From positions 1 to 64,000 of the forward strand of contig NZ_JAVESS010000007.1 of the NCBI RefSeq assembly GCF_034006445.1: 64,000 nucleotides of DNA. Direction: 5' to 3'. The DNA comes from Desulfovibrio sp. GTDB taxonomy: Bacteria; Desulfobacterota; Desulfovibrionia; Desulfovibrionales; Desulfovibrionaceae. This document shows positions 1 to 64,000 of this stretch, piece after piece (within the stretch, counting starts at the first letter, position 1; each line of letters begins with the position of its first letter). The notes below the pieces were generated by a model. It was given only the letters and a program-made list of their open reading frames with translations, did not search any database and was not told where the DNA came from. A program made the position numbers and the translations under genes.

Positions 1-10
1 GCCCCGCCTT

Positions 11-330
11 GCCGCCCGCCGGAGGCGGCCCAAACAACAGAAAAGAAAAGCTCCCGTGCCCGCAGGGCACAAAAGCCACCTCTCAAAGGACAAGCCCTGC
101 TTCATTTTCTTCAGAGCGCCAGTCCGCTGACCTACACATCGCCGCCCGCCGGAGGCGGCCCAAACAACAGAAAAGAAAAGCTCCCGTGCCCGCAGGGCAC
201 AAAAGCCACCTCTCAAAGGACAAGCCCTGCTTCATTTTCTTCAGAGCGCCAGTCCGCTGACCTACACATCGCCGCCCGCCGGAGGCGGCCCAAACAACAG
301 AAAAGAAAAGCTCCCGTGCCCACAGGGCAC
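11..330. repeat. 130-bp tandem repeat, about 2.5 copies
   Basis: Units start at 11, 141 and 271, giving a period of 130 bp. The first two copies are essentially identical and the third breaks off near 330, just after a one-base variant of the small palindrome GTGCCCGCAGGGCAC. Each unit also begins with a GC-rich inverted repeat (CCGCC...GGCGG). Small ORFs run through the repeat in several frames but have no ribosome site and are not credible genes. The array starts cleanly at 11. Confidence 0.9.
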
Positions 331-632
331 ATGCCGTCACCTGGGCTATTGGTCAGCCGTAGTGTGCCCAATGTGTAACCGGGCAAAACAACCTTCACCA
401 TCATGGACGTAGTAACGCTGCGCGGCTATTGCTGCGGGAGCTTCCTCGCTTCGCTCGGTGATCTTCCTCCGCGCCGCGCAATGCAGCGCACGCTTTCACC
501 TTGAATATAAGTTCGGTAAAGGCGTGTCATTGATTATTGGCTCCCGCATCCATCCAGCATGACGGGACTTTTTTTTTGACGGGTTTCGGCGTATTCTGTC
601 TCTAACACAGATTAGTGATTGGAGTGATTTGA
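331..632. other. intergenic, no gene seen
   Basis: The stretch after the tandem array holds no convincing gene. The last 90 bases are the leader of the thioesterase gene. A TTGACG box near 576 could be a -35 element, but no good -10 hexamer lies at normal spacing. Confidence 0.5.
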
Positions 633-1073
633 ATGTCCATTTTCAGGCAAAAAATACATATATCAGCGCAGGATATCGACCGGCAGGGCCGGGTCAACAA
701 TGTTTGCTATGTGCAATGGATGCAGGACCTTGCCACAGCACACACCGCCGACAAGGGCTGGGACATGGCCCGCTATGAAGAGCTGGCGCAGGGCTGGGTA
801 GTGCGTCGTCACTCTGTTGTCTACAAGCGTCCGGCCTTGCTTGGTGAAGACATTGTGGCTGCCACATGGATATCCTCATTCGCCTCCCGCCAGTGCATAC
901 GGCGTTACCGCTTTGTGCGTGAGTCTGATGATGCCGTGCTGGTTGAGGCCGAAACCCAGTGGGTATACATCGATCTCACCAGTGGGCGGCCTGTCAGAAT
1001 ACCAGATGAGCTCAAGGCCGTGTTTGCATGTATTGCTGACGACAATGGAGACAAAGATTTTTTGCTGGCGTAG
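633..1073 (+). CDS. acyl-CoA thioesterase, 4HBT hotdog family
   Basis: A 146-residue protein with the length and opening motif of a single-domain 4-hydroxybenzoyl-CoA thioesterase (YbgC/FcbC type). These enzymes hydrolyse acyl-CoA or acyl-carrier thioesters in the cytoplasm as dimers or tetramers of hotdog folds. Near residue 14 the motif DIDRQGRVNNVCYVQWMQ matches the family signature D-x-x-G-H-V-N-N-x-x-Y, with Arg where His is usual. The Asp at its start is the position of the catalytic acid in this family. The start is set by GGAGTG about 10 bases upstream of ATG. It stands alone, so neighbours do not suggest a substrate. Family call is firm; substrate unknown. Confidence 0.8.
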   Translation: MSIFRQKIHISAQDIDRQGRVNNVCYVQWMQDLATAHTADKGWDMARYEELAQGWVVRRHSVVYKRPALLGEDIVAATWISSFASRQCIRRYRFVRESDDAVLVEAETQWVYIDLTSGRPVRIPDELKAVFACIADDNGDKDFLLA

Positions 1074-1560
1074 CGCGAATTGCCCATGCAGCGCGTACAC
1101 CCGCCAGAGCATGGCACCTAAAAATGTTTTGTTGACGAGCAACCTTTTAGTAAAAGGGGCTGATCAACCACGTCCCACCTCCTAAATGACTTAGTGAATT
1201 TTATCTTAGGCAAAGAGTTTTCTGATCCCAAGCTGGGGGAACAGCGACAGTCCTTCCAGCGTCACGCCATCGGTAAACATCTCAGTTCTATCTTAACAAC
1301 ATCCTTGATTTAAAATTTATTTGTATTGCCGTGTGGACGAACGGCAATGCTTGTTCCTTTGTTTCAGCGCAAAGGATTTTACGTGCAGGGCAAAGGGCAT
1401 GTAAAAAAATATTGAGTAACAGTAGGGTGTTGAAAAATTAAATGCTCGGTGCTCACAAAAGTGTCGTCCATACTACATTGGCCAGTGGTGAACTCTGTCA
1501 CAACCAAAATTATCCTCAATGGGAGGAAAATTCGTACTTCACGTGAACAGAGGAGTGGTT
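1074..1560. other. intergenic with possible gene remnant
   Basis: No intact gene is seen. On the minus strand, 1207-1283 reads as a short peptide ending LSLFPQLGIRKLFA before a stop, which looks like the C-terminal tail of a decayed gene that I cannot identify. The region 1300-1450 is AT-rich and should hold the promoter of the sulfotransferase gene. Confidence 0.35.
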
Positions 1561-2958
1561 ATGAGAACGAGGTTCAAACGCCTTACGCTTCTGGTTGTTG
1601 CCTTCGCTGTTTCTTTTGCCGTCAATGCGGTTGCCTACGAGCTTCATAACGGGCCCACGGGCGTATTGTATTACGAGAAAGACAAGTGTTTTAACGGGTA
1701 TACACTATTCACTCCCACTGAAAAAAACAAAGTCACCTATCTTATGGATATGGAGGGCAATATTGTTCACACATGGGAAGTCAAAGGCGCTGAGGGTTCC
1801 AGTTTTCACTCCCGTCTGCTGCCCAACGGCAATCTGCTCCTGTTGCGCAACGTAAAGGATGAAGATGCCAACGCACAGATCGGTGGCTGGGCGGGCATTC
1901 TTGATGAAGTGGATTGGGACGGCAATGTGGTCTGGTCGTACCGCATGGCCGACAAGGATCATATCTCGCACCATACCTTTGACCGCATGCCCAACGGCAA
2001 CACCCTGATTCTGGGTTGGGAGCGGATCTCTAACGACAAAATGGCCGCCAAGGGGCGTGACCCCAAAACCATCCCCTCTGAGCCCGTAATGATCAAGGGC
2101 AAGCCGCACACCGACTTCTGGGTGGACTTTGTGCGCGAAGTGGACAAAAACGGCAAAACCGTGTGGGAATGGCATCTTATGGATCATGTGGGCAAGGGAC
2201 AGGACCAGCTCGACCCCAACTACGTCGTCCCCAAAAAAGTTGGAGTAGGGTACGACAACTATGACTGGTCGCACTTTAACACGGTGGAATTTGTGCCTGG
2301 TAAAGACGGAAACGATAAAGTTCTCGTGAATTCGCGCAATTTTTCCGAAGCCCTGCTTATCGACAAAAAGACTGGCAAAATTGAATGGCGCTGGGGCAAC
2401 CCCTCGTCCCACGGCAAAGGCCAGGGTCCTACATGGTATGACGATCAGTCCCAGATCATTTTTGGCTCACATAATGCCGCTATGATTGGGGAAAACATGA
2501 TGTCCATATTCGATAACGGTTCTGAGCGCGCCGAGCCCAACCGCTCCCGCGTGCTGGAAGTGGACATGACCACCGGCAAGATTGTTTGGGAATACGCGGC
2601 CAATGACGGCAACAGTTTCTTCAGTTACCGCCAGGGCGCAGCGCAAAAGCTGCCCAACGGCAACTATCTTGTTACCTCTACTCAGCACGGCCATCTTTTT
2701 GAAGTCACCCGCGACAAAAAGGTTGTGTGGGAATTCATCAGCCCCATCATGGAAGGCAAAAACACCCCGATCATGCTGGATGCCGAACACGTGCTGCGCA
2801 CCCCCAAAGGCGTTCCTGTAACGCACATGTACCAGAACATGATCCATCGTGCGTACCGTTACGGCCCCGACTACCCCGGCCTCAAGGGCAAGGATCTTTC
2901 GCCCAAGGGCTATATCGTCACGGGCGGGCAAAAGTGGTTTGAAATGAATAAAAAGTAG
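1561..2958 (+). CDS. arylsulfate sulfotransferase (ASST), exported
   Basis: A 465-residue ASST-family protein (PF05935). These periplasmic enzymes move the sulfuryl group from a phenolic sulfate ester to another phenol, through a sulfo-histidine intermediate and without PAPS. A typical signal peptide (MRTRFKRLTLLVVAFAVSF, then ...NAVAYE) starts the protein, so it acts outside the inner membrane. The beta-propeller repeats show as recurring 'LPNGN' turns (LLPNGNLLLL, MPNGNTLILGW, KLPNGNYLV). The conserved His-containing blocks ISHHTFDRMPNG, HFNTVEF, FGSHNAAM and TSTQHGHLFEV are in family order. Start 1561 is preferred over an in-frame ATG at 1519 because GAGGAGTGGTT precedes it and the signal peptide begins there. 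A strong terminator follows. It has no operon partner such as DsbL/DsbI. Confidence 0.9.
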   Translation: MRTRFKRLTLLVVAFAVSFAVNAVAYELHNGPTGVLYYEKDKCFNGYTLFTPTEKNKVTYLMDMEGNIVHTWEVKGAEGSSFHSRLLPNGNLLLLRNVKDEDANAQIGGWAGILDEVDWDGNVVWSYRMADKDHISHHTFDRMPNGNTLILGWERISNDKMAAKGRDPKTIPSEPVMIKGKPHTDFWVDFVREVDKNGKTVWEWHLMDHVGKGQDQLDPNYVVPKKVGVGYDNYDWSHFNTVEFVPGKDGNDKVLVNSRNFSEALLIDKKTGKIEWRWGNPSSHGKGQGPTWYDDQSQIIFGSHNAAMIGENMMSIFDNGSERAEPNRSRVLEVDMTTGKIVWEYAANDGNSFFSYRQGAAQKLPNGNYLVTSTQHGHLFEVTRDKKVVWEFISPIMEGKNTPIMLDAEHVLRTPKGVPVTHMYQNMIHRAYRYGPDYPGLKGKDLSPKGYIVTGGQKWFEMNKK

Positions 2959-2995
2959 GCGTGTCAGCAAAGGCGCACCGCACAGTATTGTAACC

Positions 2996-3027
2996 GGCGC
3001 GGATGTGAAAGCATCCGCGCCGTTTTT
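2996..3027 (+). terminator. rho-independent terminator after ASST gene
   Basis: A perfect 10-bp stem, GGCGCGGATG pairing with CATCCGCGCC around a 6-nt loop, is followed by GTTTTTG. It lies 37 bases past the sulfotransferase stop. Confidence 0.85.
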
Positions 3028-3140
3028 GCGACATATGAGGTTTGTTTGGTCACTATTGGAGTGGTTTTGCTTGCCTTTGTACTATTAAACAACGAGGATA
3101 AGTGCTCAACGCAATTTTTTTACTTTTGAAAGGTGCAGCA

Positions 3141-4337
3141 ATGGACACTGCCTACGCGCAAAGAATTTCAATGTTAAAAGCGTCAGAAATACGCGAGCTT
3201 TTAAAGATTACCGAACAGCCTGATGTTATATCCTTTGCCGGAGGCTTGCCCGCGCCCGAACTTTTTCCCACTGAAGCCATCAGCAATATATGCGTTTCAG
3301 TGCTGGCGCACGACGGGCAAAGAGCCTTGCAGTATGCCACTACCGAAGGATACCTTCCTTTGCGCCAATGGATAGCGGGCAGAATGAACGCCACATTGGG
3401 CACTGCTTTTAGTGAGGACAATATCCTGATAACCAATGGTTCGCAGCAGGGACTGGATCTCAGCGGCAAGGTTTTTATTGATGAAGGCGACGTTATTCTG
3501 TGCGAAAGCCCCACCTATCTTGCGGCTATTACCGCTTTCAGGGCTTATGGCTGCCGTTTTGTGGAAGTGCCCACCGATGAGGACGGCATGTGCACGGATG
3601 ATCTTGCCAAACTTCTTGAAACGACCACGCGGGTCAAGGCGATTTATGTGATCCCCAACTTTCAGAATCCCACAGGGCGAACCATGAGTTTGGAGCGCCG
3701 CAAGCGCCTTGCAGAACTGGCCGCCCAGCACAGGGTTATGGTTCTGGAGGATAACCCCTATGGCGAACTGCGCTTTGAGGGCGAATTTCTTCCGTCAGTG
3801 CAGTCGTTTGACAGAGATGGCCGGGTCATTTCCTTTGGGTCGTTCTCAAAAATACTCTGTCCGGGTTTTAGGATTGGCTGGGTAGCTGGCAGCAAAAATA
3901 TCGTGCAAAAATACGTTCTTGTTAAGCAAGGCGTTGATCTGCAAAGCAATACTTTTGTCCAGGCCGTCATCGCCGCCTATCTTGAAAAACATGATATTGA
4001 TGCTCACATCAAGAAGATCCTTGGCGTGTATAAAAACAGGCGGGATGTTCTGCTTTCTGCCCTGGGGCGTCATTTTCCGCAGGGTGTTCGCTTCACGCGG
4101 CCGGAAGGGGGGCTTTTTGCCTGGGTGACCTTGCCAAAATCAATGGATTCTCGAAGTATTCTTGATGCCTGTATAAAGCGCAAAGTCGCCTTTGTGCCGG
4201 GCGGGCCATTTTTCCCAAACGGCGGACAGGAAAATACCCTGCGCCTGAACTTTTCCAATATGGAAGAAGCCCGTATTGAAGAAGGCATTTCCATCATTGC
4301 TGATGTGCTCAACGATTATGTGGACAGCGCGCAGTAA
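3141..4337 (+). CDS. PLP-dependent aminotransferase, class I/II
   Basis: A 398-residue fold-type I aminotransferase of the 2-aminoadipate/LysN or free-standing MocR-domain type. It exchanges an amino group between an amino acid and a 2-oxo acid using pyridoxal phosphate. Visible family marks are NPTGRTMS, EDNPYGELRF, the PLP lysine block SFGSFSKILCPGFRIGW, and the C-terminal arginine block NTLRLNFSN that binds the substrate carboxylate. ATG at 3141 is chosen because AAAGGTG lies 6-12 bases upstream. An in-frame GTG at 3102 would add 13 hydrophobic residues without a ribosome site. The tautomerase gene starts 63 bases downstream and is probably cotranscribed. The substrate cannot be told from sequence. 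Confidence 0.9.
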   Translation: MDTAYAQRISMLKASEIRELLKITEQPDVISFAGGLPAPELFPTEAISNICVSVLAHDGQRALQYATTEGYLPLRQWIAGRMNATLGTAFSEDNILITNGSQQGLDLSGKVFIDEGDVILCESPTYLAAITAFRAYGCRFVEVPTDEDGMCTDDLAKLLETTTRVKAIYVIPNFQNPTGRTMSLERRKRLAELAAQHRVMVLEDNPYGELRFEGEFLPSVQSFDRDGRVISFGSFSKILCPGFRIGWVAGSKNIVQKYVLVKQGVDLQSNTFVQAVIAAYLEKHDIDAHIKKILGVYKNRRDVLLSALGRHFPQGVRFTRPEGGLFAWVTLPKSMDSRSILDACIKRKVAFVPGGPFFPNGGQENTLRLNFSNMEEARIEEGISIIADVLNDYVDSAQ

Positions 4338-4400
4338 AAGCGCGCTTTCCGGCAGGGTGCCGGGCCACGGAGCAGGCGCACAAAAAAACTGGAGGGCCAT

Positions 4401-4607
4401 ATGCCATTCGTGAATATCAAGGTGACAGGCGGTAAAGAAGCTCCCACTGCGGAGCAGAAGGCGGAACTTATCAAGGGCGCAACAGACCTGCTGGTGCGTG
4501 TGCTGAATAAAAATCCTGCCACCACCGTGGTCATTATTGAAGAAGTAGATATGGACAACTGGGGCGTTGGCGGGCAGAGCATCACCGAACGCAGAAAAAT
4601 GGGCTAG
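4401..4607 (+). CDS. 4-oxalocrotonate tautomerase family protein
   Basis: A 68-residue protein starting MPFVNIKVTGG. After removal of Met the N-terminal proline is the catalytic base of this family, which interconverts enol and keto forms of 2-oxo acids. Length and the EEVDMDNWGVGG region fit the 4-OT/DmpI-like hexamers, with the Trp region in place of the usual aromatic pocket. GGAGG lies 7-11 bases before ATG. It follows the aminotransferase on the same strand, so it may act on a 2-oxo acid or enamine from that reaction, which is inference. A weak GC hairpin without a U-run follows at 4612-4639. Confidence 0.85.
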   Translation: MPFVNIKVTGGKEAPTAEQKAELIKGATDLLVRVLNKNPATTVVIIEEVDMDNWGVGGQSITERRKMG

Positions 4608-4626
4608 CTATAAAGGGGGCAGTATA

Positions 4627-4931
4627 GGCAAGCCCCTTTGTGTCTCCGGCAAGGATGGAGGGCAGCGTCAGGATTTTCGCCGTACGGCCCGCAGGAAGCG
4701 CGACAAGGCCGAGCTGCCCAAAGACTTCCGCCCTCTGCATGGCCTGCGTCATTGCTATGCAAGGATGCTCATCAGCAGCTGCCAGGTTGACCTTTACAGT
4801 CTTTAAAAGCTGCTCGAACACAGAAGCCCGGCCATGACACAAAATATAGCCATTTGCGGGATGAGGCTCTGTGCAAGGCAGCCAGTGTCATTGATACCCG
4901 CAGGGATATCAGCATGCGGGAAAAAGGCTGA
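4627..4931 (+). pseudogene. phage integrase (tyrosine recombinase) C-terminal remnant
   Basis: Reading frame 1 gives KDFRPLHGLRHCYARML, which is the HxxR box of phage-type tyrosine recombinases, then a TAA stop at 4804-4806 in the middle of the conserved 'LYSL-KLLEHRSPAMTQ' segment. Directly after MTQ the frame slips by one base, and the next frame continues with KYSHLRDEALCKAASVIDT to a TGA at 4929. The N-terminal and core-binding parts are missing. At least three lesions (5' truncation, stop, frameshift) make this a dead gene. It lies beside a toxin-antitoxin pair and other phage debris, 2.4 kb from a tRNA gene. Confidence 0.85.
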
Positions 4932-4942
4932 AAATTTACCCC

Positions 4943-4970
4943 TTGACGACTTACCAAAAAATAGTAAATA
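4943..4970 (+). promoter_or_regulatory. candidate promoter/operator of the toxin-antitoxin pair
   Basis: TTGACG at 4943-4948 and TAAATA at 4965-4970 are spaced 16 bases apart. TTAC...GTAA half-sites at 4951-4954 and 4964-4967 overlap the spacer, where an autorepressing antitoxin could bind. The operator role is inference. Confidence 0.4.
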
Positions 4971-4989
4971 CAGTATCAAAGGGCAGGAC

Positions 4990-5268
4990 ATGAATTGGAC
5001 TGTGACCATTCTGAAGCGTGCGCGGAAGCAGATTCAGGATATGCCGCGCCCCGTATACGAGGCCTTGTTTCTTTTGGTCGCCGACATACAACAATCCGGC
5101 CCGGTACAGGGCCAGTGGCCTAATTATAGCAAACTTTCTGACAGTCGCCACCATTGCCATATTAAAAAGGGCAAGCCCTGTTATGTGGCCGTATGGCAGG
5201 TGACGGATAAAAAGATCAAACTGATCGAGGTGCTTTATGCTGGAACGCACGAAAAAGCCCCCTATTGA
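4990..5268 (+). CDS. RelE/HigB-type toxin of a type II TA module
   Basis: A 92-residue basic protein of the RelE/ParE superfamily (annotated elsewhere as 'cytotoxic translational repressor'). The order is MNWTVTILKRARKQIQDM, an alpha-helical pair, then beta strands carrying HHCHIKKGKPCYVAVWQV and KIKLIEVLYAGTHEKAPY, where RelE-type ribonucleases place catalytic Arg/Lys/Tyr residues. Toxins of this kind cleave mRNA on the ribosome. GGGCAGG precedes the ATG. The gene overlaps the antitoxin by 32 bases, so they are translationally linked. Toxin-first order is as in HigBA. It looks intact although it sits among phage debris. Confidence 0.8.
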   Translation: MNWTVTILKRARKQIQDMPRPVYEALFLLVADIQQSGPVQGQWPNYSKLSDSRHHCHIKKGKPCYVAVWQVTDKKIKLIEVLYAGTHEKAPY

Positions 5269-5593
5269 AACGGTGCCCCTTTCCTTCGCGGTTCCCCCGG
5301 CGCTGGTTGCAGAAGTGCGCGCCTTCATGCGCCTGAAGGGCATTGCCGAAGAAAAGGAAGCATATTCCATTGAGGAAGTGTTCCCCTTCAGCAATGAGGA
5401 AAAGCCCACCGTTTATCTGCGGGGCGCGCGCTATCGGGAAGACTTGACCCAGGTGCAGCTTGCGGAAGCAACGGGCATCCCCGCCCGCCATATCAGCGAA
5501 ATGGAAAACGGCAAGCGCCCCATTGGCAAGAAGAACGCCCGGCTTCTGGCCGATGCCCTGAACATTGATCCCCGTCGCTTGCTGACGGTATAG
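5237..5593 (+). CDS. XRE-family antitoxin
   Basis: A 118-residue protein. Residues 65-110 form a Cro/C1-type helix-turn-helix (DLTQVQLAEATGIPARHIS, then EMENGKRPIGKKNARLLADAL). The N-terminal 60 residues would hold the toxin-neutralising part. It starts inside the toxin gene, the usual coupling for HigA-type antitoxins, and would repress its own operon through the upstream promoter. A strong terminator follows at 5630. Confidence 0.85.
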   Translation: MLERTKKPPIETVPLSFAVPPALVAEVRAFMRLKGIAEEKEAYSIEEVFPFSNEEKPTVYLRGARYREDLTQVQLAEATGIPARHISEMENGKRPIGKKNARLLADALNIDPRRLLTV

Positions 5594-5629
5594 CATAAAC
5601 ATACATAGTAGACCTTGCAGGTCTTTTGA

Positions 5630-5662
5630 AAGCCTTCTCGATTCGTCGAGAGGGCTTTTTTG
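5630..5662 (+). terminator. terminator of the TA operon
   Basis: A 12-bp stem with one wobble pair, AAGCCTTCTCGA/TCGAGAGGGCTT, closes a TTCG tetraloop and is followed by TTTTTTG. It lies 36 bases after the antitoxin stop. Confidence 0.85.
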
Positions 5663-6413
5663 CGTTCTGCCAGTACGTGACGGGGGCGATATCATCCATC
5701 TATTTTAAAAAGCACTAAAATTTCTAGTTAGTGACAGCTAGGCGCGGAACTTCATTATAGCGTGTGGAGTCGGGCGGCTAAAAAGAAATGGGCAAAATTC
5801 AGGAGAAGATTTCTGCGTAGTCGGCAGGTTAAAGAAATTACGCACGGAATGCCATGCTTGAAGTTATTCCACATTGAGGAATGTTGTGGCTCTCATGTCA
5901 ATCCCCACTTTGACTCGTCATCCCTACCCATGTCGCGCTTTGCTGCGCAGGCCCAAAATCTCATGGTACAGATTAATCAATTTGGATGATGGGCGCATGT
6001 CGAAAGTGGAGATTTTTTCATGAACCAGCGGCAAAAAGTATGTCAATCCCCCGGTTAGCTGTTCCTAGCTGTACAGAGCTGCACACGGGGAAAACCGGGT
6101 GGTGCATTTTGCACAAAAGAATATCGAAGATGGAGGAAGAGGGGAGAGGCTAAAAATAAGTGGAGCAAACTGGGAAGGAAAACCCTGTCAAGTAGGCTTA
6201 GACGCTTCTTAGATACCCTGCGGTGTGTCAAAGCAAATAACCCCCAAAACGCATGTTACGTTCAATGAAAAGAAAGGGTGCTGCCGCAAATAGGTAGAGC
6301 GTAAAAGAATGTCAATGGTGCTTATTGCCGAAATAATCCGGCTTATTCCCCAGGATCTATAAGGATTTCAAAAAGCCGTGATAGCGTTTTTTCAAAACAT
6401 GGAGGTAATTTTT
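5663..6413. other. gene-poor mobile-element debris
   Basis: About 750 bases without a credible gene. The motif ATGTCAATCCCC occurs at 5897 and in a similar form at 6039 (TATGTCAATCCCC), and CATGTCGAAAGTGGAG lies between them. This suggests worn insertion-sequence ends, but no transposase fragment can be read. A small ORF at 5762-5989 lacks a ribosome site. Confidence 0.35.
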
Positions 6414-6938
6414 ATGCAGATTCGTGAAAGTAACTCGGGCACAAAGCCCACCGGGAAGAATGCCTTGCAATTTGGAACCAATCTCCAAACTGCTGGAGAA
6501 GAACAGACCGCTGAGATTACTGGTTTTACGGTTAAGTCGCTCCAACAGCGCAGGTGGCTCGGTAAGCCATCCGCCTTCCTCAAGGTCGGACGTCTGGTGC
6601 GTTGCGCCAATGACGCCACCGGCTTTGCACGTAATTTTGAAAGACTGACCACCTTGTTTTTTGCTAATGTGGAAGATTCTTTCACGAAGATGCTGACCAC
6701 GGGCAAGATGAACTTTACGGACTTTATCAGCTCTTTAATCAACAATCTTGCCCGCCTCGCTATCCGTCAATTCATCCTTGGCCCGCTGGTGAGTGGCCTT
6801 GGCAGCCTGATGGGGGATATGTTCTGTAGCTGGACAACAAGTTCCGCAACCTCGGGCGCGATGGCTGATGCAATTGCGTGGGTAAGCGGTTCGGCTTTGA
6901 GCTTGACGAACCCGGCGACCCTGGCACTTTTTAGGTGA
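6414..6938 (+). pseudogene. chimeric prophage remnant: AlpA-like start fused to tape-measure end
   Basis: A 174-codon open frame that reads as two unrelated pieces. Residues 1-64 contain TVKSLQQRRWLGKPSAFLKV, the winged-helix motif of AlpA/excisionase-type DNA-binding proteins. From about residue 70, FERLTTLFFANVEDSFTKML, then TTGKMNFTDFISSLINNLAR and LAIRQFILGPL, match the conserved C-terminal segment of lambda-type tail tape-measure proteins. The last 30 residues match neither. A good ribosome site (GGAGGTAATTTTT) precedes ATG, so the fusion may be translated. The likely origin is a deletion inside a prophage joining an early gene to a tail gene, which is inference. Confidence 0.65.
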
Positions 6939-7013
6939 GGTTATTGTACAAGAAAGCCAAGGTCGAAGGGAGTGAGCATAATAGCCCGAATTAGCCACCA
7001 GACGGGTTGAAAC

Positions 7014-7050
7014 AAAAATCCCGGCTCAAGTTCATGGGTCGGGATTTTTT
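7014..7050 (+). terminator. terminator after the prophage remnant
   Basis: AAAAATCCCG at 7014-7023 pairs with CGGGATTTTT at 7040-7049, followed by TGCGG. The sequence reads as an intrinsic terminator in either direction. Confidence 0.7.
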
Positions 7051-7330
7051 GCGGCCTTAATCCGTGCTGCGGGGGGGCAAACCTGTCCAGATTCCCTCTG
7101 CCGGGCAAAAAGGAGGGCTGTTACAAATATGCGCCGACCAGGAGGTTAATCGGGCTTTTTTTGCCTGATTGTTTTTATGATACTGTGAATTTATTTAATA
7201 TATTTAATGCACCGCCTCGGTCTGCCAACAGTTCATAAGCCCCATTATGGTCAGGCGTGGCAGAAAGAGGAGCGACCTCGCCGGTAGGAGCAGCTTGTTA
7301 TGCGTGCGGGAATGGTGCGGGGAAAAGTAA
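7051..7330. other. intergenic before tRNA-Arg, no gene seen
   Basis: No gene is seen. AATCGGGC...GCCTGATT at 7145-7170, followed by GTTTTTAT, forms a second weak terminator-like hairpin. Confidence 0.4.
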
Positions 7331-7362
7331 AAGCTCTTACGGTGTTTCCACCGTAAGAGCTT
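7331..7362 (-). terminator. terminator of tRNA-Arg
   Basis: A perfect 13-bp stem, AAGCTCTTACGGT/ACCGTAAGAGCTT with a 6-nt loop, lies 9 bases past the tRNA CCA end on the minus strand. It is followed on that strand by TTACTTTTCC. Confidence 0.8.
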
Positions 7363-7370
7363 GATTTTTC

Positions 7371-7447
7371 TGGCGCGCCCGAGAGGAATCGAACCCCTGA
7401 CCAAGAGCTTAGAAGGCTCCTGCTCTGTCCAACTGAGCTACGGGCGC
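7371..7447 (-). tRNA. tRNA-Arg (anticodon TCT)
   Basis: The minus strand reads GCGCCCGTAGCTCAGTTGGA at its 5' end (7447). The anticodon stem-loop is GGAGC-CTTCTAA-GCTCT with anticodon TCT (reads AGA). The T arm contains GGTTCGATTCC and the acceptor closes as CGGGCGC with discriminator G and an encoded CCA (7373-7371). All four arms pair. Phage debris lies on its 3' side, where integrative elements insert into tRNA genes. I found no duplicated tRNA 3' end to prove an attachment site. Confidence 0.97.
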
Positions 7448-7705
7448 GTGATCCGTATGCCATTGGCATCCGGCTTTGTGGCGCACCACTATAGGGAGAG
7501 CGCCTCTGCTCGTCAATATCTTACTCTGACGACAGGCATGTCCGATCTTACGCTGACGAAAGGCATATTCCGGCAGCGGGTTGGCTGCAAGTCGCGACGC
7601 TTCTGGGCCCTTCCAGGCCCTTTTAGGGCGTGACTCGCGGTTTGGGCTCTCCCGACCGTACAGATCTGTTTCGTTTTTCTGCCAGCCATGCGCTGTCAGG
7701 CTCTG

Positions 7706-8725
7706 TTAATTGCCGAAAACAAGCGGCTCTTCAGCCAGGGTTGCCACCATCACGGCCTTGATGGTGTGCAGGCGGTTTTCCGCCTCTTCAAAGGCCATGT
7801 TGCGCGGCGATTCAAAAACTTCGTCGTTGACTTCCATGCAATCAATGCCGAACCGCTGGAAGATTTCTTCGCCAACGGCTGTGCTGCGGTTGTGGAAGCT
7901 CGGCAGGCAATGCAGAAACTTGCAGTCGTCATTGCCCGTCAGGCGCATGGTGTCGCCAGTGATGCGGTAGGGAGTGAGCAGTTCTATGCGCTCTTTCCAC
8001 ACATCGTCAGGTTCGCCCATGGAGACCCATACGTCCGTTGACAGAAAGTCGCAGCCACGAACGCCGTCTTCAACGCTCTCGGTGCGGCTGATACGGGCCC
8101 CGGTTTCTTGGGCGATCTGGCAGGCAATTTCATACACCTCGTCAGAAGTCCACAGCGCCCGAGGGGCCACAGAACGAAAATCCACGCCCAGCAGGGCAGA
8201 GCCAACCATAAGCGAATTGCCCATATTGTAGCGCGCGTCGCCGAGATAGGCCATGGTCTGACGGTTCAGCGGCTTGGGGCAGCATTCGCGCATGGTCAGC
8301 ATGTCCGCCAGAAGCTGGGTGGGATGCCATTCATTGGTCAGCCCGTTCCACACCGGCACAGAAGCATGTTCGGCCAGCGCTTCAACCCTTTCCTGGCCAA
8401 AGCCGCGGTACTCGATGCCGTCATAAAAGCGGGAAAGCACGCGGGCGGTGTCGGCCAGCGACTCTTTTTTGCCCATCTGCGAGCCGGAAGGTCCAAGGTA
8501 GGTTATGTTCGCGCCCTGGTCATACGCAGCCACTTCAAAGGAACAGCGGGTTCTGGTGGAATCTTTTTCAAACAGGATGACAATGTTTTTGTCCCGCAAA
8601 AACTTTGGCTCCCGGCGCGTTTTTTTGGCCTGCTTGAGGTTGGCCGCCAGGTCCAGCAGATAGGTGAGATCTTCCGGCGTGAAGTCGGTTTCCTTCAGAA
8701 AGTCTCTTTTTTGCAGTCTGTTCAT
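7706..8725 (-). CDS. argF: ornithine carbamoyltransferase
   Basis: A 339-residue cytoplasmic enzyme that makes citrulline from ornithine and carbamoyl phosphate in arginine biosynthesis. The carbamoyl-phosphate loop STRTRCSFE, the HPTQLLAD block, DARYNMGNS and the ornithine-binding [10 protein letters not shown] motif with the reactive Cys are all present. Length is normal for the family. ATG at 8725 is chosen because AAAGGTGG lies 8 bases upstream; a GTG four codons earlier overlaps that ribosome site. An ArgA-like acetyltransferase gene lies 120 bases upstream on the same strand, which supports a biosynthetic rather than catabolic (ArcB) role. Confidence 0.93.
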
Positions 8726-8845
8726 GCGCTGTTCCACCTTTGAATGGAGTGATGGGCCTGCCGTATGGTAAAACGGGCCGGCCCTGCTGTGCTGATTAAA
8801 GCCGTTTTTTTGCTGCCGTTTGCGCCGTCAAAAGGGCGCGGGACG

Positions 8846-9394
8846 TCATAGCGGCAGAAGCATGGCTATTTCGTCACAGCAGTAGAATTTGGGGCATTTG
8901 CTGCATTCGACCCAAACGCTTGGGGGCATGTCGTCCCTGTCAAATTCCTTGAAGCCGCATTTGGCGAAGAAGTCCGGCACGAGAGTAAAAACAAAGACTC
9001 TCGGCAGGGCAAGGCTGCGGCAACGCTCCACCAGCATTGACACAAGACGCCTGCCAAAACCCTGTCCCTGGCAGGACGGATGCACCGCCACAGAGCGGAT
9101 TTCGCCCAGGTCGGCCCAGAGAACGTGCACGGCCCCGCAGGCCACGATGACATCGCGGCCGCCGTCCGCTGCGGGCGCTGTGGCCACCATGTAGTCCTGT
9201 ATGTGTTGGTACAGGTACTGGGGGCCACGGGCCAGCATGACGTTGGCCGAAGCATACTGGTTGATAAGCGCCGACATGCCGTGCACATCCTCAACCGTAG
9301 CGGGCCGGATGACCAGCTTTGAAAGGTCGCTTATGCAGACATCGGGAACAATGGGCCTATCATCAGCGCCTGAGCGCGGAATGGCGATGGGCAT
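8846..9394 (-). CDS. N-acetylglutamate synthase-like GNAT acetyltransferase
   Basis: A 182-residue single GNAT domain. GEIRSVAVHPSCQGQGFGRR is the acetyl-CoA pyrophosphate-binding motif (V-x-P-x-x-Q-x-x-G-x-G). The C-terminal ECSKCPKFYCCDEIAMLL, with clustered cysteines, is characteristic of short stand-alone ArgA proteins that lack the amino-acid-kinase domain. Acetylating glutamate is the first step of arginine synthesis. argF directly downstream supports this. Start 9394 follows GAGG; a longer frame to 9466 has no ribosome site. Confidence 0.8.
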   Translation of the reverse strand: MPIAIPRSGADDRPIVPDVCISDLSKLVIRPATVEDVHGMSALINQYASANVMLARGPQYLYQHIQDYMVATAPAADGGRDVIVACGAVHVLWADLGEIRSVAVHPSCQGQGFGRRLVSMLVERCRSLALPRVFVFTLVPDFFAKCGFKEFDRDDMPPSVWVECSKCPKFYCCDEIAMLLPL

Positions 9395-9869
9395 CTTTTT
9401 TGCCTCTGGTTCTGGGGGGTAAAGAATTGAAAACCGCCAGCCTGTGAAATGCCTGGCGGCAGGCACAACCTGAAAAACGCAAGCCGTAAACGGCGAAATT
9501 TTGAAACAAAGATTTCACATAGCACTATTGCTTTTTGGGCGCAAGATACTTTTAGGCTGGCTGGGTACTGGCGGGGTATTGGCGTGCTACTGGCGTGCTA
9601 CTGGCGGGGTGCTGCGGGAGACTGCGGGGTACTGCGGGAGACTGCAGCGGCTGCAGGTGCAGGCCGCGTCGCAGTGCGTAAAACTTGGCCGGATGGCGTG
9701 GGGGGCAAGCCCAAAGCGGGCGGCCGTGGCAGCAATGCACGGGCTTTGTGACAGTGCGGTGTGCAACTATCCAGACTTACAGATGTTTACTTGCGCTAGT
9801 CTGCGGGCAACCGACGCGCCCTGGCGTGTGGTAACCACCGGGTATAGGTATACGCAGACGCCGCTGCCT
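9395..9869. repeat. intergenic with short imperfect tandem repeats
   Basis: No gene is supported. From about 9560 to 9650 the sequence is an imperfect array of 11-12 bp units (TACTGGCGGGG, TATTGGCGTGC, TACTGGCGTGC, TGCTGCGGGAGA). Small ORFs here encode only the repeat. Confidence 0.6.
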
Positions 9870-10169
9870 GGAGCAGTATCACTTTGAAAAAAAGTACACG
9901 TCTCACACTGCACGAGGGCGCAAAGCGTTGTAGCATGGTGTGAATTCCGCCAAAAGTCGTATTTTCGACAGAGTGGCAAATTGAAACGTAAAGCATTGCA
10001 ACGTTAGGGAAGCACTGATTCAAGAACCTTCTGGAAACGCGTAGTTATTTTCTTTGGCAAGGCGCGATCTTTTGTTGAAGCAGGAGTGGGCTCTTCCGTC
10101 CTCGACTGTTTCAAAAAAGTGAAGCAACGCGCCAAACGGAATAACTACGCGTTTTCTTAGTCTGCTCTA
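9870..10169 (-). repeat. family A repeat, degenerate, interrupted by a family D element
   Basis: 9870-10003 is a worn copy of family A in reverse orientation: GAGCAG at the left end, an ACTTTGAAAA arm, then AGAGTGGCAAATTGAAA. At 10004-10159 it is broken by a D element. The last 10 bases, GTCTGCTCTA, restore the expected right end of A. The A/D block ends exactly at the stop codon of the neighbouring gene. Confidence 0.65.
10004..10159 (+). repeat. family D element (MITE-like), copy 1
   Basis: 156 bp that match the reverse complement of 43923-44082 over nearly the whole length, including AGCAGGAGTGG, CTCTTCCGTCCTCGACTGTT and GCCAAACGGAAT. The ends, TTAGGGAAGCACTGAT and CGCGTTTTCTTA, are worn forms of the perfect terminal repeat of copy 2. 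It interrupts a family A repeat. Confidence 0.75.
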
Positions 10170-11647
10170 GCTGCAGAGACTGAGGGCATGCTCGCAGATA
10201 TCTTCAGTATAAAAGCGAAAGGCGCTTTCTTCCGCAGTTTTGGCCACAAGCAGTGCGATGCTGGCCCTGTTTATCATTTCCATAAAGGGCAGTTCTTCTT
10301 CCTCAATGGCATCTGTCGTGTAAATGCCCGCATGCAGGTGAAGGGGAAAAACATTGGAGGGCTCATATGCGCCGCGCTCTATCTCGCTGGCGGTATGCGC
10401 AAAGGTGGCGATCAGGCTTTCATGGTCTGTAAAAGGCATAATTCCGGCAAAAGTATCGCCAGTGATGTGACAGCAGCGGGCAAGCGGGCCACGGCAGTTT
10501 TTTTCAAGTATGCGCGCAATGCGCCGCAATTCTTTGTCGCCCGCCTTGACCCCGAGCATTTTGTTGTAGAACTTGAAATTCTTTATGTCTGCCAGCCAAA
10601 CGGCAAAGACCGTATCCGGATTTTTTCGCAAAAGTTCTGTTGCTTCCAGTTGCAGACGATGACTGTTGATGCCGCCGGTTACGGGGTCGACAAAAGCCAG
10701 CTTTTGCAGTTGGCGGTCGCGCCATTCTGTCAGCCGGTATACGCGCCAGGCCAGGAAGAGAAAGCAGATCAGCGCCAGAATGGTAACAACGCCTCCACCG
10801 TACAGCAGCAGGGGAGAGACGAGATCCAGCGCGTCCAGCGGCACCGCGCAGAAAAGAAGCCAGTTGTTGCTCTGAATGGGGTCAAAAGCCGCAAGATACT
10901 GTTTATTCTCATTATGATACAAAAAATAGTGCCTATGGCCCTGAGCCAGCTTGTTCAGGGCTTCCTGGTGGTCGGCTTCATTCACATGACCAAGGTCAAA
11001 AATGTTCTCCACGCCGCTGGCGGGGCCACGGTCTGAGGACAGAATAAAGTGCCCCTGAGCGTCAATCAGCCCCGCAAAGCCTTTGGCATTGAAAAGGGGC
11101 GTGCTGAGAATATTCAAAAAAACGTCCGCCCTTGTCAGCCCGATCAGTACATGGCTGACGTGCTCATCACTGGGCACGGGCACAGTACAGTAGATCACCT
11201 GACCTGGGGCGTAGGGATTTTTGCGGGGAGGGGAGAGAGCCGCTCCTCCCGCAAGGGCCGTGTGAAACGATTCCTCTTCAGAGAAGTCCACGTTGCGGGC
11301 GACAATGCCCTGCGCATCAGCCACATCGCCCAGGCCCGAGGGGGTGATGAGTCCGATGTGTGTAAAGCTGCTGTTGTTGCGGATTTCTTTATGCAGCGGA
11401 AGCGTTTTTTGCTGCGACATGTAGCTGACTGTGGTGGCAAGGCGTGAAGGGTCTGAAAATTTTGCGCCAGCTGGCGTTGCAGCAGTATTCGCAACTGCGT
11501 TGTGGTTTCATACAGGTGTATTATGTTTACCTGCTCGATCTGCCTGGTCGCGTGCCGCAGCAACATGAGGCTGCAGACAAGGAAAAGGCCGCCGACAATA
11601 AAGGCTATGGCGTAGATGCGTTTAATCTGCTGCTTGCTTCTGTACAT
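10167..11647 (-). pseudogene. membrane Cache-type sensor with degenerate GGDEF domain, frameshifted
   Basis: The intact gene would encode about 490 residues: TM1 (YAIAFIVGGLFLVCSLMLL), an extracytoplasmic Cache-like domain, TM2 (LLLYGGGVVTILALICFLFL) and a GGDEF-family domain. The frame is broken near 11437. Upstream it reads ...FQTLHALPPQS; after restoring one G (TTGGCC for TTGCC) it reads LATTVSYMSQQKTLPLHKE and continues to the end. The signature loop reads TGDTF in place of GGDEF, so even an intact protein should not make cyclic di-GMP. The frameshift may be a real mutation or a sequencing error. The TAG stop comes from the end of the adjoining repeat. Confidence 0.8.
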
Positions 11648-12328
11648 GCCGATCCTCTACAGAATGATATGTATAGTAAATACCTTAATCTATTTATTGG
11701 CAAGAGATAAAACAGCCGTTCCCATCTGTAAAGAAATTTCTCCTTTTATTTTGCTATATTACCTAAAGTTTTTAAATTATTCGAACGTGCGGGTGGCATC
11801 TGTTAGCACACGCAGATGCGCTGCAGCGCTTGCCCGTCCTGCTTTTTGGATCAACGGGAAGGTATGTGTGCGGAAGCACATATTTTTATTTTTTACGCAG
11901 GCAGACTCCTTAAGGCTTGCCGCCCAGTATATACTTTTGTGCACTATTTGGGTGAACTGCAAAAGGTGTAAATTTTTAGCAGCAGGGCACTATGCGCCTT
12001 TTTTATCATGAATTTAAATAGATTTTCTTATAGTTGTTTTATTCAAGTGTGTTATGAAGTCATGACATGGCGATGTTGAGATTTTCTTGTCGGCAGATTT
12101 TTACGGCCTAAAAATTTCTGTTCTTTTCCAGTATGTTATTAATGCTGTTTACTCTTAACCATGTGGTGCGGTAAGATACAAGCAGCGCAAGCGAAAGGCT
12201 GTTTGATTGTGCAAACAACCTGCAATGAACGGATGCCTCAGTCCTGCGGCCTGGCGGATACAGGCGGATATAAGGCATGGCCCCGCCCAGGTTGCCAGAG
12301 ACATTCATTTACCTCTGAGGATTATTTT
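11648..12328. other. AT-rich intergenic leader of the fumarate reductase operon
   Basis: About 680 bases with no credible gene. A long untranslated leader for mfrA is likely, since the ATG at 12329 is the first start with a good ribosome site. No riboswitch or terminator is recognisable. Confidence 0.4.
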
Positions 12329-14161
12329 ATGACGCAACAGTTTACCCGCAGAAAATTTCTGCAATCGGCCTGTATCACCCTCAGCGCGCTGACGGTGAGC
12401 GCCAGCGGCCTTGACAAGGCCCTGGCTGCCGTTACTGGTATTGGCCCCATGGCCACATGTGATATCCTTATAATCGGCTCGGGCGGCGCGGGATTGCGCG
12501 CCGCTGTGGCCGCCATGAAAAAGAATCCCAAGCTCAGCGTGGTGGTGGTCAGCAAATGCATGCCCTCCCGCAATGCCACCTGTATGGCCGAAGGCGGCAT
12601 CAACGGCGTTACGGATTTCAGCAAGGGCGATTCCTACGAACTGCACTGCTATGACACCGTCAAGGGCGGCGACTACCTTGTGGACCAGGATTCCACGCTC
12701 AAGTTCTGCGAGCAGGCTGGCCCCACGATCCTGGAACTGGACTATCTTGGCATGCCTTTCTCCCGCACGGAAGACGGCAGGGTAAAGGCCCGGCCTTTTG
12801 GCGGCGCGTCCAAGGTGCGCTGCAACTATTCCGCCGACAAGACTGGCCATATTGTGGCCCATGTCTGTCTGGACGAGGCCCTGACCCATGGCGTGAAGTT
12901 CCTCATGGATTACGAACTGCTGGATCTTGGCGTTGACAACGGCCGTTGCGAAGGCGCGGTGCTGCGCAACATCCGTACCGGAGAAATCGCCCCGGTGCGC
13001 GCCAAGGCAGTGGTGCTGGCCACGGGTGGGTATACCCGCATTTTCTGGAACCGTACGTCCACCCCGTACATTGCCACTGGCGACGGCGTGGCGGCGGCCC
13101 TGCGCGCAGGCGTGCCTTTTGCGGATCCGGAAATGATCCAGTTCCACCCCACTGGCGTGGTGCACGGCGGCGTGCTTATCACCGAGGCGGCGCGTGGAGA
13201 GGGCGGCTACCTGCTCAACAACAAGGGCGAGCGCTTCATGAAAAACTATGCGGCGGCCAAGATGGAACTGGCCCCGCGCGACATCGTGGCCCGCGCCATT
13301 GAAACCGAAATCCGCGAAGGCCGTGGCTATGGCCATGGGCTGGAATCCTATGTGCTGCTGGATCTCGTGCATCTGGGCAGGAACAAGATCATCAATGACC
13401 TCCCGCAGATCCGCCACGTCGGCAAGCTGTTTGAAAATATAGACCTTGTGGACAAGCCCATGATCATCCGCCCCACGGCGCACTATTCCATGGGCGGCAT
13501 TGCCGTGGACAAGTTTGATGACATGTCCACCCCCATGCCCGGCCTGTTTACCGCTGGCGAGGCTTCCTGCGTGTCCATCCACGGCGCCAACCGTCTGGGC
13601 GGCAACTCGCTGGCCGATGCGGTGGTGACAGGAAAGATCGCCGGAAACGGCGCGGCTGCCTATGCGACCACGGCTGATCAGAGTGCGGGCAAGGGCCTGG
13701 CCGATCTGACGGAGCAATGGCAGAGCCGCTTCAAGAATGTCACGAGCGGCGGCGACGCCAAGGCTCTGTATGCCCTGCGCGAAGAAATGGGCGCACAGCT
13801 CTGGGACAACATGGGCATCTTCCGTACCGAGGCCCAGCTTGCCTCCCTGGCGGGCACCCTGGACGAGATGCGCTCGCGCTATGCTGCCCTGCGCGTGCCC
13901 AACGCCAACCCTGTCTTCAACTCCGTATTCACGGAATACGTGGAGCTGGGGAATATGCTGCAACTGGCTCAGGCCGCCTGCCTTGCCGCCACAGAGCGCA
14001 AGGAATCCCGCGGCGCCCACACGCGCGAGGACTATCCCAAGCGTGATGACGTCAACTACCTCAAGCACAGCATGGTCACCATGGATGAAAGCGGCAAGCT
14101 GCACATGGGCTGGAAAGATGTGCAAATCACCAAATTCAAGCCTGAGGAGCGGAAATACTGA
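12329..14161 (+). CDS. mfrA: Tat-exported fumarate reductase flavoprotein (MfrA type)
   Basis: A 610-residue flavoprotein of the FrdA/SdhA family. A twin-arginine signal (TRRKFLQSA, residues 6-14, then a hydrophobic stretch to ALAA at 34) predicts export of the folded, FAD-loaded protein to the periplasm. This is as in the MfrABE methylmenaquinol:fumarate reductases of Wolinella and Campylobacter. The FAD dinucleotide motif GSGGAG is at 50-55. HPTGVVHGG, TEAARGEGGYLL, HYSMGGIAVD and GANRLGGNSLADAV are the substrate and FAD contact blocks. The position of the histidine that binds FAD covalently in E. coli FrdA is Ala here (SRNATCMAEGG), so FAD is probably not covalent. TGAGGA precedes ATG, and the stop overlaps the mfrB start (TGATG). 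The direction, reductase rather than dehydrogenase, is inferred from the family. Confidence 0.87.
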   Translation: MTQQFTRRKFLQSACITLSALTVSASGLDKALAAVTGIGPMATCDILIIGSGGAGLRAAVAAMKKNPKLSVVVVSKCMPSRNATCMAEGGINGVTDFSKGDSYELHCYDTVKGGDYLVDQDSTLKFCEQAGPTILELDYLGMPFSRTEDGRVKARPFGGASKVRCNYSADKTGHIVAHVCLDEALTHGVKFLMDYELLDLGVDNGRCEGAVLRNIRTGEIAPVRAKAVVLATGGYTRIFWNRTSTPYIATGDGVAAALRAGVPFADPEMIQFHPTGVVHGGVLITEAARGEGGYLLNNKGERFMKNYAAAKMELAPRDIVARAIETEIREGRGYGHGLESYVLLDLVHLGRNKIINDLPQIRHVGKLFENIDLVDKPMIIRPTAHYSMGGIAVDKFDDMSTPMPGLFTAGEASCVSIHGANRLGGNSLADAVVTGKIAGNGAAAYATTADQSAGKGLADLTEQWQSRFKNVTSGGDAKALYALREEMGAQLWDNMGIFRTEAQLASLAGTLDEMRSRYAALRVPNANPVFNSVFTEYVELGNMLQLAQAACLAATERKESRGAHTREDYPKRDDVNYLKHSMVTMDESGKLHMGWKDVQITKFKPEERKY

Positions 14162-15120
14162 TGGCTACCCTTATTATTGACCGCTTTGACGGCAAAAAAC
14201 ACTACGAGCAGGCCTACACCCTTGCCACCGACGATGTGGCGGGCAAGACGGTGCTCAATACCCTGTTGTTCATCAAGCAGACCCAGGACCCCACGCTGAA
14301 TTTCACGGCGTCCTGCCGTTGCGCCATTTGCGGCGCATGCGGCGTGAGGGTCAACGGCCATGCCATTCTGGCCTGCGACACCAAGATGGACGACCTCATG
14401 AAAACCTATGGCACGGATACGTTCCGCATCTCGCCCCTGGCCAATTTCAAGGTCATTTCAGACCTTGTGGTGGACTGGGAACCTGCTGTGGACAATCTGC
14501 GTAAAATCCATCCCGGCATGGTGGCCAAGTCCGAGTTTTCCGAGAAGGAAGGCTGCCGCCAGACCCAGGCGGAATTTGACCGCATCAAGAAGCAGTGGGA
14601 CTGCATCATCTGCGGCTGCTGCGCTTCGGAGTGCAACAAGCTCACGGCCGACAACCGCGATTATATGGAACCCTTCGTGTTCACGCATGCCTGGCGTGTT
14701 GCCAATGACTCACGCACCAAGGATCCCCTGCTGCACGGCAAGCCTTCCGTGGCTGGCGGTCTGTGGAACTGCGTACACTGTCAGGAATGCGCCAACCGTT
14801 GCCCCAAGGGCATCAGCTCCGCCGACGACATCGCGGCCATGCGCGCCATGGTCATGGCCAAGGGCATGACCGAGGGCGTTGGCCCCGCCCATGCCAAGTC
14901 CTTCTATACGGACCTGGTGGACGATTCCGGCAGGCTTAATGAAGTGCGGCTTGCCCTGCGCACAGAGGGCGTCAGCACCCTGAGCAGAGCGGGCATGGCC
15001 ATCACCCTGCTGCGGCAGGGCAAGATGAACCCGCTGGAAGTTTTCGGCGGCGAAACCATTGAAGGGCACGATGCCCTTGTGAAGATGATTGAGGCGGCGC
15101 ACGCCGCTGCGAAGGAGTAA
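14161..15120 (+). CDS. mfrB: fumarate reductase iron-sulfur subunit (MfrB type)
   Basis: A 319-residue electron-transfer subunit. The N-terminal plant-type ferredoxin domain holds the [2Fe-2S] cysteines in SCRCAICGACGVRVNG plus the downstream LACDTKM. The C-terminal alpha-helical ferredoxin domain holds CIICGCCASECN and CVHCQECANRCPKG for the [3Fe-4S]/[4Fe-4S] clusters. It passes electrons between MfrE and the flavin of MfrA. There is no signal peptide of its own, so it is expected to be carried through Tat with MfrA, which is inference. Its ATG overlaps the mfrA stop by one base. Confidence 0.87.
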   Translation: MATLIIDRFDGKKHYEQAYTLATDDVAGKTVLNTLLFIKQTQDPTLNFTASCRCAICGACGVRVNGHAILACDTKMDDLMKTYGTDTFRISPLANFKVISDLVVDWEPAVDNLRKIHPGMVAKSEFSEKEGCRQTQAEFDRIKKQWDCIICGCCASECNKLTADNRDYMEPFVFTHAWRVANDSRTKDPLLHGKPSVAGGLWNCVHCQECANRCPKGISSADDIAAMRAMVMAKGMTEGVGPAHAKSFYTDLVDDSGRLNEVRLALRTEGVSTLSRAGMAITLLRQGKMNPLEVFGGETIEGHDALVKMIEAAHAAAKE

Positions 15121-15124
15121 CCGT

Positions 15125-15979
15125 ATGCAGACCGAATATGCCTTTTTCCCCGGCTGCGTGCTGACTCAGGCCGCCAAGGAATCCAAGATGGCCCTTGAAG
15201 CTGTGGCCCCGATCCTGGGCATCACGCTCAAGGAGATCCCCGGCTGGAGCTGTTGCGGCGCTTCGCAGGCTCAGGACGTGGATCACGTGGCAACCCTTGT
15301 GGCCAACGCCCGCAACCTGGCGCTGGCCGAAAAGATGGGGCTGCCCATACTCACCTCGTGCAGCACCTGTCTGCTCATGCTGCGCCGCGCCAAGGAAGAG
15401 CTGGACAGCGGGCAGAAAGACCGCATCAATATCTTTCTGGCCAAGGGAAACATGGCCTACAAAGGCACCAGCGATGTGACCAGCCTGCTTTGGGTGCTGG
15501 CCCGGAATGCCGACGTGCTCAAGTCCAAGGTCGTCAAACCGCTCACAAACCTTAAAGTGGCGGCGTTCTACGGCTGCCACAGCCTGCGGCCGGAATCGGC
15601 CCTTGGTTTCGAAAGCTCCGTGAATCCCTCAAGCTTTGAAACCATTGTCAGCGCCGTGGGCGCACAGACCGCGCCCTTTGCCAAGCGGCTGGACTGCTGC
15701 GGTTTTCATGCCGTCTATCCGGCGGAAAAATCCGTCATGCACATGACCAGCGAAATCGTCAACGACGCCGCTGCCGGCGGCGCAAACTGCATTGTCACCC
15801 CCTGTCCCCTCTGCCAGATGCAGCTGGACATCTATCAGGACAATGCACAGGAAATAAGCAAGTCCAAGGCCCGCGTGCCCGTGCTGCATCTTTCGCAGTT
15901 TGTGGGGCTGGCCCTTGGCATCCCCGGCAAGCAACTGGGGCTTGACTATAACGTCATTGACGCCACCAAGCTCGGCTAA
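15125..15979 (+). CDS. mfrE: CCG-domain subunit of fumarate reductase (MfrE/SdhE, HdrB-like)
   Basis: A 284-residue protein with two cysteine-rich CCG domains (PF02754), as in HdrB and in the E subunit of type-E succinate:quinone oxidoreductases. The first has FPGCVLTQ, GWSCCGAS and SCSTCLLML. The second has FYGCHSL, LDCCGFHA and TPCPLCQMQ. In this family each CCG set can bind a non-cubane iron-sulfur cluster. The subunit links the complex to the quinone pool without classical transmembrane helices. AAGGAG lies 8 bases before ATG, 4 bases after the mfrB stop, so the three genes form one operon. Confidence 0.85.
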   Translation: MQTEYAFFPGCVLTQAAKESKMALEAVAPILGITLKEIPGWSCCGASQAQDVDHVATLVANARNLALAEKMGLPILTSCSTCLLMLRRAKEELDSGQKDRINIFLAKGNMAYKGTSDVTSLLWVLARNADVLKSKVVKPLTNLKVAAFYGCHSLRPESALGFESSVNPSSFETIVSAVGAQTAPFAKRLDCCGFHAVYPAEKSVMHMTSEIVNDAAAGGANCIVTPCPLCQMQLDIYQDNAQEISKSKARVPVLHLSQFVGLALGIPGKQLGLDYNVIDATKLG

Positions 15980-15988
15980 GGAAATACC

Positions 15989-16177
15989 AGCGCGTTTCCA
16001 GGAGGCTCTTTAGTCAGGGCTTCCCCAACACGGCATGGCTGTTCGCGTTTTTTGAGCAGTTTATGAATGAAACGAGTTGACTGTTTTGCAAGGATTTTCC
16101 TGAAAATCCTTGCCACGAAATGCGAGTAGTCAGGCTTTTGCCTGCCGTACGCGAGCATTTCAAGTGTTAAATGCTCT
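15989..16177 (+). repeat. family D fragment and family C repeat, copy 1
   Basis: 15989-16025 (GCGCGTTTCCAGGAGGCTCT...) matches one end of a family D element. 16054-16177 is a C repeat starting GAGCAGTTTATGAATGAAA. It contains two hairpins, GCAAGGATTTTC/GAAAATCCTTGC and GGCTTTTGCC, and ends AGTGTTAAATGCTCT. Other C copies are at 51859-51975 and, inverted, at 58224-58350. Confidence 0.8.
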
Positions 16178-16192
16178 GGTGGCGCAACGTCA

Positions 16193-16262
16193 GGCGGCCC
16201 TTTTCATCCGGCAAGCGCGCGAGTGCCCGCTTCCGCCATGAAAAGGGCCGCCTTTGTATTTT
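16193..16262 (+). terminator. long hairpin terminator after mfrABE
   Basis: A perfect 15-bp stem (GGCGGCCCTTTTCAT/ATGAAAAGGGCCGCC) encloses 30 bases and is followed by TTTGTATTTTTG. It lies 214 bases past mfrE, pushed away by the inserted repeats. Confidence 0.75.
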
Positions 16263-16328
16263 TGCGCAAAAGGGGTACAGAGATTACAGGATTAGGATCT
16301 GAACGGGGAGAGCGCCACGTTGCAGTGT

Positions 16329-16400
16329 TTTGTGGGGGAGGGACCCTTTTGAGAAAGGGTCTCCTCCACCACGCCCCCACCCCCTAAAATTTTTACCGTG
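16329..16400 (+). repeat. family B repeat, copy 1
   Basis: TTTTGTGGGGGAGGGACCC, then a T/A-rich turn, then AAAGGGTCTCCTCC and a C-rich run ending CCCCCTAAAA. The arms pair into a strong terminator-like hairpin. A family A copy follows 190 bases downstream. Confidence 0.85.
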
Positions 16401-16594
16401 TTTTAGCAGAGTACAACAAGGTTTCTGTTCGAGCGCTGGGATGTTGGAGGCAGTGCCCGCCAGGCATCACTCCATTGCCGCATGTATCTGGCCTACTCTG
16501 TGTGGGTCTGCTTGCAGCGCTGGCTGCTGTTCTGGTTGTTTTTGGAACAAGCGGTGCGCATGCGCCGGACGGACAGTGGCAGATCGTTGAAATC

Positions 16595-16745
16595 AGAGCA
16601 TTTCAACTTTGAAAAAGTGTAAATGCTCTAAGGCTGCACGACAGTGCAGCGCGCCGCAACGTGTCATGGATTCAGCCGCAAATCACATTTTTCGGCTGAA
16701 TGAAAACTTTGAACTATGTAACATTTCAAAGTTAATCTGCTCTGG
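16595..16745 (-). repeat. family A repeat, copy 2 (reverse orientation)
   Basis: 151 bp from AGAGCATTTC to TTAATCTGCTCT. It has the family order of hairpins in reverse: GGCTGCAC/GTGCAGC, GCGCCGCAACG, ATTCAGCCG...CGGCTGAAT and a TTTGAAA stem. Confidence 0.85.
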
Positions 16746-17241
16746 ACCGAAACGCTGCATTTTTCATTTGCTGCGCTGATGAAAATGGCGGCGTGAACAT
16801 TTTTTTCTGAACTGTGTCATGCTGCGACATCGTGTTCGGGCAACTGTTGCACGCAGGGATGGACTGTACTTATTGTCACATGAACCGCCAGTATAGAGTT
16901 TGCGCGAAATGCCATTTGCGCGGTGCTATGACCGCAAAGCAACTTTTGCGACTGACCGCAAAAAGAAGCGCAGAGGGGAGCAGTGCCGGAGGCGCTGTTA
17001 TGAAAGCAAAAAAAATCAAGGCATATTAAGCGAAGGGCAAGTAACGACACGAAATTTTTGCAGACTGTTTAATCAATGAATGAGGAAATTTTCTTTCTTA
17101 TTGACGCAAAATGCCAGTTCGTTTAACTCTAGAAATCGTGAAAAGTATCAGGAAGGGAGGAGGAAGCACATTAGTTTTATGTTGTGAGAAACGAGTTAGG
17201 GTGAATATTTTCACAACTCGCAATGTAGTGGGGCAAAAATT
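16746..17241. other. intergenic upstream of the ech operon
   Basis: No supported gene. GTTGTGAGAAA at 17181 and ATTTTCACAAC at 17207 form an imperfect inverted repeat 24-61 bases before echA. It could be a regulator site, but its spacing fits neither the HcpR nor the Rex consensus. A CxxC-containing 71-codon ORF at 16814-17029 lacks a ribosome site. Confidence 0.4.
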
Positions 17242-19197
17242 ATGAATACACTTGTTTTTTGCTGTGTGGCGCTGCCCTTCATTGTGGCGCTTGTACTCTA
17301 TTTCACACAGCTTGACCGCACCCGCAAGCTTCTCGTGCCTGCAGCGGTTGCGGTGATGGCGCTGGCAGCCGTGATCATGGGATCTAACGGCGCGTTCCGC
17401 CTGGAGGCGGACTCATTTTGTGGCATACCGCTGGACAGCCTGTTCAGCCTGCTTGATCTGTTGTTGCTGCTCTATATTCTGGGACTGGGCTGGAAACTCG
17501 GCAGCAGAACGGTCATGGGCATGACGGCACTGCAACTGGTGGGCCTGCTTTACCTGAAGTTCGTTCTCGCGGACGGAGCAGCCCCCATCACGGCTTTTGC
17601 GCCCGACGGCCTTTCGCTTATCATGGTTATCATCATCTCTGTCGTGGGTGGTCTTATCACCATTTACGGCCTGGGGTACATGGATATTCATGAAGAGCAC
17701 CTGCATTTGCGCGTATCGCGCAAACCCCGTTTTTTCGCCATTATATTCTGTTTTCTTGGGGCCATGAATGGCCTGGTGCTTTCCAACAATCTTTCGTGGA
17801 TGTTCTTTTTCTGGGAAGTAACGACACTCTGTTCCTATTTGCTTATCAGTCATGATCAGACGCAAGAAGCCAATGCCAATGCTTACCGCGCCTTGTGGAT
17901 GAACGTTCTCGGTGGTCTTGCCTTTGTTTCGGCCATGCTTTTTGTCCAGAAGAGCCTTGGCACGCTGTCCACTGAAATCGTCCTGCAAAAAATGACGGCT
18001 ATGGATGTAAAGAGCACAGCCATGCTGCTGCCTTTCGCCTTTTTCTGTCTGGCAGCCTTTACAAAGTCGGCCCAGGTGCCGTTTGAAAGCTGGCTGTGCG
18101 GAGCCATGGTGGCTCCTACTCCGGTTTCGGCCCTGCTGCACTCCGCCACCATGGTCAAGGCTGGCACCTATCTTTTGCTGCGCATGGCCCCGGCCTTTGC
18201 AGATACCACCATGTCCACCATCGTGGCGCTGTTCGGCGCATTCACCTTTGTGGGCACGTGCATTCTCGCGGTCAGCCAGAGTAATGCCAAAAAGATTCTG
18301 GCCTATTCCACCATCGCCAACCTTGGCCTGATCATCGCCTGTGTGGGCATAAATACGGCGGCGTCCATGATGGCGGCCACAACCATCATCATCTACCACT
18401 CCGTATCCAAGGGCCTGCTCTTCATGTGCGTGGGCGCCATTGAACAGCGCATCGGGTCGCGCGATATCGAAGACATGCGCGGCCTGTACAGCAAGATGCC
18501 CCGCACGGCCATTATCACGGCCATCGGTATCTTTACCATGATGCTGCCGCCCTTCGGCATGCTCATAGGCAAGTGGATGGCCATTGAGGCCATCGCGCGC
18601 GCCACCCAGGCCATGACGCCCATCATCTTCTTCATTGCGCTGGGGTCGGCCTTCACGGTGCTGTTCTGGGCACGTTGGGCCGGCATTCTGGTTTCTTCGG
18701 CCAATCTGCACGAACGGCCGGCACACGGGAATCCCAAGGCTACGGTCATGTTCGCCCTGCGTTCACTCTGCGGCCTTGCCATCGTGTTCTCCTTCTTTTC
18801 GCCGATGGTGCTGAAGACCTTTGTGGAGCCTTCCGTTGCTGGCGTGTACGCACGTCTCGGCCTCAAGGGCGAGGGCTTCATCCCCGGTGCGTCGCTCACG
18901 AGCGGGGCGGGGTACTTCTGGATTTACCTGCTCTTCATCCTCTTGGGCCTCGGAGCCTGGGTCGCCTGGAAGGTCGCCAGAAAGGTGCCCAACGGTGCGC
19001 ATACGCAACCGTACTTCTCCGGTCTGGCGCAGGAGCAGGCAGGGCAGATAGGCTTCAAGGGCCCCATGAACGCCTTTGAACCCGTGCGCCTGTCCAACTT
19101 CTATCTGTCTCAGTACTTTGGCGAAGGCACCATCACAAGGGCCATTGATATTATTTCCACGGCCTTTCTCATCGTTCTGGTAGGAGGTCTGCTCTGA
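17242..19197 (+). CDS. echA: Ech hydrogenase subunit A (NuoL/MrpA-like proton channel)
   Basis: A 651-residue polytopic inner-membrane protein of the NuoL/NuoM/MrpA antiporter family with about 16 hydrophobic helices. Core motifs include the helix with GAMNGLVLSNNLSWMFFFWE (the conserved Glu of TM5), PFESWL and STIANLGLI (the discontinuous helix and Lys region). In Ech it moves H+ or Na+ coupled to electron flow between ferredoxin and H2. A 7-nt gap separates the ATG from a GGGGC-rich sequence, so the ribosome site is weak. It overlaps echB by one base. First gene of six in the same order as the Desulfovibrio gigas ech operon. Confidence 0.93.
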   Translation: MNTLVFCCVALPFIVALVLYFTQLDRTRKLLVPAAVAVMALAAVIMGSNGAFRLEADSFCGIPLDSLFSLLDLLLLLYILGLGWKLGSRTVMGMTALQLVGLLYLKFVLADGAAPITAFAPDGLSLIMVIIISVVGGLITIYGLGYMDIHEEHLHLRVSRKPRFFAIIFCFLGAMNGLVLSNNLSWMFFFWEVTTLCSYLLISHDQTQEANANAYRALWMNVLGGLAFVSAMLFVQKSLGTLSTEIVLQKMTAMDVKSTAMLLPFAFFCLAAFTKSAQVPFESWLCGAMVAPTPVSALLHSATMVKAGTYLLLRMAPAFADTTMSTIVALFGAFTFVGTCILAVSQSNAKKILAYSTIANLGLIIACVGINTAASMMAATTIIIYHSVSKGLLFMCVGAIEQRIGSRDIEDMRGLYSKMPRTAIITAIGIFTMMLPPFGMLIGKWMAIEAIARATQAMTPIIFFIALGSAFTVLFWARWAGILVSSANLHERPAHGNPKATVMFALRSLCGLAIVFSFFSPMVLKTFVEPSVAGVYARLGLKGEGFIPGASLTSGAGYFWIYLLFILLGLGAWVAWKVARKVPNGAHTQPYFSGLAQEQAGQIGFKGPMNAFEPVRLSNFYLSQYFGEGTITRAIDIISTAFLIVLVGGLL

Positions 19198-20048
19198 TGC
19201 TGTCCATCCTCAGTGCTATCGGCGGATTGATCTTGTCGCCCCTGGTAGGGGGGCTGCTGACCGGGGTGGACCGCCGCGTCACGGCGCGCCTGCAATCGCG
19301 TCTTGGGCCGCCTCTGCTCCAGCCTTTTTATGATGTGCTCAAACTGTTCGGCAAAGAAGCCTACGTCACCAACGCGTGGCTGGTTTTCAGCGCCTATATG
19401 ACGCTTATTTCCTCGGCTCTGGCCCTGTTCATCTTCTTTATGGGCGGCGACCTTTTGCTGTTGTTCTTCGTGCTCACGGTGGGCGCGGTCTTTCAGGTGG
19501 TGGGCGCGCTGTGCGTACCCTCGCCGTACAGCAACATCGGCGCGCAGCGCGAACTTTTGCTCATGCTGGCCTATGAACCCATACTCATTCTGGTGTTTGT
19601 GGGCTTTGCCATGTGCACGGGTTCCTTCTCCATTGAAGCCGTTTTTGCGCAGGATCAGCCCCTGCTGCTCAAGATGCCCCTGCTGTTCCTGGCCCTCGGC
19701 TATGCCCTGACCATCAAGCTGCGCAAGTCGCCCTTTGATATCTCGGCCAGCCATCACGGCCATCAGGAACTGGTCAAGGGCGTGCAGACCGAATATTCGG
19801 GGCCGTTCCTGGGCATCATTGAAGTGGCTCACTGGCTTGACCTGATACTCATTCTCGGGCTTTGCGCCATGTTCTGGCATACCAGCGTCATTGGCATGGC
19901 CACGCTGGTGGTTGCCTCGCTGTTCACGGAAATTCTCATCGATAACGTCACGGCCCGGCTTACCTGGCAGTGGATGGTGCAGAAGAGGTCTCTGCTGCTC
20001 GGCATGGGATTGGCCCTGGTTAATCTGTTATGGCTGTATGTGGCGTAA
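19197..20048 (+). CDS. echB: Ech hydrogenase subunit B (NuoH-like)
   Basis: A 283-residue membrane protein homologous to NuoH/ND1, which anchors the hydrophilic arm of the hydrogenase. The family segments GVDRRVTARLQSRLGPP, QPFYDVLKLFGKE and KSPFDISASHHGHQELVKG are clear. About 8 membrane helices. GTAGGAGGTCTGCTCTG precedes its ATG, which overlaps the echA stop. Confidence 0.95.
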   Translation: MLSILSAIGGLILSPLVGGLLTGVDRRVTARLQSRLGPPLLQPFYDVLKLFGKEAYVTNAWLVFSAYMTLISSALALFIFFMGGDLLLLFFVLTVGAVFQVVGALCVPSPYSNIGAQRELLLMLAYEPILILVFVGFAMCTGSFSIEAVFAQDQPLLLKMPLLFLALGYALTIKLRKSPFDISASHHGHQELVKGVQTEYSGPFLGIIEVAHWLDLILILGLCAMFWHTSVIGMATLVVASLFTEILIDNVTARLTWQWMVQKRSLLLGMGLALVNLLWLYVA

Positions 20049-20060
20049 GGAGGCAGGCAT

Positions 20061-20618
20061 ATGGGTTTTCTGGATAAGATGATTAAGCAGAGCCGTCTGA
20101 AGTCTCCCTGGATAGTCCACTTCGACTGCGGCTCCTGCAACGGTTGCGATATTGAAGTTCTGGCCTGCCTCACGCCCATCTATGACGTGGAGCGCTTTGG
20201 CGTGGTCAATGCGGGCAACCCCAAGCATGCGGACGTTCTGCTGGTTACCGGCACGGTCAACCACCGCAACCGCCACGTGCTCAAGCAGATATATGATCAG
20301 ATGCCTTCGCCCAAGGCCGTGGTTTCCATAGGCGCGTGCAACCTTTCCGGCGGCGTCTTCAAGGATACCTACAACGTGCTTAACGGCGCGTACAACATCA
20401 TCCCCGTGGATGTCTTTGTGCCGGGCTGCCCGCCCAAGCCCGAAGCCATCATTGACGGCGTGGTGGAAGCGCTGGCAGTGCTCAAGGCCAAGATGGGCAT
20501 GGGGCCCATGCCCGAAGCGACCTTTATGCCAGGTGACGAAGACGGAACGCCCGCTGGCGCACGAGATGAACAAGCGCCCGTTGCCGAAGGCGACAAGTCA
20601 CAGCAAAACGCGGGTTAG
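20061..20618 (+). CDS. echC: Ech hydrogenase small subunit C (NuoB-like)
   Basis: A 185-residue [NiFe]-hydrogenase small subunit binding the proximal [4Fe-4S] cluster, as in NuoB. The ligand region CGSCNGCDIE (Cys23, 26, 29) is followed by GACNLSGGVF and VPGCPPKPE. No signal peptide is present, in line with a cytoplasmic face. The last 40 residues are a charged tail without family match. AAGGAGG precedes its ATG. Confidence 0.95.
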   Translation: MGFLDKMIKQSRLKSPWIVHFDCGSCNGCDIEVLACLTPIYDVERFGVVNAGNPKHADVLLVTGTVNHRNRHVLKQIYDQMPSPKAVVSIGACNLSGGVFKDTYNVLNGAYNIIPVDVFVPGCPPKPEAIIDGVVEALAVLKAKMGMGPMPEATFMPGDEDGTPAGARDEQAPVAEGDKSQQNAG

Positions 20619-20636
20619 CCCGGAGAGGATGCAACC

Positions 20637-21116
20637 ATGTTTTTTGAAGCCAAAGACGTGACGCCCGATACGCTGCTTGCTGAAGTGCAGCGCCTGGCCA
20701 ACGCCAAATGTCGTTTTGTCACCATGTCGCAGACGGTCGTTGACGAGAACACCCTGCGGCTGTTCTATCACTTTGACGAAAACCTCACCATGTCCGACCT
20801 GCGCCACAATCCCGAATTGTGCATGTGGGCGCCCACGGACGCCAAGGGCATGGTGCACCTGCGTATGGATGTGAACAAGGACGCGCCCATCCCGAGCATC
20901 AGTTCCATATACTTTTGCGCGGTGCTCATTGAAAACGAGACCCAGGACCAGTTTGGCGTGCGCTTTGCGGGCCTGCCCCTGGACTACCAGGGCGGCATGT
21001 ATCTGGAAGGCGAAGTGACCCACGCCCCGTATTTCACCATGACCACCGTCCGGCGTCCCGCCGCGGCTGCCAAGGATGACGCCAAGGCAGAACCCGCCAA
21101 AGGAGATCAGGCATGA
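20637..21116 (+). CDS. echD: Ech hydrogenase subunit D (NuoC-like)
   Basis: A 159-residue hydrophilic subunit of the NuoC/NDUFS3 family that packs against the large subunit. The conserved DQFGVRFAGLP segment corresponds to the NuoC signature D-x-F-G-x-x-F-x-G. The C-terminal 20 residues are Ala/Lys-rich and probably flexible. The stop overlaps the echE start (GCATGAGC). GAGAGGATG precedes its ATG. Confidence 0.92.
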   Translation: MFFEAKDVTPDTLLAEVQRLANAKCRFVTMSQTVVDENTLRLFYHFDENLTMSDLRHNPELCMWAPTDAKGMVHLRMDVNKDAPIPSISSIYFCAVLIENETQDQFGVRFAGLPLDYQGGMYLEGEVTHAPYFTMTTVRRPAAAAKDDAKAEPAKGDQA

Positions 21117-22195
21117 GCAACCGCACCACAGTGATTCCTTTCGGGCCGCAGCATCCTGTGCTGCCCGAACCTCTGCACATCAAGTTTGTGGTGGAGGACG
21201 AAACCGTTGTGGGGGCCATTCCCCAGCTCGGCTTCGTGCACCGCGGCCTGGAAAGCCTCGTGCGCACCAAGGACTATAACCAGATGGTCTTTGTGGTGGA
21301 GCGTATTTGCGGCATCTGTTCCTGCATCCACGCCAACTGCTACTGCAACGCCATTGAAGACATGATGGGCATCACGGCCCCGCCGCGCGCCCAGTTTTTG
21401 CGGGTCATCTGGTCTGAACTGCACCGCATCCATTCCCATCTCTTGTGGCTGGGACTTTTTGCGGACTCCTTCGGCTTTGAAAGCGTGTTCCAGCAGTTCT
21501 GGCGCATCCGCGAACATGTCATGGACATTTGCGAAGCCACGGCGGGCAACCGCGTGATCCTGTCGGTCAACGTGGTGGGCGGCGTGCGCCGCGACCTCGC
21601 TCCCGACCAGATCCGCTGGATGCTTGGCCGCCTGGACGAACTGCAAAAAGGCATGCGCGAACTCACAAGCACCATGCTGGATGACTATACCGTGCAGGAA
21701 CGTACGCGCGGCATAGGCTACCTCAGCAAGGACGACGCCCGCCTGCTGGGCGCTGCCGGCCCCACCCTGCGCGGCAGCGGATGGGAAATCGACGAACGCA
21801 TGCATGGCTACGCAGCTTACAGCGATCTCAACTTCATCCCTGTGGTGGAAAACGACGGCGACTGCTACGCACGTTCCAAGGTGCGCTTCTATGAAGTCCT
21901 GCACTCGATGGATCTTATCCGCGAAGCCCTGAACCGCCTGCCGGAGAGCGAGCTTACCGTCAAGGTGCCCGGCAATCCTGATGGTGAATCCGTCTTCCGC
22001 GTTGAACAGCCCAGAGGCGAACTGTTCTACTACATACGCGCCAATGGCACCAAGTATCTGGAACGCATGCGGGTGCGTACGCCAACATTCGCCAACGTCC
22101 CGCCCCTGCTGCACATGTTGCCGGGCTGCAAACTGCCCGACGTGCCGGTCATAGTGCTCAGCATAGACCCGTGCATCTCCTGCACAGAGAGGTAG
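21113..22195 (+). CDS. echE: Ech hydrogenase large subunit E (NuoD-like, NiFe site)
   Basis: A 360-residue catalytic subunit. Both nickel-iron motifs are intact: RICGIC (Cys66, Cys69) and DPCISC (Cys354, Cys357). The protein ends only three residues after the last ligand, so there is no C-terminal extension for a maturation protease to cut. The cytoplasmic enzyme oxidises or makes H2 with ferredoxin through EchF and EchC. AAAGGAGATCAGGC lies before ATG. Confidence 0.96.
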   Translation: MSNRTTVIPFGPQHPVLPEPLHIKFVVEDETVVGAIPQLGFVHRGLESLVRTKDYNQMVFVVERICGICSCIHANCYCNAIEDMMGITAPPRAQFLRVIWSELHRIHSHLLWLGLFADSFGFESVFQQFWRIREHVMDICEATAGNRVILSVNVVGGVRRDLAPDQIRWMLGRLDELQKGMRELTSTMLDDYTVQERTRGIGYLSKDDARLLGAAGPTLRGSGWEIDERMHGYAAYSDLNFIPVVENDGDCYARSKVRFYEVLHSMDLIREALNRLPESELTVKVPGNPDGESVFRVEQPRGELFYYIRANGTKYLERMRVRTPTFANVPPLLHMLPGCKLPDVPVIVLSIDPCISCTER

Positions 22196-22197
22196 CC

Positions 22198-22599
22198 ATG
22201 TACATGCTTAAAAACGTATTGCGCAACCTGTCGGGCAAGCCCGCCACGCGGCTGTATCCGCTGGAAGAGCGTGAGCCCTTCCCGGCATACAGGGGCGTAA
22301 TAACCAATGATGTTGAAAGGTGCATATTCTGCAGTACCTGCGCAAAGGTCTGTCCCACGGACGCCATCACTGTAGACGCCAAGGCCGGACAATGGGTGTA
22401 TGACCCCTTCCTGTGCGTGTACTGCTCGGCCTGTGTGGAAAAATGCCCCACCAAATGCCTGATGCAGGTTCCAACGCACCGCAAACCCTCGGTAACCAAA
22501 TTCCGGGTCTTGCGCACGGGCACACCGCGCGTCAAGAAAAGCGCCGGAGCCAAGGCCAAGGCTGAGGGCAGCGCCAAGGATAAACCTGAAAGCGAATAA
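22198..22599 (+). CDS. echF: Ech hydrogenase ferredoxin subunit F (NuoI-like)
   Basis: A 133-residue protein with two [4Fe-4S] motifs, CIFCSTCAKVCPTD and CVYCSACVEKCPTK, as in NuoI. It receives electrons from soluble ferredoxin. The C-terminal 30 residues are Lys/Ala-rich. The start at 22198 follows GAGAGG by 5 bases; an in-frame start at 22171 lies inside echE and has no ribosome site. Last gene of the operon, closed by a terminator 38 bases later. Confidence 0.95.
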   Translation: MYMLKNVLRNLSGKPATRLYPLEEREPFPAYRGVITNDVERCIFCSTCAKVCPTDAITVDAKAGQWVYDPFLCVYCSACVEKCPTKCLMQVPTHRKPSVTKFRVLRTGTPRVKKSAGAKAKAEGSAKDKPESE

Positions 22600-22637
22600 A
22601 GGCACGGGCTTGCCCATGCCGTAGCCGGATACAAAAC

Positions 22638-22669
22638 AAAAGACCGCCTTTACATGGCGGTCTTTTTTT
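22638..22669 (+). terminator. terminator of the ech operon
   Basis: AAAGACCGCC pairs with GGCGGTCTTT around an 8-nt loop and runs into seven T. Confidence 0.92.
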
Positions 22670-23464
22670 GTTTTTACTGTCGGCCCGCGCATTTTTCGGC
22701 AGAATGGCAAATTGAACTGCGAGCATTTCAAAGAGAATCGGCATCCAGGGCGAAAACGCATACGGCTTGCGGCAAATCCTTGTCTGGCGGGCGTGCAGGG
22801 GGTGGGGCTGGCAGCATATCCATACAATATGTGAATTTCTGCCCGCATGGATTGGCAGCGCGACAGCCTCAAAGGGGCCGGCCAAGGGCTGATCGTAAAA
22901 ATATCTATTACTTATCCTGGCGGGCACTGGTGCGAAGGGCATTGCTTTATCTCAAATTTTCACGTGTATATATATTGTTGTTTATAGAGAAGCACTAAAA
23001 ACAAATTTGTAAAATAAATGCAATTACTAATTTTTTATTTTTTTATATAACATGGAAAAAATAGTAAATATCTGTTAATTTTTTTGTCTACTATTTAGTA
23101 TATACAATAACATAAAGTATGCATTGTGTGTGTACATTTTTAAATATGCAAATACTGTATTGCATGGTCATATACTTTTCCTGTGGTCGTGATAATGTTT
23201 TTCGGTAATATGGTATTGCAAAATGAATGTTTATGCACGATACTAGGGAAAGCACCCCTGTACCTCAAACACCGTGACCGACTCTGGCAACACAGGTTTG
23301 CGGCAGTACTAACCTTTTGCAAGGCGAGTGCTGATTTTTCAGTTATCCCATGTGAATTGTTTAACTTTTATTCAATGATTCTGGGCTTGGGATCATATCT
23401 ACGCTGCCTGAGCACGGGCGCGCATGATCTGGTGTATATAAAGTAAACCTGGAGGAGAAACTTT
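22670..23464. other. long AT-rich intergenic region with a partial family A repeat
   Basis: 22690-22740 (TTTTCGGCAGAATGGCAAATT) is an internal fragment of family A. 22960-23230 is strikingly AT-rich, with runs such as AATTTTTTATTTTTTTAT and TTAGTATATACAATAAC, unlike the coding sequence around it. No gene, tRNA or riboswitch is recognisable. The promoter of the next gene must lie here. Confidence 0.5.
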
Positions 23465-24697
23465 ATGAAAAACAGATGGATGGTTGGCGGCAGTCTGGTT
23501 TTGTTGTTGCTGTTTACCGTGGGTCAGGTCTTTGCGGCTGAAGGGCAGGCCCCGGCTGCTGCTGCACCGGCTGCTGAAGCTCCCAAGGCTCCGGCTGCGG
23601 CCATTGATGATCCTGCCATTGCCGCACAGCTGCAGTCGGCACCGGCCGGGCTGAAAAAAGCCATTGCCGAACAGATCAAGGTCGCCCCCAAAACGTACGA
23701 CGCCACTGCCACGCCTGGGTACCTGGGCATCCCCGGTGGCCCCTCGGTTAACCTCATTCTGGCCTTTTGCTGGGCCCTGTGGGTGGGCTGGATATTCTCC
23801 ACCGTGGGCGCTTTTGGTGGCGTTATGGCGGGCGTGGGCCACATGACCGTGCACGGCCTTGGCAACTACGCAAAGTCTTTCGGCAAGACGCCCCTCAACA
23901 AGGCTGTTACCGACTCCGTGCGCGCCTCCAACCAGATGCTCGCCGGTCTTTCAGCCGTTATCAGTACCTTCAGCTACTACCGCATGAAGCGTCTGGTGCT
24001 GCCCCTGGGTATTGCCCTGGGTCTTGGCTCCATTGTGGGCGCGTACCTGTCCACTTCGCTCACTGCTGGCAAGCTGAACTTCTCGTCCTACCAGGGCTAT
24101 TTCGGCATGTTCGTTCTGGCGCTGGGCCTGTATCTTATCTGGGAAACCTCACCCATGGGGCAGCGTTCCAAGGCCAAAGCCAAGGAAGCCGCCAAGGCTT
24201 TTGAAGCCGCTGCCAAGAGCAAAAACACCGGCGAAAAAGCGTCCACTGGCGTGAGCATGATTTCCTTCAGCATCACCCGCTGTGTGTTCACCTTCTGTGG
24301 CGTCGAGTTTGCTTTCAACCCGCTGCTGCCCTTCGTCGGCGGCGTCGTTATCGCCAGTATCGCGGCCTTCCTTGGCGTGGGCGGCGGCTTCCTGCTGGTT
24401 CCCTTCATCACCAGCGTAACCCAGCTTCCGATGTATCTGGCTGCGGGCACATCCGCTCTGGCCGTTCTGGTGAGCATGATCACGGGTATCACCACCCTCA
24501 TGCTGCACGGCGCGCTGGTGGACTGGAACTTCGTGAGCATCGAACTTCTCGGTATCACGGTAGGCTCCATTGTTGGCCCCTACACCTCCCGCTTCTTCTC
24601 TGAAATCTGGCTCAAGCGCCTCTTTATCGTGCTGGCGCTCTATGTGGGCACTGACTACGTGCTGCGCGGCTTCTTCCAGATCAAGATGTTCGGCTAG
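23465..24697 (+). CDS. TSUP (TauE/SafE) family transporter with Ala/Pro-rich N-terminus
   Basis: A 410-residue membrane protein. Residues 1-24 form a cleavable-looking signal (LVLLLLFTVGQVFAAEG), then a 70-residue Ala/Pro-rich periplasmic part, then eight or so helices of the TSUP/TauE family (PF01925). The two family repeats show as WIFSTVGAFGGVMAGVG and IAAFLGVGGGFLLVPF. TSUP carriers export or import sulfite, sulfonates, thiosulfate or organic acids. A soluble loop rich in Lys/Ala (residues 225-265) divides the halves. GGAGGAG lies before ATG. The substrate in a sulfate reducer is plausibly a sulfur oxyanion, which is inference. Confidence 0.85.
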   Translation: MKNRWMVGGSLVLLLLFTVGQVFAAEGQAPAAAAPAAEAPKAPAAAIDDPAIAAQLQSAPAGLKKAIAEQIKVAPKTYDATATPGYLGIPGGPSVNLILAFCWALWVGWIFSTVGAFGGVMAGVGHMTVHGLGNYAKSFGKTPLNKAVTDSVRASNQMLAGLSAVISTFSYYRMKRLVLPLGIALGLGSIVGAYLSTSLTAGKLNFSSYQGYFGMFVLALGLYLIWETSPMGQRSKAKAKEAAKAFEAAAKSKNTGEKASTGVSMISFSITRCVFTFCGVEFAFNPLLPFVGGVVIASIAAFLGVGGGFLLVPFITSVTQLPMYLAAGTSALAVLVSMITGITTLMLHGALVDWNFVSIELLGITVGSIVGPYTSRFFSEIWLKRLFIVLALYVGTDYVLRGFFQIKMFG

Positions 24698-24808
24698 CGA
24701 GCGCGCGGCCGCCGTGGAACGCTAAATCCTTAAAGTCGGTGCCTCGGCAGTTGGGCAGCCTGACCCTGGGGTTCACGTATAACGGCAGTCACGGTTCCAG
24801 ATAAAAAT

Positions 24809-24845
24809 AATGGCGCGGCGGAGAATTGTCTCCACCGCGCCATTG
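24809..24845 (-). terminator. hairpin between the TSUP gene and the next gene
   Basis: AATGGCGCGG...CCGCGCCATT forms a 16-bp stem with one mismatch and loop ATTG. Its T-rich flank (ATTATTTTTAT) is on the minus-strand reading, so its terminator direction is doubtful. Confidence 0.55.
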
Positions 24846-24914
24846 CGTTATGGTGTGGGCACACTTTTTTAACTGCCGGCAAACCCGAAGACATAAAGGG
24901 CTACTGAACACCTC

Positions 24915-25460
24915 ATGATAGACACATTTCTTCTTTGGCTCGATCCTGTTCTGGTTCTGCCTTTTCGTGTGATCCCGCACCCGGAAGTGGGCTACTTTTT
25001 TGGCGTGGGCTGTCTGGCGCTTATTACTGTGCTTCTCGGCCTTGTCACCCTGAGCGTGGCCAACAGGCTGCATGCCAAACGCCTGAAGAAGTATCAGGAC
25101 CAGATGCAGCACTATCACACGCTGAGTGAACAGGCCCTGTCAACCGGAAGCAAGGAAACCTTCAAGGCCGTCAACCGCCAGGGACATGAAGCCTTTGGGT
25201 ACCATTTTTCGTTGAGCGGTGCGCTTTTTGTGGCCTCGCTCTGGCCTGTTCCCATTGTATTTGCCTGGATGCAACTGCGTTTCGGCCTGCTGAGTCCGGT
25301 TCTGCCCTTTAATTTGCCGCTTTTTGGCAACCAGCCGGGCATGGTTTTCTGGTTTCTGCTGTATTATATTCCGCTGCGTATGTATTTTTCGAAAGTCTGG
25401 CGAAAACTGCAACTGCGTAAAAGGGAACCCCTTTCAGAGCAAAAGGTCATGTATCCCTGA
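24915..25460 (+). CDS. three-helix membrane protein resembling DUF106/EMC3 (Oxa1 superfamily)
   Basis: A 181-residue protein with a hydrophobic helix at about 25-50 (VGYFFGVGCLALITVLLGLV), then a charged helical hairpin (AKRLKKYQDQMQHYHTLSEQ ... SKETFKAVNRQGHEAF). Two more helices follow, at about 100-125 and 145-165, and the C-terminal tail is basic. TM1, cytosolic coiled coil, TM2 and TM3 is the layout of DUF106/Ylp1 proteins, relatives of YidC and EMC3. The match is by layout and composition, not a proven homology. It lies 217 bases after the TSUP gene on the same strand, with a hairpin between. Confidence 0.55.
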   Translation: MIDTFLLWLDPVLVLPFRVIPHPEVGYFFGVGCLALITVLLGLVTLSVANRLHAKRLKKYQDQMQHYHTLSEQALSTGSKETFKAVNRQGHEAFGYHFSLSGALFVASLWPVPIVFAWMQLRFGLLSPVLPFNLPLFGNQPGMVFWFLLYYIPLRMYFSKVWRKLQLRKREPLSEQKVMYP

Positions 25461-25643
25461 GGCGTATCCCCAGGGGGCCTTGGCGAAAGGTTGCCGCAAT
25501 GAATGGAGCGTGTACGCATTTTTATGGAATGCGTCTGTTCGGGCAGTAGTCGTGACTCAGCTGTCCGAGTGTTTTTGATCAGACGTATGAGGTTGCCGTG
25601 GGGCTGTGATATTGAGTGGGGGAGAGTGGCTAGGGATTTTATC

Positions 25644-25670
25644 TTGACAATGAAATTCATTTTCACAATG
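25644..25670 (+). promoter_or_regulatory. promoter with overlapping Fur-box-like palindrome
   Basis: TTGACA at 25644 is spaced 17 bases from AATGAT. The palindrome TGAAATTCATTTTCA at 25651-25665 differs at one position from the 15-base 7-1-7 Fur box TGAAAATNATTTTCA. It fills the spacer, as expected for repression by Fur-iron. It precedes the 25729 gene by about 60 bases. Confidence 0.55.
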
Positions 25671-25728
25671 ATGGGGCACGCCGCGCGAACCGGTTTTGCC
25701 CCGGCTCGTCACCATAAGGAGATCCCGC

Positions 25729-26034
25729 ATGTACACACGTTTTGGCACGACAGAAGAGATGGTCATTCAGACTGTTGAAGAAAACAACGCAACCTTTCTG
25801 CTGGCCATCGACAGCACCGGCCTGTATATGACAACGCCCAATTACGTGGGCAAACCTCTCGCCGACACCAACCGTTACAGCGCCGCGCGCCAGAATGTTA
25901 ACGAGAGGCTGCGCGCACTGGGATTGGACCCCGAAGAACTGTGGGCCAACAACCAGAATCTTATCAAGAGCGAAACCGTGTCCGCCAAGAAGGTCAACCC
26001 GCTCAAGGCCTCCAAGCGCGGTTCCAAGGGCTAG
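25729..26034 (+). CDS. small protein of unknown function
   Basis: A 101-residue soluble protein with no motif I recognise. It begins MYTRFGTTEEMVIQTVEE, is mixed alpha/beta in character, has no cysteines or membrane segment, and ends in a basic tail (KKVNPLKASKRGSKG). TAAGGAG lies 9 bases before the ATG; an ATG 33 bases upstream lacks one. The good ribosome site, tight promoter and Fur-box-like operator argue that it is a real, possibly iron-regulated gene. A family A repeat lies between its stop and its likely terminator. Confidence 0.7.
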   Translation: MYTRFGTTEEMVIQTVEENNATFLLAIDSTGLYMTTPNYVGKPLADTNRYSAARQNVNERLRALGLDPEELWANNQNLIKSETVSAKKVNPLKASKRGSKG

Positions 26035-26044
26035 GCAATCTGGT

Positions 26045-26196
26045 CTGGAGCAGATCAACTTTGAAATGAGAAGCATTTCAAAGTGTTCATTCAGCCAAAA
26101 AATGCGATTTGCGGCTGAATCCACGCCACGTTGTGGCGCGCTGCACGACAGTGCAGCGCTAGAGCATGTACACTTTTTCAAAGTTAAAATGCTCTA
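26045..26196 (+). repeat. family A repeat, copy 3
   Basis: 152 bp from CTGGAGCAGATC to AAAATGCTCTA. Hairpins in order: ACTTTGAAATG/CATTTCAAAGT, ATTCAGCC...GGCTGAAT, CGCCACGTTGTGGCG, GCTGCACGACAGTGCAGC and a terminal AGAGCAT/ATGCTCT stem. Confidence 0.9.
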
Positions 26197-26270
26197 AAGG
26201 CTCCAGAGCTGGCAATACGCATACCTTCAGCGACGCCGTTTTCACGACGGATGCTGACATGTACTTTGGG

Positions 26271-26340
26271 GGAGGCCCGGCATACGGGCCTCCCTTTTTG
26301 TATTGAAAAAGGCGGGTTCGCAGGAACCCGCCTTTTGCGT
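26271..26340 (+). terminator. two successive intrinsic terminators
   Basis: GGAGGCCCG/CGGGCCTCC followed by CTTTTTG (26271-26300), then a perfect 13-bp stem AAAAGGCGGGTTC/GAACCCGCCTTTT with a GCAG loop (26307-26336). They probably close the 25729 transcript from beyond the inserted repeat, or serve both flanking genes. Confidence 0.75.
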
Positions 26341-26442
26341 CAGATACAGAGGCAATTGCCGATACGATGGCGTGATGCGGTGGGGCTGTTTTTTGCCCCG
26401 CTTCAGTACAGACAACTCGCTGTAATACACTGCAATACAATA

Positions 26443-26560
26443 AGAGTTTTAGGGGGTGGGGGTGTGGGGGAGGAGACCCTTTTGCAAAAGGGTCCCTCCC
26501 CCACAAAACATCATCCACGACTCTACAAAAGGGTCCCTCCCCCACAAAGCATCATCCACA
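26443..26560 (-). repeat. family B repeat, copy 2, with duplicated tail
   Basis: 26443-26509 is a reverse-oriented B repeat (GAGTTTTAGGGGGTGGG ... AAAAGGGTCCCTCCCCCAC). Its last 30 or so bases are repeated at 26526-26555 with the same CATCATCCAC flank, a local duplication. Confidence 0.85.
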
Positions 26561-26582
26561 ATGCCCCAATTATACAAAAAAA

Positions 26583-27680
26583 CTACACAAACAGGGTTTT
26601 CAGCTTATGCGGCTGGCAGCGTAGATATTGCGAGGGGGCATCGGCAATGGACGCGCCAAGGGCTGCCGCCGCATGCCAGGGCCAGCGGGGGTCGTAGAGC
26701 ATGGCGCGGCCAATGGCCACCATATCGGCCTGCCCGCTGACAATAATGCCCGCAGCCAGTTCAGGCTCGGTAATGAGCCCGACGGCAATGACGGGCAGGC
26801 TTGTGACCGCCTGTTTGATGGCCTGGGCAAAGCCGACCTGATAGCCGGGAGCCAGGCTGATCTGCTGATCCGGCGAAAGTCCGCCGCCGGAGACGTGAAT
26901 ATAGGCTGCCCCGGCCTTTTCAAGTTCCTGCGCCAGGATGGCGCACTCCGGCACATCCCATCCGCCGGGGGCAAAGTCCGAGCCTGAAACGCGCATGCCG
27001 ACGGGAACGCTGGCGGGCAGGGCCTTGCGCACCGCCGCGAACACACGCAGGGGAAAGCGCATTCTGTTTTCCAGGCTGCCGCCGTAGGCATCGTCCCTTT
27101 TGTTGGACAGGGGCGAGAGAAACTCGTGCAGCAGATAGCCGTGGGCCGCATGCAGCTCAATGGCCTTGTAGCCCGCGCGAACGGCGCGCTGCGCTGTTGC
27201 CACAAAGGCTTCCAGCAGGCGGTCGATGTCGGCCTCGGTGAGCGCCAGGGGCGTCTGCGAAGCTGCGTCAAAGGGCAGTGCGGAGGGCGCGTATACGGGC
27301 CAGCCGCCATCCTGCGGGGCGATGGGGCCGCGTCCTTCCCAGGGGCGGCCTGTGGAGCCCTTGCGGCCTGCGTGTCCTATCTGAACGGCCACGGGTATGG
27401 AAGAAAACGTGCCAATAAAGTCCAGCATGCGGCGGTGCAGTTCTTCCTGCTCGTCGTTCCACAGACCAAGGTCACCCTGAGAGATTCTGCCCTCAGGTTC
27501 CACGGCGGTGGCTTCGACAATAAGCAGACCTGCGCCCGAAACGGCCAAATTCCCGTAGTGCATATGGTGCCACTGCGTCGGACGTCCTTCATCTGCGGAG
27601 TATTGGTCCATGGGGGGAATAACGATACGGTTGGCGAGCACGAGCCCGCCGAGAGTGATGGGAGAGAAAAGGGTATTCAT
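26583..27680 (-). CDS. NADH:flavin oxidoreductase, Old Yellow Enzyme family (YqjM type)
   Basis: A 365-residue FMN TIM-barrel enzyme that reduces activated C=C bonds with NAD(P)H. Landmarks: NRIVIPPMDQYSADEG (FMN site), VQIGHAGRKGS (active-site His pair region), ELHAAHGYLLHEFLSPLSNK (the classic H-A-A-H-G-Y-L motif), PVGMRVSGSDF and ADMVAIGRAML (phosphate-binding end). Length and YqjM-like motifs fit the thermophilic-like class. CAGGAG precedes ATG. It is a lone gene; the physiological substrate is unknown. Confidence 0.9.
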   Translation of the reverse strand: MNTLFSPITLGGLVLANRIVIPPMDQYSADEGRPTQWHHMHYGNLAVSGAGLLIVEATAVEPEGRISQGDLGLWNDEQEELHRRMLDFIGTFSSIPVAVQIGHAGRKGSTGRPWEGRGPIAPQDGGWPVYAPSALPFDAASQTPLALTEADIDRLLEAFVATAQRAVRAGYKAIELHAAHGYLLHEFLSPLSNKRDDAYGGSLENRMRFPLRVFAAVRKALPASVPVGMRVSGSDFAPGGWDVPECAILAQELEKAGAAYIHVSGGGLSPDQQISLAPGYQVGFAQAIKQAVTSLPVIAVGLITEPELAAGIIVSGQADMVAIGRAMLYDPRWPWHAAAALGASIADAPSQYLRCQPHKLKTLFV

Positions 27681-28205
27681 GCAAACTCCTGCCTCACGGC
27701 CACGGGGCCGTAAATGCGTTGTCCCTGGCTCTTCCGCATCTGGTGCAGCCAGGGTAAACAGGCTTAGCGCCCGCTGTTGCGGGGCAATGTTGTTTCAGTA
27801 TGCGCTCAGGCCCTGCCCAGGGCAAGTGCCCTGCCGGGCTGCCTGTGGGCGCTGATTTCTTCAGCAAGTACAGAGTGTTACTCTGTTGCAAGATCTGACC
27901 GCGCTACTGTTCAGAGGTTTTGGACGCTGCAGGCTTCAGGGACGTCACGGGATTTCTTTTGCACCTTGTTTGTAATGGTGGTATAATAGCTAAAATTATT
28001 TGCGATTATGTCAAGCTCGCTTGGCGCTGCAAAGGCGGCTGCCGTGGGCGGTAATATGCTGGCTACACGAGGCAGCTATGCGAGGCAGTTACGCCAGGCG
28101 GCTACTCGGCGATTATAAAAAACAGATATGCGGCTGCGGACGCTTGCGCCCGCACGACGCCAACGGAGGCTTGCGTTAAGCAGCACTTGGGGGCCGTCGC
28201 AGAAA
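27681..28205. other. intergenic, no gene seen
   Basis: A short imperfect repeat GAGGCAGCTATGC/GAGGCAGTTACGC occurs near 28070-28100. No gene or RNA is recognisable. Confidence 0.4.
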
Positions 28206-28237
28206 CGGGGGAAGAAGGGGCGCGCCTTCTTCCCCCG
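28206..28237. terminator. GC-rich hairpin
   Basis: CGGGGGAAGAAGG pairs perfectly with CCTTCTTCCCCCG around GGCGCG. There is no T-run, so its role as a terminator is uncertain. It borders the 17-bp tandem array. Confidence 0.5.
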
Positions 28238-28241
28238 CAGC

Positions 28242-28377
28242 TATTTCAGGCCTGCCGTTATTTCAGGCCTGCCGTTATTTCAGGCCTGCCGTTATTTTAG
28301 CCCCACGGTTATTTCATCCCTGCCGCTATTTTAGCCCCATGGTTATTTCATCCCTGCCGTTATTTTACTCCCGCTGT
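28242..28377. repeat. 17-bp tandem array, eight units
   Basis: TATTTCAGGCCTGCCGT-type units start at 28242, 28259, 28276, 28293, 28310, 28327, 28344 and 28361, exactly 17 bp apart. The first three are identical. Later ones alternate between TATTTTAGCCCCACGGT-like and TATTTCATCCCTGCCG-like forms. A 17-bp period breaks any reading frame, so it is non-coding. Confidence 0.93.
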
Positions 28378-28552
28378 ATGCCGCTCGGCAACACGGGCAG
28401 GATGTCGCCGCAGAACTCTTTGCTGTGCTCTTTGCCCTTTGGTGCTTTATTCATTCAGGCTGACAGCCCTGCATGCGGCTCCGAGTATCGCGCAAGCGAC
28501 AGAGGCCTTTGCCCTGAAAAGTTTTGTAATCTCACGCAATAAGCTGTGTTGT

Positions 28553-28586
28553 AAAAAGCACTGCCCCAAAGTGGGCAGTGCTTTTT
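28553..28586. terminator. bidirectional terminator hairpin
   Basis: AAAAAGCACTGCCC and GGGCAGTGCTTTTT pair perfectly over 14 bp around a 6-nt loop, giving a T-run on both strands. Confidence 0.75.
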
Positions 28587-28629
28587 GCTTGTGCGCGGCG
28601 CAACGTCAGCGCCAGAATACTCTCGTGTA

Positions 28630-28746
28630 GAAATTGCTCTGGCGGCTGCGTGAGCAGACGCTCGCCGTGCTAACATAGTAAGAGTTTTAGGGGGAGGGGG
28701 TGTGGGGGAGGAGACCCTTTTGCAAAAGGGTCCCTCCCCCACAAAG
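28630..28746 (-). repeat. repeat pile-up: GGCGG-type fragment and family B copy 3
   Basis: 28630-28672 (GAAATTGCTCTGGCGGCTGCG, then GAGCAGACGC) matches fragments at 31407-31459 and 50665-50715. 28679-28746 is a reverse B repeat with arms GGGGGAGGAGACCC and GGGTCCCTCCCCC. A family A copy starts 18 bases further on. Confidence 0.8.
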
Positions 28747-28764
28747 TCTTTCAAAAAAACTGTT

Positions 28765-28915
28765 CTAGACCAGATTACCTTTGAAATGTTACACATTTCA
28801 AAGGGGTCATTCTGCCGAAAATGCGATTTGCGGCAGAATCCACGCCACGTTGTGGCGCGCTGCACTCTCGCGCAGCGTTAGAGCATTTAACTTTTTCAAA
28901 GGTTAAATGCTCTAG
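28765..28915 (+). repeat. family A repeat, copy 4 (reference copy)
   Basis: 151 bp. The two ends agree at 18 of 22 bases when one is inverted (CTAGACCAGATTAC... against CTAGAGCATTTAAC...). Inside are four hairpins: CCTTTGAAATGT/ACATTTCAAAGG, ATTCTGCCG/CGGCAGAAT, CGCCACGTTGTGGCG and CGCTGC...GCAGCG, then TAGAGCATTTAAC/GTTAAATGCTCTA. Its right end contains the stop codon of the DUF1269 gene. Confidence 0.92.
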
Positions 28916-29418
28916 CCTTTATTGGCGGCGTTCTGGGCGGCGCTGAGCGCAGCCTGAAGGCGGCTTTCATCTTCATGCGACAGTGAAGACTGAATGATTT
29001 CACCGCCGGAACCGCGCAGTTCGGCCAGCACCTTGTCGGTAATTTCAGAATCCACCAGCACGAAGAGTGCAGACGAACCCGGCTTGAGTTTTTCGCCAAG
29101 CTGCTTCATGAAATCATCGTTGATGCCCACATCGCTCAGCGCGCCGCCCACAGCGCCCGCGCCCGCGCCTACCACGAGGCCCAGCAGGGGATTCAGAAAG
29201 ATCAGGCCGATGAGGGTTCCCCAGAAGCCGCCGCTCAGTGCGCCGGTGGCCGTGAGGTTGAAAAGCTGATGCAGCTTGACCTTGCCATCCTGTTTACGGG
29301 TAACCACTACCGCGTCTTCAAGGTCCACGAGGTAGGATTTCTGCATCTTCAAAAACTTGACGCGTTCTTCACTGGCCTGGGTTTCGTTGGGATAGGCTAC
29401 AGCAATAAGTGTACGCAT
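28912..29418 (-). CDS. DUF1269 family membrane protein
   Basis: A 168-residue protein of the DUF1269 family. MRTLIAVAYPNETQASEERV opens a ferredoxin-like half. Two close glycine-rich hydrophobic stretches follow (ALSGGFWGTLIGLIFLNPLL, GLVVGAGAGAVGGAL), and the C-terminal half is soluble (GEKLKPGSSALFVLVDSEI). Function is unknown in the family. AAGGAG lies 5 bases before ATG at 29418. The stop codon TAG (28914-28912) is formed by the terminal CTAG of the adjacent family A repeat, so the repeat has capped the gene. Confidence 0.85.
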   Translation of the reverse strand: MRTLIAVAYPNETQASEERVKFLKMQKSYLVDLEDAVVVTRKQDGKVKLHQLFNLTATGALSGGFWGTLIGLIFLNPLLGLVVGAGAGAVGGALSDVGINDDFMKQLGEKLKPGSSALFVLVDSEITDKVLAELRGSGGEIIQSSLSHEDESRLQAALSAAQNAANKG

Positions 29419-29625
29419 GAATGCTCCTTGGTTGTCAACGTCGCCGCGCAAAAGGCGCGGCAGTAAGCAATCATTAAATAATTAATGATTATGTTTAGCA
29501 GCATACCCCGACAGGCGAGGCAAGGCAACCGCGAGCGCCTGGGCACCTTGGGTGCGCCTGTGGCGCCTGGGGCACCTTGGGTGCGCCTGCCAGGGGCCGC
29601 CTTGAGTGCGTCTGGCCACCCGTGG

Positions 29626-30495
29626 CTACAGTTTATTTACAGGCAGCTTCACGTACTGGATGCCGTTGACCGCAGCGCCGAATCTGCCGGTGCGCATGTT
29701 GGCCTGGATGGACGGCAACAGCAGGGCGGGCACAGCTTTGCCGGTGTCATCGGCCTTGCGCTGCGCGACGAAACTGTTTTTATCAATGCCTGTATGCAGC
29801 CTGGTGTTTTTTGCTTTCTGTTCGCCGACGGTGGCCATGCACTCCGGGCCGCGCGTGCCTTCAGGCGGATAGTCGTGCCCCACATAGATGCGGAAGTGAT
29901 CGGGCAGGGCAAAGAGCTTGCGCGACGAATCGTAGGAATCCTCGGCGCTGCCGTTGGGGAAGTCGCAACGGCCCGAGCCGACGTCCGGCAAAAAGATGGT
30001 GTCGCCCACAAAGACGGTGTCTTCAATGATGTAGGTCGTGTCTGCCGGGGTGTGCCCGGGAGTGTGGATCATTCTGGCCTTGAGGTCGGCGATGGTGAAT
30101 TCTTCATCATTGTCAAACAGGTAATCGAAGTCGGAACCATCGGCGGGGGTGTCGGCGGCCGTCTGAAAAATGGGAACCCAGGTGCTGATAATGTCCAGAA
30201 TATGCTTGCTGATGGCAATCTTGCCGCCCAGCTTTTCCTTGATGTAGCTGGCGGCGGTAAGGTGGTCGGCGTGGATGTGGGTTTCAAGAATCCACTCAAC
30301 CTGCAACTGTTTCTGTTGCACAAAGGCAATGACGGCGTCGGCAGACGTAGTGGCCGTGCGGCTTGAGGGCATGTCGTAATCAAGAACGCTGTCAATGATG
30401 GCGCAACGCTTCTGGGTATCTGTATCGGACCAGACCACGTAGGTCCAGGTAGCGGTAATGGGATCAAAGAATCCGCGCACATTGGGTGCAGCCAT
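29626..30495 (-). CDS. metallo-beta-lactamase-fold hydrolase, persulfide-dioxygenase (ETHE1/Blh) type
   Basis: A 289-residue metalloprotein. The metal motif is THIHADHL, with further ligands in HTPGHTPADT, VGDTIF and VGHDYPPEG. ETHE1-like enzymes oxidise glutathione persulfide with one iron; Blh proteins of BigR-type operons detoxify sulfide. DVGSGRCDFPNGS is typical of this branch. AAGGAG lies before ATG at 30495. The rhodanese gene lies 116 bases upstream on the same strand, and this pairing recurs in sulfide-detoxification operons. Whether it uses O2 in an anaerobe, or acts in another persulfide reaction, cannot be told. Confidence 0.85.
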   Translation of the reverse strand: MAAPNVRGFFDPITATWTYVVWSDTDTQKRCAIIDSVLDYDMPSSRTATTSADAVIAFVQQKQLQVEWILETHIHADHLTAASYIKEKLGGKIAISKHILDIISTWVPIFQTAADTPADGSDFDYLFDNDEEFTIADLKARMIHTPGHTPADTTYIIEDTVFVGDTIFLPDVGSGRCDFPNGSAEDSYDSSRKLFALPDHFRIYVGHDYPPEGTRGPECMATVGEQKAKNTRLHTGIDKNSFVAQRKADDTGKAVPALLLPSIQANMRTGRFGAAVNGIQYVKLPVNKL

Positions 30496-30611
30496 GGTAA
30501 ACTCCTTGGGCATCGGCGGTGCTTTGCCGGAACGGGAACGTTTGAGTGACCTTGCAGACAGGGGCTCTATGCCGGTCTGCCAACTGCCGGAGAAAGGGCG
30601 TGGGCTCCCGC

Positions 30612-31238
30612 CTACTGGCAGCTAGCGCCGGGGCTTTTGCCGCCCTTGCTGCCGCCGATGGCGCATGTGCCGCCACTGGAGCACGAAGCCCCCTGCCGGT
30701 TCCACGGCGCATACATGAGCAGCATGGCCATGCCGCACCAGTTGGTGAGGCCCGAAACGGTCAGCCCTGCGCCGACAAACAACGCTCCAAAATAGAAGGC
30801 CCGATGGACAAAGAAGCCCATCAGCACAAAGAGCAGGATAAGGAGTCCCGCCGCGAGGCGCACCTGTTTTTCCAGCGAGGGAACAGAACCACTGGTTGTG
30901 GCAGGGGCCGCGCCCACGGTGGCGAATCCTTCTTTCTGGCAGGCGTCCAGGCCGCCCTCAAGAAAGCGCACATTGCTGAAGCCTGCTTCGGTGAATTTTT
31001 CAGCGGCGGTTTTGGCGCGCGAACCGGAGTGGCACAACGTGATAATGGGTGTATCGGCAAGCACGCCGTTGCGCAGGGCCGTATCGCGCGGGGCCAGATC
31101 CAGCAGTGGAGCAAGGGCCGTTGGCGTGGTCAGGCGTTTTTCAGCATATTCCATAGGCGTACGCACATCCACAATGAGCGCCTGTCGCAGGTCAATGCTG
31201 TGCAGCTCTTTTGCGGTGATACTTTGAACAGTAGACAT
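30612..31238 (-). CDS. rhodanese-DUF2892 membrane protein
   Basis: A 208-residue fusion. Residues 1-105 form a rhodanese domain with the catalytic loop CHSGSRA and the CDC25-like LIVDVRTPMEYAE. Residues 125-190 form a DUF2892 domain with two helices (LLILLFVLMGFFVHRAFYFG, GLTVSGLTNWCGMAMLL). Rhodaneses carry sulfane sulfur on the active Cys. The C-terminus has extra cysteines (ASCSSGGTC). Together with the downstream metallo-beta-lactamase protein it likely handles sulfide or persulfide at the membrane. AAAGGAGATGAT precedes ATG. Confidence 0.88.
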   Translation of the reverse strand: MSTVQSITAKELHSIDLRQALIVDVRTPMEYAEKRLTTPTALAPLLDLAPRDTALRNGVLADTPIITLCHSGSRAKTAAEKFTEAGFSNVRFLEGGLDACQKEGFATVGAAPATTSGSVPSLEKQVRLAAGLLILLFVLMGFFVHRAFYFGALFVGAGLTVSGLTNWCGMAMLLMYAPWNRQGASCSSGGTCAIGGSKGGKSPGASCQ

Positions 31239-31324
31239 ATCATCTCCTTTGACGATTATGCCGGGATGTATGTGGCGTGAATGGATTTCAGGATAAGGCA
31301 GAGGGGGGGGCTAGGCAGTATCCC

Positions 31325-31476
31325 TATAGAGCATTTTTGCATTGAGAATATCCATTCTCAATGTTTCTGCGGCGCTTGCTTCGCCGCGTAACAGCGCAGA
31401 TAAATAGCGCTTACGCCTCCGCGGCGGGCGTCTGCTCCCGCATCCGCCAGAGCAATTTCAAAGTGAAACTGCTCTA
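31325..31476. repeat. composite interspersed repeat
   Basis: Starts TAGAGCATTTTTGCATTGAGA with hairpin CATTGAGAA/TTCTCAATG. Continues with the GGCGG-type fragment inverted (GCGGCGGGCGTCTGCTCCCG) and ends AAGTGAAACTGCTCTA. The ends are of the AGAGCA type but the core differs from family A. Confidence 0.7.
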
Positions 31477-31807
31477 AATATAGTTATATAGTTTGCGCGG
31501 GATTGCAACAGCGGTACTGACTGTTCTTCATGTGAAGAAAATGGCGTACCTCTGGACGGCATAATTGGCCAGTTTCACAATAGATAAATAGTAATATTGA
31601 GTTGTAAAGTATGATTTGAAGAGAAAAAGTTTTGAAACATGCGTCGAGCGCGGGGGAAGAGAGGATGGGCTTCAGTCGTGCGAGGGCGCGCGGTTGCAGC
31701 GTCAGAAAAGCAGCGCAGCGGGAGTTGTGGAGCGCGGGGGCGTGCGCTGCGGGGGCGTGTGGGGGGCGGCGGAGCGGCTCACCCGCCAGACGGGCAGCGT
31801 GGCGTGG
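31477..31807. other. intergenic downstream of the MFS gene, no gene seen
   Basis: AT-rich at first, then GC-rich with a G-skewed stretch at 31640-31780. ORFs here are antisense or shadow frames. Confidence 0.4.
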
Positions 31808-33067
31808 CTACGTGGTCTGTGCGCGCGCGCGCTCGCGCATGGCCATGCGCAGCCTGTCGGCCAGCATGCAGCAGGCGCACAAGAATACGGAAATGGCGGT
31901 GGCCGTGAACACGCCCCTGTAGCCGAAGCCCGCGTTGACAACCATGCCGCCAATGAGTGGGGCCAGCATGCCGCTGGCGTCAAAGGTCGCCATCATGACG
32001 TTGGAGTTGATGGAGCGCGTGGACGGTGTGGAACGGTCATACACGGCGGCGGCCAGCAGGGGGTAGAGCAGCCCGAGGCCAAGGCCGTACAGGCAGGTGA
32101 GGGGCACAAAGGCCCACAGCGGCCCCCAGGCCAGCCCCAGCATGCAGAACGACAGCACAAGGCTGCACAGGAGCGTCACCCTGTAGCGGGGCAGCGCGTC
32201 CAGCCTGTTGCTGCCTGCAAGGCGCACCAGAATGATGGTGATGGTATAGACGGAAAAGAACCATGCGGGGTGCGCGCCCGTGACCGCGCACAGGCCCTTG
32301 ATGAAAAAAATGGCCAGGATGGTCATGATGCTGAAGGTCAGACAGGCCATGTAGACAAAAAACAGGCCGGAATGACTTACGGAGTGCCACAGCGCCCGGC
32401 GCGAAACGCCACCGCCGTCTTCGGGGGGCATTTCGGGCGTTTTCAGTCGTGGAGCCAGGGGAATGAGCATGAGCAGCGAGGGCAGGCCCAGCAGGGCGGA
32501 AACGGCAAAAAGGCCAGATTCGCCGCCCAGGAGGGGCAAGAGCGGCTCCGCTGCGGCGGGTATGATGGAGTAGGGCAGCAGCATGGTGAGAGAAAAGATG
32601 GCGAAGCCTCGGGCACTTTGCCCCCTGGGGATGCAGCTTACCAGCACGGCCACGGTGCAGCTTGAAAAAACGGCCAGGGCAATGCCCTGCACAATGCGCA
32701 GTATCCAGATCAGGCCGATGACGTGCGGGCCGCCCACATGCGCATAGCCCAGCATGACGCAGCTTGATACGAGGATGGAAATGGTCATGGCCATAAGCTT
32801 GCCGCGCCGCAGCAGAAATACGCTGGCCAGCGGGCGGAACAGCAAGACCATGGCGAACATGGACGACAACAGCACGCCGCGCCAGTTGGGGCTGATGGTC
32901 ATGGTCTCGAGCCACTGCTCAAAGCAGTAAAAAACGGCGATAAAGCTGTTGCAGAACATGGTCATGCAAAACAGCAGAATAAAATCACGGCTCAAAAGAG
33001 TTTCCGGCGGCTCCGGGGATACGGGGTGGCACTCGGGCGGCAGGGGCGAAGCGGCAACGGACGGCAT
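31808..33067 (-). CDS. MFS transporter
   Basis: A 419-residue protein with about 12 hydrophobic helices and the major-facilitator loop-2/3 region LLFRPLASVFLLRRGKLMAM, a variant of G-x-L-a-D-R-x-G-r-r. A basic central loop (PLAPRLKTPEMPPE) divides the two halves. Substrate unknown; it belongs to the broad drug/metabolite efflux type. GAGG lies 4 bases before ATG. It stands alone on the minus strand. Confidence 0.85.
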   Translation of the reverse strand: MPSVAASPLPPECHPVSPEPPETLLSRDFILLFCMTMFCNSFIAVFYCFEQWLETMTISPNWRGVLLSSMFAMVLLFRPLASVFLLRRGKLMAMTISILVSSCVMLGYAHVGGPHVIGLIWILRIVQGIALAVFSSCTVAVLVSCIPRGQSARGFAIFSLTMLLPYSIIPAAAEPLLPLLGGESGLFAVSALLGLPSLLMLIPLAPRLKTPEMPPEDGGGVSRRALWHSVSHSGLFFVYMACLTFSIMTILAIFFIKGLCAVTGAHPAWFFSVYTITIILVRLAGSNRLDALPRYRVTLLCSLVLSFCMLGLAWGPLWAFVPLTCLYGLGLGLLYPLLAAAVYDRSTPSTRSINSNVMMATFDASGMLAPLIGGMVVNAGFGYRGVFTATAISVFLCACCMLADRLRMAMRERARAQTT

Positions 33068-33137
33068 GGGGCCTCAACGGGTTTATGCCGCAACCGCTGC
33101 AGCCACGGGCTGCCATCGGCTGCTTCGGGTGAAGCTG

Positions 33138-33493
33138 CGGCTCAATCAGATTACCATTGAAATGCTTCACATTTCAATGTGCCATTCTGCCGAAACATGC
33201 GAGTTGCGGTAGAATTTGCTCTAGAGCATTTTGCTTTTGAAACATTCCATGTTTCAACGCACCATTCTGGCGAAAAACGTGGTTTGCGCCAGCCATCAGC
33301 AGGCTGCTTGCTCTATTAACCAATTGCTGTCTTAATCCGTAGCTTCCTTCGTCGCAACGGCTAAAGCTCGCCAGAATCCACGCCACTTCGTGGCGGCTGC
33401 CGCCTTCGCGTCAGCAGAGCAATTTCAAGCGGCAGCCGCTAGGCGACGAGAAGCCTTACGGATGGCGACAGCATCGCTAGTGAAATTGCTCTA
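33138..33493. repeat. repeat island: two truncated family A pieces, an insertion and family F copy 1
   Basis: 33141-33225 is a shortened A copy (TTACCATTGAAATG ... GGTAGAATTTGCTCTA). 33226-33300 is the left half of another (GAGCATTTTGC ... TTTGCGCCAG), and its right half resumes at 33370 (GCCAGAATCCACGCCAC) after about 70 inserted bases. 33416-33493 is an F element with ends AGAGCAATTTCA and TGAAATTGCTCT. It lies between the MFS and PEP-synthase-like genes and supplies the stop codon of the latter. Confidence 0.75.
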
Positions 33494-36052
33494 ATGATAC
33501 TCGCCCTTGAGAAATTTGTCGGCGCAGGCGGCAACAGCCGCCTCATCCACCATCAGCATGTCCATCTGGCGAGTCATGATAAGCAAACGCCCCAACTGAT
33601 CCAGCCGGGCACACAGTTCGGGCTTGGGATACTTCTGGTAACGTGCGCGTATCCTATCACCCGTAAGCTCAACGGTAAAGCCGAGTTCTTTGAGTATCAT
33701 GCCTATACAGCGAACCCTGCGCACTCTTTGTTCATCACTGGCGGCCCCGCCAGCAAACTCGAAACGTATGTAGTTTTTGCTCAGGGATTCGCCGCACCAG
33801 GTGTCCAGAATGGCGTAATGGTAGCCCACACGGGAAGAAAAATTCAGATATCGGTCAGAAACAATGGCATAACTGCGCTGGCCAAAGCGTGAACTGCCTT
33901 CCTGGTTGCCGCCGATGACGCTTTGCCCCATGACGGATAAAAAGCCCCGCATGTTTATGGGGCGCGGGCCGCGCGCCTGCACGGCGGGATTGAGCATGCC
34001 GTCAAGAACATGCCTGAAGGGCACGCTGGTCACATCGTCAGGGTGTACACGGCGCGATTCCGGGTTGCGCAGCCCGCCGCCGAGGTCGATGACATAGAGG
34101 TCCAGCGGTATGGAGCTCACAAGCTCGCTGGCTACCCCCGCGCTGTTGTCGGTGACGCTGTCGGATATCTTGAACATCTCGGAATAGCTCATTTCATGAG
34201 CATAGCGCATGATGTCGTGCAGCGAGGTACAGTGCTTGGGGGTAAAGGTGTCGGCCCTGGGATCCACCAGGTGCAGGGGCAGAATATAGGGAGTAATGCG
34301 GCGCAAGAGCATAAGGGCGGGGCTGTCGGCCCTGACCTGTGGGCGGGTAAGCCGCAGGGCCAGCAGTTCCGGCACTTCGCCGTCAAATATGCGGCCCATG
34401 AGGGCGTCAACCGTGACCACCTGGCCAGCGGCAAGCACGCCGGTGACGCCGGGGATGTTCATGAGCGTGGGCACGCCGAATTCCCGGCATATGGACGCCA
34501 TGTGCCCGGTCAGGCTGCCTGTCTGGGCAATAATGGCCGAGGCCCGGCGCATGACCGACATGGCGCTGGGCGAGGAGTGATCCATAAGCATTACGGCGCC
34601 TTCAGGAAAATGCGTAATGTCCTCGCCGTCGCCCACAAATACCACGGGGCCGCAGCCCACGCCCCTGGCCGCCACATCCGCTCCTGAAAGCAGGGGCCGC
34701 AGATGCCCCAAAATGGGGGCCGTCTTTTCTTCCGCCATGCTGTCGAGCCCCATGGGGCGCGTTTGCAGCAACACAATCTGATCGTCCTCGTCCACGGCCC
34801 ATTCCATATCCTGCGGATACTGGTAATGGCGTTCCAGTTGCATGACCATGTCCGCAAGCTGGCGCACCTGGTCGTCGCTGAGGCAGGGCACGTCCTGCAG
34901 GTCTTCCGGCACGGGCGTAAGCTCGCTTTCCACCCCGGCTTCGGTGCGCACCAGCCGCAGGCGCACGGCCTTGTGCGCAATGGTGGCCTTGGTAATCTTG
35001 CCCGTTGCCCGCGACACAAGCCACTGATCGGGTGTGCCGGAGCCGTCCACCACCATTTCGCCCAGCCCCCACAGGCCGTTGATGACAATGCTGTTGGAGC
35101 GCAGGTCAACGGGGTGGCGCGAAAAAGCCACTCCGGCAGCGCGGGAGCGCACCATCTCAAGACAGCACAGGCCCATGCCCGTGGCGTCCAGGGCATAACC
35201 GTGTTCGGAGCGATAGGCCAGAGCTCGGGGAGAAAACAGGCTGGCCACCACAGCCTTGAAGGCGGGTATCAGTTCATTGCGGGTAACGCCAAGCAGACTG
35301 CGGTATTGCCCGGCAAAGGATTGCACCCCGTCTTCGGCTATGGCGCTTGAACGCAGGGCCGCGACCATCTGTGGATCATCACCGTAGGCCAAGTCCCAGG
35401 CCTTGAGCAGGGCCTCTTCGACCTCCTGCGGCACAGGCGCTTCACAAATGATCTGTTCCACCTGGCGGGCGATGGCGTTGATGCTGTCCGGTTTTTCCGG
35501 ATCTATGGAGCGCAGCAGGGAATAGATGCTCTTGAAAAGCCCGGGAGTGCGCAAAAGAAAAATGCTCCCGGCCCTGATGGTGATGGCGAATCCGCGCGGT
35601 ACCGGCATATCCAGCATGTTGCGCAGTTCGCCCAGGTTGGCGTTTTTGCCGCCCACGCTGTAGGCCATGCTGGCGTCTATTTCAATGAGATCAAGGGTGA
35701 GGGTGGGCACATCACCGCTGGCGCGCTGGTCCAGCTCCTTTTCAATGCGTTTGGCAATGTTTTGCAAGGCGGCGTGCAAATCCTGATGCCGTTGATTGGA
35801 AATGTCATTGAGCGTGGTCGCCATGCGGTCGCAGCGAAAGATGGCCCGCCGGGCCTCCTTGCGCACCTGACTGGTTTCCATATGGCGCTCGCCCTGCTGC
35901 GTGGCGTTGAGGCCAGCCAGAATGCCCGCAAGGTCGGCGTTGGCCTGCAACAGTTCCTTGAACGAGGCGTACCGCCGATGAAAGGCGACCATGGCCTGCT
36001 CGCGCGTGATGCGCGGCTTGCGGCCAAAAAGTTTTTTCAGCTTGCTGACCAC
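33491..36052 (-). CDS. PEP-synthase-like protein lacking the PEP/pyruvate barrel
   Basis: An 853-residue protein. Residues 1-120 form a helical N-terminus. An ATP-grasp PPDK_N domain follows (SVGGKNANLGELRN near 132; ALRSSAIAEDGVQSFAGQYR; GVAFSRHPV; EWAVDEDDQIVLLQTRP). Then comes a swivelling phosphohistidine domain with TGSLTGHMASICREFG, its His near residue 517. The last 330 residues are not the PEP/pyruvate TIM barrel of PpsA or PPDK, whose motifs are absent, and I do not recognise them. The protein may therefore pass phosphate from ATP via His to another acceptor, as in rifampin phosphotransferase; that is inference. GTG start with AAGGGTG upstream, 35 bases after the sigma54 activator gene, so they are probably one operon. 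The TAG stop is made by the adjoining repeat. Confidence 0.75.
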   Translation of the reverse strand: MVSKLKKLFGRKPRITREQAMVAFHRRYASFKELLQANADLAGILAGLNATQQGERHMETSQVRKEARRAIFRCDRMATTLNDISNQRHQDLHAALQNIAKRIEKELDQRASGDVPTLTLDLIEIDASMAYSVGGKNANLGELRNMLDMPVPRGFAITIRAGSIFLLRTPGLFKSIYSLLRSIDPEKPDSINAIARQVEQIICEAPVPQEVEEALLKAWDLAYGDDPQMVAALRSSAIAEDGVQSFAGQYRSLLGVTRNELIPAFKAVVASLFSPRALAYRSEHGYALDATGMGLCCLEMVRSRAAGVAFSRHPVDLRSNSIVINGLWGLGEMVVDGSGTPDQWLVSRATGKITKATIAHKAVRLRLVRTEAGVESELTPVPEDLQDVPCLSDDQVRQLADMVMQLERHYQYPQDMEWAVDEDDQIVLLQTRPMGLDSMAEEKTAPILGHLRPLLSGADVAARGVGCGPVVFVGDGEDITHFPEGAVMLMDHSSPSAMSVMRRASAIIAQTGSLTGHMASICREFGVPTLMNIPGVTGVLAAGQVVTVDALMGRIFDGEVPELLALRLTRPQVRADSPALMLLRRITPYILPLHLVDPRADTFTPKHCTSLHDIMRYAHEMSYSEMFKISDSVTDNSAGVASELVSSIPLDLYVIDLGGGLRNPESRRVHPDDVTSVPFRHVLDGMLNPAVQARGPRPINMRGFLSVMGQSVIGGNQEGSSRFGQRSYAIVSDRYLNFSSRVGYHYAILDTWCGESLSKNYIRFEFAGGAASDEQRVRRVRCIGMILKELGFTVELTGDRIRARYQKYPKPELCARLDQLGRLLIMTRQMDMLMVDEAAVAACADKFLKGEYH

Positions 36053-36087
36053 GAAAACACCCTTGGTATGCTGTTTGAGGCGTTGTA

Positions 36088-39024
36088 TCAGCCTTCGGAA
36101 AGAGATGCGCCCACAACCACATATCGCTGGGCCGGGCCGCGGCCTTCCTTGCGCACAAGACCCATCTGCACGAAGAGTTGCAGATCGTACTGCGCAGTAC
36201 GCATGGAAATGTCCTTGCCCAGCATCTGCTGATATTCCTGGCGGCTTATGCTGCCCATGGCCACAAGGCGCGGCCACATCTCCGTCTGGCGGGAGTTGAG
36301 GCGGGCCATGGCCGTGCTCGTCATGCCGCCTGCGGCATCAGCGGTGTTCGCGCTCACGCCCGAGGCCGATGCAAACGCGGATTCCTGGCCGGGAGCGCGC
36401 TCAAAGCCGGGGGCGTACTGCGGCGTCTGGCGTGGCGGGCTGGCAGAGGCGGTGAAGCCCGATATGGGAGCCGCAGAGCCAGGCATGGAAGAAAAAGACT
36501 GCCCTGCAGCCTGGTTTTCTGTGGCGTCGCCAGGGGCCATGGCGGTTGCCCCATTGAAAGACTGCGGGTCGTCCCTGGTTGCAGCGCCGTTGCCGTCGCC
36601 GCCCGCGCCATGGTCAATCCGGCCTTGCAGACAGTCGCGGCCGTCCTGCATCTGCGGGTCAGCCATTTGTGCGGCCGCCTGCTTTTCGTGAACGTCGGCG
36701 GCCTTGACCCCATTGGACAGGGTTATGGAACCCAACTGGATATTTTCGGCATAAAGGATGTTTTCTTCGCAGAATGTCAGGGCGCGGGTCAGCGTATTTT
36801 TCAGTTCGCGCACATTACCGGGCCAGGAGTGGGCCATGAGCTTGGCAAGAGCGCCCCTGCTTATCTGCGGCATCTGCGGCATTTGCGGCATTTGGGCGGC
36901 GTTGGGCATCTTCGCTCCCTTGCCCGTACGGGAAGACAGTGCGGAGGAAAAGCCGTTGCTCTCGGCGTCGGTCTCGGCCTCGCTTGCCGCATCCATTTCG
37001 TCGGCCCTGGCCCTGGCCTTCACGGCTTCTGTGAGAAAATACACGGTCAGCGAGGGAATGTCGCTCTTTCGTTCCCGCAGGGGAGGCGTGTGGATGGTGA
37101 TGACGGCAAGGCGGTAATACAAATCTTCGCGGAAGGAGCCCTCGCGCGCGTCTTCAAGCAGGGAAGCGTTGGTGGCGGCGATGATGCGCGTGTCAAAGGG
37201 AACCTCCTGGTCGCTGCCAAGAGGGCGTATGCGCCGGTTGGACAGCGCGCGGAGCAGCGCCTGCTGCACCTTGGGCGCGGCGTTGCCCACTTCGTCCAGC
37301 ATGAGGGTGCCGCCTTCCGCCGCCAGAAACGCGCCCTTTCGGGCTTGCCGGGCCTCGGTAAAGGCTCCTTTCACGTGGCCGAACAGGGTGTCCATAAGCA
37401 GGTTTTCATCCAGCGCACCGCAGTTGATGGTGATGAACGGGCCGGAGGCCCGCGAGCTCAGGCGGTGTATGGCTTCAGACACCAGTTCCTTTCCTGTGCC
37501 GGTTTCACCGATGACAAGCACGTCGGCCAGAACCTGAGAGGCCTTGCGCACCTGATCGTACAGGGTCTGCATGGCGGGTGACGTTCCCACAAGGCCGCTG
37601 GCGGGCAGGTCTTCGGGGTGGGGCAGGTCGGGCGCGGGTTCGCGCTGCCATTGCGCGTCCTGCAGGGCCTCGTGGCTGAGGCGCTGTATCCTGGCCTGGC
37701 GCAGGCGTCCCAGCAGGACGTTGATGTCTGCCTTCACGCCTTCCAGTTCCCTGGGCATGGGCGGCAGGTCAAGGTCGTCGGAAACCCCCGTGATGTTGTT
37801 CTTGTGCAACGCCCACCCAAGGATGTTGAGCGATTTGCTCATCTGGCGCGCCAGCCACCACAGGCTCAGCGTTAAAAGCAGCATGCCCCCAAGAAAACTG
37901 ACGGTGTATATGCCCGTGACCTGCATGCCGGCGCGGGTGGTCGTAAAGCTGGTGTCCAGAACGGCCAGGCCGCCAAGCACAATGGGCGCGCCGCCCGAAC
38001 CGGGCGTAAAGCTTATGGGCACATAGCTCACCCGCTCCACCCGCATCTGGCCGTTGCTCCATACGGTGCTGCTTTCTGTCATGGGCAGCTGGTTGGCCTG
38101 CCCCGCCTGCACGTCGGCAACCATGCTCCAGTAATTGATGTGTTCCGGGCTTGGGCGAAAAGCCATGCTGAAGCCGGGACGCCCGTAGTCGCCCCAAAAT
38201 CCCGCCCGCACGGCGTCGTTGGCCAGGCTTTTGCTCGCCAGAGCCGCGTCTGGCGTTTCGGACTGAAACAGCATCCAGCCGTCCCTGTCGAAAAACAGGC
38301 TGCGCACGCGGGTTTCGGCTCCTGACGCCGCAATGGGGGCCTCCGGGGATGAATAGCGCGAAACGATGTCCCGCAGATCCTTCATATCAAGGGACAACAG
38401 CAGGTAGCCCTTGAAGTTGCCCTCGCTGTCCTGCACGGCCGTAAAAAAGCGCAGCACATGAAGGGACAGGCTTTGCAGGGATTTATTGACCGGCACCATA
38501 GAGTACACGGCCTCCATGGGTTGCCCCACATTGACATAGCCCGGCTGCTGTTCGCCGCTGAGGTTGTGAAAAGGGCTCGAGGGGCTGTCCAGCGCCACAT
38601 GCATGGGCACATTGATGACCTGCCCCTCGTGGTTGAGCAAAAGATAGCGGTTCTCGGGGGCAAGGCCCACGTAGGCCACCTCGCGGTAATGCAGGCCGTC
38701 GGCCCTGGCGCGGAACTCCAGCCTGTTTTTCATGTCAGCAGGGTCCATGGAACCTGCGGCCAGAATAAGCAGCTGGTTGCGTGTTTCTGCCAGCGCGTGC
38801 TCAAGGGCCAGCCTCATGCCCTGGGCCTGAAGCTGCGCGTTGCGCGCTATTGCGCGATTGACGATGTTTTCGATGCTGCTGCCGGTGGCGACAAAGATAA
38901 GAAGCAGAACCACGGCCAGCAGGGGGAGGCCCAGTATGAGCATTCGGCTGACAAGACTGCGATTCATGAAAAAGGAGGTGATATCCAACGTGCTGCCGCC
39001 GGGAAGCGTTCTGTAGAAGCGCAT
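36088..39024 (-). CDS. membrane-bound sigma54-dependent activator with winged-helix C-terminus
   Basis: A 978-residue protein. TM1 is at about 28-50, an extracytoplasmic Cache-like sensor at 50-360, TM2 (GIYTVSFLGGMLLLTLSLWW) at about 370, a linker, then an AAA+ sigma54-interaction domain from about 480. Walker A is GETGTGKE (about 505), the sigma54 loop is GAFTEA (about 553; consensus GAFTGA) and the Walker B region is GGTLMLDEV. The AAA+ domain is interrupted by an MPQMPQMPQ low-complexity insert before WPGNVRELKN. A Gln/Ala/Ser-rich linker follows, then a winged-helix-like end (SISRQEYQQMLGKDISMRTA ... RYVVV) in place of the usual Fis helix. It lies divergently from the sigma54 promoter at 39158, its likely target. 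Confidence 0.85.
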   Translation of the reverse strand: MRFYRTLPGGSTLDITSFFMNRSLVSRMLILGLPLLAVVLLLIFVATGSSIENIVNRAIARNAQLQAQGMRLALEHALAETRNQLLILAAGSMDPADMKNRLEFRARADGLHYREVAYVGLAPENRYLLLNHEGQVINVPMHVALDSPSSPFHNLSGEQQPGYVNVGQPMEAVYSMVPVNKSLQSLSLHVLRFFTAVQDSEGNFKGYLLLSLDMKDLRDIVSRYSSPEAPIAASGAETRVRSLFFDRDGWMLFQSETPDAALASKSLANDAVRAGFWGDYGRPGFSMAFRPSPEHINYWSMVADVQAGQANQLPMTESSTVWSNGQMRVERVSYVPISFTPGSGGAPIVLGGLAVLDTSFTTTRAGMQVTGIYTVSFLGGMLLLTLSLWWLARQMSKSLNILGWALHKNNITGVSDDLDLPPMPRELEGVKADINVLLGRLRQARIQRLSHEALQDAQWQREPAPDLPHPEDLPASGLVGTSPAMQTLYDQVRKASQVLADVLVIGETGTGKELVSEAIHRLSSRASGPFITINCGALDENLLMDTLFGHVKGAFTEARQARKGAFLAAEGGTLMLDEVGNAAPKVQQALLRALSNRRIRPLGSDQEVPFDTRIIAATNASLLEDAREGSFREDLYYRLAVITIHTPPLRERKSDIPSLTVYFLTEAVKARARADEMDAASEAETDAESNGFSSALSSRTGKGAKMPNAAQMPQMPQMPQISRGALAKLMAHSWPGNVRELKNTLTRALTFCEENILYAENIQLGSITLSNGVKAADVHEKQAAAQMADPQMQDGRDCLQGRIDHGAGGDGNGAATRDDPQSFNGATAMAPGDATENQAAGQSFSSMPGSAAPISGFTASASPPRQTPQYAPGFERAPGQESAFASASGVSANTADAAGGMTSTAMARLNSRQTEMWPRLVAMGSISRQEYQQMLGKDISMRTAQYDLQLFVQMGLVRKEGRGPAQRYVVVGASLSEG

Positions 39025-39157
39025 CAGGGAGCCCCCTTTTGTGGTTGCGCAAAAAAGCGCAATCTTTGTGGCGACTATAGGTCAGTTGCGAAAAAGTGGC
39101 AAGATGTTTCGTGCAAACATAGGAAAAAATCGGCCAATTACGCCAAATATCATGCAA

Positions 39158-39173
39158 TGGCACGGGGATTGCT
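39158..39173 (+). promoter_or_regulatory. sigma54 (-24/-12) promoter
   Basis: TGGCACGGGGATTGCT matches the consensus TGGCAC-N5-TTGCW, with the invariant GG and GC ten bases apart. It lies 96 bases before the 39269 start codon, in the gap shared with the divergent activator gene. TTGCGC-N6-GCGCAA at 39045-39062, about 100 bases upstream, is a candidate activator site. Confidence 0.85.
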
Positions 39174-39268
39174 ATCTTTTTCACATTCACTGCGTGAAAA
39201 TCGGTGTGGCCCGGTGTGGGAACAGCCGAAGAGAGTCCAAAAGGAACGCAAACTGAGTGGAGGGTTTT

Positions 39269-39571
39269 ATGAAGAAGATGCGCAAGCTCATGACGTGGCT
39301 GGCAGGCTGCGCGCTCATGCTTGCCGCCATGCCTGGTCTGGCCCTGGCAGCTGGCGGCAAGGCAACGTCGGTGGTTCTTGTGGCCGATACGCGCAAGCTG
39401 GACGGCATACTGTACTGGTGGGCCGAAATGTACAATGAAAGCCATTTATTTTTCGCCATCCTGACCATGCTCATCATTCCTACCGTGGGATGCATTCTGG
39501 GCTGGCTGGCTGACATCGTCATGACGCACATCGGCATTGACCTCAAGCACCGCGAACTGGCCGAAAAGTAA
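39269..39571 (+). CDS. small membrane protein, first gene of the sigma54 operon
   Basis: A 100-residue protein with an N-terminal signal or helix (LMTWLAGCALMLAAMPGLAL) and a second helix (FFAILTMLIIPTVGCILGWL). It ends in a charged tail (MTHIGIDLKHRELAEK). I do not recognise a family. GGAGGG lies before ATG at 39269, and the TSUP gene follows after 11 bases, so the two are surely cotranscribed. It is probably an accessory subunit of that transporter, which is inference from context. Confidence 0.75.
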   Translation: MKKMRKLMTWLAGCALMLAAMPGLALAAGGKATSVVLVADTRKLDGILYWWAEMYNESHLFFAILTMLIIPTVGCILGWLADIVMTHIGIDLKHRELAEK

Positions 39572-39582
39572 GGGGGCACAAT

Positions 39583-40647
39583 ATGGAATGGCTGTATATT
39601 TTGATGCCCATTTCCGGCGTGAACATTTTTTGGCCGGGGCTGCTCATTCTTGGATTCGGCGTGGGTATTATCGGCGGCTTCTTCGGTATGGGCGGCGCAT
39701 GGATGGTGACCCCCGGTCTGAACATCCTTGGCTTCCCCATGGCTTTTGCCATCGGTACCGACGTTGCGCAGATGGCCGGTAAATCACTTATTTCTACCAT
39801 GCGTCACGGCAAGTTCGGCAACGTTGACTACATGCTGGGCGTCACCATGCTCATCGGTACGATCTTCGGCGTTGAACTCGGCGCGCAGATGGTCATGTGG
39901 CTTGAGCGCATAGGCTCGGTGGACAAGGTCGTGCGCTGGCTCTACGTGGTGCTGCTCATATCCATTGCCTGGCTGGTCTTCCACGACGCCGCAGTGCGCC
40001 GCCGTAAGGAGCGCGAGGCCAAGGCACATCAAACGGAACTGGACGCCACCGCTGTGGGTGTCGACTGGGCTTCACGTCTTCAAGCCATCAGGATTCCTCC
40101 CGTTGTACACTTCAAGCATGCCAACATCACCTGCTCTGCGTGGCTGCCCATCGCGGTCAGTTTTTTCACGGGCTGGCTGGCCGGTATCCTCGGTATCGGC
40201 GGCGGTCTCATCCGTATGCCCGCTCTGGTCTATCTTGTGGGCTGCCCCACCCATCTGGCAGTGGGCACGGACCTCTTTGAAGTTGCCATTTCCGGCCTGT
40301 ACGGCACGGCGTCCTACGCGTACAAGGGTCGCGTGGAGCTCCTGGCCGCCCTCATCATGCTGGCTGGCGCTGCCGTTGGAGCGCAGATAGGCGTGGTGGC
40401 CACCAAGTACGTCAAGGGTTACGGCATCCGTTTTGTCTTCGGCCTGGCCGTTCTCGGCTGCCTTATGTCGGTTGTACTCAAGCTTCTTGAAGCCGAATTC
40501 CCGGCCTGGGGCTGGTTGCTTGGCCCTCTGGCCACCGTTGAAGTGCTTGGCTTCGTGAGTGCCATTTCCATCTACATCGCGGTGAAGATGGTGCAGGGCG
40601 CCAAGGCGGAATTGGCCGCCAAGAAGATGCGGGCAGCGAACAGCTAG
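39583..40647 (+). CDS. TSUP (TauE/SafE) family transporter
   Basis: A 354-residue membrane protein of the TSUP family. The first half has GFGVGIIGGFFGMGGAWMVTP and the second half LAGILGIGGGLIRMPALVYL, the paired glycine-rich repeats of the family. GTDVAQMAGKSL and GTDLFEVAISGLYG are the matching second-helix motifs. A basic cytoplasmic loop (RRRKEREAKAHQTELD) joins the halves. It is a second TSUP carrier in the window. AAGGGGG lies before ATG. Sigma54 control suggests induction by a specific ligand sensed by the membrane activator. Confidence 0.88.
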   Translation: MEWLYILMPISGVNIFWPGLLILGFGVGIIGGFFGMGGAWMVTPGLNILGFPMAFAIGTDVAQMAGKSLISTMRHGKFGNVDYMLGVTMLIGTIFGVELGAQMVMWLERIGSVDKVVRWLYVVLLISIAWLVFHDAAVRRRKEREAKAHQTELDATAVGVDWASRLQAIRIPPVVHFKHANITCSAWLPIAVSFFTGWLAGILGIGGGLIRMPALVYLVGCPTHLAVGTDLFEVAISGLYGTASYAYKGRVELLAALIMLAGAAVGAQIGVVATKYVKGYGIRFVFGLAVLGCLMSVVLKLLEAEFPAWGWLLGPLATVEVLGFVSAISIYIAVKMVQGAKAELAAKKMRAANS

Positions 40648-40660
40648 GAGGAACACAGTC

Positions 40661-41254
40661 ATGAAGATTCGTAGTTTGCTGCTTATAATGGTTCTTGGAC
40701 TGACCACCTTTCTTGCCGCCTGCAACTTCGAAGGCGGAGTGGAACAGGGCCGCTGTGTGGCCTTTAACCCCGAAGGCAAAACAATAACCATCGTTGTTGA
40801 CGTTACCCATGACCAGTTCAACCCCCATTACAGTGGCGGAACGCATACCTACAAGTTGCCCACCACTCCTGGTGAAATGGGTCCCACGCCTGAAGTGGGC
40901 GGCCGCCTGATGATCGATCTGGCCAAGAATAACGTGCTCATTTATGACAACAACGCCAACGCCGTGCGTGAAATACCCGTGCAGTTCGTTGACGTGGAAA
41001 AGAACATCCGGCCCAAGCATCCCAAGGTGGCTGGCAAGACGTTCCCCATCGTGGACAAGGAACAGCAGACCGTTACGGTGTACTCCAGCCGTCTGAGCTC
41101 CCTGATCACCTTCAAGGTGCCTGCCAGCGAAATCGACCTGCCGGTCTATGCCTGGACGGCCGGCAACGAGATGCGCGTCGCCTTCCGCACCAGCGACAAG
41201 GATCAGGCCATCCGCATCATGAACGTGAGCAAGACCAACATCTTCAGCAAGTAA
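40661..41254 (+). CDS. lipoprotein of the sigma54 operon (DUF4881-like)
   Basis: A 197-residue lipoprotein precursor. MKIRSLLLIMVLGLTTFLAAC ends in the lipobox LAAC with Cys21 as the lipidation site. The rest is soluble and beta-rich (GKTITIVVDVTHDQ, GGRLMIDLAKNNVLIYD, QQTVTVYSSRLSSLITFKV). It resembles proteins annotated DUF4881 in Desulfovibrio, from memory only. TAGGAGGAACACAGTC precedes ATG, 13 bases after the TSUP gene. It may be a periplasmic partner of the transporter. Confidence 0.75.
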   Translation: MKIRSLLLIMVLGLTTFLAACNFEGGVEQGRCVAFNPEGKTITIVVDVTHDQFNPHYSGGTHTYKLPTTPGEMGPTPEVGGRLMIDLAKNNVLIYDNNANAVREIPVQFVDVEKNIRPKHPKVAGKTFPIVDKEQQTVTVYSSRLSSLITFKVPASEIDLPVYAWTAGNEMRVAFRTSDKDQAIRIMNVSKTNIFSK

Positions 41255-41322
41255 GCATATACAGCGTCACACTGCCGGGGCGGGCCATAAGCCTGCCCCG
41301 GCAAAAGCCTTTGGAGAGCAGA

Positions 41323-41637
41323 ATGAACAGCTACAAGCAGCACCTGTATATCAGTGGCATACGTATAACGGCCAATGCGCTCATGGTGGCGGCGGTCTTT
41401 GCGGCCGCGTATCAATCGTCGCGCAGCTTTAATTCTGCTGAACTGGTCTTCTGCGCCTGGTTTTTCGGCATCTCCATTCCCCTGTGGGCCGGAGCCTTCT
41501 GGCTGACACGGCTGGTGCGGCGGCGGTTTCCCGCAGAAGGGGTGAGCATGGTGGAGTTGCCGCGCAAGGGGCTCAGCCTGGTGAGCTGGCGCGTGCTGGA
41601 GTCTTCGTCGCACTCCTTGACGGTGCAGCGCTCATGA
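41323..41637 (+). CDS. small two-helix membrane protein
   Basis: A 104-residue protein with two hydrophobic helices (ITANALMVAAVFAAAYQS, LVFCAWFFGISIPLWAGAFW) and a basic loop after the second (LTRLVRRRF). No family recognised. GGAGAG precedes ATG at 41323. The stop overlaps an ATG of the next frame, typical of tight operon packing. Confidence 0.65.
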   Translation: MNSYKQHLYISGIRITANALMVAAVFAAAYQSSRSFNSAELVFCAWFFGISIPLWAGAFWLTRLVRRRFPAEGVSMVELPRKGLSLVSWRVLESSSHSLTVQRS

Positions 41638-41666
41638 TTGCCGCCCCCGCGTGCAGAGGATATAAT

Positions 41667-42614
41667 GTGCCCATGCAGACCGTTCTTGACGCCAGCATAT
41701 GGGAATCCTGCCAGGACATCCGCCAGCGCCAGCACAAGCTGGGGATGGTCTGCGCGGTTTTTCTGGTTGTGGCCCTGCTGGGACTGGTGGACGGGCTTCA
41801 GGGGCTCATGCGGTCAGGGGCAACCACGCTTGAACTTTTGCCGGGAAAATCGGCGGCGCTTTCAGGCCAACTGACGATCAAAAATCCTGTGATGCGGGAT
41901 ATCGAAGTAAGTTTCACTCCGGCGAACGCCCCACTGACGTTCAATCTTGAAGGTTTTTTTGCGGGATACTGGTTTGGCAACGGCATGTGGCGCGGCGTGG
42001 TAAGTGCCGAAAATCAGGCGGAACCTGGTGAATACCACATGCGGGTGGCCTTCAGGGGCGCTGCCGCCAGCACCTTTCAAAACTATATGGTGCAGGTGCA
42101 TGCCGATGCCAATGACATGCGCGCCCAGTCCACGTCCTTTGTCCTGCGGCTGACCGGGGTCAATCCCTTTGTGCTGGCGGTGGGCTTTGTGGGCCTGGCG
42201 CTCCTGGTTGGCGTGGGCGTCTATCGGCAGGGCTACAGGCTCATCCGCATGCTGGTGCGCATGGGCTGCGGCGAAATTGTGCGCGTGCAGGAAGAAAAGG
42301 ACGGCGTGCGTTTGTGGTGCCTCCTTTACGGCTCACGGCCACCGTATGAGGGCACGGTCTGCGCTGTCATCACCGCCGGAGGCGGGGTGCTGGCCCATGC
42401 CCGCGCATGCACGGCGGCCAAGGGGCTTCTGCAGCTTTTCATCTCATGGCCTGCCCCCGAGAAGAATGAATCCGGCCCTGTGTGCAATGAATCCGGCCAG
42501 GTACAGAAAGAATCCGGCCTTGTACCAAAAGAAAAAAATTTCGCCGTGCGGCCTGGCTGCCTTGTCTGCCTGCGACCCCCGTGTTCGCAGTCTCCTCCGG
42601 CCCCTACAAGCTGA
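41667..42614 (+). CDS. membrane protein of unknown function, last gene of the sigma54 operon
   Basis: A 315-residue protein with TM1 (GMVCAVFLVVALLGLVDGL), a beta-rich extracytoplasmic domain of about 115 residues, TM2 (NPFVLAVGFVGLALLVGVGV), then a cytoplasmic domain (QGYRLIRMLVRMGCGEIVRV) of 125 residues. The end carries three imperfect repeats (NESGPVC, NESGQVQ, KESGLVP). The external domain resembles an immunoglobulin-like beta sandwich (ALSGQLTIKNPVMRDIEVSF). Start uncertain: GTG 41667 follows AGAGGA at good spacing; ATG 41634 overlapping the previous stop, or ATG 41673, are alternatives. Confidence 0.6.
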   Translation: MPMQTVLDASIWESCQDIRQRQHKLGMVCAVFLVVALLGLVDGLQGLMRSGATTLELLPGKSAALSGQLTIKNPVMRDIEVSFTPANAPLTFNLEGFFAGYWFGNGMWRGVVSAENQAEPGEYHMRVAFRGAAASTFQNYMVQVHADANDMRAQSTSFVLRLTGVNPFVLAVGFVGLALLVGVGVYRQGYRLIRMLVRMGCGEIVRVQEEKDGVRLWCLLYGSRPPYEGTVCAVITAGGGVLAHARACTAAKGLLQLFISWPAPEKNESGPVCNESGQVQKESGLVPKEKNFAVRPGCLVCLRPPCSQSPPAPTS

Positions 42615-42860
42615 GCCAACCGGCGTTGCGCGGCATGCACATACGCGCCTTTGTGCATGCCGCATTTACCATATCCTGTCCGCCCTGGAGTGGCTGTTCC
42701 TGCGAGGGAGCGCCGCCGGGGCGGATTTTTCGCGCATATGCCGGTAAAGCCTGGCGCAAACCCGAAGTCCTGCCCCTTACCGCTCTTGCCGCCCGCGCGG
42801 GCATGCGTTAATATTCTTGGGTTATATGCCCTTTGCGGGCGCAAAACCAAGGTGGATTTC

Positions 42861-43373
42861 ATGCTACAACAGTGCCCTTGCGGCAGCGGACGGTCTTTGG
42901 ACCAGTGCTGTGCCCCCCATATGGATGGAACGGTCTGGCCCAACGATGCCGAAACACTTATGCGCTCACGGTATTCGGCCTATGTATTGGGCCGTTATCA
43001 ATGGCTTGTGGACAGCACGCACCCGGACTACCGGGACGACATTTCTGTGCAAAAGCTGACGGAACAGGCCAAGGATGTCCACTGGCTGCGCCTGGATATC
43101 GGGCGGGTGGAAGACGGCGTGCCCGCAGGGCGGAACGGCGAGCTTTTCGATGTGGTGGAATTTCACGCCTACTACGAAATGGAAGGCGTCCCCCGGCAGC
43201 TTGGCGAACGCAGTTTCTTTGCCCGGCACGAAGACAAGATTTATTATGTGGACGGCGTCGGCCTGAGGCCGGAAGCCTACCGCAGGCCGGAGGTCAAGGT
43301 GGGGCGTAATGATCCCTGCCCCTGCGGCAGTGGCAAAAAATACAAAAAATGCTGTGGAGCCGAAAAAGCTTGA
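42861..43373 (+). CDS. YchJ/UPF0225 family protein with two SEC-C motifs
   Basis: A 170-residue soluble protein. SEC-C zinc motifs lie at both ends: [13 protein letters not shown] (residues 5-17) and [17 protein letters not shown] (150-166). Between them is the YchJ NTF2-like core ([50 protein letters not shown]). The family function is not known; SEC-C zinc hooks bind proteins or ribosomes. AAGGTGG lies before ATG. Confidence 0.88.
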
Positions 43374-43756
43374 ACCAGCGCAGCACAGATACGTCTGCAC
43401 GGGGCGGCGGCAAAAGCGGGCCGTTGACGGCCATCCGCCAGTTCTGTCTTGAATGCCAGGGAGCATCGGGCAGGGCTGTGCGCGCCTGCGCTGACAGGCA
43501 CTGCCCCCTTTGGGAATGGCGTCTTGCATCCTTGCCTGACGAGTCCTGCCCCGCGCCCGAGGCGGAGGCGGGGCTTCAGGCTTTGCGCGCCATCCGGAGG
43601 CAGTGCATGCTCTGCGCTGGCGACAGGGAAGAAGTGCGCGCCTGCGCCACCCGTGAGACCTGTGCGCTCTGGCGTTACCGTTTCGGCGTGCGCCCCCAGA
43701 CCTACAAGCTGGTACGCCGCCGGTTTTTTGCCCCCAAACCACTGAGTTTGCTGTGA
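43349..43756 (+). CDS. cysteine-rich protein with duplicated CxxC-CPLW motif
   Basis: A 135-residue protein overlapping the end of the ychJ-like gene by 25 bases. Two copies of a zinc-ribbon-like unit are visible: [10 protein letters not shown]...[17 protein letters not shown] and [10 protein letters not shown]...[18 protein letters not shown]. The pattern C-x2-C-x(9-13)-C-x4-C is seen in phage and restriction-associated small proteins, but I cannot name a family. The true start may be TTG 43370, just past the upstream stop. Function unknown. Confidence 0.6.
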
Positions 43757-43922
43757 AACGCGCTCCGTACGCGGGCTGCGGCCAGGCAGACTGAGGCCAG
43801 GCAGACTGAGGCCAGGCAGATTGCGGCCAGGCGGATTGCGGCCAGGCGGGCAAATACAGGCCGCGCCGCTATATTTCAAGGGCACCCGCCCACGTAGCCG
43901 TCAAAGCAGTTTTTAAAATTGC
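43757..43922. repeat. 15-bp tandem array, four units and a part
   Basis: GCCAGGCAGACTGAG-type units start at 43781, 43796, 43811 and 43826, with a partial fifth at 43841-43850. The unit drifts from CAGACTGAG to CGGATTGCG. The rest of the stretch is featureless. Confidence 0.85.
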
Positions 43923-44082
43923 TTTAAGAAAACACTGATGTATTCCGTTTGGCGGCCTTGCTTCACTTTTTATGAAACAGTCGAGGACGGAAGAGTCCAC
44001 TCCTGCTTGAAAAAAGAACGTGCCTTGCCAAATGAAACAATTGCGCGTTTCCAACAGGCTCTTTAATCAGTGTTTTCTTAAA
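43923..44082 (-). repeat. family D element (MITE-like), copy 2
   Basis: 160 bp bounded by a perfect 17-bp terminal inverted repeat, TTTAAGAAAACACTGAT at 43923-43939 and its complement at 44066-44082. No ORF is inside. Copy 1 at 10004-10159 has the same core in opposite orientation. Confidence 0.88.
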
Positions 44083-44128
44083 CCTTGGGCCGCCATAACG
44101 ACAGGCAAAAGGTATAAGGGAGAAGCCT

Positions 44129-45469
44129 ATGTCTCATTATCTTGAATGGTCACGGGCCTACAGTCACAGGCTGAACGCGGCGGACGCCGCCCCTCTTCAG
44201 GCCAGGGCCGCCGAACTGGGCGTCCGTCTGGAGCGTGAGCTGGCTCAGGGCGTTCTGCCTTTTCTTTCAATGCCGTACAGGGCGACGCTTGAGCGGGATC
44301 TGCCGCCCATTCTTGAAAAGGTGCGAACCCGCAAACACATGGTTGTTCTGGGCATAGGCGGTTCGGCTTTGGGCGCGCGGGCACTGCAAAAAGCCTTTGC
44401 GCCGGGTCAGGACAGGCCGGGGCATGACGGCCCGTGCCTGTGGATTGCCGACAACGTGTGCGCTGAAGAATTTGAAGCCCTGCTTGGCAGCCTCGACGCG
44501 GCGGACACGTCTGTGGTCTGCATCAGCAAATCCGGCGGCACCATTGAAACCCTGGCCCAGTATTTTCTGGTGCGCCAGTGGCTTCAGGACGCTCTGGGCC
44601 AGGGCTGGCATGACCACATGGTGGTTGTTACCGACGCCACATCCGGCTATCTGCGGCAGGAGGCCACCCTGCTCGGTCTGGCTTCGCTGGAAGTTCCGGA
44701 CTATCTGGGCGGGCGCTACTCCGTGCTTTCCGCCGTGGGGCTGCTGCCCGCCGGATTTCTGGGCATTGACTGGCAGGCCCTCCTGGACGGCGCGGCCAGT
44801 GTGGCCCGTCAACTGGTGGAAAATCCGCGCGCCATGGGGCAGCACCCGTCCTTTGCGCTTGCCTGCTGGGCTCACGCGCTGGAACTGCAGGAATACAGCC
44901 AGCTCATCCTGTTCTGCTACGTGCCGCAATGGGCGGCCCTTGGCCCCTGGTTTGCGCAACTGTGGGCCGAAAGTCTGGGCAAGGACGGGCAGGGTATTCT
45001 GCCAGTGGCTGCCACAGGGGTTACGGATCAGCATTCGGTAAACCAGATGTTTCTGAGCGGCCCGCGCAACAAGGGCTGCATCTTTTTAACCAGCCGTGGG
45101 CAGGCCGCAGGCCGTGCCTTTGGTCAGGATCTGCCGCAGGAATGGGCATGGCTGCGCGGCAAGCCCCTGGGCGCGCTGCTTGAAGCCGAGGCTCTGGGCA
45201 CGCGCATGGCCCTGTGCATGAATGCGGTGCCGCTGGTGCACATTGATATGGACGGTACGGGCCCCAGGGCCGCCGGGGCCTTTATGCTGCTCTTGGAGGC
45301 GGCGACCCTGTTTACTGGCTGGCTCATGGGCGTGAACCCCCTGGATCAGCCCGCGGTGGAACTGGGCAAGCGCCTGGCCAACGCCCGCCTGGGCGCGCCC
45401 GGCTATGCTACCGAACATGCGGATCTGGATACTTTTATGGCCGTGCCCACGCAAGAGCAGGCATTTTAA
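44129..45469 (+). CDS. pgi: glucose-6-phosphate isomerase
   Basis: A 446-residue PGI of the short bacterial type, interconverting glucose 6-phosphate and fructose 6-phosphate. Sugar-phosphate-binding motifs: VLGIGGSALGARAL, CISKSGGTIET (phosphate loop) and GGRYSVLSAVGLLP; DQHSVNQMFLSGP lies in the active-site Glu/His region. AAGGGAGAA lies before ATG. The histidine kinase gene starts 9 bases after its stop, so the three genes pgi-kinase-regulator are probably one transcript. Confidence 0.93.
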   Translation: MSHYLEWSRAYSHRLNAADAAPLQARAAELGVRLERELAQGVLPFLSMPYRATLERDLPPILEKVRTRKHMVVLGIGGSALGARALQKAFAPGQDRPGHDGPCLWIADNVCAEEFEALLGSLDAADTSVVCISKSGGTIETLAQYFLVRQWLQDALGQGWHDHMVVVTDATSGYLRQEATLLGLASLEVPDYLGGRYSVLSAVGLLPAGFLGIDWQALLDGAASVARQLVENPRAMGQHPSFALACWAHALELQEYSQLILFCYVPQWAALGPWFAQLWAESLGKDGQGILPVAATGVTDQHSVNQMFLSGPRNKGCIFLTSRGQAAGRAFGQDLPQEWAWLRGKPLGALLEAEALGTRMALCMNAVPLVHIDMDGTGPRAAGAFMLLLEAATLFTGWLMGVNPLDQPAVELGKRLANARLGAPGYATEHADLDTFMAVPTQEQAF

Positions 45470-45478
45470 GGAAAGCAG

Positions 45479-47062
45479 ATGTTCTTCAAAAAAAAGCGGA
45501 GCGCAACGAACAGTGATTCGGGCTGCGCGCCGCGCGGCCCACAGGCTGAAGACGGCGCACAGACGTATGCCGGCGGCGTTCAGGACTGGAGCCCGAGCAA
45601 TCCGGGCGGGCCTGTTCCCAATGCACAGGGTGAAGCTGAAGGCGGCCTGCCGCTGAGCTACGCCCGTCCTTTGTCGTGGCTTTCACTGGTGGTCATTTTG
45701 CTCACCAGTCTGGGGCTTTCTTTCTTTATCTCCAATTCGGCGCGCGAAACGCTGCTGACCCGGCAGGAAGGCTTTGCCCGCCTGCTGGTAGAAAACCTCA
45801 ACAGCCAGATATTCCGGCGTTTCGCCCTGCCGACACTGATGGGCTACGGGCGCATCGCCCTGCGCCAGCCCGCACAGTACGAAAGACTTGACCAGGTCGT
45901 GCAATCCGTCCTTCAGGGGTTGCCGGTGGAACGCCTGCGCATTTACGACTTTTCCCGGCTGGTGGCCTATTCCACCCACAAGGAAGAAGTGGGCCGGGCC
46001 GGGCTTTCCCCCGACAATCTTGATGACATACTGCACGGCGGAGCGCCTTCGTCTGAAATAGTCTCCACCATACCCGCCTGGCAGGCCCCCTTCAGGCTGC
46101 CGCTGGAGGAGGGCACCTTTGTTCTGCGCGTGCTCTATCCGCTCAAAGGCGAACCCCTGCAACCAGGGCAGGAAGCTCCCATCATGGGGGCCCTTGAACT
46201 CACGCAGGACATTACGGGCGACTATGAGCAGGTGCTGACTTTCCAGGGCATCATTGTGGTCATGTGCCTCATGTCTTCCGTGGTGCTTTTCGGCCTGCTG
46301 CTCATGCTTATCCACCGTTCGGAGCGTGTACTGGCCGAGCGTATGCAAAAAAACCGGCAGCTTGAAAAGCAGCTGCACAGCAATGAGCGTTTTGTGAGCA
46401 TGGGGCGCGTCATCGCCAGCATTGCCCACGAAATACGCAATCCCCTCGGCATCATCCGCTCCAGCGCCGAATTGCTGCAACGCCGTACAGACCAGGCCGA
46501 TGCGGGCACGCGGCGTATTCTGGGCGCGATTTTTGACGAATCTGTGCGCCTGTCGCAGACGGTAAACGATTTTCTGGACTACGCCCGCCCCCGTCAACCC
46601 AAGCAGAACCTTGTTGATGTGAGCCTTGTGCTGGATCAGCTGCTGGCCTTTCTTGAAGGCGACATGGCCCGGCGCGGCGTGGCAGTGGAGCGTGAGACTG
46701 AAGAATCGCTCTTTGTACACGGCGACAAGGATTTGCTGTACCGCGCTTTTTACAATATCCTGATCAACGGACAACAGGCGATGGACGGGCCGGGCATCCT
46801 GCGCATCAGCGGCAGCCACGACGGCGACGGCCATGTCCGGCTGGAATTTCTTGATTCCGGGCCGGGCTTTGACGCAGCCACTGTGGGCAATCTGCTGGAT
46901 CCCTTCTTTACGACCAAAGACGGGGGCACAGGCCTGGGGCTGCCCATTGTACAGTCCATTATCACCAGCCACGGCGGCGAGATCCAGCTGGAAAACGGCC
47001 CGGAAGGCGGCGCTCTTGTACGTGTGCTGCTGCCCGAGGCCCATACCGGGGCACAGGAATAG
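45479..47062 (+). CDS. membrane sensor histidine kinase (NtrB/ZraS type)
   Basis: A 527-residue kinase. A 60-residue Pro/Gly-rich cytoplasmic start leads to TM1 (LVVILLTSLGLSFFI, about 70-85), an extracytoplasmic sensor of about 170 residues and TM2 (IVVMCLMSSVVLFGLLLML, about 262-281). HisKA (IASIAHEIRNPLGIIRSS) carries the phospho-acceptor His317. The HATPase carries NILINGQQAM, LDSGPGFD, PFFTTKDGGTGLGLPIV. AAGGAAAGC precedes ATG. It pairs with the NtrC-type regulator 4 bases downstream. Confidence 0.92.
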   Translation: MFFKKKRSATNSDSGCAPRGPQAEDGAQTYAGGVQDWSPSNPGGPVPNAQGEAEGGLPLSYARPLSWLSLVVILLTSLGLSFFISNSARETLLTRQEGFARLLVENLNSQIFRRFALPTLMGYGRIALRQPAQYERLDQVVQSVLQGLPVERLRIYDFSRLVAYSTHKEEVGRAGLSPDNLDDILHGGAPSSEIVSTIPAWQAPFRLPLEEGTFVLRVLYPLKGEPLQPGQEAPIMGALELTQDITGDYEQVLTFQGIIVVMCLMSSVVLFGLLLMLIHRSERVLAERMQKNRQLEKQLHSNERFVSMGRVIASIAHEIRNPLGIIRSSAELLQRRTDQADAGTRRILGAIFDESVRLSQTVNDFLDYARPRQPKQNLVDVSLVLDQLLAFLEGDMARRGVAVERETEESLFVHGDKDLLYRAFYNILINGQQAMDGPGILRISGSHDGDGHVRLEFLDSGPGFDAATVGNLLDPFFTTKDGGTGLGLPIVQSIITSHGGEIQLENGPEGGALVRVLLPEAHTGAQE

Positions 47063-47066
47063 TCTT

Positions 47067-48446
47067 ATGAGTGAAAAAGCGCATATTCTTATTATTGACG
47101 ACGAAAAAAACTATCTGCTTGTTCTGCAAACCCTGCTGGAAGACGAAGGATACGTCGTCACCGCCATCAGCGACCCCGAAACCGCCCTGGCCTTTCTTGA
47201 AGAAAGCGAGGTGGACGTGGTGGTGACGGACATGAAGATGCCCAAGGTCACCGGGCGTGAGGTGCTTGAAAGAGTAAAGAAACGCTGGCCCTATATTCCG
47301 GTGCTCATCATGACGGCCTTCGGGTCCATTGAAAGCGCTGTGGACGTGATGAAGTACGGGGCCTTTGACTATATCACCAAGCCTTTTTCCAATGACGAGC
47401 TTTTGCTTTCCATCCATAACGCCGTGGAACTTGCCCGCGCCCACAGGCAGTACCGCCTGTTGCAGGAAGTTATGGAAGACCGCTACGGCGTACACAAGAT
47501 CGTGGGGCGCAGCCGCGCCATACGCGACGTGCTTGTCATGGTTGAACGCGCCGCGCCCAGCCGCTCGACAGTGCTCATTACAGGCGAATCGGGCACGGGC
47601 AAGGAGCTTGTGGCGCGCGCCATACACTACACAAGCCCCCGCAAGGACAATCCCTTTGTGTCCGTCAACTGTATGGCCCTCAACCCCGGCGTGCTGGAAA
47701 GCGAGCTTTTCGGGCACGAAAAAGGCTCCTTTACTGGCGCAGTGGCCATGCGGCGCGGCCGCTTTGAACAGGCCGACGGGGGCACGCTTTTTCTGGACGA
47801 AATAGCCGAACTCACGCCCGACCTTCAGGTCAAGCTTTTGCGTGTGCTTCAGGAACGGCGGTTCGAGCGTGTGGGCGGCGGCGAAGAAATTGAGGTGGAC
47901 ATTCGCGTGGTGGCAGCCACGAACAAGGATCTTGCCGCCCTGGTGGAAAAAGGCGCGTTTCGCGATGACCTGTATTACAGGCTCAACGTGGTGCAGGTTC
48001 CCCTGCCGCCCCTGCGCGAGCGCCGCGAAGACATCCCGCTGCTGGTGGCCCACTTTGTGGAAAAAGTCTGCGCTGACAACACCATGGCCGCCAAAACATT
48101 CAGCACCGAGGCCCTCAATTACCTGACGGGCTACGAGTGGCCGGGCAATATCCGGCAGCTTGAAAATGTGGTGGAGAGCTGTCTTGTGCTGGTGCCCGGC
48201 GCTGTCATCAATGTGGACAATCTGCCCGCAGAAATCCGCGATGAAGAATCACAGTTCAAAAGCGCCGTGGACCTTCTGCCCGTGCAGCTCGACCTTGCCG
48301 ACACCCTGGAAAAAATCGAAGCCGCCCTCATACGCAGGGCGCTGGTGCGGGCAGATCTTGTGCAGGTCAAGGCTGCGGAATATCTTGGTATTTCAAAAAG
48401 CCTGCTGCAATATAAGCTGAAAAAATACGCCATAACAGGGCATTAA
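47067..48446 (+). CDS. NtrC-family response regulator, sigma54 activator
   Basis: A 459-residue regulator. The receiver domain (1-120) has acidic Asp11/Asp12, phospho-acceptor Asp55 (VVVTDMKMP) and Lys in YITKPF. The AAA+ domain has GESGTGKE (Walker A), ESELFGHEKGSFTGA (sigma54 loop), GGTLFLDEI (Walker B) and ERREDIPLL. The Fis-type helix-turn-helix at the end reads VQVKAAEYLGISKSLLQYKL. Its targets cannot be read here; no sigma54 promoter lies just upstream of pgi. A B repeat, split by an A repeat, follows and may end the transcript. Confidence 0.93.
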   Translation: MSEKAHILIIDDEKNYLLVLQTLLEDEGYVVTAISDPETALAFLEESEVDVVVTDMKMPKVTGREVLERVKKRWPYIPVLIMTAFGSIESAVDVMKYGAFDYITKPFSNDELLLSIHNAVELARAHRQYRLLQEVMEDRYGVHKIVGRSRAIRDVLVMVERAAPSRSTVLITGESGTGKELVARAIHYTSPRKDNPFVSVNCMALNPGVLESELFGHEKGSFTGAVAMRRGRFEQADGGTLFLDEIAELTPDLQVKLLRVLQERRFERVGGGEEIEVDIRVVAATNKDLAALVEKGAFRDDLYYRLNVVQVPLPPLRERREDIPLLVAHFVEKVCADNTMAAKTFSTEALNYLTGYEWPGNIRQLENVVESCLVLVPGAVINVDNLPAEIRDEESQFKSAVDLLPVQLDLADTLEKIEAALIRRALVRADLVQVKAAEYLGISKSLLQYKLKKYAITGH

Positions 48447-48473
48447 CAGGGTATTAGAAAGTTTTACAGAGAT

Positions 48474-48690
48474 GTTTTGTGGGGGTGGGACCCTCCTTTG
48501 GACCAGATTACCTTTGAAATGTTTTACATTTCAAAGGTGTCATTCTGCCGCAAATGCGATTTGCGGCAGAATCCACGCCACGTAGTGGCGCGCTGCACTC
48601 TCGTGCAGCGGTAGAGCATTTACCTTTTTTCAAAAGGTAAATACTCTAAAAAGGGTCTCCTCCCCCACGCCCCCACCCCCTAAAATATAT
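48474..48690 (+). repeat. family B repeat split by a family A insertion
   Basis: B pieces: 48474-48497 (TTTTGTGGGGGTGGGACCC...) and 48649-48685 (AAAAGGGTCTCCTCCCCCAC ... CCCCCTAAAA). Between them 48498-48648 is a full A copy (GGACCAGATTACC ... GGTAAATACTCTA). A has inserted at the tip of the B hairpin. Confidence 0.88.
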
Positions 48691-48714
48691 TTGGTTCTTG
48701 CTATACAATGACGT

Positions 48715-48750
48715 GAACAGGCCCGTCTTCTGTGGAAGACGGGCCTGTTC
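48715..48750. terminator. perfect 16-bp palindrome with 4-nt loop
   Basis: GAACAGGCCCGTCTTC-TGTG-GAAGACGGGCCTGTTC. No T-run follows on either side, so it may be a transcript-end or protein-binding site rather than a simple terminator. Confidence 0.6.
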
Positions 48751-49276
48751 GCGTATGGGCGGGGCAAATGCGCTGATGCGTAATGGCGTGTGTTCAGGGA
48801 ACACGCAATGAAGAAATTTTTACAGAACTATATTCTCAAAGATGCCCCGCCCTTGAGCCAGAACAAGACTGGCATGGCCTGCTGCCGCTGTAGGTAGAGG
48901 AACCTGTGGTATCCTTATTTAACTTGTCAAACCTGATTTTTTACGTAAGGATACCCCATTACATATATTGCAGTCAGAATTGCGCCAATGGCACGTGGCT
49001 TTGGGTGTGCGTAGGAAGGCGGCAATTGCCCTGAATTGTTGATTGATTGAACAGCTAGAGCAATTTTACTTTGCAATTGTTTAGGCGACCGCGCGAGCAG
49101 TCGCCAGCAGCGAAGGCCCAAGCACAGCTTCAGCTTTTGCAAAAACGCCGCCGTGTGCCTGTGCCTGTCCGTAAGTGGTATCAGGTCAGGGAAGACAGGA
49201 CGGCCAGTTTTTTATCCGGCGGCTGCCAGGGCAGCCGCCGGAATTGCAGAAGGTCTGCGCGATCTGGCCCGGTGCA
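48751..49276. other. intergenic with inverted repeat, no gene seen
   Basis: GGTATCCTTA at 48908-48917 and TAAGGATACC at 48946-48955 form a 10-bp inverted repeat. No transposase fragment is readable. ORFs here lack ribosome sites. Confidence 0.4.
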
Positions 49277-50533
49277 TCAGCCTTTGCGGTTGGCCAGACG
49301 CTTTTTGAGGTTTTGGGCCACAACTTCCGGGTCCATCGGCTTGCGGGCAATGCCGCTTTCCATGGCAGCCTTGGCGGTGGCAGCGGCCACTCGTGGCGCT
49401 ACTTCGGGGTTGAGCGTGGAAGGGATGATAAATTCCGGGTTCAGCTCTTCAGGCTTGACCAGATCGGCTATGGCATAGGCCGCCGCAATTTTCATGGCGT
49501 CGTTGATATCCGTGGCGGCCACGTCCAGAGCCCCCCGGAAGATGCCGGGGAAGGCCAGCACGTTGTTGATCTGGTTGGGGCAATCTGAACGGCCCGTGGC
49601 AATCACTTTGGCCCCGGCGTCCTTGGCGCGCTGGAGCGGCCAGATTTCAGGTATGGGGTTGGCCTGCGCGAAGACTATGGGGTCTTTGGCCATGCTGCGT
49701 ATCATATCTTCAGTGAGGGTGTCCGGTGCGGACACGCCGATGAAGACGTCCGCGCCCTTGATGGCGTCGGCCAGGCCGCCCTTGATCTTTTGGGGATTGG
49801 TGCGGCGGGCGATGTCTTCCTTGTAGGAGTTCATGCCCTCCGGGCGGCCTTCCCATATGGGGCCGCGCGAGTCGCACATGATGACGTTTTTCAGGCCAAG
49901 CGCCATGAGCAGCTTGATGATGGCAATGCCCGCTGCCCCTGCGCCGCTGGTGACGACGGTGATGTCTTCCAGTTTCTTGTTCACGATCTTGAGGGCGCTG
50001 ATAAGCCCGGCCAGGGTGACAACGGCCGTGCCGTGCTGGTCATCGTGAAAGATGGGGCCCTTGAAGATGCCGTTCTTTTTCAGGCTGTCTTCAATGACAA
50101 AGCACTCTGGAGCCTTGATATCCTCAAGGTTCACGCCGCCGAAGGTGGGCGACATGAGTTCCACCAGTTCAACGATTTTTGCGGTATCCTTGGTGTTGAT
50201 GCAAATGGGGAAGGCGTCCACATCGCCAAAGGTTTTGAAAAGCAGGGATTTGCCTTCCATAACCGGCATGGCGGCGGCAGGGCCGATGTCTCCCAGGCCC
50301 AGCACAGCTGTGCCATTGGAAACCACGCAGACAAAGTTGGAGTGGTTTGTGTAGACATCAAGCGTTTCGGGCTGACGGTAGATTTCCATGCAGGGCTCGG
50401 CAACGCCGGGCGAATAGGCCAGGGTAAGGTCATCGGCGTCATTGACGGGCACTTTGACGCGCACCTCTATCTTGCCCTGATACTCTTTGTGCATGGCCAG
50501 GGCTTCATCCCGCAGATTCTTGATACGAGACAT
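49277..50533 (-). CDS. malic enzyme (NAD(P)-dependent, decarboxylating)
   Basis: A 418-residue enzyme converting malate to pyruvate and CO2. It is the short bacterial form without the phosphotransacetylase-like tail of MaeB. Family marks: YTNHSNFVCVVSNGTAVLGL, EDIKAPECFVIE, IFHDDQHGTAVV (metal and catalytic Asp), TSGAGAAGIAIIKLL (dinucleotide-binding) and FAQANPIPEIWP. Cofactor preference is not certain. CAAGGAGTG lies before ATG at 50533. In a Desulfovibrio it would link malate and fumarate, and so the Mfr complex, to pyruvate. Confidence 0.93.
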   Translation of the reverse strand: MSRIKNLRDEALAMHKEYQGKIEVRVKVPVNDADDLTLAYSPGVAEPCMEIYRQPETLDVYTNHSNFVCVVSNGTAVLGLGDIGPAAAMPVMEGKSLLFKTFGDVDAFPICINTKDTAKIVELVELMSPTFGGVNLEDIKAPECFVIEDSLKKNGIFKGPIFHDDQHGTAVVTLAGLISALKIVNKKLEDITVVTSGAGAAGIAIIKLLMALGLKNVIMCDSRGPIWEGRPEGMNSYKEDIARRTNPQKIKGGLADAIKGADVFIGVSAPDTLTEDMIRSMAKDPIVFAQANPIPEIWPLQRAKDAGAKVIATGRSDCPNQINNVLAFPGIFRGALDVAATDINDAMKIAAAYAIADLVKPEELNPEFIIPSTLNPEVAPRVAAATAKAAMESGIARKPMDPEVVAQNLKKRLANRKG

Positions 50534-50598
50534 GATACACTCCTTGACTGACGTGTTTCTGCCTGGGGGGTCGAAATAAACGGCCTCGCGGGCGGTTA

Positions 50599-50798
50599 GG
50601 GCAATTTCACTAGCGATGCTGTCGCCATCCGTAAGGCTTCTTTGTCGCCTGACGGCTGCCGCTTGAAATTGCTCTGGCGGATGCGGAAGCAGACGCCCGC
50701 CGCAGAGGTGTAAGCGCAGTTTATCTGCGCGGTTAAGCACCGAAGCGAGCGTATCTTAAACTTTGAGAATGTACATTTTCAAAGTTAATCTGCTCCAG
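50599..50798. repeat. repeat island: family F copy 2, GGCGG-type fragment, partial family A
   Basis: 50599-50675 is the inverse of F copy 1 (GGGCAATTTCACTAGCGATG ... GCTTGAAATTGCTCT). 50676-50715 is the GGCGGATGCGGAAGCAGACG fragment. 50755-50798 holds one A hairpin (CTTTGAGAATGTACATTTTC) and the end TTAATCTGCTCC. Confidence 0.8.
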
Positions 50799-51017
50799 GA
50801 CGAAAAAAAACGGCAAGGAGCGCCAGGCGCCATGATTCCTTGCTGCCCCACAGGTATACAGGAAGAGCCCTGGCAAGCAAACAGCTTGTTTGCCCCATAA
50901 TTTGCAAGCCGGGGAGATGTGATCCTGTGATGCCAGTTGTTTTTAAAAAACCCGCGTGGCAAGGTTATGCGTATCCGTGCCATGGTTACTTACTGTATAA
51001 AGGAGATAGATAGCGCC

Positions 51018-51794
51018 ATGACAACCACCAATGCGAATAATGGCAGTGCGGAAAGGCTGCAGGGCAGAAGACGCAGCATCCAACGTCCGCGCGTGCATGT
51101 GGAGGTGCTGTCCTGCCTGTTGGAAGACATACAATCTGGCGTATACCAGGTGGGGCAAAAACTGCCTTCTGAACGTGAGCTTATGGATGAATTTGGTGTT
51201 GGGCGGCCTGCCGTGCGCGAAGCGCTTTCAGCCCTGGCGCGCATGGGTCTTATAGAGGTGTCGCCCGGCATGCGCGCGCGGGTCTGTAGGCTTACGCTCA
51301 ACCCCCTGCTGCGCGAAATGCGCGCCACCATGGAAATTTACTCCAGCACGCATGACGGCTGGCGGCAGATGCACGATCTGCGGCAGTTTTTTGAAACGGC
51401 GGTGGCGCGTCATGCGGCCCGGCATATGACGGACGAGCATCTGGCTGAACTCGCGCGCATACTGCAAAGGCAGCGCGCCCTGCTGGACAATTCGGAAATA
51501 CGGGAATTTGCCGAGGCGGACATTGATTTTCACCGCTATCTTGTCAACTGCGTCTCAAACAGTTTTCTGGATATCATTTCCAACGGCTTCGCGGGCTGGC
51601 TGATCACGCCCCTGTACGCCTCCATGCAGGTGCGCAAGCAGAGTGAACTGGCATACAATGCCCACGTGCGGATTTATGAAGCGCTGCAGCAGCGCGACGC
51701 CGACGCGGCGGAAGAGGCCATGCGCGCCCACCTGGGAGAAATGCGCGGCATTTATCAGGTGGATGTCATGTCTGACACGGAAAAAGACCGCTAG
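51018..51794 (+). CDS. FadR/GntR-family transcriptional regulator
   Basis: A 258-residue regulator. The N-terminal winged helix (LLEDIQSGVYQVGQKLPSER, then ELMDEFGVGRPAVREALSAL and ARMGLIEVSPG) is the GntR signature. The C-terminal FCD helical domain (LRQFFETAVARHAARHMTDE ... DIDFHRYLVNCVSN ... AYNAHVRIYEALQQRDADAA) has the Asp/His metal-site pattern and binds a small carboxylate effector in relatives. It lies divergently from the malic enzyme gene across a repeat island, so that gene may be a target, which is inference. AAGGAG is 12 bases before ATG, slightly long. Confidence 0.88.
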   Translation: MTTTNANNGSAERLQGRRRSIQRPRVHVEVLSCLLEDIQSGVYQVGQKLPSERELMDEFGVGRPAVREALSALARMGLIEVSPGMRARVCRLTLNPLLREMRATMEIYSSTHDGWRQMHDLRQFFETAVARHAARHMTDEHLAELARILQRQRALLDNSEIREFAEADIDFHRYLVNCVSNSFLDIISNGFAGWLITPLYASMQVRKQSELAYNAHVRIYEALQQRDADAAEEAMRAHLGEMRGIYQVDVMSDTEKDR

Positions 51795-51796
51795 GG

Positions 51797-51863
51797 CCGT
51801 TTGCGCCAGAACCGTTTGCGCCAGAACCGTTTGCGCCAGAATCGTTTGCGCCAGAATCGTTTG
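51797..51863. repeat. 15-bp tandem array, four units and a part
   Basis: CCGTTTGCGCCAGAA-type units start at 51797, 51812, 51827 and 51842, then a partial unit runs into a family C repeat. It begins 3 bases after the regulator stop codon. Confidence 0.9.
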
Positions 51864-51975
51864 TGAATGAAATGAGTCAGCTGCCCTGCAAGGATTTCTC
51901 TGAAAATCCTTGCCACAAAATGCGGGCAGGCAGGCTTTTTGCCTGCCATACGCGAGCATTGCAGTGCTCAATGCC
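51859..51975 (+). repeat. family C repeat, copy 2
   Basis: TTTGTGAATGAAATGAGTCA to GCAGTGCTCAATGCCC, with hairpins GCAAGGATTTC...GAAAATCCTTGC and GGCAGGCTTTTTGCCTGCC. Matches 16054-16177. Confidence 0.85.
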
Positions 51976-51984
51976 CAAAAAAGT

Positions 51985-52017
51985 AAAAGCCGCAACGGAG
52001 ATTCCGTTGCGGCTTTT
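51985..52017 (-). terminator. terminator of the SRP RNA gene
   Basis: A perfect 15-bp stem AAAAGCCGCAACGGA/TCCGTTGCGGCTTTT with a 3-nt loop, followed on the minus strand by ACTTTTTTGG. It directly follows the SRP RNA 3' end. Confidence 0.9.
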
Positions 52018-52020
52018 ATA

Positions 52021-52099
52021 GGCCGGACACCCGGCAACGTCTGTTGCCGCTGCTTCCTTTCGGACCTGACGGAGTTGGCAGTGATGCCGCCGCCCGGCC
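52021..52099 (-). ncRNA. ffs: signal recognition particle RNA (4.5S type)
   Basis: About 79 nt on the minus strand. The apex carries the universal GTCAGGTCCGAAAGGAAGC motif: a GAAA tetraloop with the adjacent AGGAAGCAGC internal loop that binds Ffh. The ends GGCCGGGC...GTCCGGCC pair to close the long hairpin, and GCATCACTGCC/GGCAACAG lie between. It targets inner-membrane and secreted proteins with Ffh. A terminator follows at once. Upstream, TTGACA (52136-52131) and TAAAGC (52113-52108) lie 17 bases apart and place the start near 52100. Confidence 0.93.
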
Positions 52100-52107
52100 T
52101 GGCAAAT

Positions 52108-52136
52108 GCTTTACCTGTAAAGATGTGGGCTGTCAA
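52108..52136 (-). promoter_or_regulatory. promoter of ffs
   Basis: On the minus strand, consensus TTGACA, a 17-base spacer, then TAAAGC, 9 bases before the predicted RNA start. Confidence 0.6.
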
Positions 52137-52215
52137 TGCCCGGCCAGTGTCGTTCCCTTTGCACGCAGCCTGTTGTTTCGCTCTTTTGCCGAAGTGGCGA
52201 CAACGCGGGCCTGTT

Positions 52216-53052
52216 TTATCCTGCGGCCCCCATGCGGGCTTTTTTCCTATCCAGCAGGCCGGGCAGGGCAGTGGCGTTGCTCAATATCCTGTCCATCATG
52301 CTGTCGCTCAGGCCGCCCATCTGCTGAATCCGCTGGAGTTCTTCCAGCGGGTCGTAAAGCGGCCAGTCCGTGCCAAAGAGTATCCTTTCCGGGGGGCAGG
52401 CAGCCAGCAGCTTTTTGACCAGCATGGGGGTCGCAAAGGGCGTGGTGCTGGACGTGTCGAACCAGAGGTTGGGCCGCTCCCTGACCATGAGGGTCTTGAG
52501 CGCGTGCGCCCACATGCGGTAGCCGCCAAAATGCGCGGCAATGACCTGAAGCCGGGGGAAGGCGTCCAGAATGGCCGCAAGCTTGTAGGGGCAGGAGGGG
52601 TTTTTTTCAGGGGAGATTCTGTCGCCGATGTGCATCTCAAACACAAAGCGCCCTTGAGACGCCTCAAAGATGGGCAAAAGGCGCGGGTCGCTGAGCCAGA
52701 ATCCCTGAAAGTCCGGGTGCAGCTTCATGCCGCGTATGCCGGCCGCTTCCAGACGGTCCAGTTCCGCTTCCCACTGCTCATAGCCGGGGTGCACCGTGCC
52801 AAAAGCGATAACCTGGTCCGGGTAGGCCCTTTGCAGGCTGATGGCGTAACTGTTTGCCGGAATGACCTGTGCGGGCGCCGTGGCTGCGCACAGCACCACA
52901 CACCTGTCAATTCCGGCCTTGCGCTCGCGTTGCAGCAGATCATCTATGGTGCCATTGCCAGCGCAGGCAACATCATAATGTCCGTTAAGGTGTTCCACGG
53001 CCTTGTGCGCAATCTTGGGATGAAAGGCGTGGGTGTGGATGTCAATGTACAT
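52216..53052 (-). CDS. amidohydrolase family protein (PF04909)
   Basis: A 278-residue TIM-barrel metal hydrolase or decarboxylase of the amidohydrolase-2 group. The metal motif IDIHTHAFHP starts the protein. GMKLHPDFQGF, FEMHIGD, VIAAHFGG and LFGTDWPL follow with the later His and Asp ligands. Members hydrolyse lactones or decarboxylate aromatic and 2-oxo acids. It starts 2 bases after the dehydrogenase stop, so the two are translated from one mRNA and may act in one catabolic route. Substrate unknown. Confidence 0.87.
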   Translation of the reverse strand: MYIDIHTHAFHPKIAHKAVEHLNGHYDVACAGNGTIDDLLQRERKAGIDRCVVLCAATAPAQVIPANSYAISLQRAYPDQVIAFGTVHPGYEQWEAELDRLEAAGIRGMKLHPDFQGFWLSDPRLLPIFEASQGRFVFEMHIGDRISPEKNPSCPYKLAAILDAFPRLQVIAAHFGGYRMWAHALKTLMVRERPNLWFDTSSTTPFATPMLVKKLLAACPPERILFGTDWPLYDPLEELQRIQQMGGLSDSMMDRILSNATALPGLLDRKKARMGAAG

Positions 53053-53054
53053 GG

Positions 53055-54026
53055 CTAGGCGTTGCTCACCCCGTTTACGACATTGACGGGCGTGCCCGCA
53101 CTCCAGCGGCGGATGTTTTCCGCGGTGAGGTCAATGATGTTCTGACGCGCCCTGGTAGTGGCCCAGGCGATATGCGGTGTAATAAGCGTATTGGGGGCCG
53201 TGAGCAGGGGGTTGTCCGCTTTGGGGGGTTCTTCGGAAAGAACGTCCGTGCCAAGCCCGCCCAACTGGCCGCTTTTGAGGGCTGCGGCGGCTGCGGCCTC
53301 GTCCACAAGCGGCCCACGGGACGTATTGAGCAGTATGGCCCCCTTGCGCATGTTGGCCAGGGTTTTCGCATTGATTATGTGCTGCGTTTCCTTGGTCAGT
53401 GGGCAGTGCAGGGAAATGACGTTTGATGCGCAGATGAGATGCTCAAGCGTGGCAAAGGCAAAGGGGCTGTAAGTGGGCGGATCCTTGGGAACACGGCAGT
53501 AAGCAAGAACGCTCATGCCGAAAGCGTGCGCCAGTTCGCCCATGCGGCGGCCGATGGAGCCAAAACCGATAAGCCCCATGGTCAGCCCTTCAAGGCAGAC
53601 GGGCGGGAGCTTCCAGTAGCACCATTGCTTTGACTTCAGCCAGTCGCCGTTTTTTACGCTCTCGGTGTGCAGGCTGGTGTGGCGGCACAGTTCCAGCAAC
53701 ATGGCCATGGCATGCTGCGCAACGTCGCTCACGCCGTAGGCCACCACATTGCACACAGGTATGCCGCGCTGGGCAAGCGCGTCCACATCGATGATATTGT
53801 AACCGGTGGCCAGCACGCCCACCATGCGCACACCTTCAATGGCGGGCAGGTCTTCTTTGAGAAGCGGGGTCTTGTTGGTCAGCAGGACGTCGGCGCCCTT
53901 GGAGCGTTCAGCCAGCTGATCCCTGCTGGTAGACTCGTACACGGTTACATCGCCCAGGGCCTTGATGGGACCCCAATCCACATCGCCGGGGTTGAGTACC
54001 CCACCGTCAAGAATGACAATCTTCAT
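53055..54026 (-). CDS. D-2-hydroxyacid dehydrogenase
   Basis: A 323-residue NAD(P)-dependent dehydrogenase (glycerate/hydroxypyruvate, phosphoglycerate or lactate type). The NAD fold has MGLIGFGSIGRRMGELA. Active-site positions are LLNTSRGPLVDE (Arg), GTDVLSEEPP (Glu) and LITPHIAWAT (His). GVLATGYNIIDVDAL is the substrate-side loop. ATG 54026 has GAGGAT upstream; the longer frame runs through a family A repeat and is not real. First gene of a pair with the amidohydrolase. Confidence 0.92.
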   Translation of the reverse strand: MKIVILDGGVLNPGDVDWGPIKALGDVTVYESTSRDQLAERSKGADVLLTNKTPLLKEDLPAIEGVRMVGVLATGYNIIDVDALAQRGIPVCNVVAYGVSDVAQHAMAMLLELCRHTSLHTESVKNGDWLKSKQWCYWKLPPVCLEGLTMGLIGFGSIGRRMGELAHAFGMSVLAYCRVPKDPPTYSPFAFATLEHLICASNVISLHCPLTKETQHIINAKTLANMRKGAILLNTSRGPLVDEAAAAAALKSGQLGGLGTDVLSEEPPKADNPLLTAPNTLITPHIAWATTRARQNIIDLTAENIRRWSAGTPVNVVNGVSNA

Positions 54027-54162
54027 TGAAATATCCTCGCTTGTGGGCAGTGTAGCCCGAGCCGGAAGCCTCCGCAAGTGGCCCGGGTCAGGGAGGCTTT
54101 GTGTGCCTGCACAGGGCTTGAGCCTGAGAGTACGCGAGCCTGCCCGCTTCTGAGATGTCGGG

Positions 54163-54305
54163 AGCAGTGTACCTTTGAAAAAAGGAAGATGCTCCAACGC
54201 TGCACGCAGGTGCAGCGCGCCGCAACGTGGCGCGGATTCGGCCAAGAATCGAATTTTCGGTCGAATGACAAATTGAAATGCAAAACATTTCGAAAGTAGT
54301 CCGGC
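54163..54305 (-). repeat. family A repeat, copy 5 (reverse, diverged)
   Basis: GGAGCAGTGTACCTTTGAAA, then GCTGCACGCAGGTGCAGC, CGCGCCGCAACGTGGCGCG, ATTCGGCCAAG...GGTCGAATG and AAACATTTCGAAAGTAGTCC. The stems are kept although the bases have drifted. Confidence 0.8.
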
Positions 54306-54475
54306 ATGCGCAACATATCATTGAACATATCCATGCTCAATGGTTGAAGCTGCCGCTGGCGTGCGCGGCAGGGCTGTGCATCCGCCTGCGCTTTACGTCG
54401 GGGGATTGTCACGCGCCGCCAGAGTGACGGTGGGGTGCGCGTACAAAAAAATGTCTTATTGGGGGAGCAGAATGC
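54306..54475. other. intergenic, no gene seen
   Basis: An AACATATCATTGAACATATCC direct repeat lies next to the A repeat. No gene is supported. Confidence 0.35.
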
Positions 54476-54503
54476 AAAAAAGGCCACCCTTGCGGGTGGC
54501 CTT
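54476..54503 (-). terminator. terminator of the tol-pal cluster
   Basis: AGGCCACCC/GGGTGGCCT with loop TTGC, followed on the minus strand by TTTTTGC, 25 bases after the pal stop. Confidence 0.88.
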
Positions 54504-54528
54504 CAAGTTCGTCACACAGACCAGAGGT

Positions 54529-54996
54529 CTAGTGGGCGATCACGCGGAAGTCGTCGCGGCGGTTCTTGGCCCAAGCGGCTTCGTTGTTGCCCTGCACGGC
54601 GGGGTTTTCCTTGCCGTAGCTGATCATTTCAAGCTGGTTGGGGTTCACGCCAAGCATAACCAGGTATTCATACGCACCGCGAGCGCGGCGTTCGCCAAGG
54701 GCGAGGTTGTATTCCTGGGTGCCACGATCGTCGCAGTTGCCTTCGATGCGAACGCGGATGCTGGGGAACTGCTTCATCAGATCAGACTTCTGCTTCAGCA
54801 TTTCTTTGTACTGGTTTTCGACGTTGAACTTGTCAAAAGCGAAGTACACGCGGCCATCAGTGATCTGCTGGACAGCAGCGCGCATTTCAGGGGTCATGCC
54901 ATCGTCATAGCCGGGTTCGCCAGTGGTTTTTTTTGCACAACCAAAACCGGCGGCCAGAGCCATAACCAAAGCGAGAATAAGAGCGTAGCGTTTCAT
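54529..54996 (-). CDS. pal: peptidoglycan-associated lipoprotein Pal
   Basis: A 155-residue outer-membrane lipoprotein. The signal ends in the lipobox AGFGC (Cys20). The OmpA-like domain has VYFAFDKFNVENQYKEML, VRIEGNCDDRGTQEYNLALG and ERRARGAYEYLVMLGV, which contain the meso-DAP-binding Asp and Arg. Pal ties the outer membrane to peptidoglycan and is pulled by TolB-TolA. AGGAGGACACA precedes ATG. Last gene of the tol cluster. Confidence 0.95.
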   Translation of the reverse strand: MKRYALILALVMALAAGFGCAKKTTGEPGYDDGMTPEMRAAVQQITDGRVYFAFDKFNVENQYKEMLKQKSDLMKQFPSIRVRIEGNCDDRGTQEYNLALGERRARGAYEYLVMLGVNPNQLEMISYGKENPAVQGNNEAAWAKNRRDDFRVIAH

Positions 54997-55143
54997 TGTG
55001 TCCTCCTGAACAGCTCATTCTCCAAGAAATTAATACCTTTCCTTTCAGCACACATAAGGGCGCATTGCCCTTGCATAACAGATGGTATCTGCACCGTAAT
55101 TTTTGTCAAGAAGTGTGTTGGGTTTTCGGCCCATTTTCGTAAA

Positions 55144-55195
55144 ATATTTTTTACCCGGCATGCCATGAAATCGTTGAAAACCGGGTAAAAAATAT
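55144..55195 (-). terminator. terminator-like hairpin between tolB and pal
   Basis: ATATTTTTTACCCGG and CCGGGTAAAAAATAT pair perfectly (15 bp) around 22 bases. It lies 28 bases after tolB and gives a T-run on both strands. pal must then be partly expressed from its own promoter or by read-through. Confidence 0.75.
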
Positions 55196-55222
55196 CTTTA
55201 TCCAATTATTCTGATAGTGCAA

Positions 55223-56539
55223 TTATTTTTGTACCCCTGGCATGCCCCAACGGGGAAATGACGCATTTCCACCACCGGTGGGCACCCGCTTGGCGTCGCC
55301 GCCATGCCGGGTGATCAGGTAAATGCCGCGCCCGCCGCCACGTGAGGAGGAAAATGCGATAAAGTAGCTGTCCGCACAGAAGGCGGGCTGCTCGTCGCTG
55401 CCGGGGCCAAAGGTCACCTGGCGCTCCATGCCCGTGAGCATGTCCTGCACAAAGATGCGGTGGCCGTACTCCGTCATGCGGCTGTACACCACAAGAGTGC
55501 CGTCAGGCGAGAGGTTGGCTTCGGAATTGTAGGTGCCGTTCTTGCTCACTCGCGTGATGGAGCCGCTGCCGAGGTCTTTGAGGAAGATCTGGGGGCCGCC
55601 CAGCCGCGAGGAGGTGAAGGCCATCTTGGAGCCAGTAGCGTCAAAGGTCGGCGATACGTTGATGGCGTCGCTCTGCTCAAGCACCTTTTCTTTCTGGAAA
55701 ACGTGGTTGAGCTGGAAGATGACGGGGTATTTGCCGTTGGAAAGCGCCACGGCCACCTTGTTGTCGGGCATGAACGCAGGCCCGATGACCACGTTGCCGG
55801 GGAAGCGGATACGCTGCACCTTGCCGCTGGCGCGGTCCCAAACGCCCAGAGCGTGGGACTGGGGGTCAATCTGGGTAAAGACCACAAAACGGCCGTCAGG
55901 CGACCATGCCGGAGACATGGCCTCACCGGGCATATTGGTGATCTGGCGCAGATCGCGGCCCGTGGGCTTGACCAGCCAGACGTTGGAATCCATCTTGCCG
56001 TTTTTCTTGATGAAGGCCAGCGTGGAGCGGAAGAAGGAACCGTTGCCCGTCAGGGCTTCCAGCAGGTCGGCGCAGAAGCGGTCCGCCACTTCGGGCAGAT
56101 CGCGGGAGCTGACCTTGGGATATTCCTTGCCAAAAAGGCGGCCGCCGGTGTTGGTTTCAAAGGCGCGTATCTGCACAGGGCGGGTGCCGCTGTCGCCTTC
56201 AGGCCAGAATGTGGTGACCACAATGTCGGATCCGGCAAGCTGAAAGCGCTTGAAATCCAGTGAGGGCGGTTCGTAACCGGCCAGAACCGCGCCGCCGAGC
56301 ACGGCCTTGGGATCGGTCAGGCGCATGAAGGGCAAAAAGCTCAGGTTTTCCTGAACAATCTTTTGCAGGTCTGCGCCCATGCCCGAGGCCGGAGTCTGCG
56401 GGCCTTTGAGAGGCGCGGCCAGCGCCAGGTTGACGATGTTCTGGCCCGGACCATAAATGTCCACGCGCATGGCGGCCTGTGCCCCGCTTCCCAGGGCCAG
56501 CCAAAGCCCCAGAGCCAGGAGAAGAAGCAGTTTTTTCAT
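55223..56539 (-). CDS. tolB: Tol-Pal translocation protein TolB
   Basis: A 438-residue periplasmic protein. Signal peptide MKKLLLLLALGLWLALGSGAQA, TolB N-terminal domain, then a WD40-like six-bladed propeller with PD40 repeats (SPAWSPDGRFVVFTQ, SPTFDATGSKMAFTSSRLGG, EANLSPDGTLVVYSRM, QPAFCADSYFIAFSSSRGGG). It carries the trans-envelope Tol signal to Pal. It begins 30 bases after the TonB-family gene stop. Confidence 0.95.
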   Translation of the reverse strand: MKKLLLLLALGLWLALGSGAQAAMRVDIYGPGQNIVNLALAAPLKGPQTPASGMGADLQKIVQENLSFLPFMRLTDPKAVLGGAVLAGYEPPSLDFKRFQLAGSDIVVTTFWPEGDSGTRPVQIRAFETNTGGRLFGKEYPKVSSRDLPEVADRFCADLLEALTGNGSFFRSTLAFIKKNGKMDSNVWLVKPTGRDLRQITNMPGEAMSPAWSPDGRFVVFTQIDPQSHALGVWDRASGKVQRIRFPGNVVIGPAFMPDNKVAVALSNGKYPVIFQLNHVFQKEKVLEQSDAINVSPTFDATGSKMAFTSSRLGGPQIFLKDLGSGSITRVSKNGTYNSEANLSPDGTLVVYSRMTEYGHRIFVQDMLTGMERQVTFGPGSDEQPAFCADSYFIAFSSSRGGGRGIYLITRHGGDAKRVPTGGGNASFPRWGMPGVQK

Positions 56540-56569
56540 GGCGTCAGCAGTCCTTGTTGCATCGGCGCG

Positions 56570-57862
56570 CTAACGGCGCACCAGAGTAAGAGTTATATCC
56601 AGCGTTGCGTCAAGCCCTGCAGGAGGCGGCGGTATGCTGCCAACCTTGGCAATGCCTTTGTGCACGAAGGAATCAAGCATTTTGTCGCCGCTGTTTTCAA
56701 TAAGGGCGGCATCCTCAATGGCCCCTGTCTTGGGGTTCACCTTCAGACGCACCGTAGGATAATAGGTACCGGGCGGGGTTTCAACCGGTATGATGATGGA
56801 TTTGGCAAGCTGTTGTTTCACAGCGACAAAATACGTGCTGTAATTTTTGCCGTATTTGTACTGGGCTTTGATTTTCGAGCCATAAAGTCTTTTTGCATCC
56901 GGGGCAGGAGTGGATGTGGCCGGGGCCGGGGCTACGCTGCGGCCTGCGGGCCCTGCGACCTCGCTTGTGGCGGCGGACGGCTGCGCCCCTGCGTCGGGAA
57001 GGGGCGGCAGGGGCGTTGGCGCGATGGTCAGGGGAGATGCCTGCACTTGCGCAGAAGGGGCGCTTGTTGCCGCACCTGCAGCGTCCTTGTCCTGATCCCT
57101 GCCCTGATCCTTGCCCTGTTCGCTGTCCTGGGCCCTGGCCTGATCCTTTTTCGCCTGCGAGTTCCCAAGGCTTACCTTGGCCGGGGTGCTGTCCTGGCTA
57201 CGGCCTGCCAGTGGCGCTGCCTTTTCGTCGGTTTTTACGGCCTTGCCGCCCGAGCGATCTTTGGCGGGCGGAGCCGGGGCCACAACCGTGGGCCTGATAG
57301 CGGGCAGATCCTTGCCAGTGGCCTTGGCGGCCTCTTCTGCCCGTTGGCGCGCGCGCTCTTCCGCGCCAGCGGCCATGTTGTCGCTCATGGCGGCCTCGGC
57401 CTTGACGCGGGCCTGCTCCTCAAGGCGCAGCGATTCCGCATCATCCGGTATCTGGTTGCGCGTCTTGCCCTTGGGAGTGCCTGTCCAAAAGGACAAATGC
57501 ACTTCCAGCGGTTTTTCATACGGCGTTCTGCCAAAGGAGCCGATCTGGCGCACCGCGCCGCAGGCGGAACTGTCCAGGGCTTCCATGCCCGAGGGGCGCA
57601 GCGGGGTGCAGTTCAGCACATGGCCCTGGCCGTCAAGCCCCACTTTCAGCAGAACCTGAAAGTCGCCTTTCAGGGCCGGGGGCGGGGCCCAGATGTCCAC
57701 TATCTTATCAAGCATCTTCCCGGTATAGCCGCCGGAAGCGTCCGCCGTGGCCATGGCCGCAGCAAAGGCCCCCGTGGCCGTAAGGCTCAGGGTCAGCATG
57801 CCAAGAAGCTGAAACAGTCTGCGGGAAAAATAGAGAAGCGACGTGCGCTGCGCGGATGGCAT
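56570..57862 (-). CDS. TonB/TolA-family protein with two TonB-like C domains
   Basis: A 430-residue exported protein. The signal region is LFQLLGMLTLSLTATGAFAA. Residues 45-125 (LDKIVDIWAPPPALKGDFQV ... GQGHVLNCTPLRPSGMEAL) look like a first TonB/TolA C-terminal-type domain. A long Ala/Pro/Lys-rich spacer follows. A second such domain ends the protein (QQLAKSIIIPVETPPGTYYP, LKVNPKTGAIEDAALIENSG, DATLDITLTLV). It lies between tolA and tolB in the cluster and may be a second TolA-like link across the periplasm. AGGGGG lies before ATG at 57862. Confidence 0.75.
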   Translation of the reverse strand: MPSAQRTSLLYFSRRLFQLLGMLTLSLTATGAFAAAMATADASGGYTGKMLDKIVDIWAPPPALKGDFQVLLKVGLDGQGHVLNCTPLRPSGMEALDSSACGAVRQIGSFGRTPYEKPLEVHLSFWTGTPKGKTRNQIPDDAESLRLEEQARVKAEAAMSDNMAAGAEERARQRAEEAAKATGKDLPAIRPTVVAPAPPAKDRSGGKAVKTDEKAAPLAGRSQDSTPAKVSLGNSQAKKDQARAQDSEQGKDQGRDQDKDAAGAATSAPSAQVQASPLTIAPTPLPPLPDAGAQPSAATSEVAGPAGRSVAPAPATSTPAPDAKRLYGSKIKAQYKYGKNYSTYFVAVKQQLAKSIIIPVETPPGTYYPTVRLKVNPKTGAIEDAALIENSGDKMLDSFVHKGIAKVGSIPPPPAGLDATLDITLTLVRR

Positions 57863-58095
57863 GGTAACCCCCTGTAGGCACAGAATAGCCCGTATGTTAA
57901 AACGGACGTCTCGTATGGGCGTCCATTGTGAAGAAACAATCCATCTGACAATCCTGAACAGAGAGGGCGGCGCAAAGCCTCCTTGCCTGTCCGTGTGCGA
58001 ATGGCGTTCGCGCCAGGGCGTCAAACAGCGTGTTGCTTGAGCGTTGCACCATTGTAATCTGCTGTAATTTGCCGCTCTTGTCCACTGCTACAGCC

Positions 58096-58222
58096 AGAGC
58101 AGGGTACCTTTGAGCTGCCCTGCAATGCAATTTGTCATTCTGCCGAAAGATGCGATTCTTGGCAGAATCCGTGCCACGGTATGCCGCGCTGCATTTTCGT
58201 GCAGCGATAGAGCACGTATCCT
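58096..58222 (+). repeat. family A repeat, copy 6
   Basis: AGAGCAGGGTACCTTTGAG, then ATTCTGCCG...GGCAGAAT, GCTGCATTTTCGTGCAGC and ATAGAGCACG. The first stem is damaged. Confidence 0.8.
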
Positions 58223-58223
58223 T

Positions 58224-58350
58224 TAGAGCATTTAACACTTGAAATGCTCGCGTACGGCAGGCAAAAGCCCGCCTACTCGCATTTCGTGGCAAGGATTTTC
58301 AGAAAAATCCTTGCAGAGCATTTAACTCATTTCATTCGTAAACTGCTCTA
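58224..58350 (-). repeat. family C repeat, copy 3 (reverse)
   Basis: TTAGAGCATTTAACACTTGA to CATTCGTAAACTGCTCTA, inverse of 16054-16177, with GCAAGGATTTTC...GAAAAATCCTTGC. It directly abuts the A copy. Confidence 0.85.
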
Positions 58351-58640
58351 GTAAAGGAGATGCCCTGGCAGGCACGTGCGCCACACGGAGTGCGCCGATG
58401 TGAAAGCCAGTGGGCACGCACCTTTTCATGGGCTCCCCGCTGGTTTTGAACGTGACCAGGGAGGGCGCGTCTTCTGAAGCTTTTTGGGCATCGGGCGGCA
58501 TCTTGGGAGATGCCGCGTGATGAAGCCGGCAGGAACACGAGGCCCGGCATATACGGTTTATGAACCAGAGCGCGTAATGCCGCCACACGCGAAAGCGGCA
58601 TTACGGCCTCAGATCCCTTGGGGGCATGGTTCTGCTGGTG

Positions 58641-59603
58641 TTATCTGCCCATCAGTTCGTCATAGGTGAACACAAGGTCCATGTCGCCGTATTCCGCGGA
58701 AGGCGGGGCAGGGAAGTCCCCGCTCTGGCTGGTGCGGATGATGGCGTTCACCGTGGAGGCGTCAAACTGGGAGTTGCCGGAGCTTTGCGAAATGACGGGC
58801 TGCTGCAGCATCTTGCCCTGCATGTCCACGCGCACGTGCACGACGCAACTCAGGTTTCTGCGACTTGCCGAGGTAAAGCCCCAGTTGGGCCGCACAGCCA
58901 GCATGACCTGCCCCTGATAGACATCGCCAAGTCCGCCGCCGCCAGGGCCCGACCCTTCGCCGCCGCCGCCGCCGCGATGCCCGCCTGCCCGTTTCTGGGC
59001 CTGGGCAAGGGCCTGCTCAACGGCATTGCCCCTGTCGCCGGAATCAGCGCGGGACGTGGCGTTACGCTTGGCCTGCTGCAGGGCCGCAGCCACCGGATCT
59101 TCCGCTGACTTCTGGGGGCCTTTCTTGTCGTCTTTTTTGGCAGGTTCCGGTTTTTTCTGTTCCTTGGACTTGTCAGTTTCCTTGGGTTTGTCCGGTTCCT
59201 TGGGCTTGTTTTCTTTTTTGGCGGCCACAGGGGTCGCGTCGTGCTTGGGCTCGGGCTTGGGTTCCGGTTTTGGTTCCGGCTTGGGCTCTGGCTTTTTGAC
59301 CGGGGCCACATCGGGCTTGGGTGGCGGCGTCACGGGAGAAGGCTGTTTTACTTCAACCCTTTCCGGAGCGGCAACTTCTGCCTTGGGCGCAGGCGGAGTG
59401 GGCGCAAGAGGCCCGTCGCCCGGCGCGCCCATATGTCCGAGAATGGGAGAAGGCGTACGGTTGCCGCCAGGCGCGCCCTCCACCAGGCTGATCATGACAG
59501 GAGGCGCGTCAAGCCGGACAGGCGGTGGGCTGGGCCAGAACCATATGAGCAGAAAAGCCGCCAGGTGCAGGCACAGGGAAAGAACATACGAGGCCAGACG
59601 CAT
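58641..59603 (-). CDS. tolA: TolA-type energy-transducing protein (TonB family)
   Basis: A 320-residue protein anchored by one N-terminal helix (YVLSLCLHLAAFLLIWFWP). A Pro/Lys/Glu-rich periplasm-spanning region follows, with EPKPEPKPEPKPEPK and KPKEPDKPKETDKSKE, then a Gly-rich hinge and a TonB/TolA C-terminal domain (NWGFTSASRRNLSCVVHVRV ... SSGNSQFDASTVNAI). It takes proton-motive energy from TolQR to TolB-Pal. Eight bases separate its start from the tolR stop. Confidence 0.88.
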   Translation of the reverse strand: MRLASYVLSLCLHLAAFLLIWFWPSPPPVRLDAPPVMISLVEGAPGGNRTPSPILGHMGAPGDGPLAPTPPAPKAEVAAPERVEVKQPSPVTPPPKPDVAPVKKPEPKPEPKPEPKPEPKHDATPVAAKKENKPKEPDKPKETDKSKEQKKPEPAKKDDKKGPQKSAEDPVAAALQQAKRNATSRADSGDRGNAVEQALAQAQKRAGGHRGGGGGEGSGPGGGGLGDVYQGQVMLAVRPNWGFTSASRRNLSCVVHVRVDMQGKMLQQPVISQSSGNSQFDASTVNAIIRTSQSGDFPAPPSAEYGDMDLVFTYDELMGR

Positions 59604-59611
59604 ACAAAAAC

Positions 59612-60070
59612 CTACTTCGGGGCACGGGCAGGAGCGGTTTTGCCGCCCTTGGCCGGAGCTTGATCGGGCTGTTCGGCGATGACGCCGAGCTTTTCAATGC
59701 CGACGGCCTTGATATGTCCCATAACTTCCACCACAGTGCCGTAAGGTACGGCCTTGTCTGCCTGAAGGAAGAGCGTTTTATTTTTTTCTTTGACCAGGCG
59801 TTGCAGGTAGCCTTCAAGGTCTTCCATATTGTCCACGCCGTATTCATCCAGGTAGATCTTGCCGTCGTTGCGCACGGTAAGCACCATATGATCGGCTTCA
59901 GTGGGCAGCACTTCAACCTGCGTGGTCTGGGGCAAATCAACCTCGAGCCCCTGGCTCATCATGGGCGTTGCCACCATAAAAATGATGAGCAGCACCAGCA
60001 TGACGTCCACAAAGGGCGTGACGTTGATATCCGAAACGAATTTGTTGCCGCCTCCGACGTTGGCTCCCAT
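59612..60070 (-). CDS. tolR: ExbD/TolR family protein
   Basis: A 152-residue protein with one TM helix. The conserved NVTPFVDVMLVLLIIFMVAT carries the proton-conducting Asp. The rest is a periplasmic domain (QADKAVPYGTVVEVMGHIKA). It couples proton flow with TolQ. Start 60070 has GGAG 8 bases upstream, inside the end of tolQ. The C-terminal tail is Ala/Lys-rich. Confidence 0.93.
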   Translation of the reverse strand: MGANVGGGNKFVSDINVTPFVDVMLVLLIIFMVATPMMSQGLEVDLPQTTQVEVLPTEADHMVLTVRNDGKIYLDEYGVDNMEDLEGYLQRLVKEKNKTLFLQADKAVPYGTVVEVMGHIKAVGIEKLGVIAEQPDQAPAKGGKTAPARAPK

Positions 60071-60071
60071 G

Positions 60072-60767
60072 CTACATCTCCGTGGCGCCGGTGCGCTGCA
60101 CGGGCCGGTGGGCATTGAGTTCGCGCTGTACGCGGTTCAGGAAGACGCCCGCAAAGTTCACCAGCAGCGTATCCACCTGAGAGAGCTTGCCCATAAAGAT
60201 GTTGAAGCCGATGGTGGCGGGCACGGCCACAGCGAGGCCAATGGCGGTGGCGACCAGGGCTTCGGAAATGCCGGGGGCCACGGTGGCCAGCGAGGCGGAT
60301 TTGAGCATGCCGATGGAGTGGAAGGAGCTCATGATGCCCCAAACCGTGCCGAACAGGCCGATAAAGGGCGCGGTATTGGCCGTGGTGGCCAAAAGCGAGA
60401 GCGAGCGCTGCAAGCGCGCCAGTTCGCTGCCCACACCCTGACGCAGGGCGCGGCGGACGTTGTCCACCACAACTTCGCTGCTGTTGCCAAGCTCCTTGGA
60501 GCGGTTGAATTCCAGCACCCCCTGGTGCGCTATATAGTAGAGGGGGGATGCGGGATCAGCGCCCAGAGACTGCACGGCTTCACGCAGGTTGGGGGCTTTT
60601 TCAAACCCTTCCGTGCCGTTAAGCGCCTTGTTGTTGGCGGCGCTGAGCGAAAAAAATTTCTGGATCATCAGGCCCCAGCTGATAATGGACATAACGACCA
60701 GAAGAGCCAGCACCGCCTTGGCCACCAGGCTCGCCTGGGCAATCATTGAAAAGAAACTGAATTCCAT
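60072..60767 (-). CDS. tolQ: MotA/TolQ/ExbB proton channel protein
   Basis: A 231-residue inner-membrane protein with three helices: ASLVAKAVLALLVVMSIIS, LLATTANTAPFIGLFGTVWG (the conserved family segment) and GISEALVATAIGLAVAVPAT. It forms the stator channel with TolR. GGAGAACTTC precedes ATG 60767; a start four codons earlier lacks a ribosome site. First gene of the tol cluster. Confidence 0.94.
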   Translation of the reverse strand: MEFSFFSMIAQASLVAKAVLALLVVMSIISWGLMIQKFFSLSAANNKALNGTEGFEKAPNLREAVQSLGADPASPLYYIAHQGVLEFNRSKELGNSSEVVVDNVRRALRQGVGSELARLQRSLSLLATTANTAPFIGLFGTVWGIMSSFHSIGMLKSASLATVAPGISEALVATAIGLAVAVPATIGFNIFMGKLSQVDTLLVNFAGVFLNRVQRELNAHRPVQRTGATEM

Positions 60768-61637
60768 GAAGTTCTCCATAAGTGCGCAGCAGCCGTGTTT
60801 GTCACAAATCGCCGCAAGTAGTGCCGGAACGCAGGGCGCAAAAAAACGCCGGTCATGACAGCAGCGCCGTCACAGCCGCATAAGGCTCTGGCGGAGAATG
60901 CAACGAGTGGGGCAAAGTTTCAAGATTTTTTTTAGACCTTTTGCCCCTGGCCAGCTTTCGGCGGGGTTTTTAGCCCTGCGCCGGAACGGAATGCACCTGT
61001 CCGGGCGGTTCGTCAAGTCCAATCATTGGCGCCTGCGGGGTATGCGCCCGAGCGGCGCGGTGTTGGACAGCCATGCGTGCGCCATACTTACGTCATTTGC
61101 TGCGCCATTACATGTGGCGTTACGTGCGCCAGTACATGCGCCATTACATGCGCCAGTACATGCGGCAGTACATGCGGCAGTCACGCGTGCCGCCTGCAGG
61201 CGCTGCTTACGCGCAGCCGCCTTGTCCGTCGCCGCTTTTGCCTGAAAAAACAGGACGTGCCGTCGGCAGCGCGTACCTGGGGGCCTGAATGCCGCCAGTT
61301 TTCGTGAGGCCCGCTGCGCCGCGCTCACTGTCAATAGTATAGGAAGAAGTTATTTTGGCAAGCCGGGTGAAAATAAGCCAGGACTGCGCCGTACAGTGGA
61401 GGATTTCGCCCGGCGGCATGAAATATTTTATATTTATTTTTTTCATTGTGTCCTATATGCTTGGGCGCGTATTGCCGAGCCAGCCGGGTCATGCCTGACT
61501 GGCCAGAGCGTCACGTCAAGGGTGTGCCGGGCCGTATTGCCAATGACGTTTGTGCGTTGTATGCAGGCAATGCAAGAGCCACCATCCCCATACGCCGCTT
61601 TCAGGGCGCGTGCCACCTCTCAATTACGGCGGTTTCA
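60768..61637. repeat. intergenic with a 12-bp tandem array, six units
   Basis: TACATGCGCCAG-type units start at 61109, 61121, 61133, 61145, 61157 and 61169, with CAT/CAG and GCC/GGC variants. The 12-bp period keeps frames open, so several short ORFs with MRQYMRQY-type repeats appear, but none has a ribosome site. The region must hold the divergent promoters of tolQ and the tolC-type gene. Confidence 0.8.
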
Positions 61638-63074
61638 GTGATTCGCTCGTCCATCCTTTTTCTTGCCCTTGCGGTGATCTTTTTTTGCTCTCCCTCCATT
61701 GCGGCACAGCGCGGTACGGGGCCTGGGGCTGCTGTTCCCCTTTTTCAGGGGCAGCGCAGCCTTGGGCAGCAGGACGGAACAACGCCAGGTGGAGCAACGG
61801 CAGGCACGGGAAAAAACGATGGCAGGGGGCTGCGCATCACCATGCCCGATGCCGTGAACCGCTCTCTGGAGTTTAACCCCAGTCTCGGTTCGCAGGAGGC
61901 GCAGGGGCGTTCGTCGGAAGAAAGCCGCAAGTCCGCGCGCGGGGCTTTTGGCCCCAGGCTTGGCATGACCTATTCAACGGCCAAGCAGGAAAGGAAGAGC
62001 AATCCTTCCACGGTCAAGCCGCCAAATATGGGCTCGTACAGCTGGGGCGTGGAAATTTCACAGCCGGTGTTTCAGGGCTTCAAGCTGCTGGCGAACTACC
62101 AGAAGGCCGCCCTCCAGGCCGACAGCGACAAGGCTGCCCTGCGTAATGCCGAACTGTCCATGACGGAACAGGTGCAGGCGCAGTTTCTGAATCTTTTGCG
62201 CTATGAAGAGAGCGTGCGCAGCGAGCGTGACGCCCTGGCACGGCTGCGTGATCAGTTGCGCATTACCACGGCCTTTTTTGACGTGGGGCTGCGCCCCAGG
62301 CTGGATGTGCTGCAGGCCGAAGTAGACGTGTACCAGGCGGAAAATTCGGTCATCATCGCTGAAAACAACCGTGAGACCAGCTATGCGCTGCTGAACACGC
62401 TGCTGGGGCTTCCGGCCACCGCGCAGGTAAACTACACGGGCCAGCTTGCCCACGTGCCTTTTTCACGGTCGCTGGAGCAATGCCTTGAGGCTGCCTACCG
62501 CCAGCGCCCTGATCTGTATATGGCCGCCAAGTCGGTGGAAATTGCCGGCAAAAACCAGCAGGCGGTACAGAGCGACTATTATCCGCAGGTAGAGGGCTAT
62601 TATAATGTAACCCAGAGCGGCAACACGCCCGATCTGCAAAAGGACGGCAGCAACGGCTCGCGTTCGCAGACCTGGGAGGTGGGCGCGCGCGCCACCTGGA
62701 ATGTTTTTCAGTGGGGCACTACCTATTACGCTGACAAGGAAGCCGGATGGCTTGTCACCAAGATGCGCTATGAGGCGGAAAATCTCAAGCTCAGCGTGGG
62801 GTATGACATCAAGTCCAAGCTGCTGGCCGTGCGCGAAGCAGAAAAACGCATTAACGTGGCGGAAAAAACCGTGGAGCAGGCCACCGAGGCCTACCATGTG
62901 GCCTTGGCCCGCTACCAGGAACAGGTGGGCACCAACTTTGACGTACTGGACGCATCGTCCAAGCTCACCACGGCCCAGGCAGCCCTGACGGGAGCCAAGG
63001 CCGACTATCTTACTGCCCTGTCGCAATTGTATGTGGCCATGGGCGAATTTCAACCGGACCTTATGAGGCGTTGA
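61638..63074 (+). CDS. TolC-family outer-membrane efflux protein
   Basis: A 478-residue protein. Signal peptide IRSSILFLALAVIFFCSPSI, then two OEP repeats (PF02321) of beta-strand and long coiled-coil helices. Examples are EVDVYQAENSVIIAENNRET in the first, and KTVEQATEAYHVALARYQEQ with VGTNFDVLDASSKLTTAQAA in the second. It forms a trimeric outer-membrane duct for an efflux pump or type I secretion. The start is uncertain: GTG 61638 just before the signal peptide is chosen; the frame is open to 61446. No pump genes are adjacent in the window. Confidence 0.85.
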   Translation: MIRSSILFLALAVIFFCSPSIAAQRGTGPGAAVPLFQGQRSLGQQDGTTPGGATAGTGKNDGRGLRITMPDAVNRSLEFNPSLGSQEAQGRSSEESRKSARGAFGPRLGMTYSTAKQERKSNPSTVKPPNMGSYSWGVEISQPVFQGFKLLANYQKAALQADSDKAALRNAELSMTEQVQAQFLNLLRYEESVRSERDALARLRDQLRITTAFFDVGLRPRLDVLQAEVDVYQAENSVIIAENNRETSYALLNTLLGLPATAQVNYTGQLAHVPFSRSLEQCLEAAYRQRPDLYMAAKSVEIAGKNQQAVQSDYYPQVEGYYNVTQSGNTPDLQKDGSNGSRSQTWEVGARATWNVFQWGTTYYADKEAGWLVTKMRYEAENLKLSVGYDIKSKLLAVREAEKRINVAEKTVEQATEAYHVALARYQEQVGTNFDVLDASSKLTTAQAALTGAKADYLTALSQLYVAMGEFQPDLMRR

Positions 63075-63113
63075 CCCGGATGCCTGGAGCGCCCAAGCAC
63101 AAGCGAAAGAGGA

Positions 63114-64000
63114 ATGAAAGAATCCTACCTTACCATTACGCCCCTGGGGGGCCTTGGGGAAATCGGCCTTAACTGTCAGTTGTGGGAAACCGCAGGCGGC
63201 GTGGTCATGGTTGACTGCGGCCTTATGTTTCCTGACGACGCCCATCTGGGCGTGGACGTGGTTATTCCCCATTTTGGCGCAGTCAGCGCCATAAAAGATA
63301 AATTGCTCGGCATTGTGCTCACGCACGGGCACGAAGATCATATCGGGGCTCTGCCCTGGCTTTTGCCCGAACTCAAGGGCACGCGCATCTTTGGTTCGCG
63401 TTTTACCCTTGCCCTTGTGGAACACAAACTGCGCGAGCGTGAAATTCTCGACTGGGCGGAACTGTGCCCTGTGGACGCGCAGACGGTTCTGCCCCTGGGC
63501 GATCTGACCTTCCATTTTTTCCCGGTCTGTCACTCCATCCCCGAAGGCTTTGGCCTGGGGGTGGAAACGCCCGTAGGGCGCGTCGTCCATAGCGGCGACT
63601 TCAAGATTGATCCGCATCCTCTTGACAGCACGGGCACGGACCTTGGCGTTTTTCGCGATTTCGTCGGGCCGCAGGGCGCGCGCCTTCTGCTTTCGGACTC
63701 CACCAACGTCATGCGTGAGGGGCATTCCCTCACGGAACGGGAAGTGAAGGACTCGCTGGAAAAGATTTTTGCCAGGGCGGAAGGACGCATCGTCATAACG
63801 CTTTTTTCAAGTCATATCCAGAGGATACAGGAAGTATTCGACCTTGCGCGCGAATTCGGGCGCACTGTGGTCATCAGCGGAAAATCCCTGGCCAACAATA
63901 TAGAGATGGCCCGCGATCTTGGCATCGCCAAGCTGCCCCCGTCGTTTTTCAACGCCCACAACGGCGTGCCCGACCTGCCTGACAACGAGCAGGTGCTTGT
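63114..64000 (+). CDS. rnj: ribonuclease J, N-terminal part (runs off the window)
   Basis: 295 codons of a metallo-beta-lactamase/beta-CASP nuclease, open to the window edge. Motifs: TPLGGLGEIGLNCQ, LTHGHEDHIGALPWLL (metal site), HSIPEGFGL, VVHSGDFKID and LLLSDSTNV, then the start of the beta-CASP domain (VVISGKSLANNIEMARDLGI). RNase J processes and degrades RNA, as endonuclease and 5'-3' exonuclease. AGAGG lies immediately before ATG, unusually close. 39 bases after the tolC-type gene. Confidence 0.93.
   Translation, partial: MKESYLTITPLGGLGEIGLNCQLWETAGGVVMVDCGLMFPDDAHLGVDVVIPHFGAVSAIKDKLLGIVLTHGHEDHIGALPWLLPELKGTRIFGSRFTLALVEHKLREREILDWAELCPVDAQTVLPLGDLTFHFFPVCHSIPEGFGLGVETPVGRVVHSGDFKIDPHPLDSTGTDLGVFRDFVGPQGARLLLSDSTNVMREGHSLTEREVKDSLEKIFARAEGRIVITLFSSHIQRIQEVFDLAREFGRTVVISGKSLANNIEMARDLGIAKLPPSFFNAHNGVPDLPDNEQVL

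Follow-up and report, generated by a model that had tools for sequence, protein, structure and literature searches.

A conserved sigma54 activator and TSUP carrier operon in Desulfovibrio sp., a candidate sulfur-oxyanion transport system of sulfate reducers

The window analysed here (64,000 nt; positions 1 to 64,000, forward strand, of Desulfovibrio sp. contig NZ_JAVESS010000007.1, assembly GCF_034006445.1) contains a block in which two reverse-strand genes, encoding a dikinase-like protein (33491..36052) and a sigma54 activator (36088..39024), diverge from a forward-strand operon of five genes. The dikinase-like gene, with a GTG start at 36052 (by RBS), is co-directional with the activator and part of the block, and lies beyond the range of the initial annotation (36088-42614). 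The five downstream genes listed there, for a small membrane protein, a TSUP carrier, a lipoprotein and two further membrane proteins, are borne out by profile searches, with starts corrected to 39269, 39583, 40661, 41323 and 41673 from Shine-Dalgarno context and orthologue conservation. An open reading frame from 41484 was rejected as a gene, as it overlaps its neighbour and the true start is 41673. Gene calls at orthologous loci were homology-weighted, ORF-length calling being unsuitable in GC-rich loci.

The first operon gene (39269..39571; start by RBS) encodes a 100-aa membrane protein of the DVU0150 family (NF040783, 137.9 bits, cut-off 70) with two hydrophobic segments. Many distant loci have a gene for a universal stress protein at the head of the operon. 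The second gene encodes the TSUP (TauE/SafE) carrier (39583..40647), most of which is spanned by PF01925 (residues 20-291, 148 bits, cut-off 32.6). Its cysteines C184, C221 and C293 are near-invariant (70, 69 and 71 of 72 orthologues, respectively), and the three are found in none of the nine TSUP paralogues encoded nearby. The TsuA/YeeE thiosulfate transporters (PMC11582611), sulfur-compound carriers of a different protein family, likewise conserve three cysteines, a likeness in number and conservation. The third gene (40661..41254) encodes a DUF4881 lipoprotein (PF16222, 264 bits; lipobox LAAC), followed by m5 (41323..41637), a small membrane protein with two hydrophobic segments conserved in 16 close loci, and m6 (41673..42614), a membrane protein with a TM helix, a predicted periplasmic domain, a further TM helix and a cytoplasmic tail, which is the conserved last gene in about 60 loci. 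Profile searches assigned no family to m5 or m6, the latter having no Pfam match, and solved structures searched by sequence for the carrier and the DUF4881 protein gave none that was convincing.

Many sulfate reducers carry the block. Its conservation in other genomes, proposed as a check by the initial annotation, is evident from orthologous loci across the Desulfobacterota, dozens of which keep the same order: dikinase and activator genes on one side, and divergent from them the small protein, TSUP carrier, DUF4881 protein and m6. The core is not new, since DVU0151 has already been predicted to control DVU0150-DVU0146 in Desulfovibrio vulgaris (Kazakov 2015, PMC4641369). The two systems share a one-component activator with a winged helix and an acidic loop motif (GAFSEA in DVU0151), a divergent sigma54 promoter and a predicted transmembrane transport operon, with order and promoter conserved and a DVU0150-family first gene (NF040783 over cut-off). 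They differ in that the regulon as predicted does not include the dikinase-like neighbour. That study did not identify the sensor of DVU0151 and names no substrate in its text (PMC4641369); the assignment of the sensor as dCache, the recurrence of the block, the acidic loop residue, the motif enrichment, the joint absence in reduced genomes and the association with aprA, all described below except the recurrence, are added here.

Upstream of the operon lies the -24/-12 promoter reported by the initial annotation, TGGCACGGGGATTGCT (39158..39173, forward strand), which matches TGGCAC-N5-TTGCW with zero mismatch. It is the sole exact match in the 64-kb window and one of only 7 in the 3.5 Mb of the genome. 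An upstream site with at most one mismatch is present in 43/50 activator-linked orthologous loci (1.4 expected) and an exact site in 25/50 (0 expected); as these numbers exceed expectation, the site at 39158-39173 is more than a chance occurrence. The activator gene may be served by a sigma70-type promoter on the reverse strand (TTGCCA-17-TATAGT, 39074..39102), a 10/12 match from a consensus scan only.

The activator is a membrane-bound one-component protein of 978 aa, identified as the DVU0151 orthologue from domain profiles, orthologue comparison and the published prediction (PMC4641369). Its TM helices, at about residues 28-46 and 374-392, enclose an extracytoplasmic region (about residues 47-373; 37906..38886, reverse strand) that AF2 models with a pLDDT of 81.8 as a pair of PAS-like modules carried by a long helix, and Foldseek matches this model to dCache ligand-binding domains with probability 1.00. 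PF02743 is detected in 20/43 activator orthologues, while the protein of the window scores 23.4 against a cut-off of 45 and thus falls below it; by its modelled fold the sensor is a dCache domain. The sigma54-interaction AAA+ domain (residues 478-645; 37090..37593, reverse strand; PF00158 Sigma54_activat, 203 bits) has both Walker motifs (GETGTGKE and LMLDE). The early proposal of an extracytoplasmic sensor fused to its own AAA+ activator holds. The loop reads GAFTEA in place of GAFTGA, with an acidic fifth residue in 51/52 orthologues; the strict form GAF[TS][ED]A is found in 44 of the 52 and GAFTGA in one. A NorR variant altered at the same position, the second glycine of GAFTGA (G266D), retains activation (PMC2941729). 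NorR-type enhancer-binding proteins are likewise AAA+ sigma54 activators, but combine this domain with GAF and Fis domains instead of a membrane dCache sensor and a winged helix.

A Fis-type helix-turn-helix is usual for sigma54 enhancer-binding proteins, but not essential. The activator carries at its C-terminus a winged-helix DNA-binding domain instead (about residues 905-970; 36115..36312, reverse strand), recognised from invariant columns, winged-helix Pfam matches in orthologues and the known status of DVU0151 as an exception to the Fis-type C-terminus (PMC4641369). Of the initial description as a 'self-contained one-component' system, the dCache fold upholds the one-component part; the self-contained part is not supported, as the block includes a dikinase-like gene and as other families have, in place of the activator, a histidine kinase together with a regulator of NtrC type. 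A sensor swap between the activator and these replacing kinases was considered and is not claimed, because the sensor homology is marginal (E 0.003 or worse).

Two palindromes are proposed as activator binding sites. Site 1, TTGCGC-N6-GCGCAA (39045..39062), occupies the same interval in ten congeneric loci (-128 to -139 with respect to the promoter), and site 2, the imperfect palindrome TTGCGAAAAAGTGGCAA (39086..39102), is centred about 41 bp from it. The half-sites GCGCAA/TTGCGC occur 109 times in 49 loci with the activator, against 22.6 (sd 4.5) expected, and twice in 16 loci without it, against 1.6 expected; the enrichment is thus fivefold and confined to loci where the activator is present. 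A search of the genome itself returned 22 palindromes, mostly inside open reading frames. Leaving aside those of the window and one unexamined palindrome on the same contig, no convincing sigma54 site lies within 500 bp of any that was inspected. The predicted regulon of the proposed site is therefore most likely this single operon.

The dikinase-like protein (853 aa), whose gene adjoins the activator in most loci, shares with the phosphoenolpyruvate synthase / rifampicin phosphotransferase family an ATP-grasp domain (PF01326 PPDK_N, 290 bits), a phosphohistidine domain (PF00391 PEP-utilizers, 57 bits) and the conserved histidine. The C-terminal PEP/pyruvate-binding barrel of that family is absent and replaced by a domain conserved in 41 homologues, for which no Pfam match was found and whose AF2 model (pLDDT 81.6) has a best PDB fold match of only E 0.04. 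As the barrel is missing, PEP synthase activity was rejected as its function. Paralogues elsewhere sit beside kinases and receivers.

Orthologues of the carrier occur in 56/297 genomes of the phylum, and 54 of these 56 are aprA-positive, compared with 119 of all 297 (p 3e-23 by Fisher's test, uncorrected for phylogeny). This near-exclusive co-occurrence fits a sulfur oxyanion, suggested as plausible at the outset. The carrier is not essential for sulfate respiration, since 65/119 aprA-positive genomes are without it. In two 1.6-Mb genomes (L065 and L060, the latter locus in a MAG of unknown completeness) the operon is kept, while the activator and dikinase genes are missing together with the enhancer and the sigma54 site: the best sigma54 sites have 4 and 3 mismatches, i.e. 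none is recognisable, and the half-sites number 0 and 1, respectively. Both genomes have rpoN and aprA. The dikinase-like family is absent from both, as is SulP in a whole-genome search (L060 again being a MAG), which among sulfate transporter families covered SulP.

A comparable association is the 'nitrate cluster' (DVU0251-DVU0245 / Dde_0597-0605), which groups a TSUP carrier and a PPDK_N/PEP-utilizers protein with signal transduction proteins and in which insertions in the carrier, the receiver and the dikinase-like gene all lead to nitrate resistance; Korte et al. 2014 suggest a leaky thiosulfate transporter (PMC4001038). That cluster has a kinase and a receiver where the present block has a one-component activator, it includes a PtxB-like component of which no counterpart was recognised here, and no DVU0150-family or DUF4881 protein is listed for it, both being present here. 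Judged from neighbouring TSUP paralogues (about 30% identical), the carrier of that cluster and the one described here are probably no more than distantly related.

On balance, we lean towards a one-component trans-membrane switch for a transport complex built around the TSUP carrier, with which sulfate reducers would move a sulfur oxyanion (sulfate, thiosulfate or sulfite). Outside the membrane, the dCache domain would bind a ligand and thereby let the AAA+ domain act as a hexamer on the palindromic TTGCGC-N6-GCGCAA sites, predicted to be bound by the winged helix; the activator would then open sigma54 polymerase at 39158-39173, and the operon would yield the carrier together with its small membrane subunit, the lipoprotein and two more membrane proteins. 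The dikinase-like protein probably phosphorylates some target that tunes the activator or the carrier; it would be a regulatory partner and not part of the pore, because the reduced genomes without it keep the carrier. The sequence itself shows the architecture, the promoter, the association of motif and activator, the joint absence and the link to sulfate reduction; ligand, substrate, transport direction and the part played by the dikinase are inferred.

An organic acid or a sulfonate as substrate, with the dikinase-like gene as a PEP-synthase-type link to carbon metabolism, appears distinctly unlikely. Amino or organic acids are frequent ligands of dCache sensors, the first two dikinase domains resemble PEP synthase and TSUP members can carry sulfonates; however, the dikinase is without the PEP-binding barrel and has paralogues that lie beside kinases and receivers, and the carrier is nearly restricted to aprA-positive genomes. 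The carrier might also work outwards. The operon would then pump out a toxic anion (sulfite, or an oxyanion derived from sulfide or of another kind), and the sensor would detect this anion or an envelope stress. The family takes its name from TauE and SafE, which like their relatives have been described as exporters, a universal stress protein leads the operon in many distant loci and inducible regulation fits a stress response. We nevertheless regard export as unlikely, though not far-fetched, as two 1.6-Mb sulfate-reducing genomes keep the operon without regulator and without SulP, and as loss of the carrier in the nitrate cluster protects from nitrate, the opposite of the effect that losing an exporter of that anion would have (PMC4001038). 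Control by another sigma54 activator of the cell is highly improbable, even with dozens of such activators per sulfate reducer (37 in D. vulgaris, PMC4641369) and a non-canonical GAFTEA loop in the divergent one: the acidic residue is family-wide and NorR G266D still activates (PMC2941729), while the conserved divergent order, the enhancer-like sites found only with the activator and the joint absence in the two reduced genomes support the initial assignment of control to the divergent gene.

The uptake of electron acceptors by sulfate reducers is understood only in part. In D. vulgaris, sulfate respiration persists when three annotated sulfate permeases are deleted (PMC7531388), and none of the nine TSUP carriers of this species has been assigned a substrate (PMC5840216). 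The block is a specific candidate in this respect. More tentatively, and with considerable doubt, the five-gene TSUP complex could be one of the missing sulfur-oxyanion importers of sulfate reducers. The dikinase-like neighbours could be phosphohistidine regulators of a new family, distinguished by a new fold at the C-terminus, that couple receivers, kinases or activators to TSUP carriers. The dikinase-like family makes an unexplained phosphotransfer protein accessible to genetic study. The candidate as a whole comes with a defined promoter and a candidate enhancer, its regulator is exchangeable, and in reduced genomes the operon persists without SulP.

The core of this block has already been predicted in D. 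vulgaris, where DVU0151 was listed as a single-component activator with a GAFSEA motif and a DNA-binding domain that is not of the Fis type and is probably a winged helix, the predicted target being DVU0150-DVU0146 ('transmembrane transport'), and where its sensing domain was left unidentified (Kazakov et al. 2015, PMC4641369). No other mention of DVU0147-DVU0151 was found in the open-access literature searched. Given that listing, the block is a further instance of a published, computationally predicted regulon, to which the present analysis adds the sensor type, a candidate enhancer, the joint absence of the regulatory genes from reduced genomes, an association with sulfate reduction and an unusual dikinase-like partner. 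The sigma54 element, TGGCACGGGGATTGCT, occupies 39158-39173, the very position given in the initial annotation, and is the sole exact match in the 64-kb window and one of seven in the whole genome. Downstream follow genes for a DVU0150-family small membrane protein (39269-39571), a TSUP carrier (39583-40647), a DUF4881 lipoprotein (40661-41254) and the membrane proteins m5 (41323-41637) and m6 (41673-42614), their starts revised using Shine-Dalgarno context and conservation.

Searches of the family and the phylum with DVU0150 and DUF4881 models (66/149 and 40/297 genomes) led to 60 retrieved neighbourhoods, with genes called by a homology-weighted method. The conserved order is dikinase-like gene and activator in one direction and, divergently, an optional universal stress protein, small protein, TSUP, DUF4881, optional m5 and m6. 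The one-component activator is missing from some families; at six of their loci (L098, L102, L103, L107, L071 and L076) a divergent NtrC-type regulator and a large histidine kinase take its place. With one mismatch allowed, a sigma54 site is present at 43 of the 50 activator loci, where 1.4 would be expected, and at 12 of the 21 others, against 0.3. The universal stress protein (PF00582; L109:7992-8423), absent from the window, opens the operon in many distant families, and a shorter secreted protein of ~111 aa (L117:11381-11725) takes the place of the DUF4881 gene at some Desulfovibrionaceae loci. At L109:1895-19692, and similarly at L108 and L111, the TSUP operon lies within runs of receivers and histidine kinases together with another TSUP gene and two genes of the dikinase-like family; upstream, no sigma54 site of good quality was recognised.

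The divergent activator (36088-39024) combines two membrane helices with an AAA+ sigma54 domain and, at its C-terminus, a winged helix. An AlphaFold2 model of residues 1-430, with 43 orthologues as input, has a mean pLDDT of 81.8 and, with probability 1.00, shares its fold with double-Cache ligand-binding domains of known structure, TlpA and PctD among them; PF02743 was found in 20 of the 43 orthologues. The modelled sensor is thus of the double-Cache type, an assignment of domain type and not of ligand. The layout described in the initial annotation is confirmed, and its interpretation, a self-contained system inducing transport in response to an external ligand, plausibly a sulfur oxyanion, sulfonate or organic acid, is supported in part: a ligand-binding type of sensor stands and a sulfur compound is favoured (see below), and the block extends beyond its range. 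At the GAFTGA loop, 44 of 52 orthologues read strictly GAF[TS][ED]A, and 51 have an acidic fifth residue. NorR with a change at the equivalent residue, G266D, remains capable of open-complex formation and escapes GAF-domain repression (PMC2941729); by analogy, the membrane-controlled activator may not use the GAF-type repression surface. Low-complexity insertions in the activator (36330-37060), namely MPQMPQMPQ in the AAA lid region and an extended, probably disordered linker that precedes the winged helix, are not conserved among orthologues.

In the 200 bp preceding the sigma54 site, GCGCAA/TTGCGC occurs 109 times at 49 activator loci, against 22.6 (sd 4.5) in dinucleotide shuffles, and twice at 16 activator-less loci (1.6 expected). 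The window holds two palindromes, TTGCGC-N6-GCGCAA (39045-39062), which is perfect, and an imperfect one 41 bp away (39086-39102), and the palindrome-to-promoter distance is constant across ten congeneric loci. From these sequence patterns, both are proposed as the activator's enhancer sites. The perfect palindrome also separates a possible sigma70 promoter from the start of the activator gene, which makes autoregulation possible.

The dikinase-like gene (33491-36052), outside the initially annotated range, follows the activator in the same direction. Its product shares with PEP synthase the ATP-grasp and phosphohistidine domains, with the histidine conserved, but in place of the PEP-binding barrel it carries a C-terminal domain (290 residues, conserved among 41 homologues, model pLDDT 81.6) for which no PDB match scored below E 0.04. 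The genome encodes three further full-length members. One adjoins another TSUP carrier, a receiver, a kinase and an NtrC-type regulator (L164:8037-16252; G000:C1 about 285000-293300): the TSUP, dikinase-like and receiver operon is divergent from the histidine kinase and regulator, with weak sigma54-like sites (2 mismatches) between the units. The other two lie on either side of a histidine kinase and receiver (L163:7223-15200; G000:C1 about 157000-165200), suggesting that the family belongs to phosphotransfer signalling. The L164 operon resembles the D. vulgaris 'nitrate cluster', in which insertions in the TSUP carrier, receiver or PPDK-like gene each confer nitrate resistance, and for which a leaky thiosulfate transporter was proposed (PMC4001038). 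Dikinase-like proteins are therefore read as putative partners of TSUP carriers with a role in signalling or regulation.

Of the 297 genomes sampled across the phylum, 56, from 19 families, encode an orthologue of the carrier (at least 57% identity); 54 of these 56 are aprA-positive (two by fragments) versus 119 of 297 overall (Fisher p 3e-23, uncorrected for relatedness). Three cysteines of the carrier are shared by 70, 69 and 71 of 72 orthologues, respectively, and are missing in nine neighbouring TSUP paralogues. TsuA, although of another protein family, likewise has three conserved cysteines, which act in thiosulfate transport (PMC11582611). The aprA association and the cysteines favour a sulfur compound as substrate and are equally compatible with sulfate, thiosulfate and sulfite and with either direction of transport.

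Two 1.6-Mb genomes, Ca. Desulfovibrio kirbyi (L065) and a Desulfovibrio MAG of unestablished completeness (L060), contain rpoN, aprA and the TSUP operon and lack activator and dikinase; in L065 the operon directly adjoins the MFS gene whose neighbour in the window is the dikinase gene. No sigma54 site is recognisable in either (4 and 3 mismatches at best, respectively), half-sites within 900 bp number 0 and 1, and no dikinase-like family member was found; what remains is only a shorter, ordinary match to another long protein. SulP, the only sulfate-transporter family searched, is absent from both. The operon has thus been kept under genome reduction without its regulatory unit; Ca. D. kirbyi is published as a reduced-genome ectosymbiont, probably respiring sulfate and fumarate (PMC7608387).
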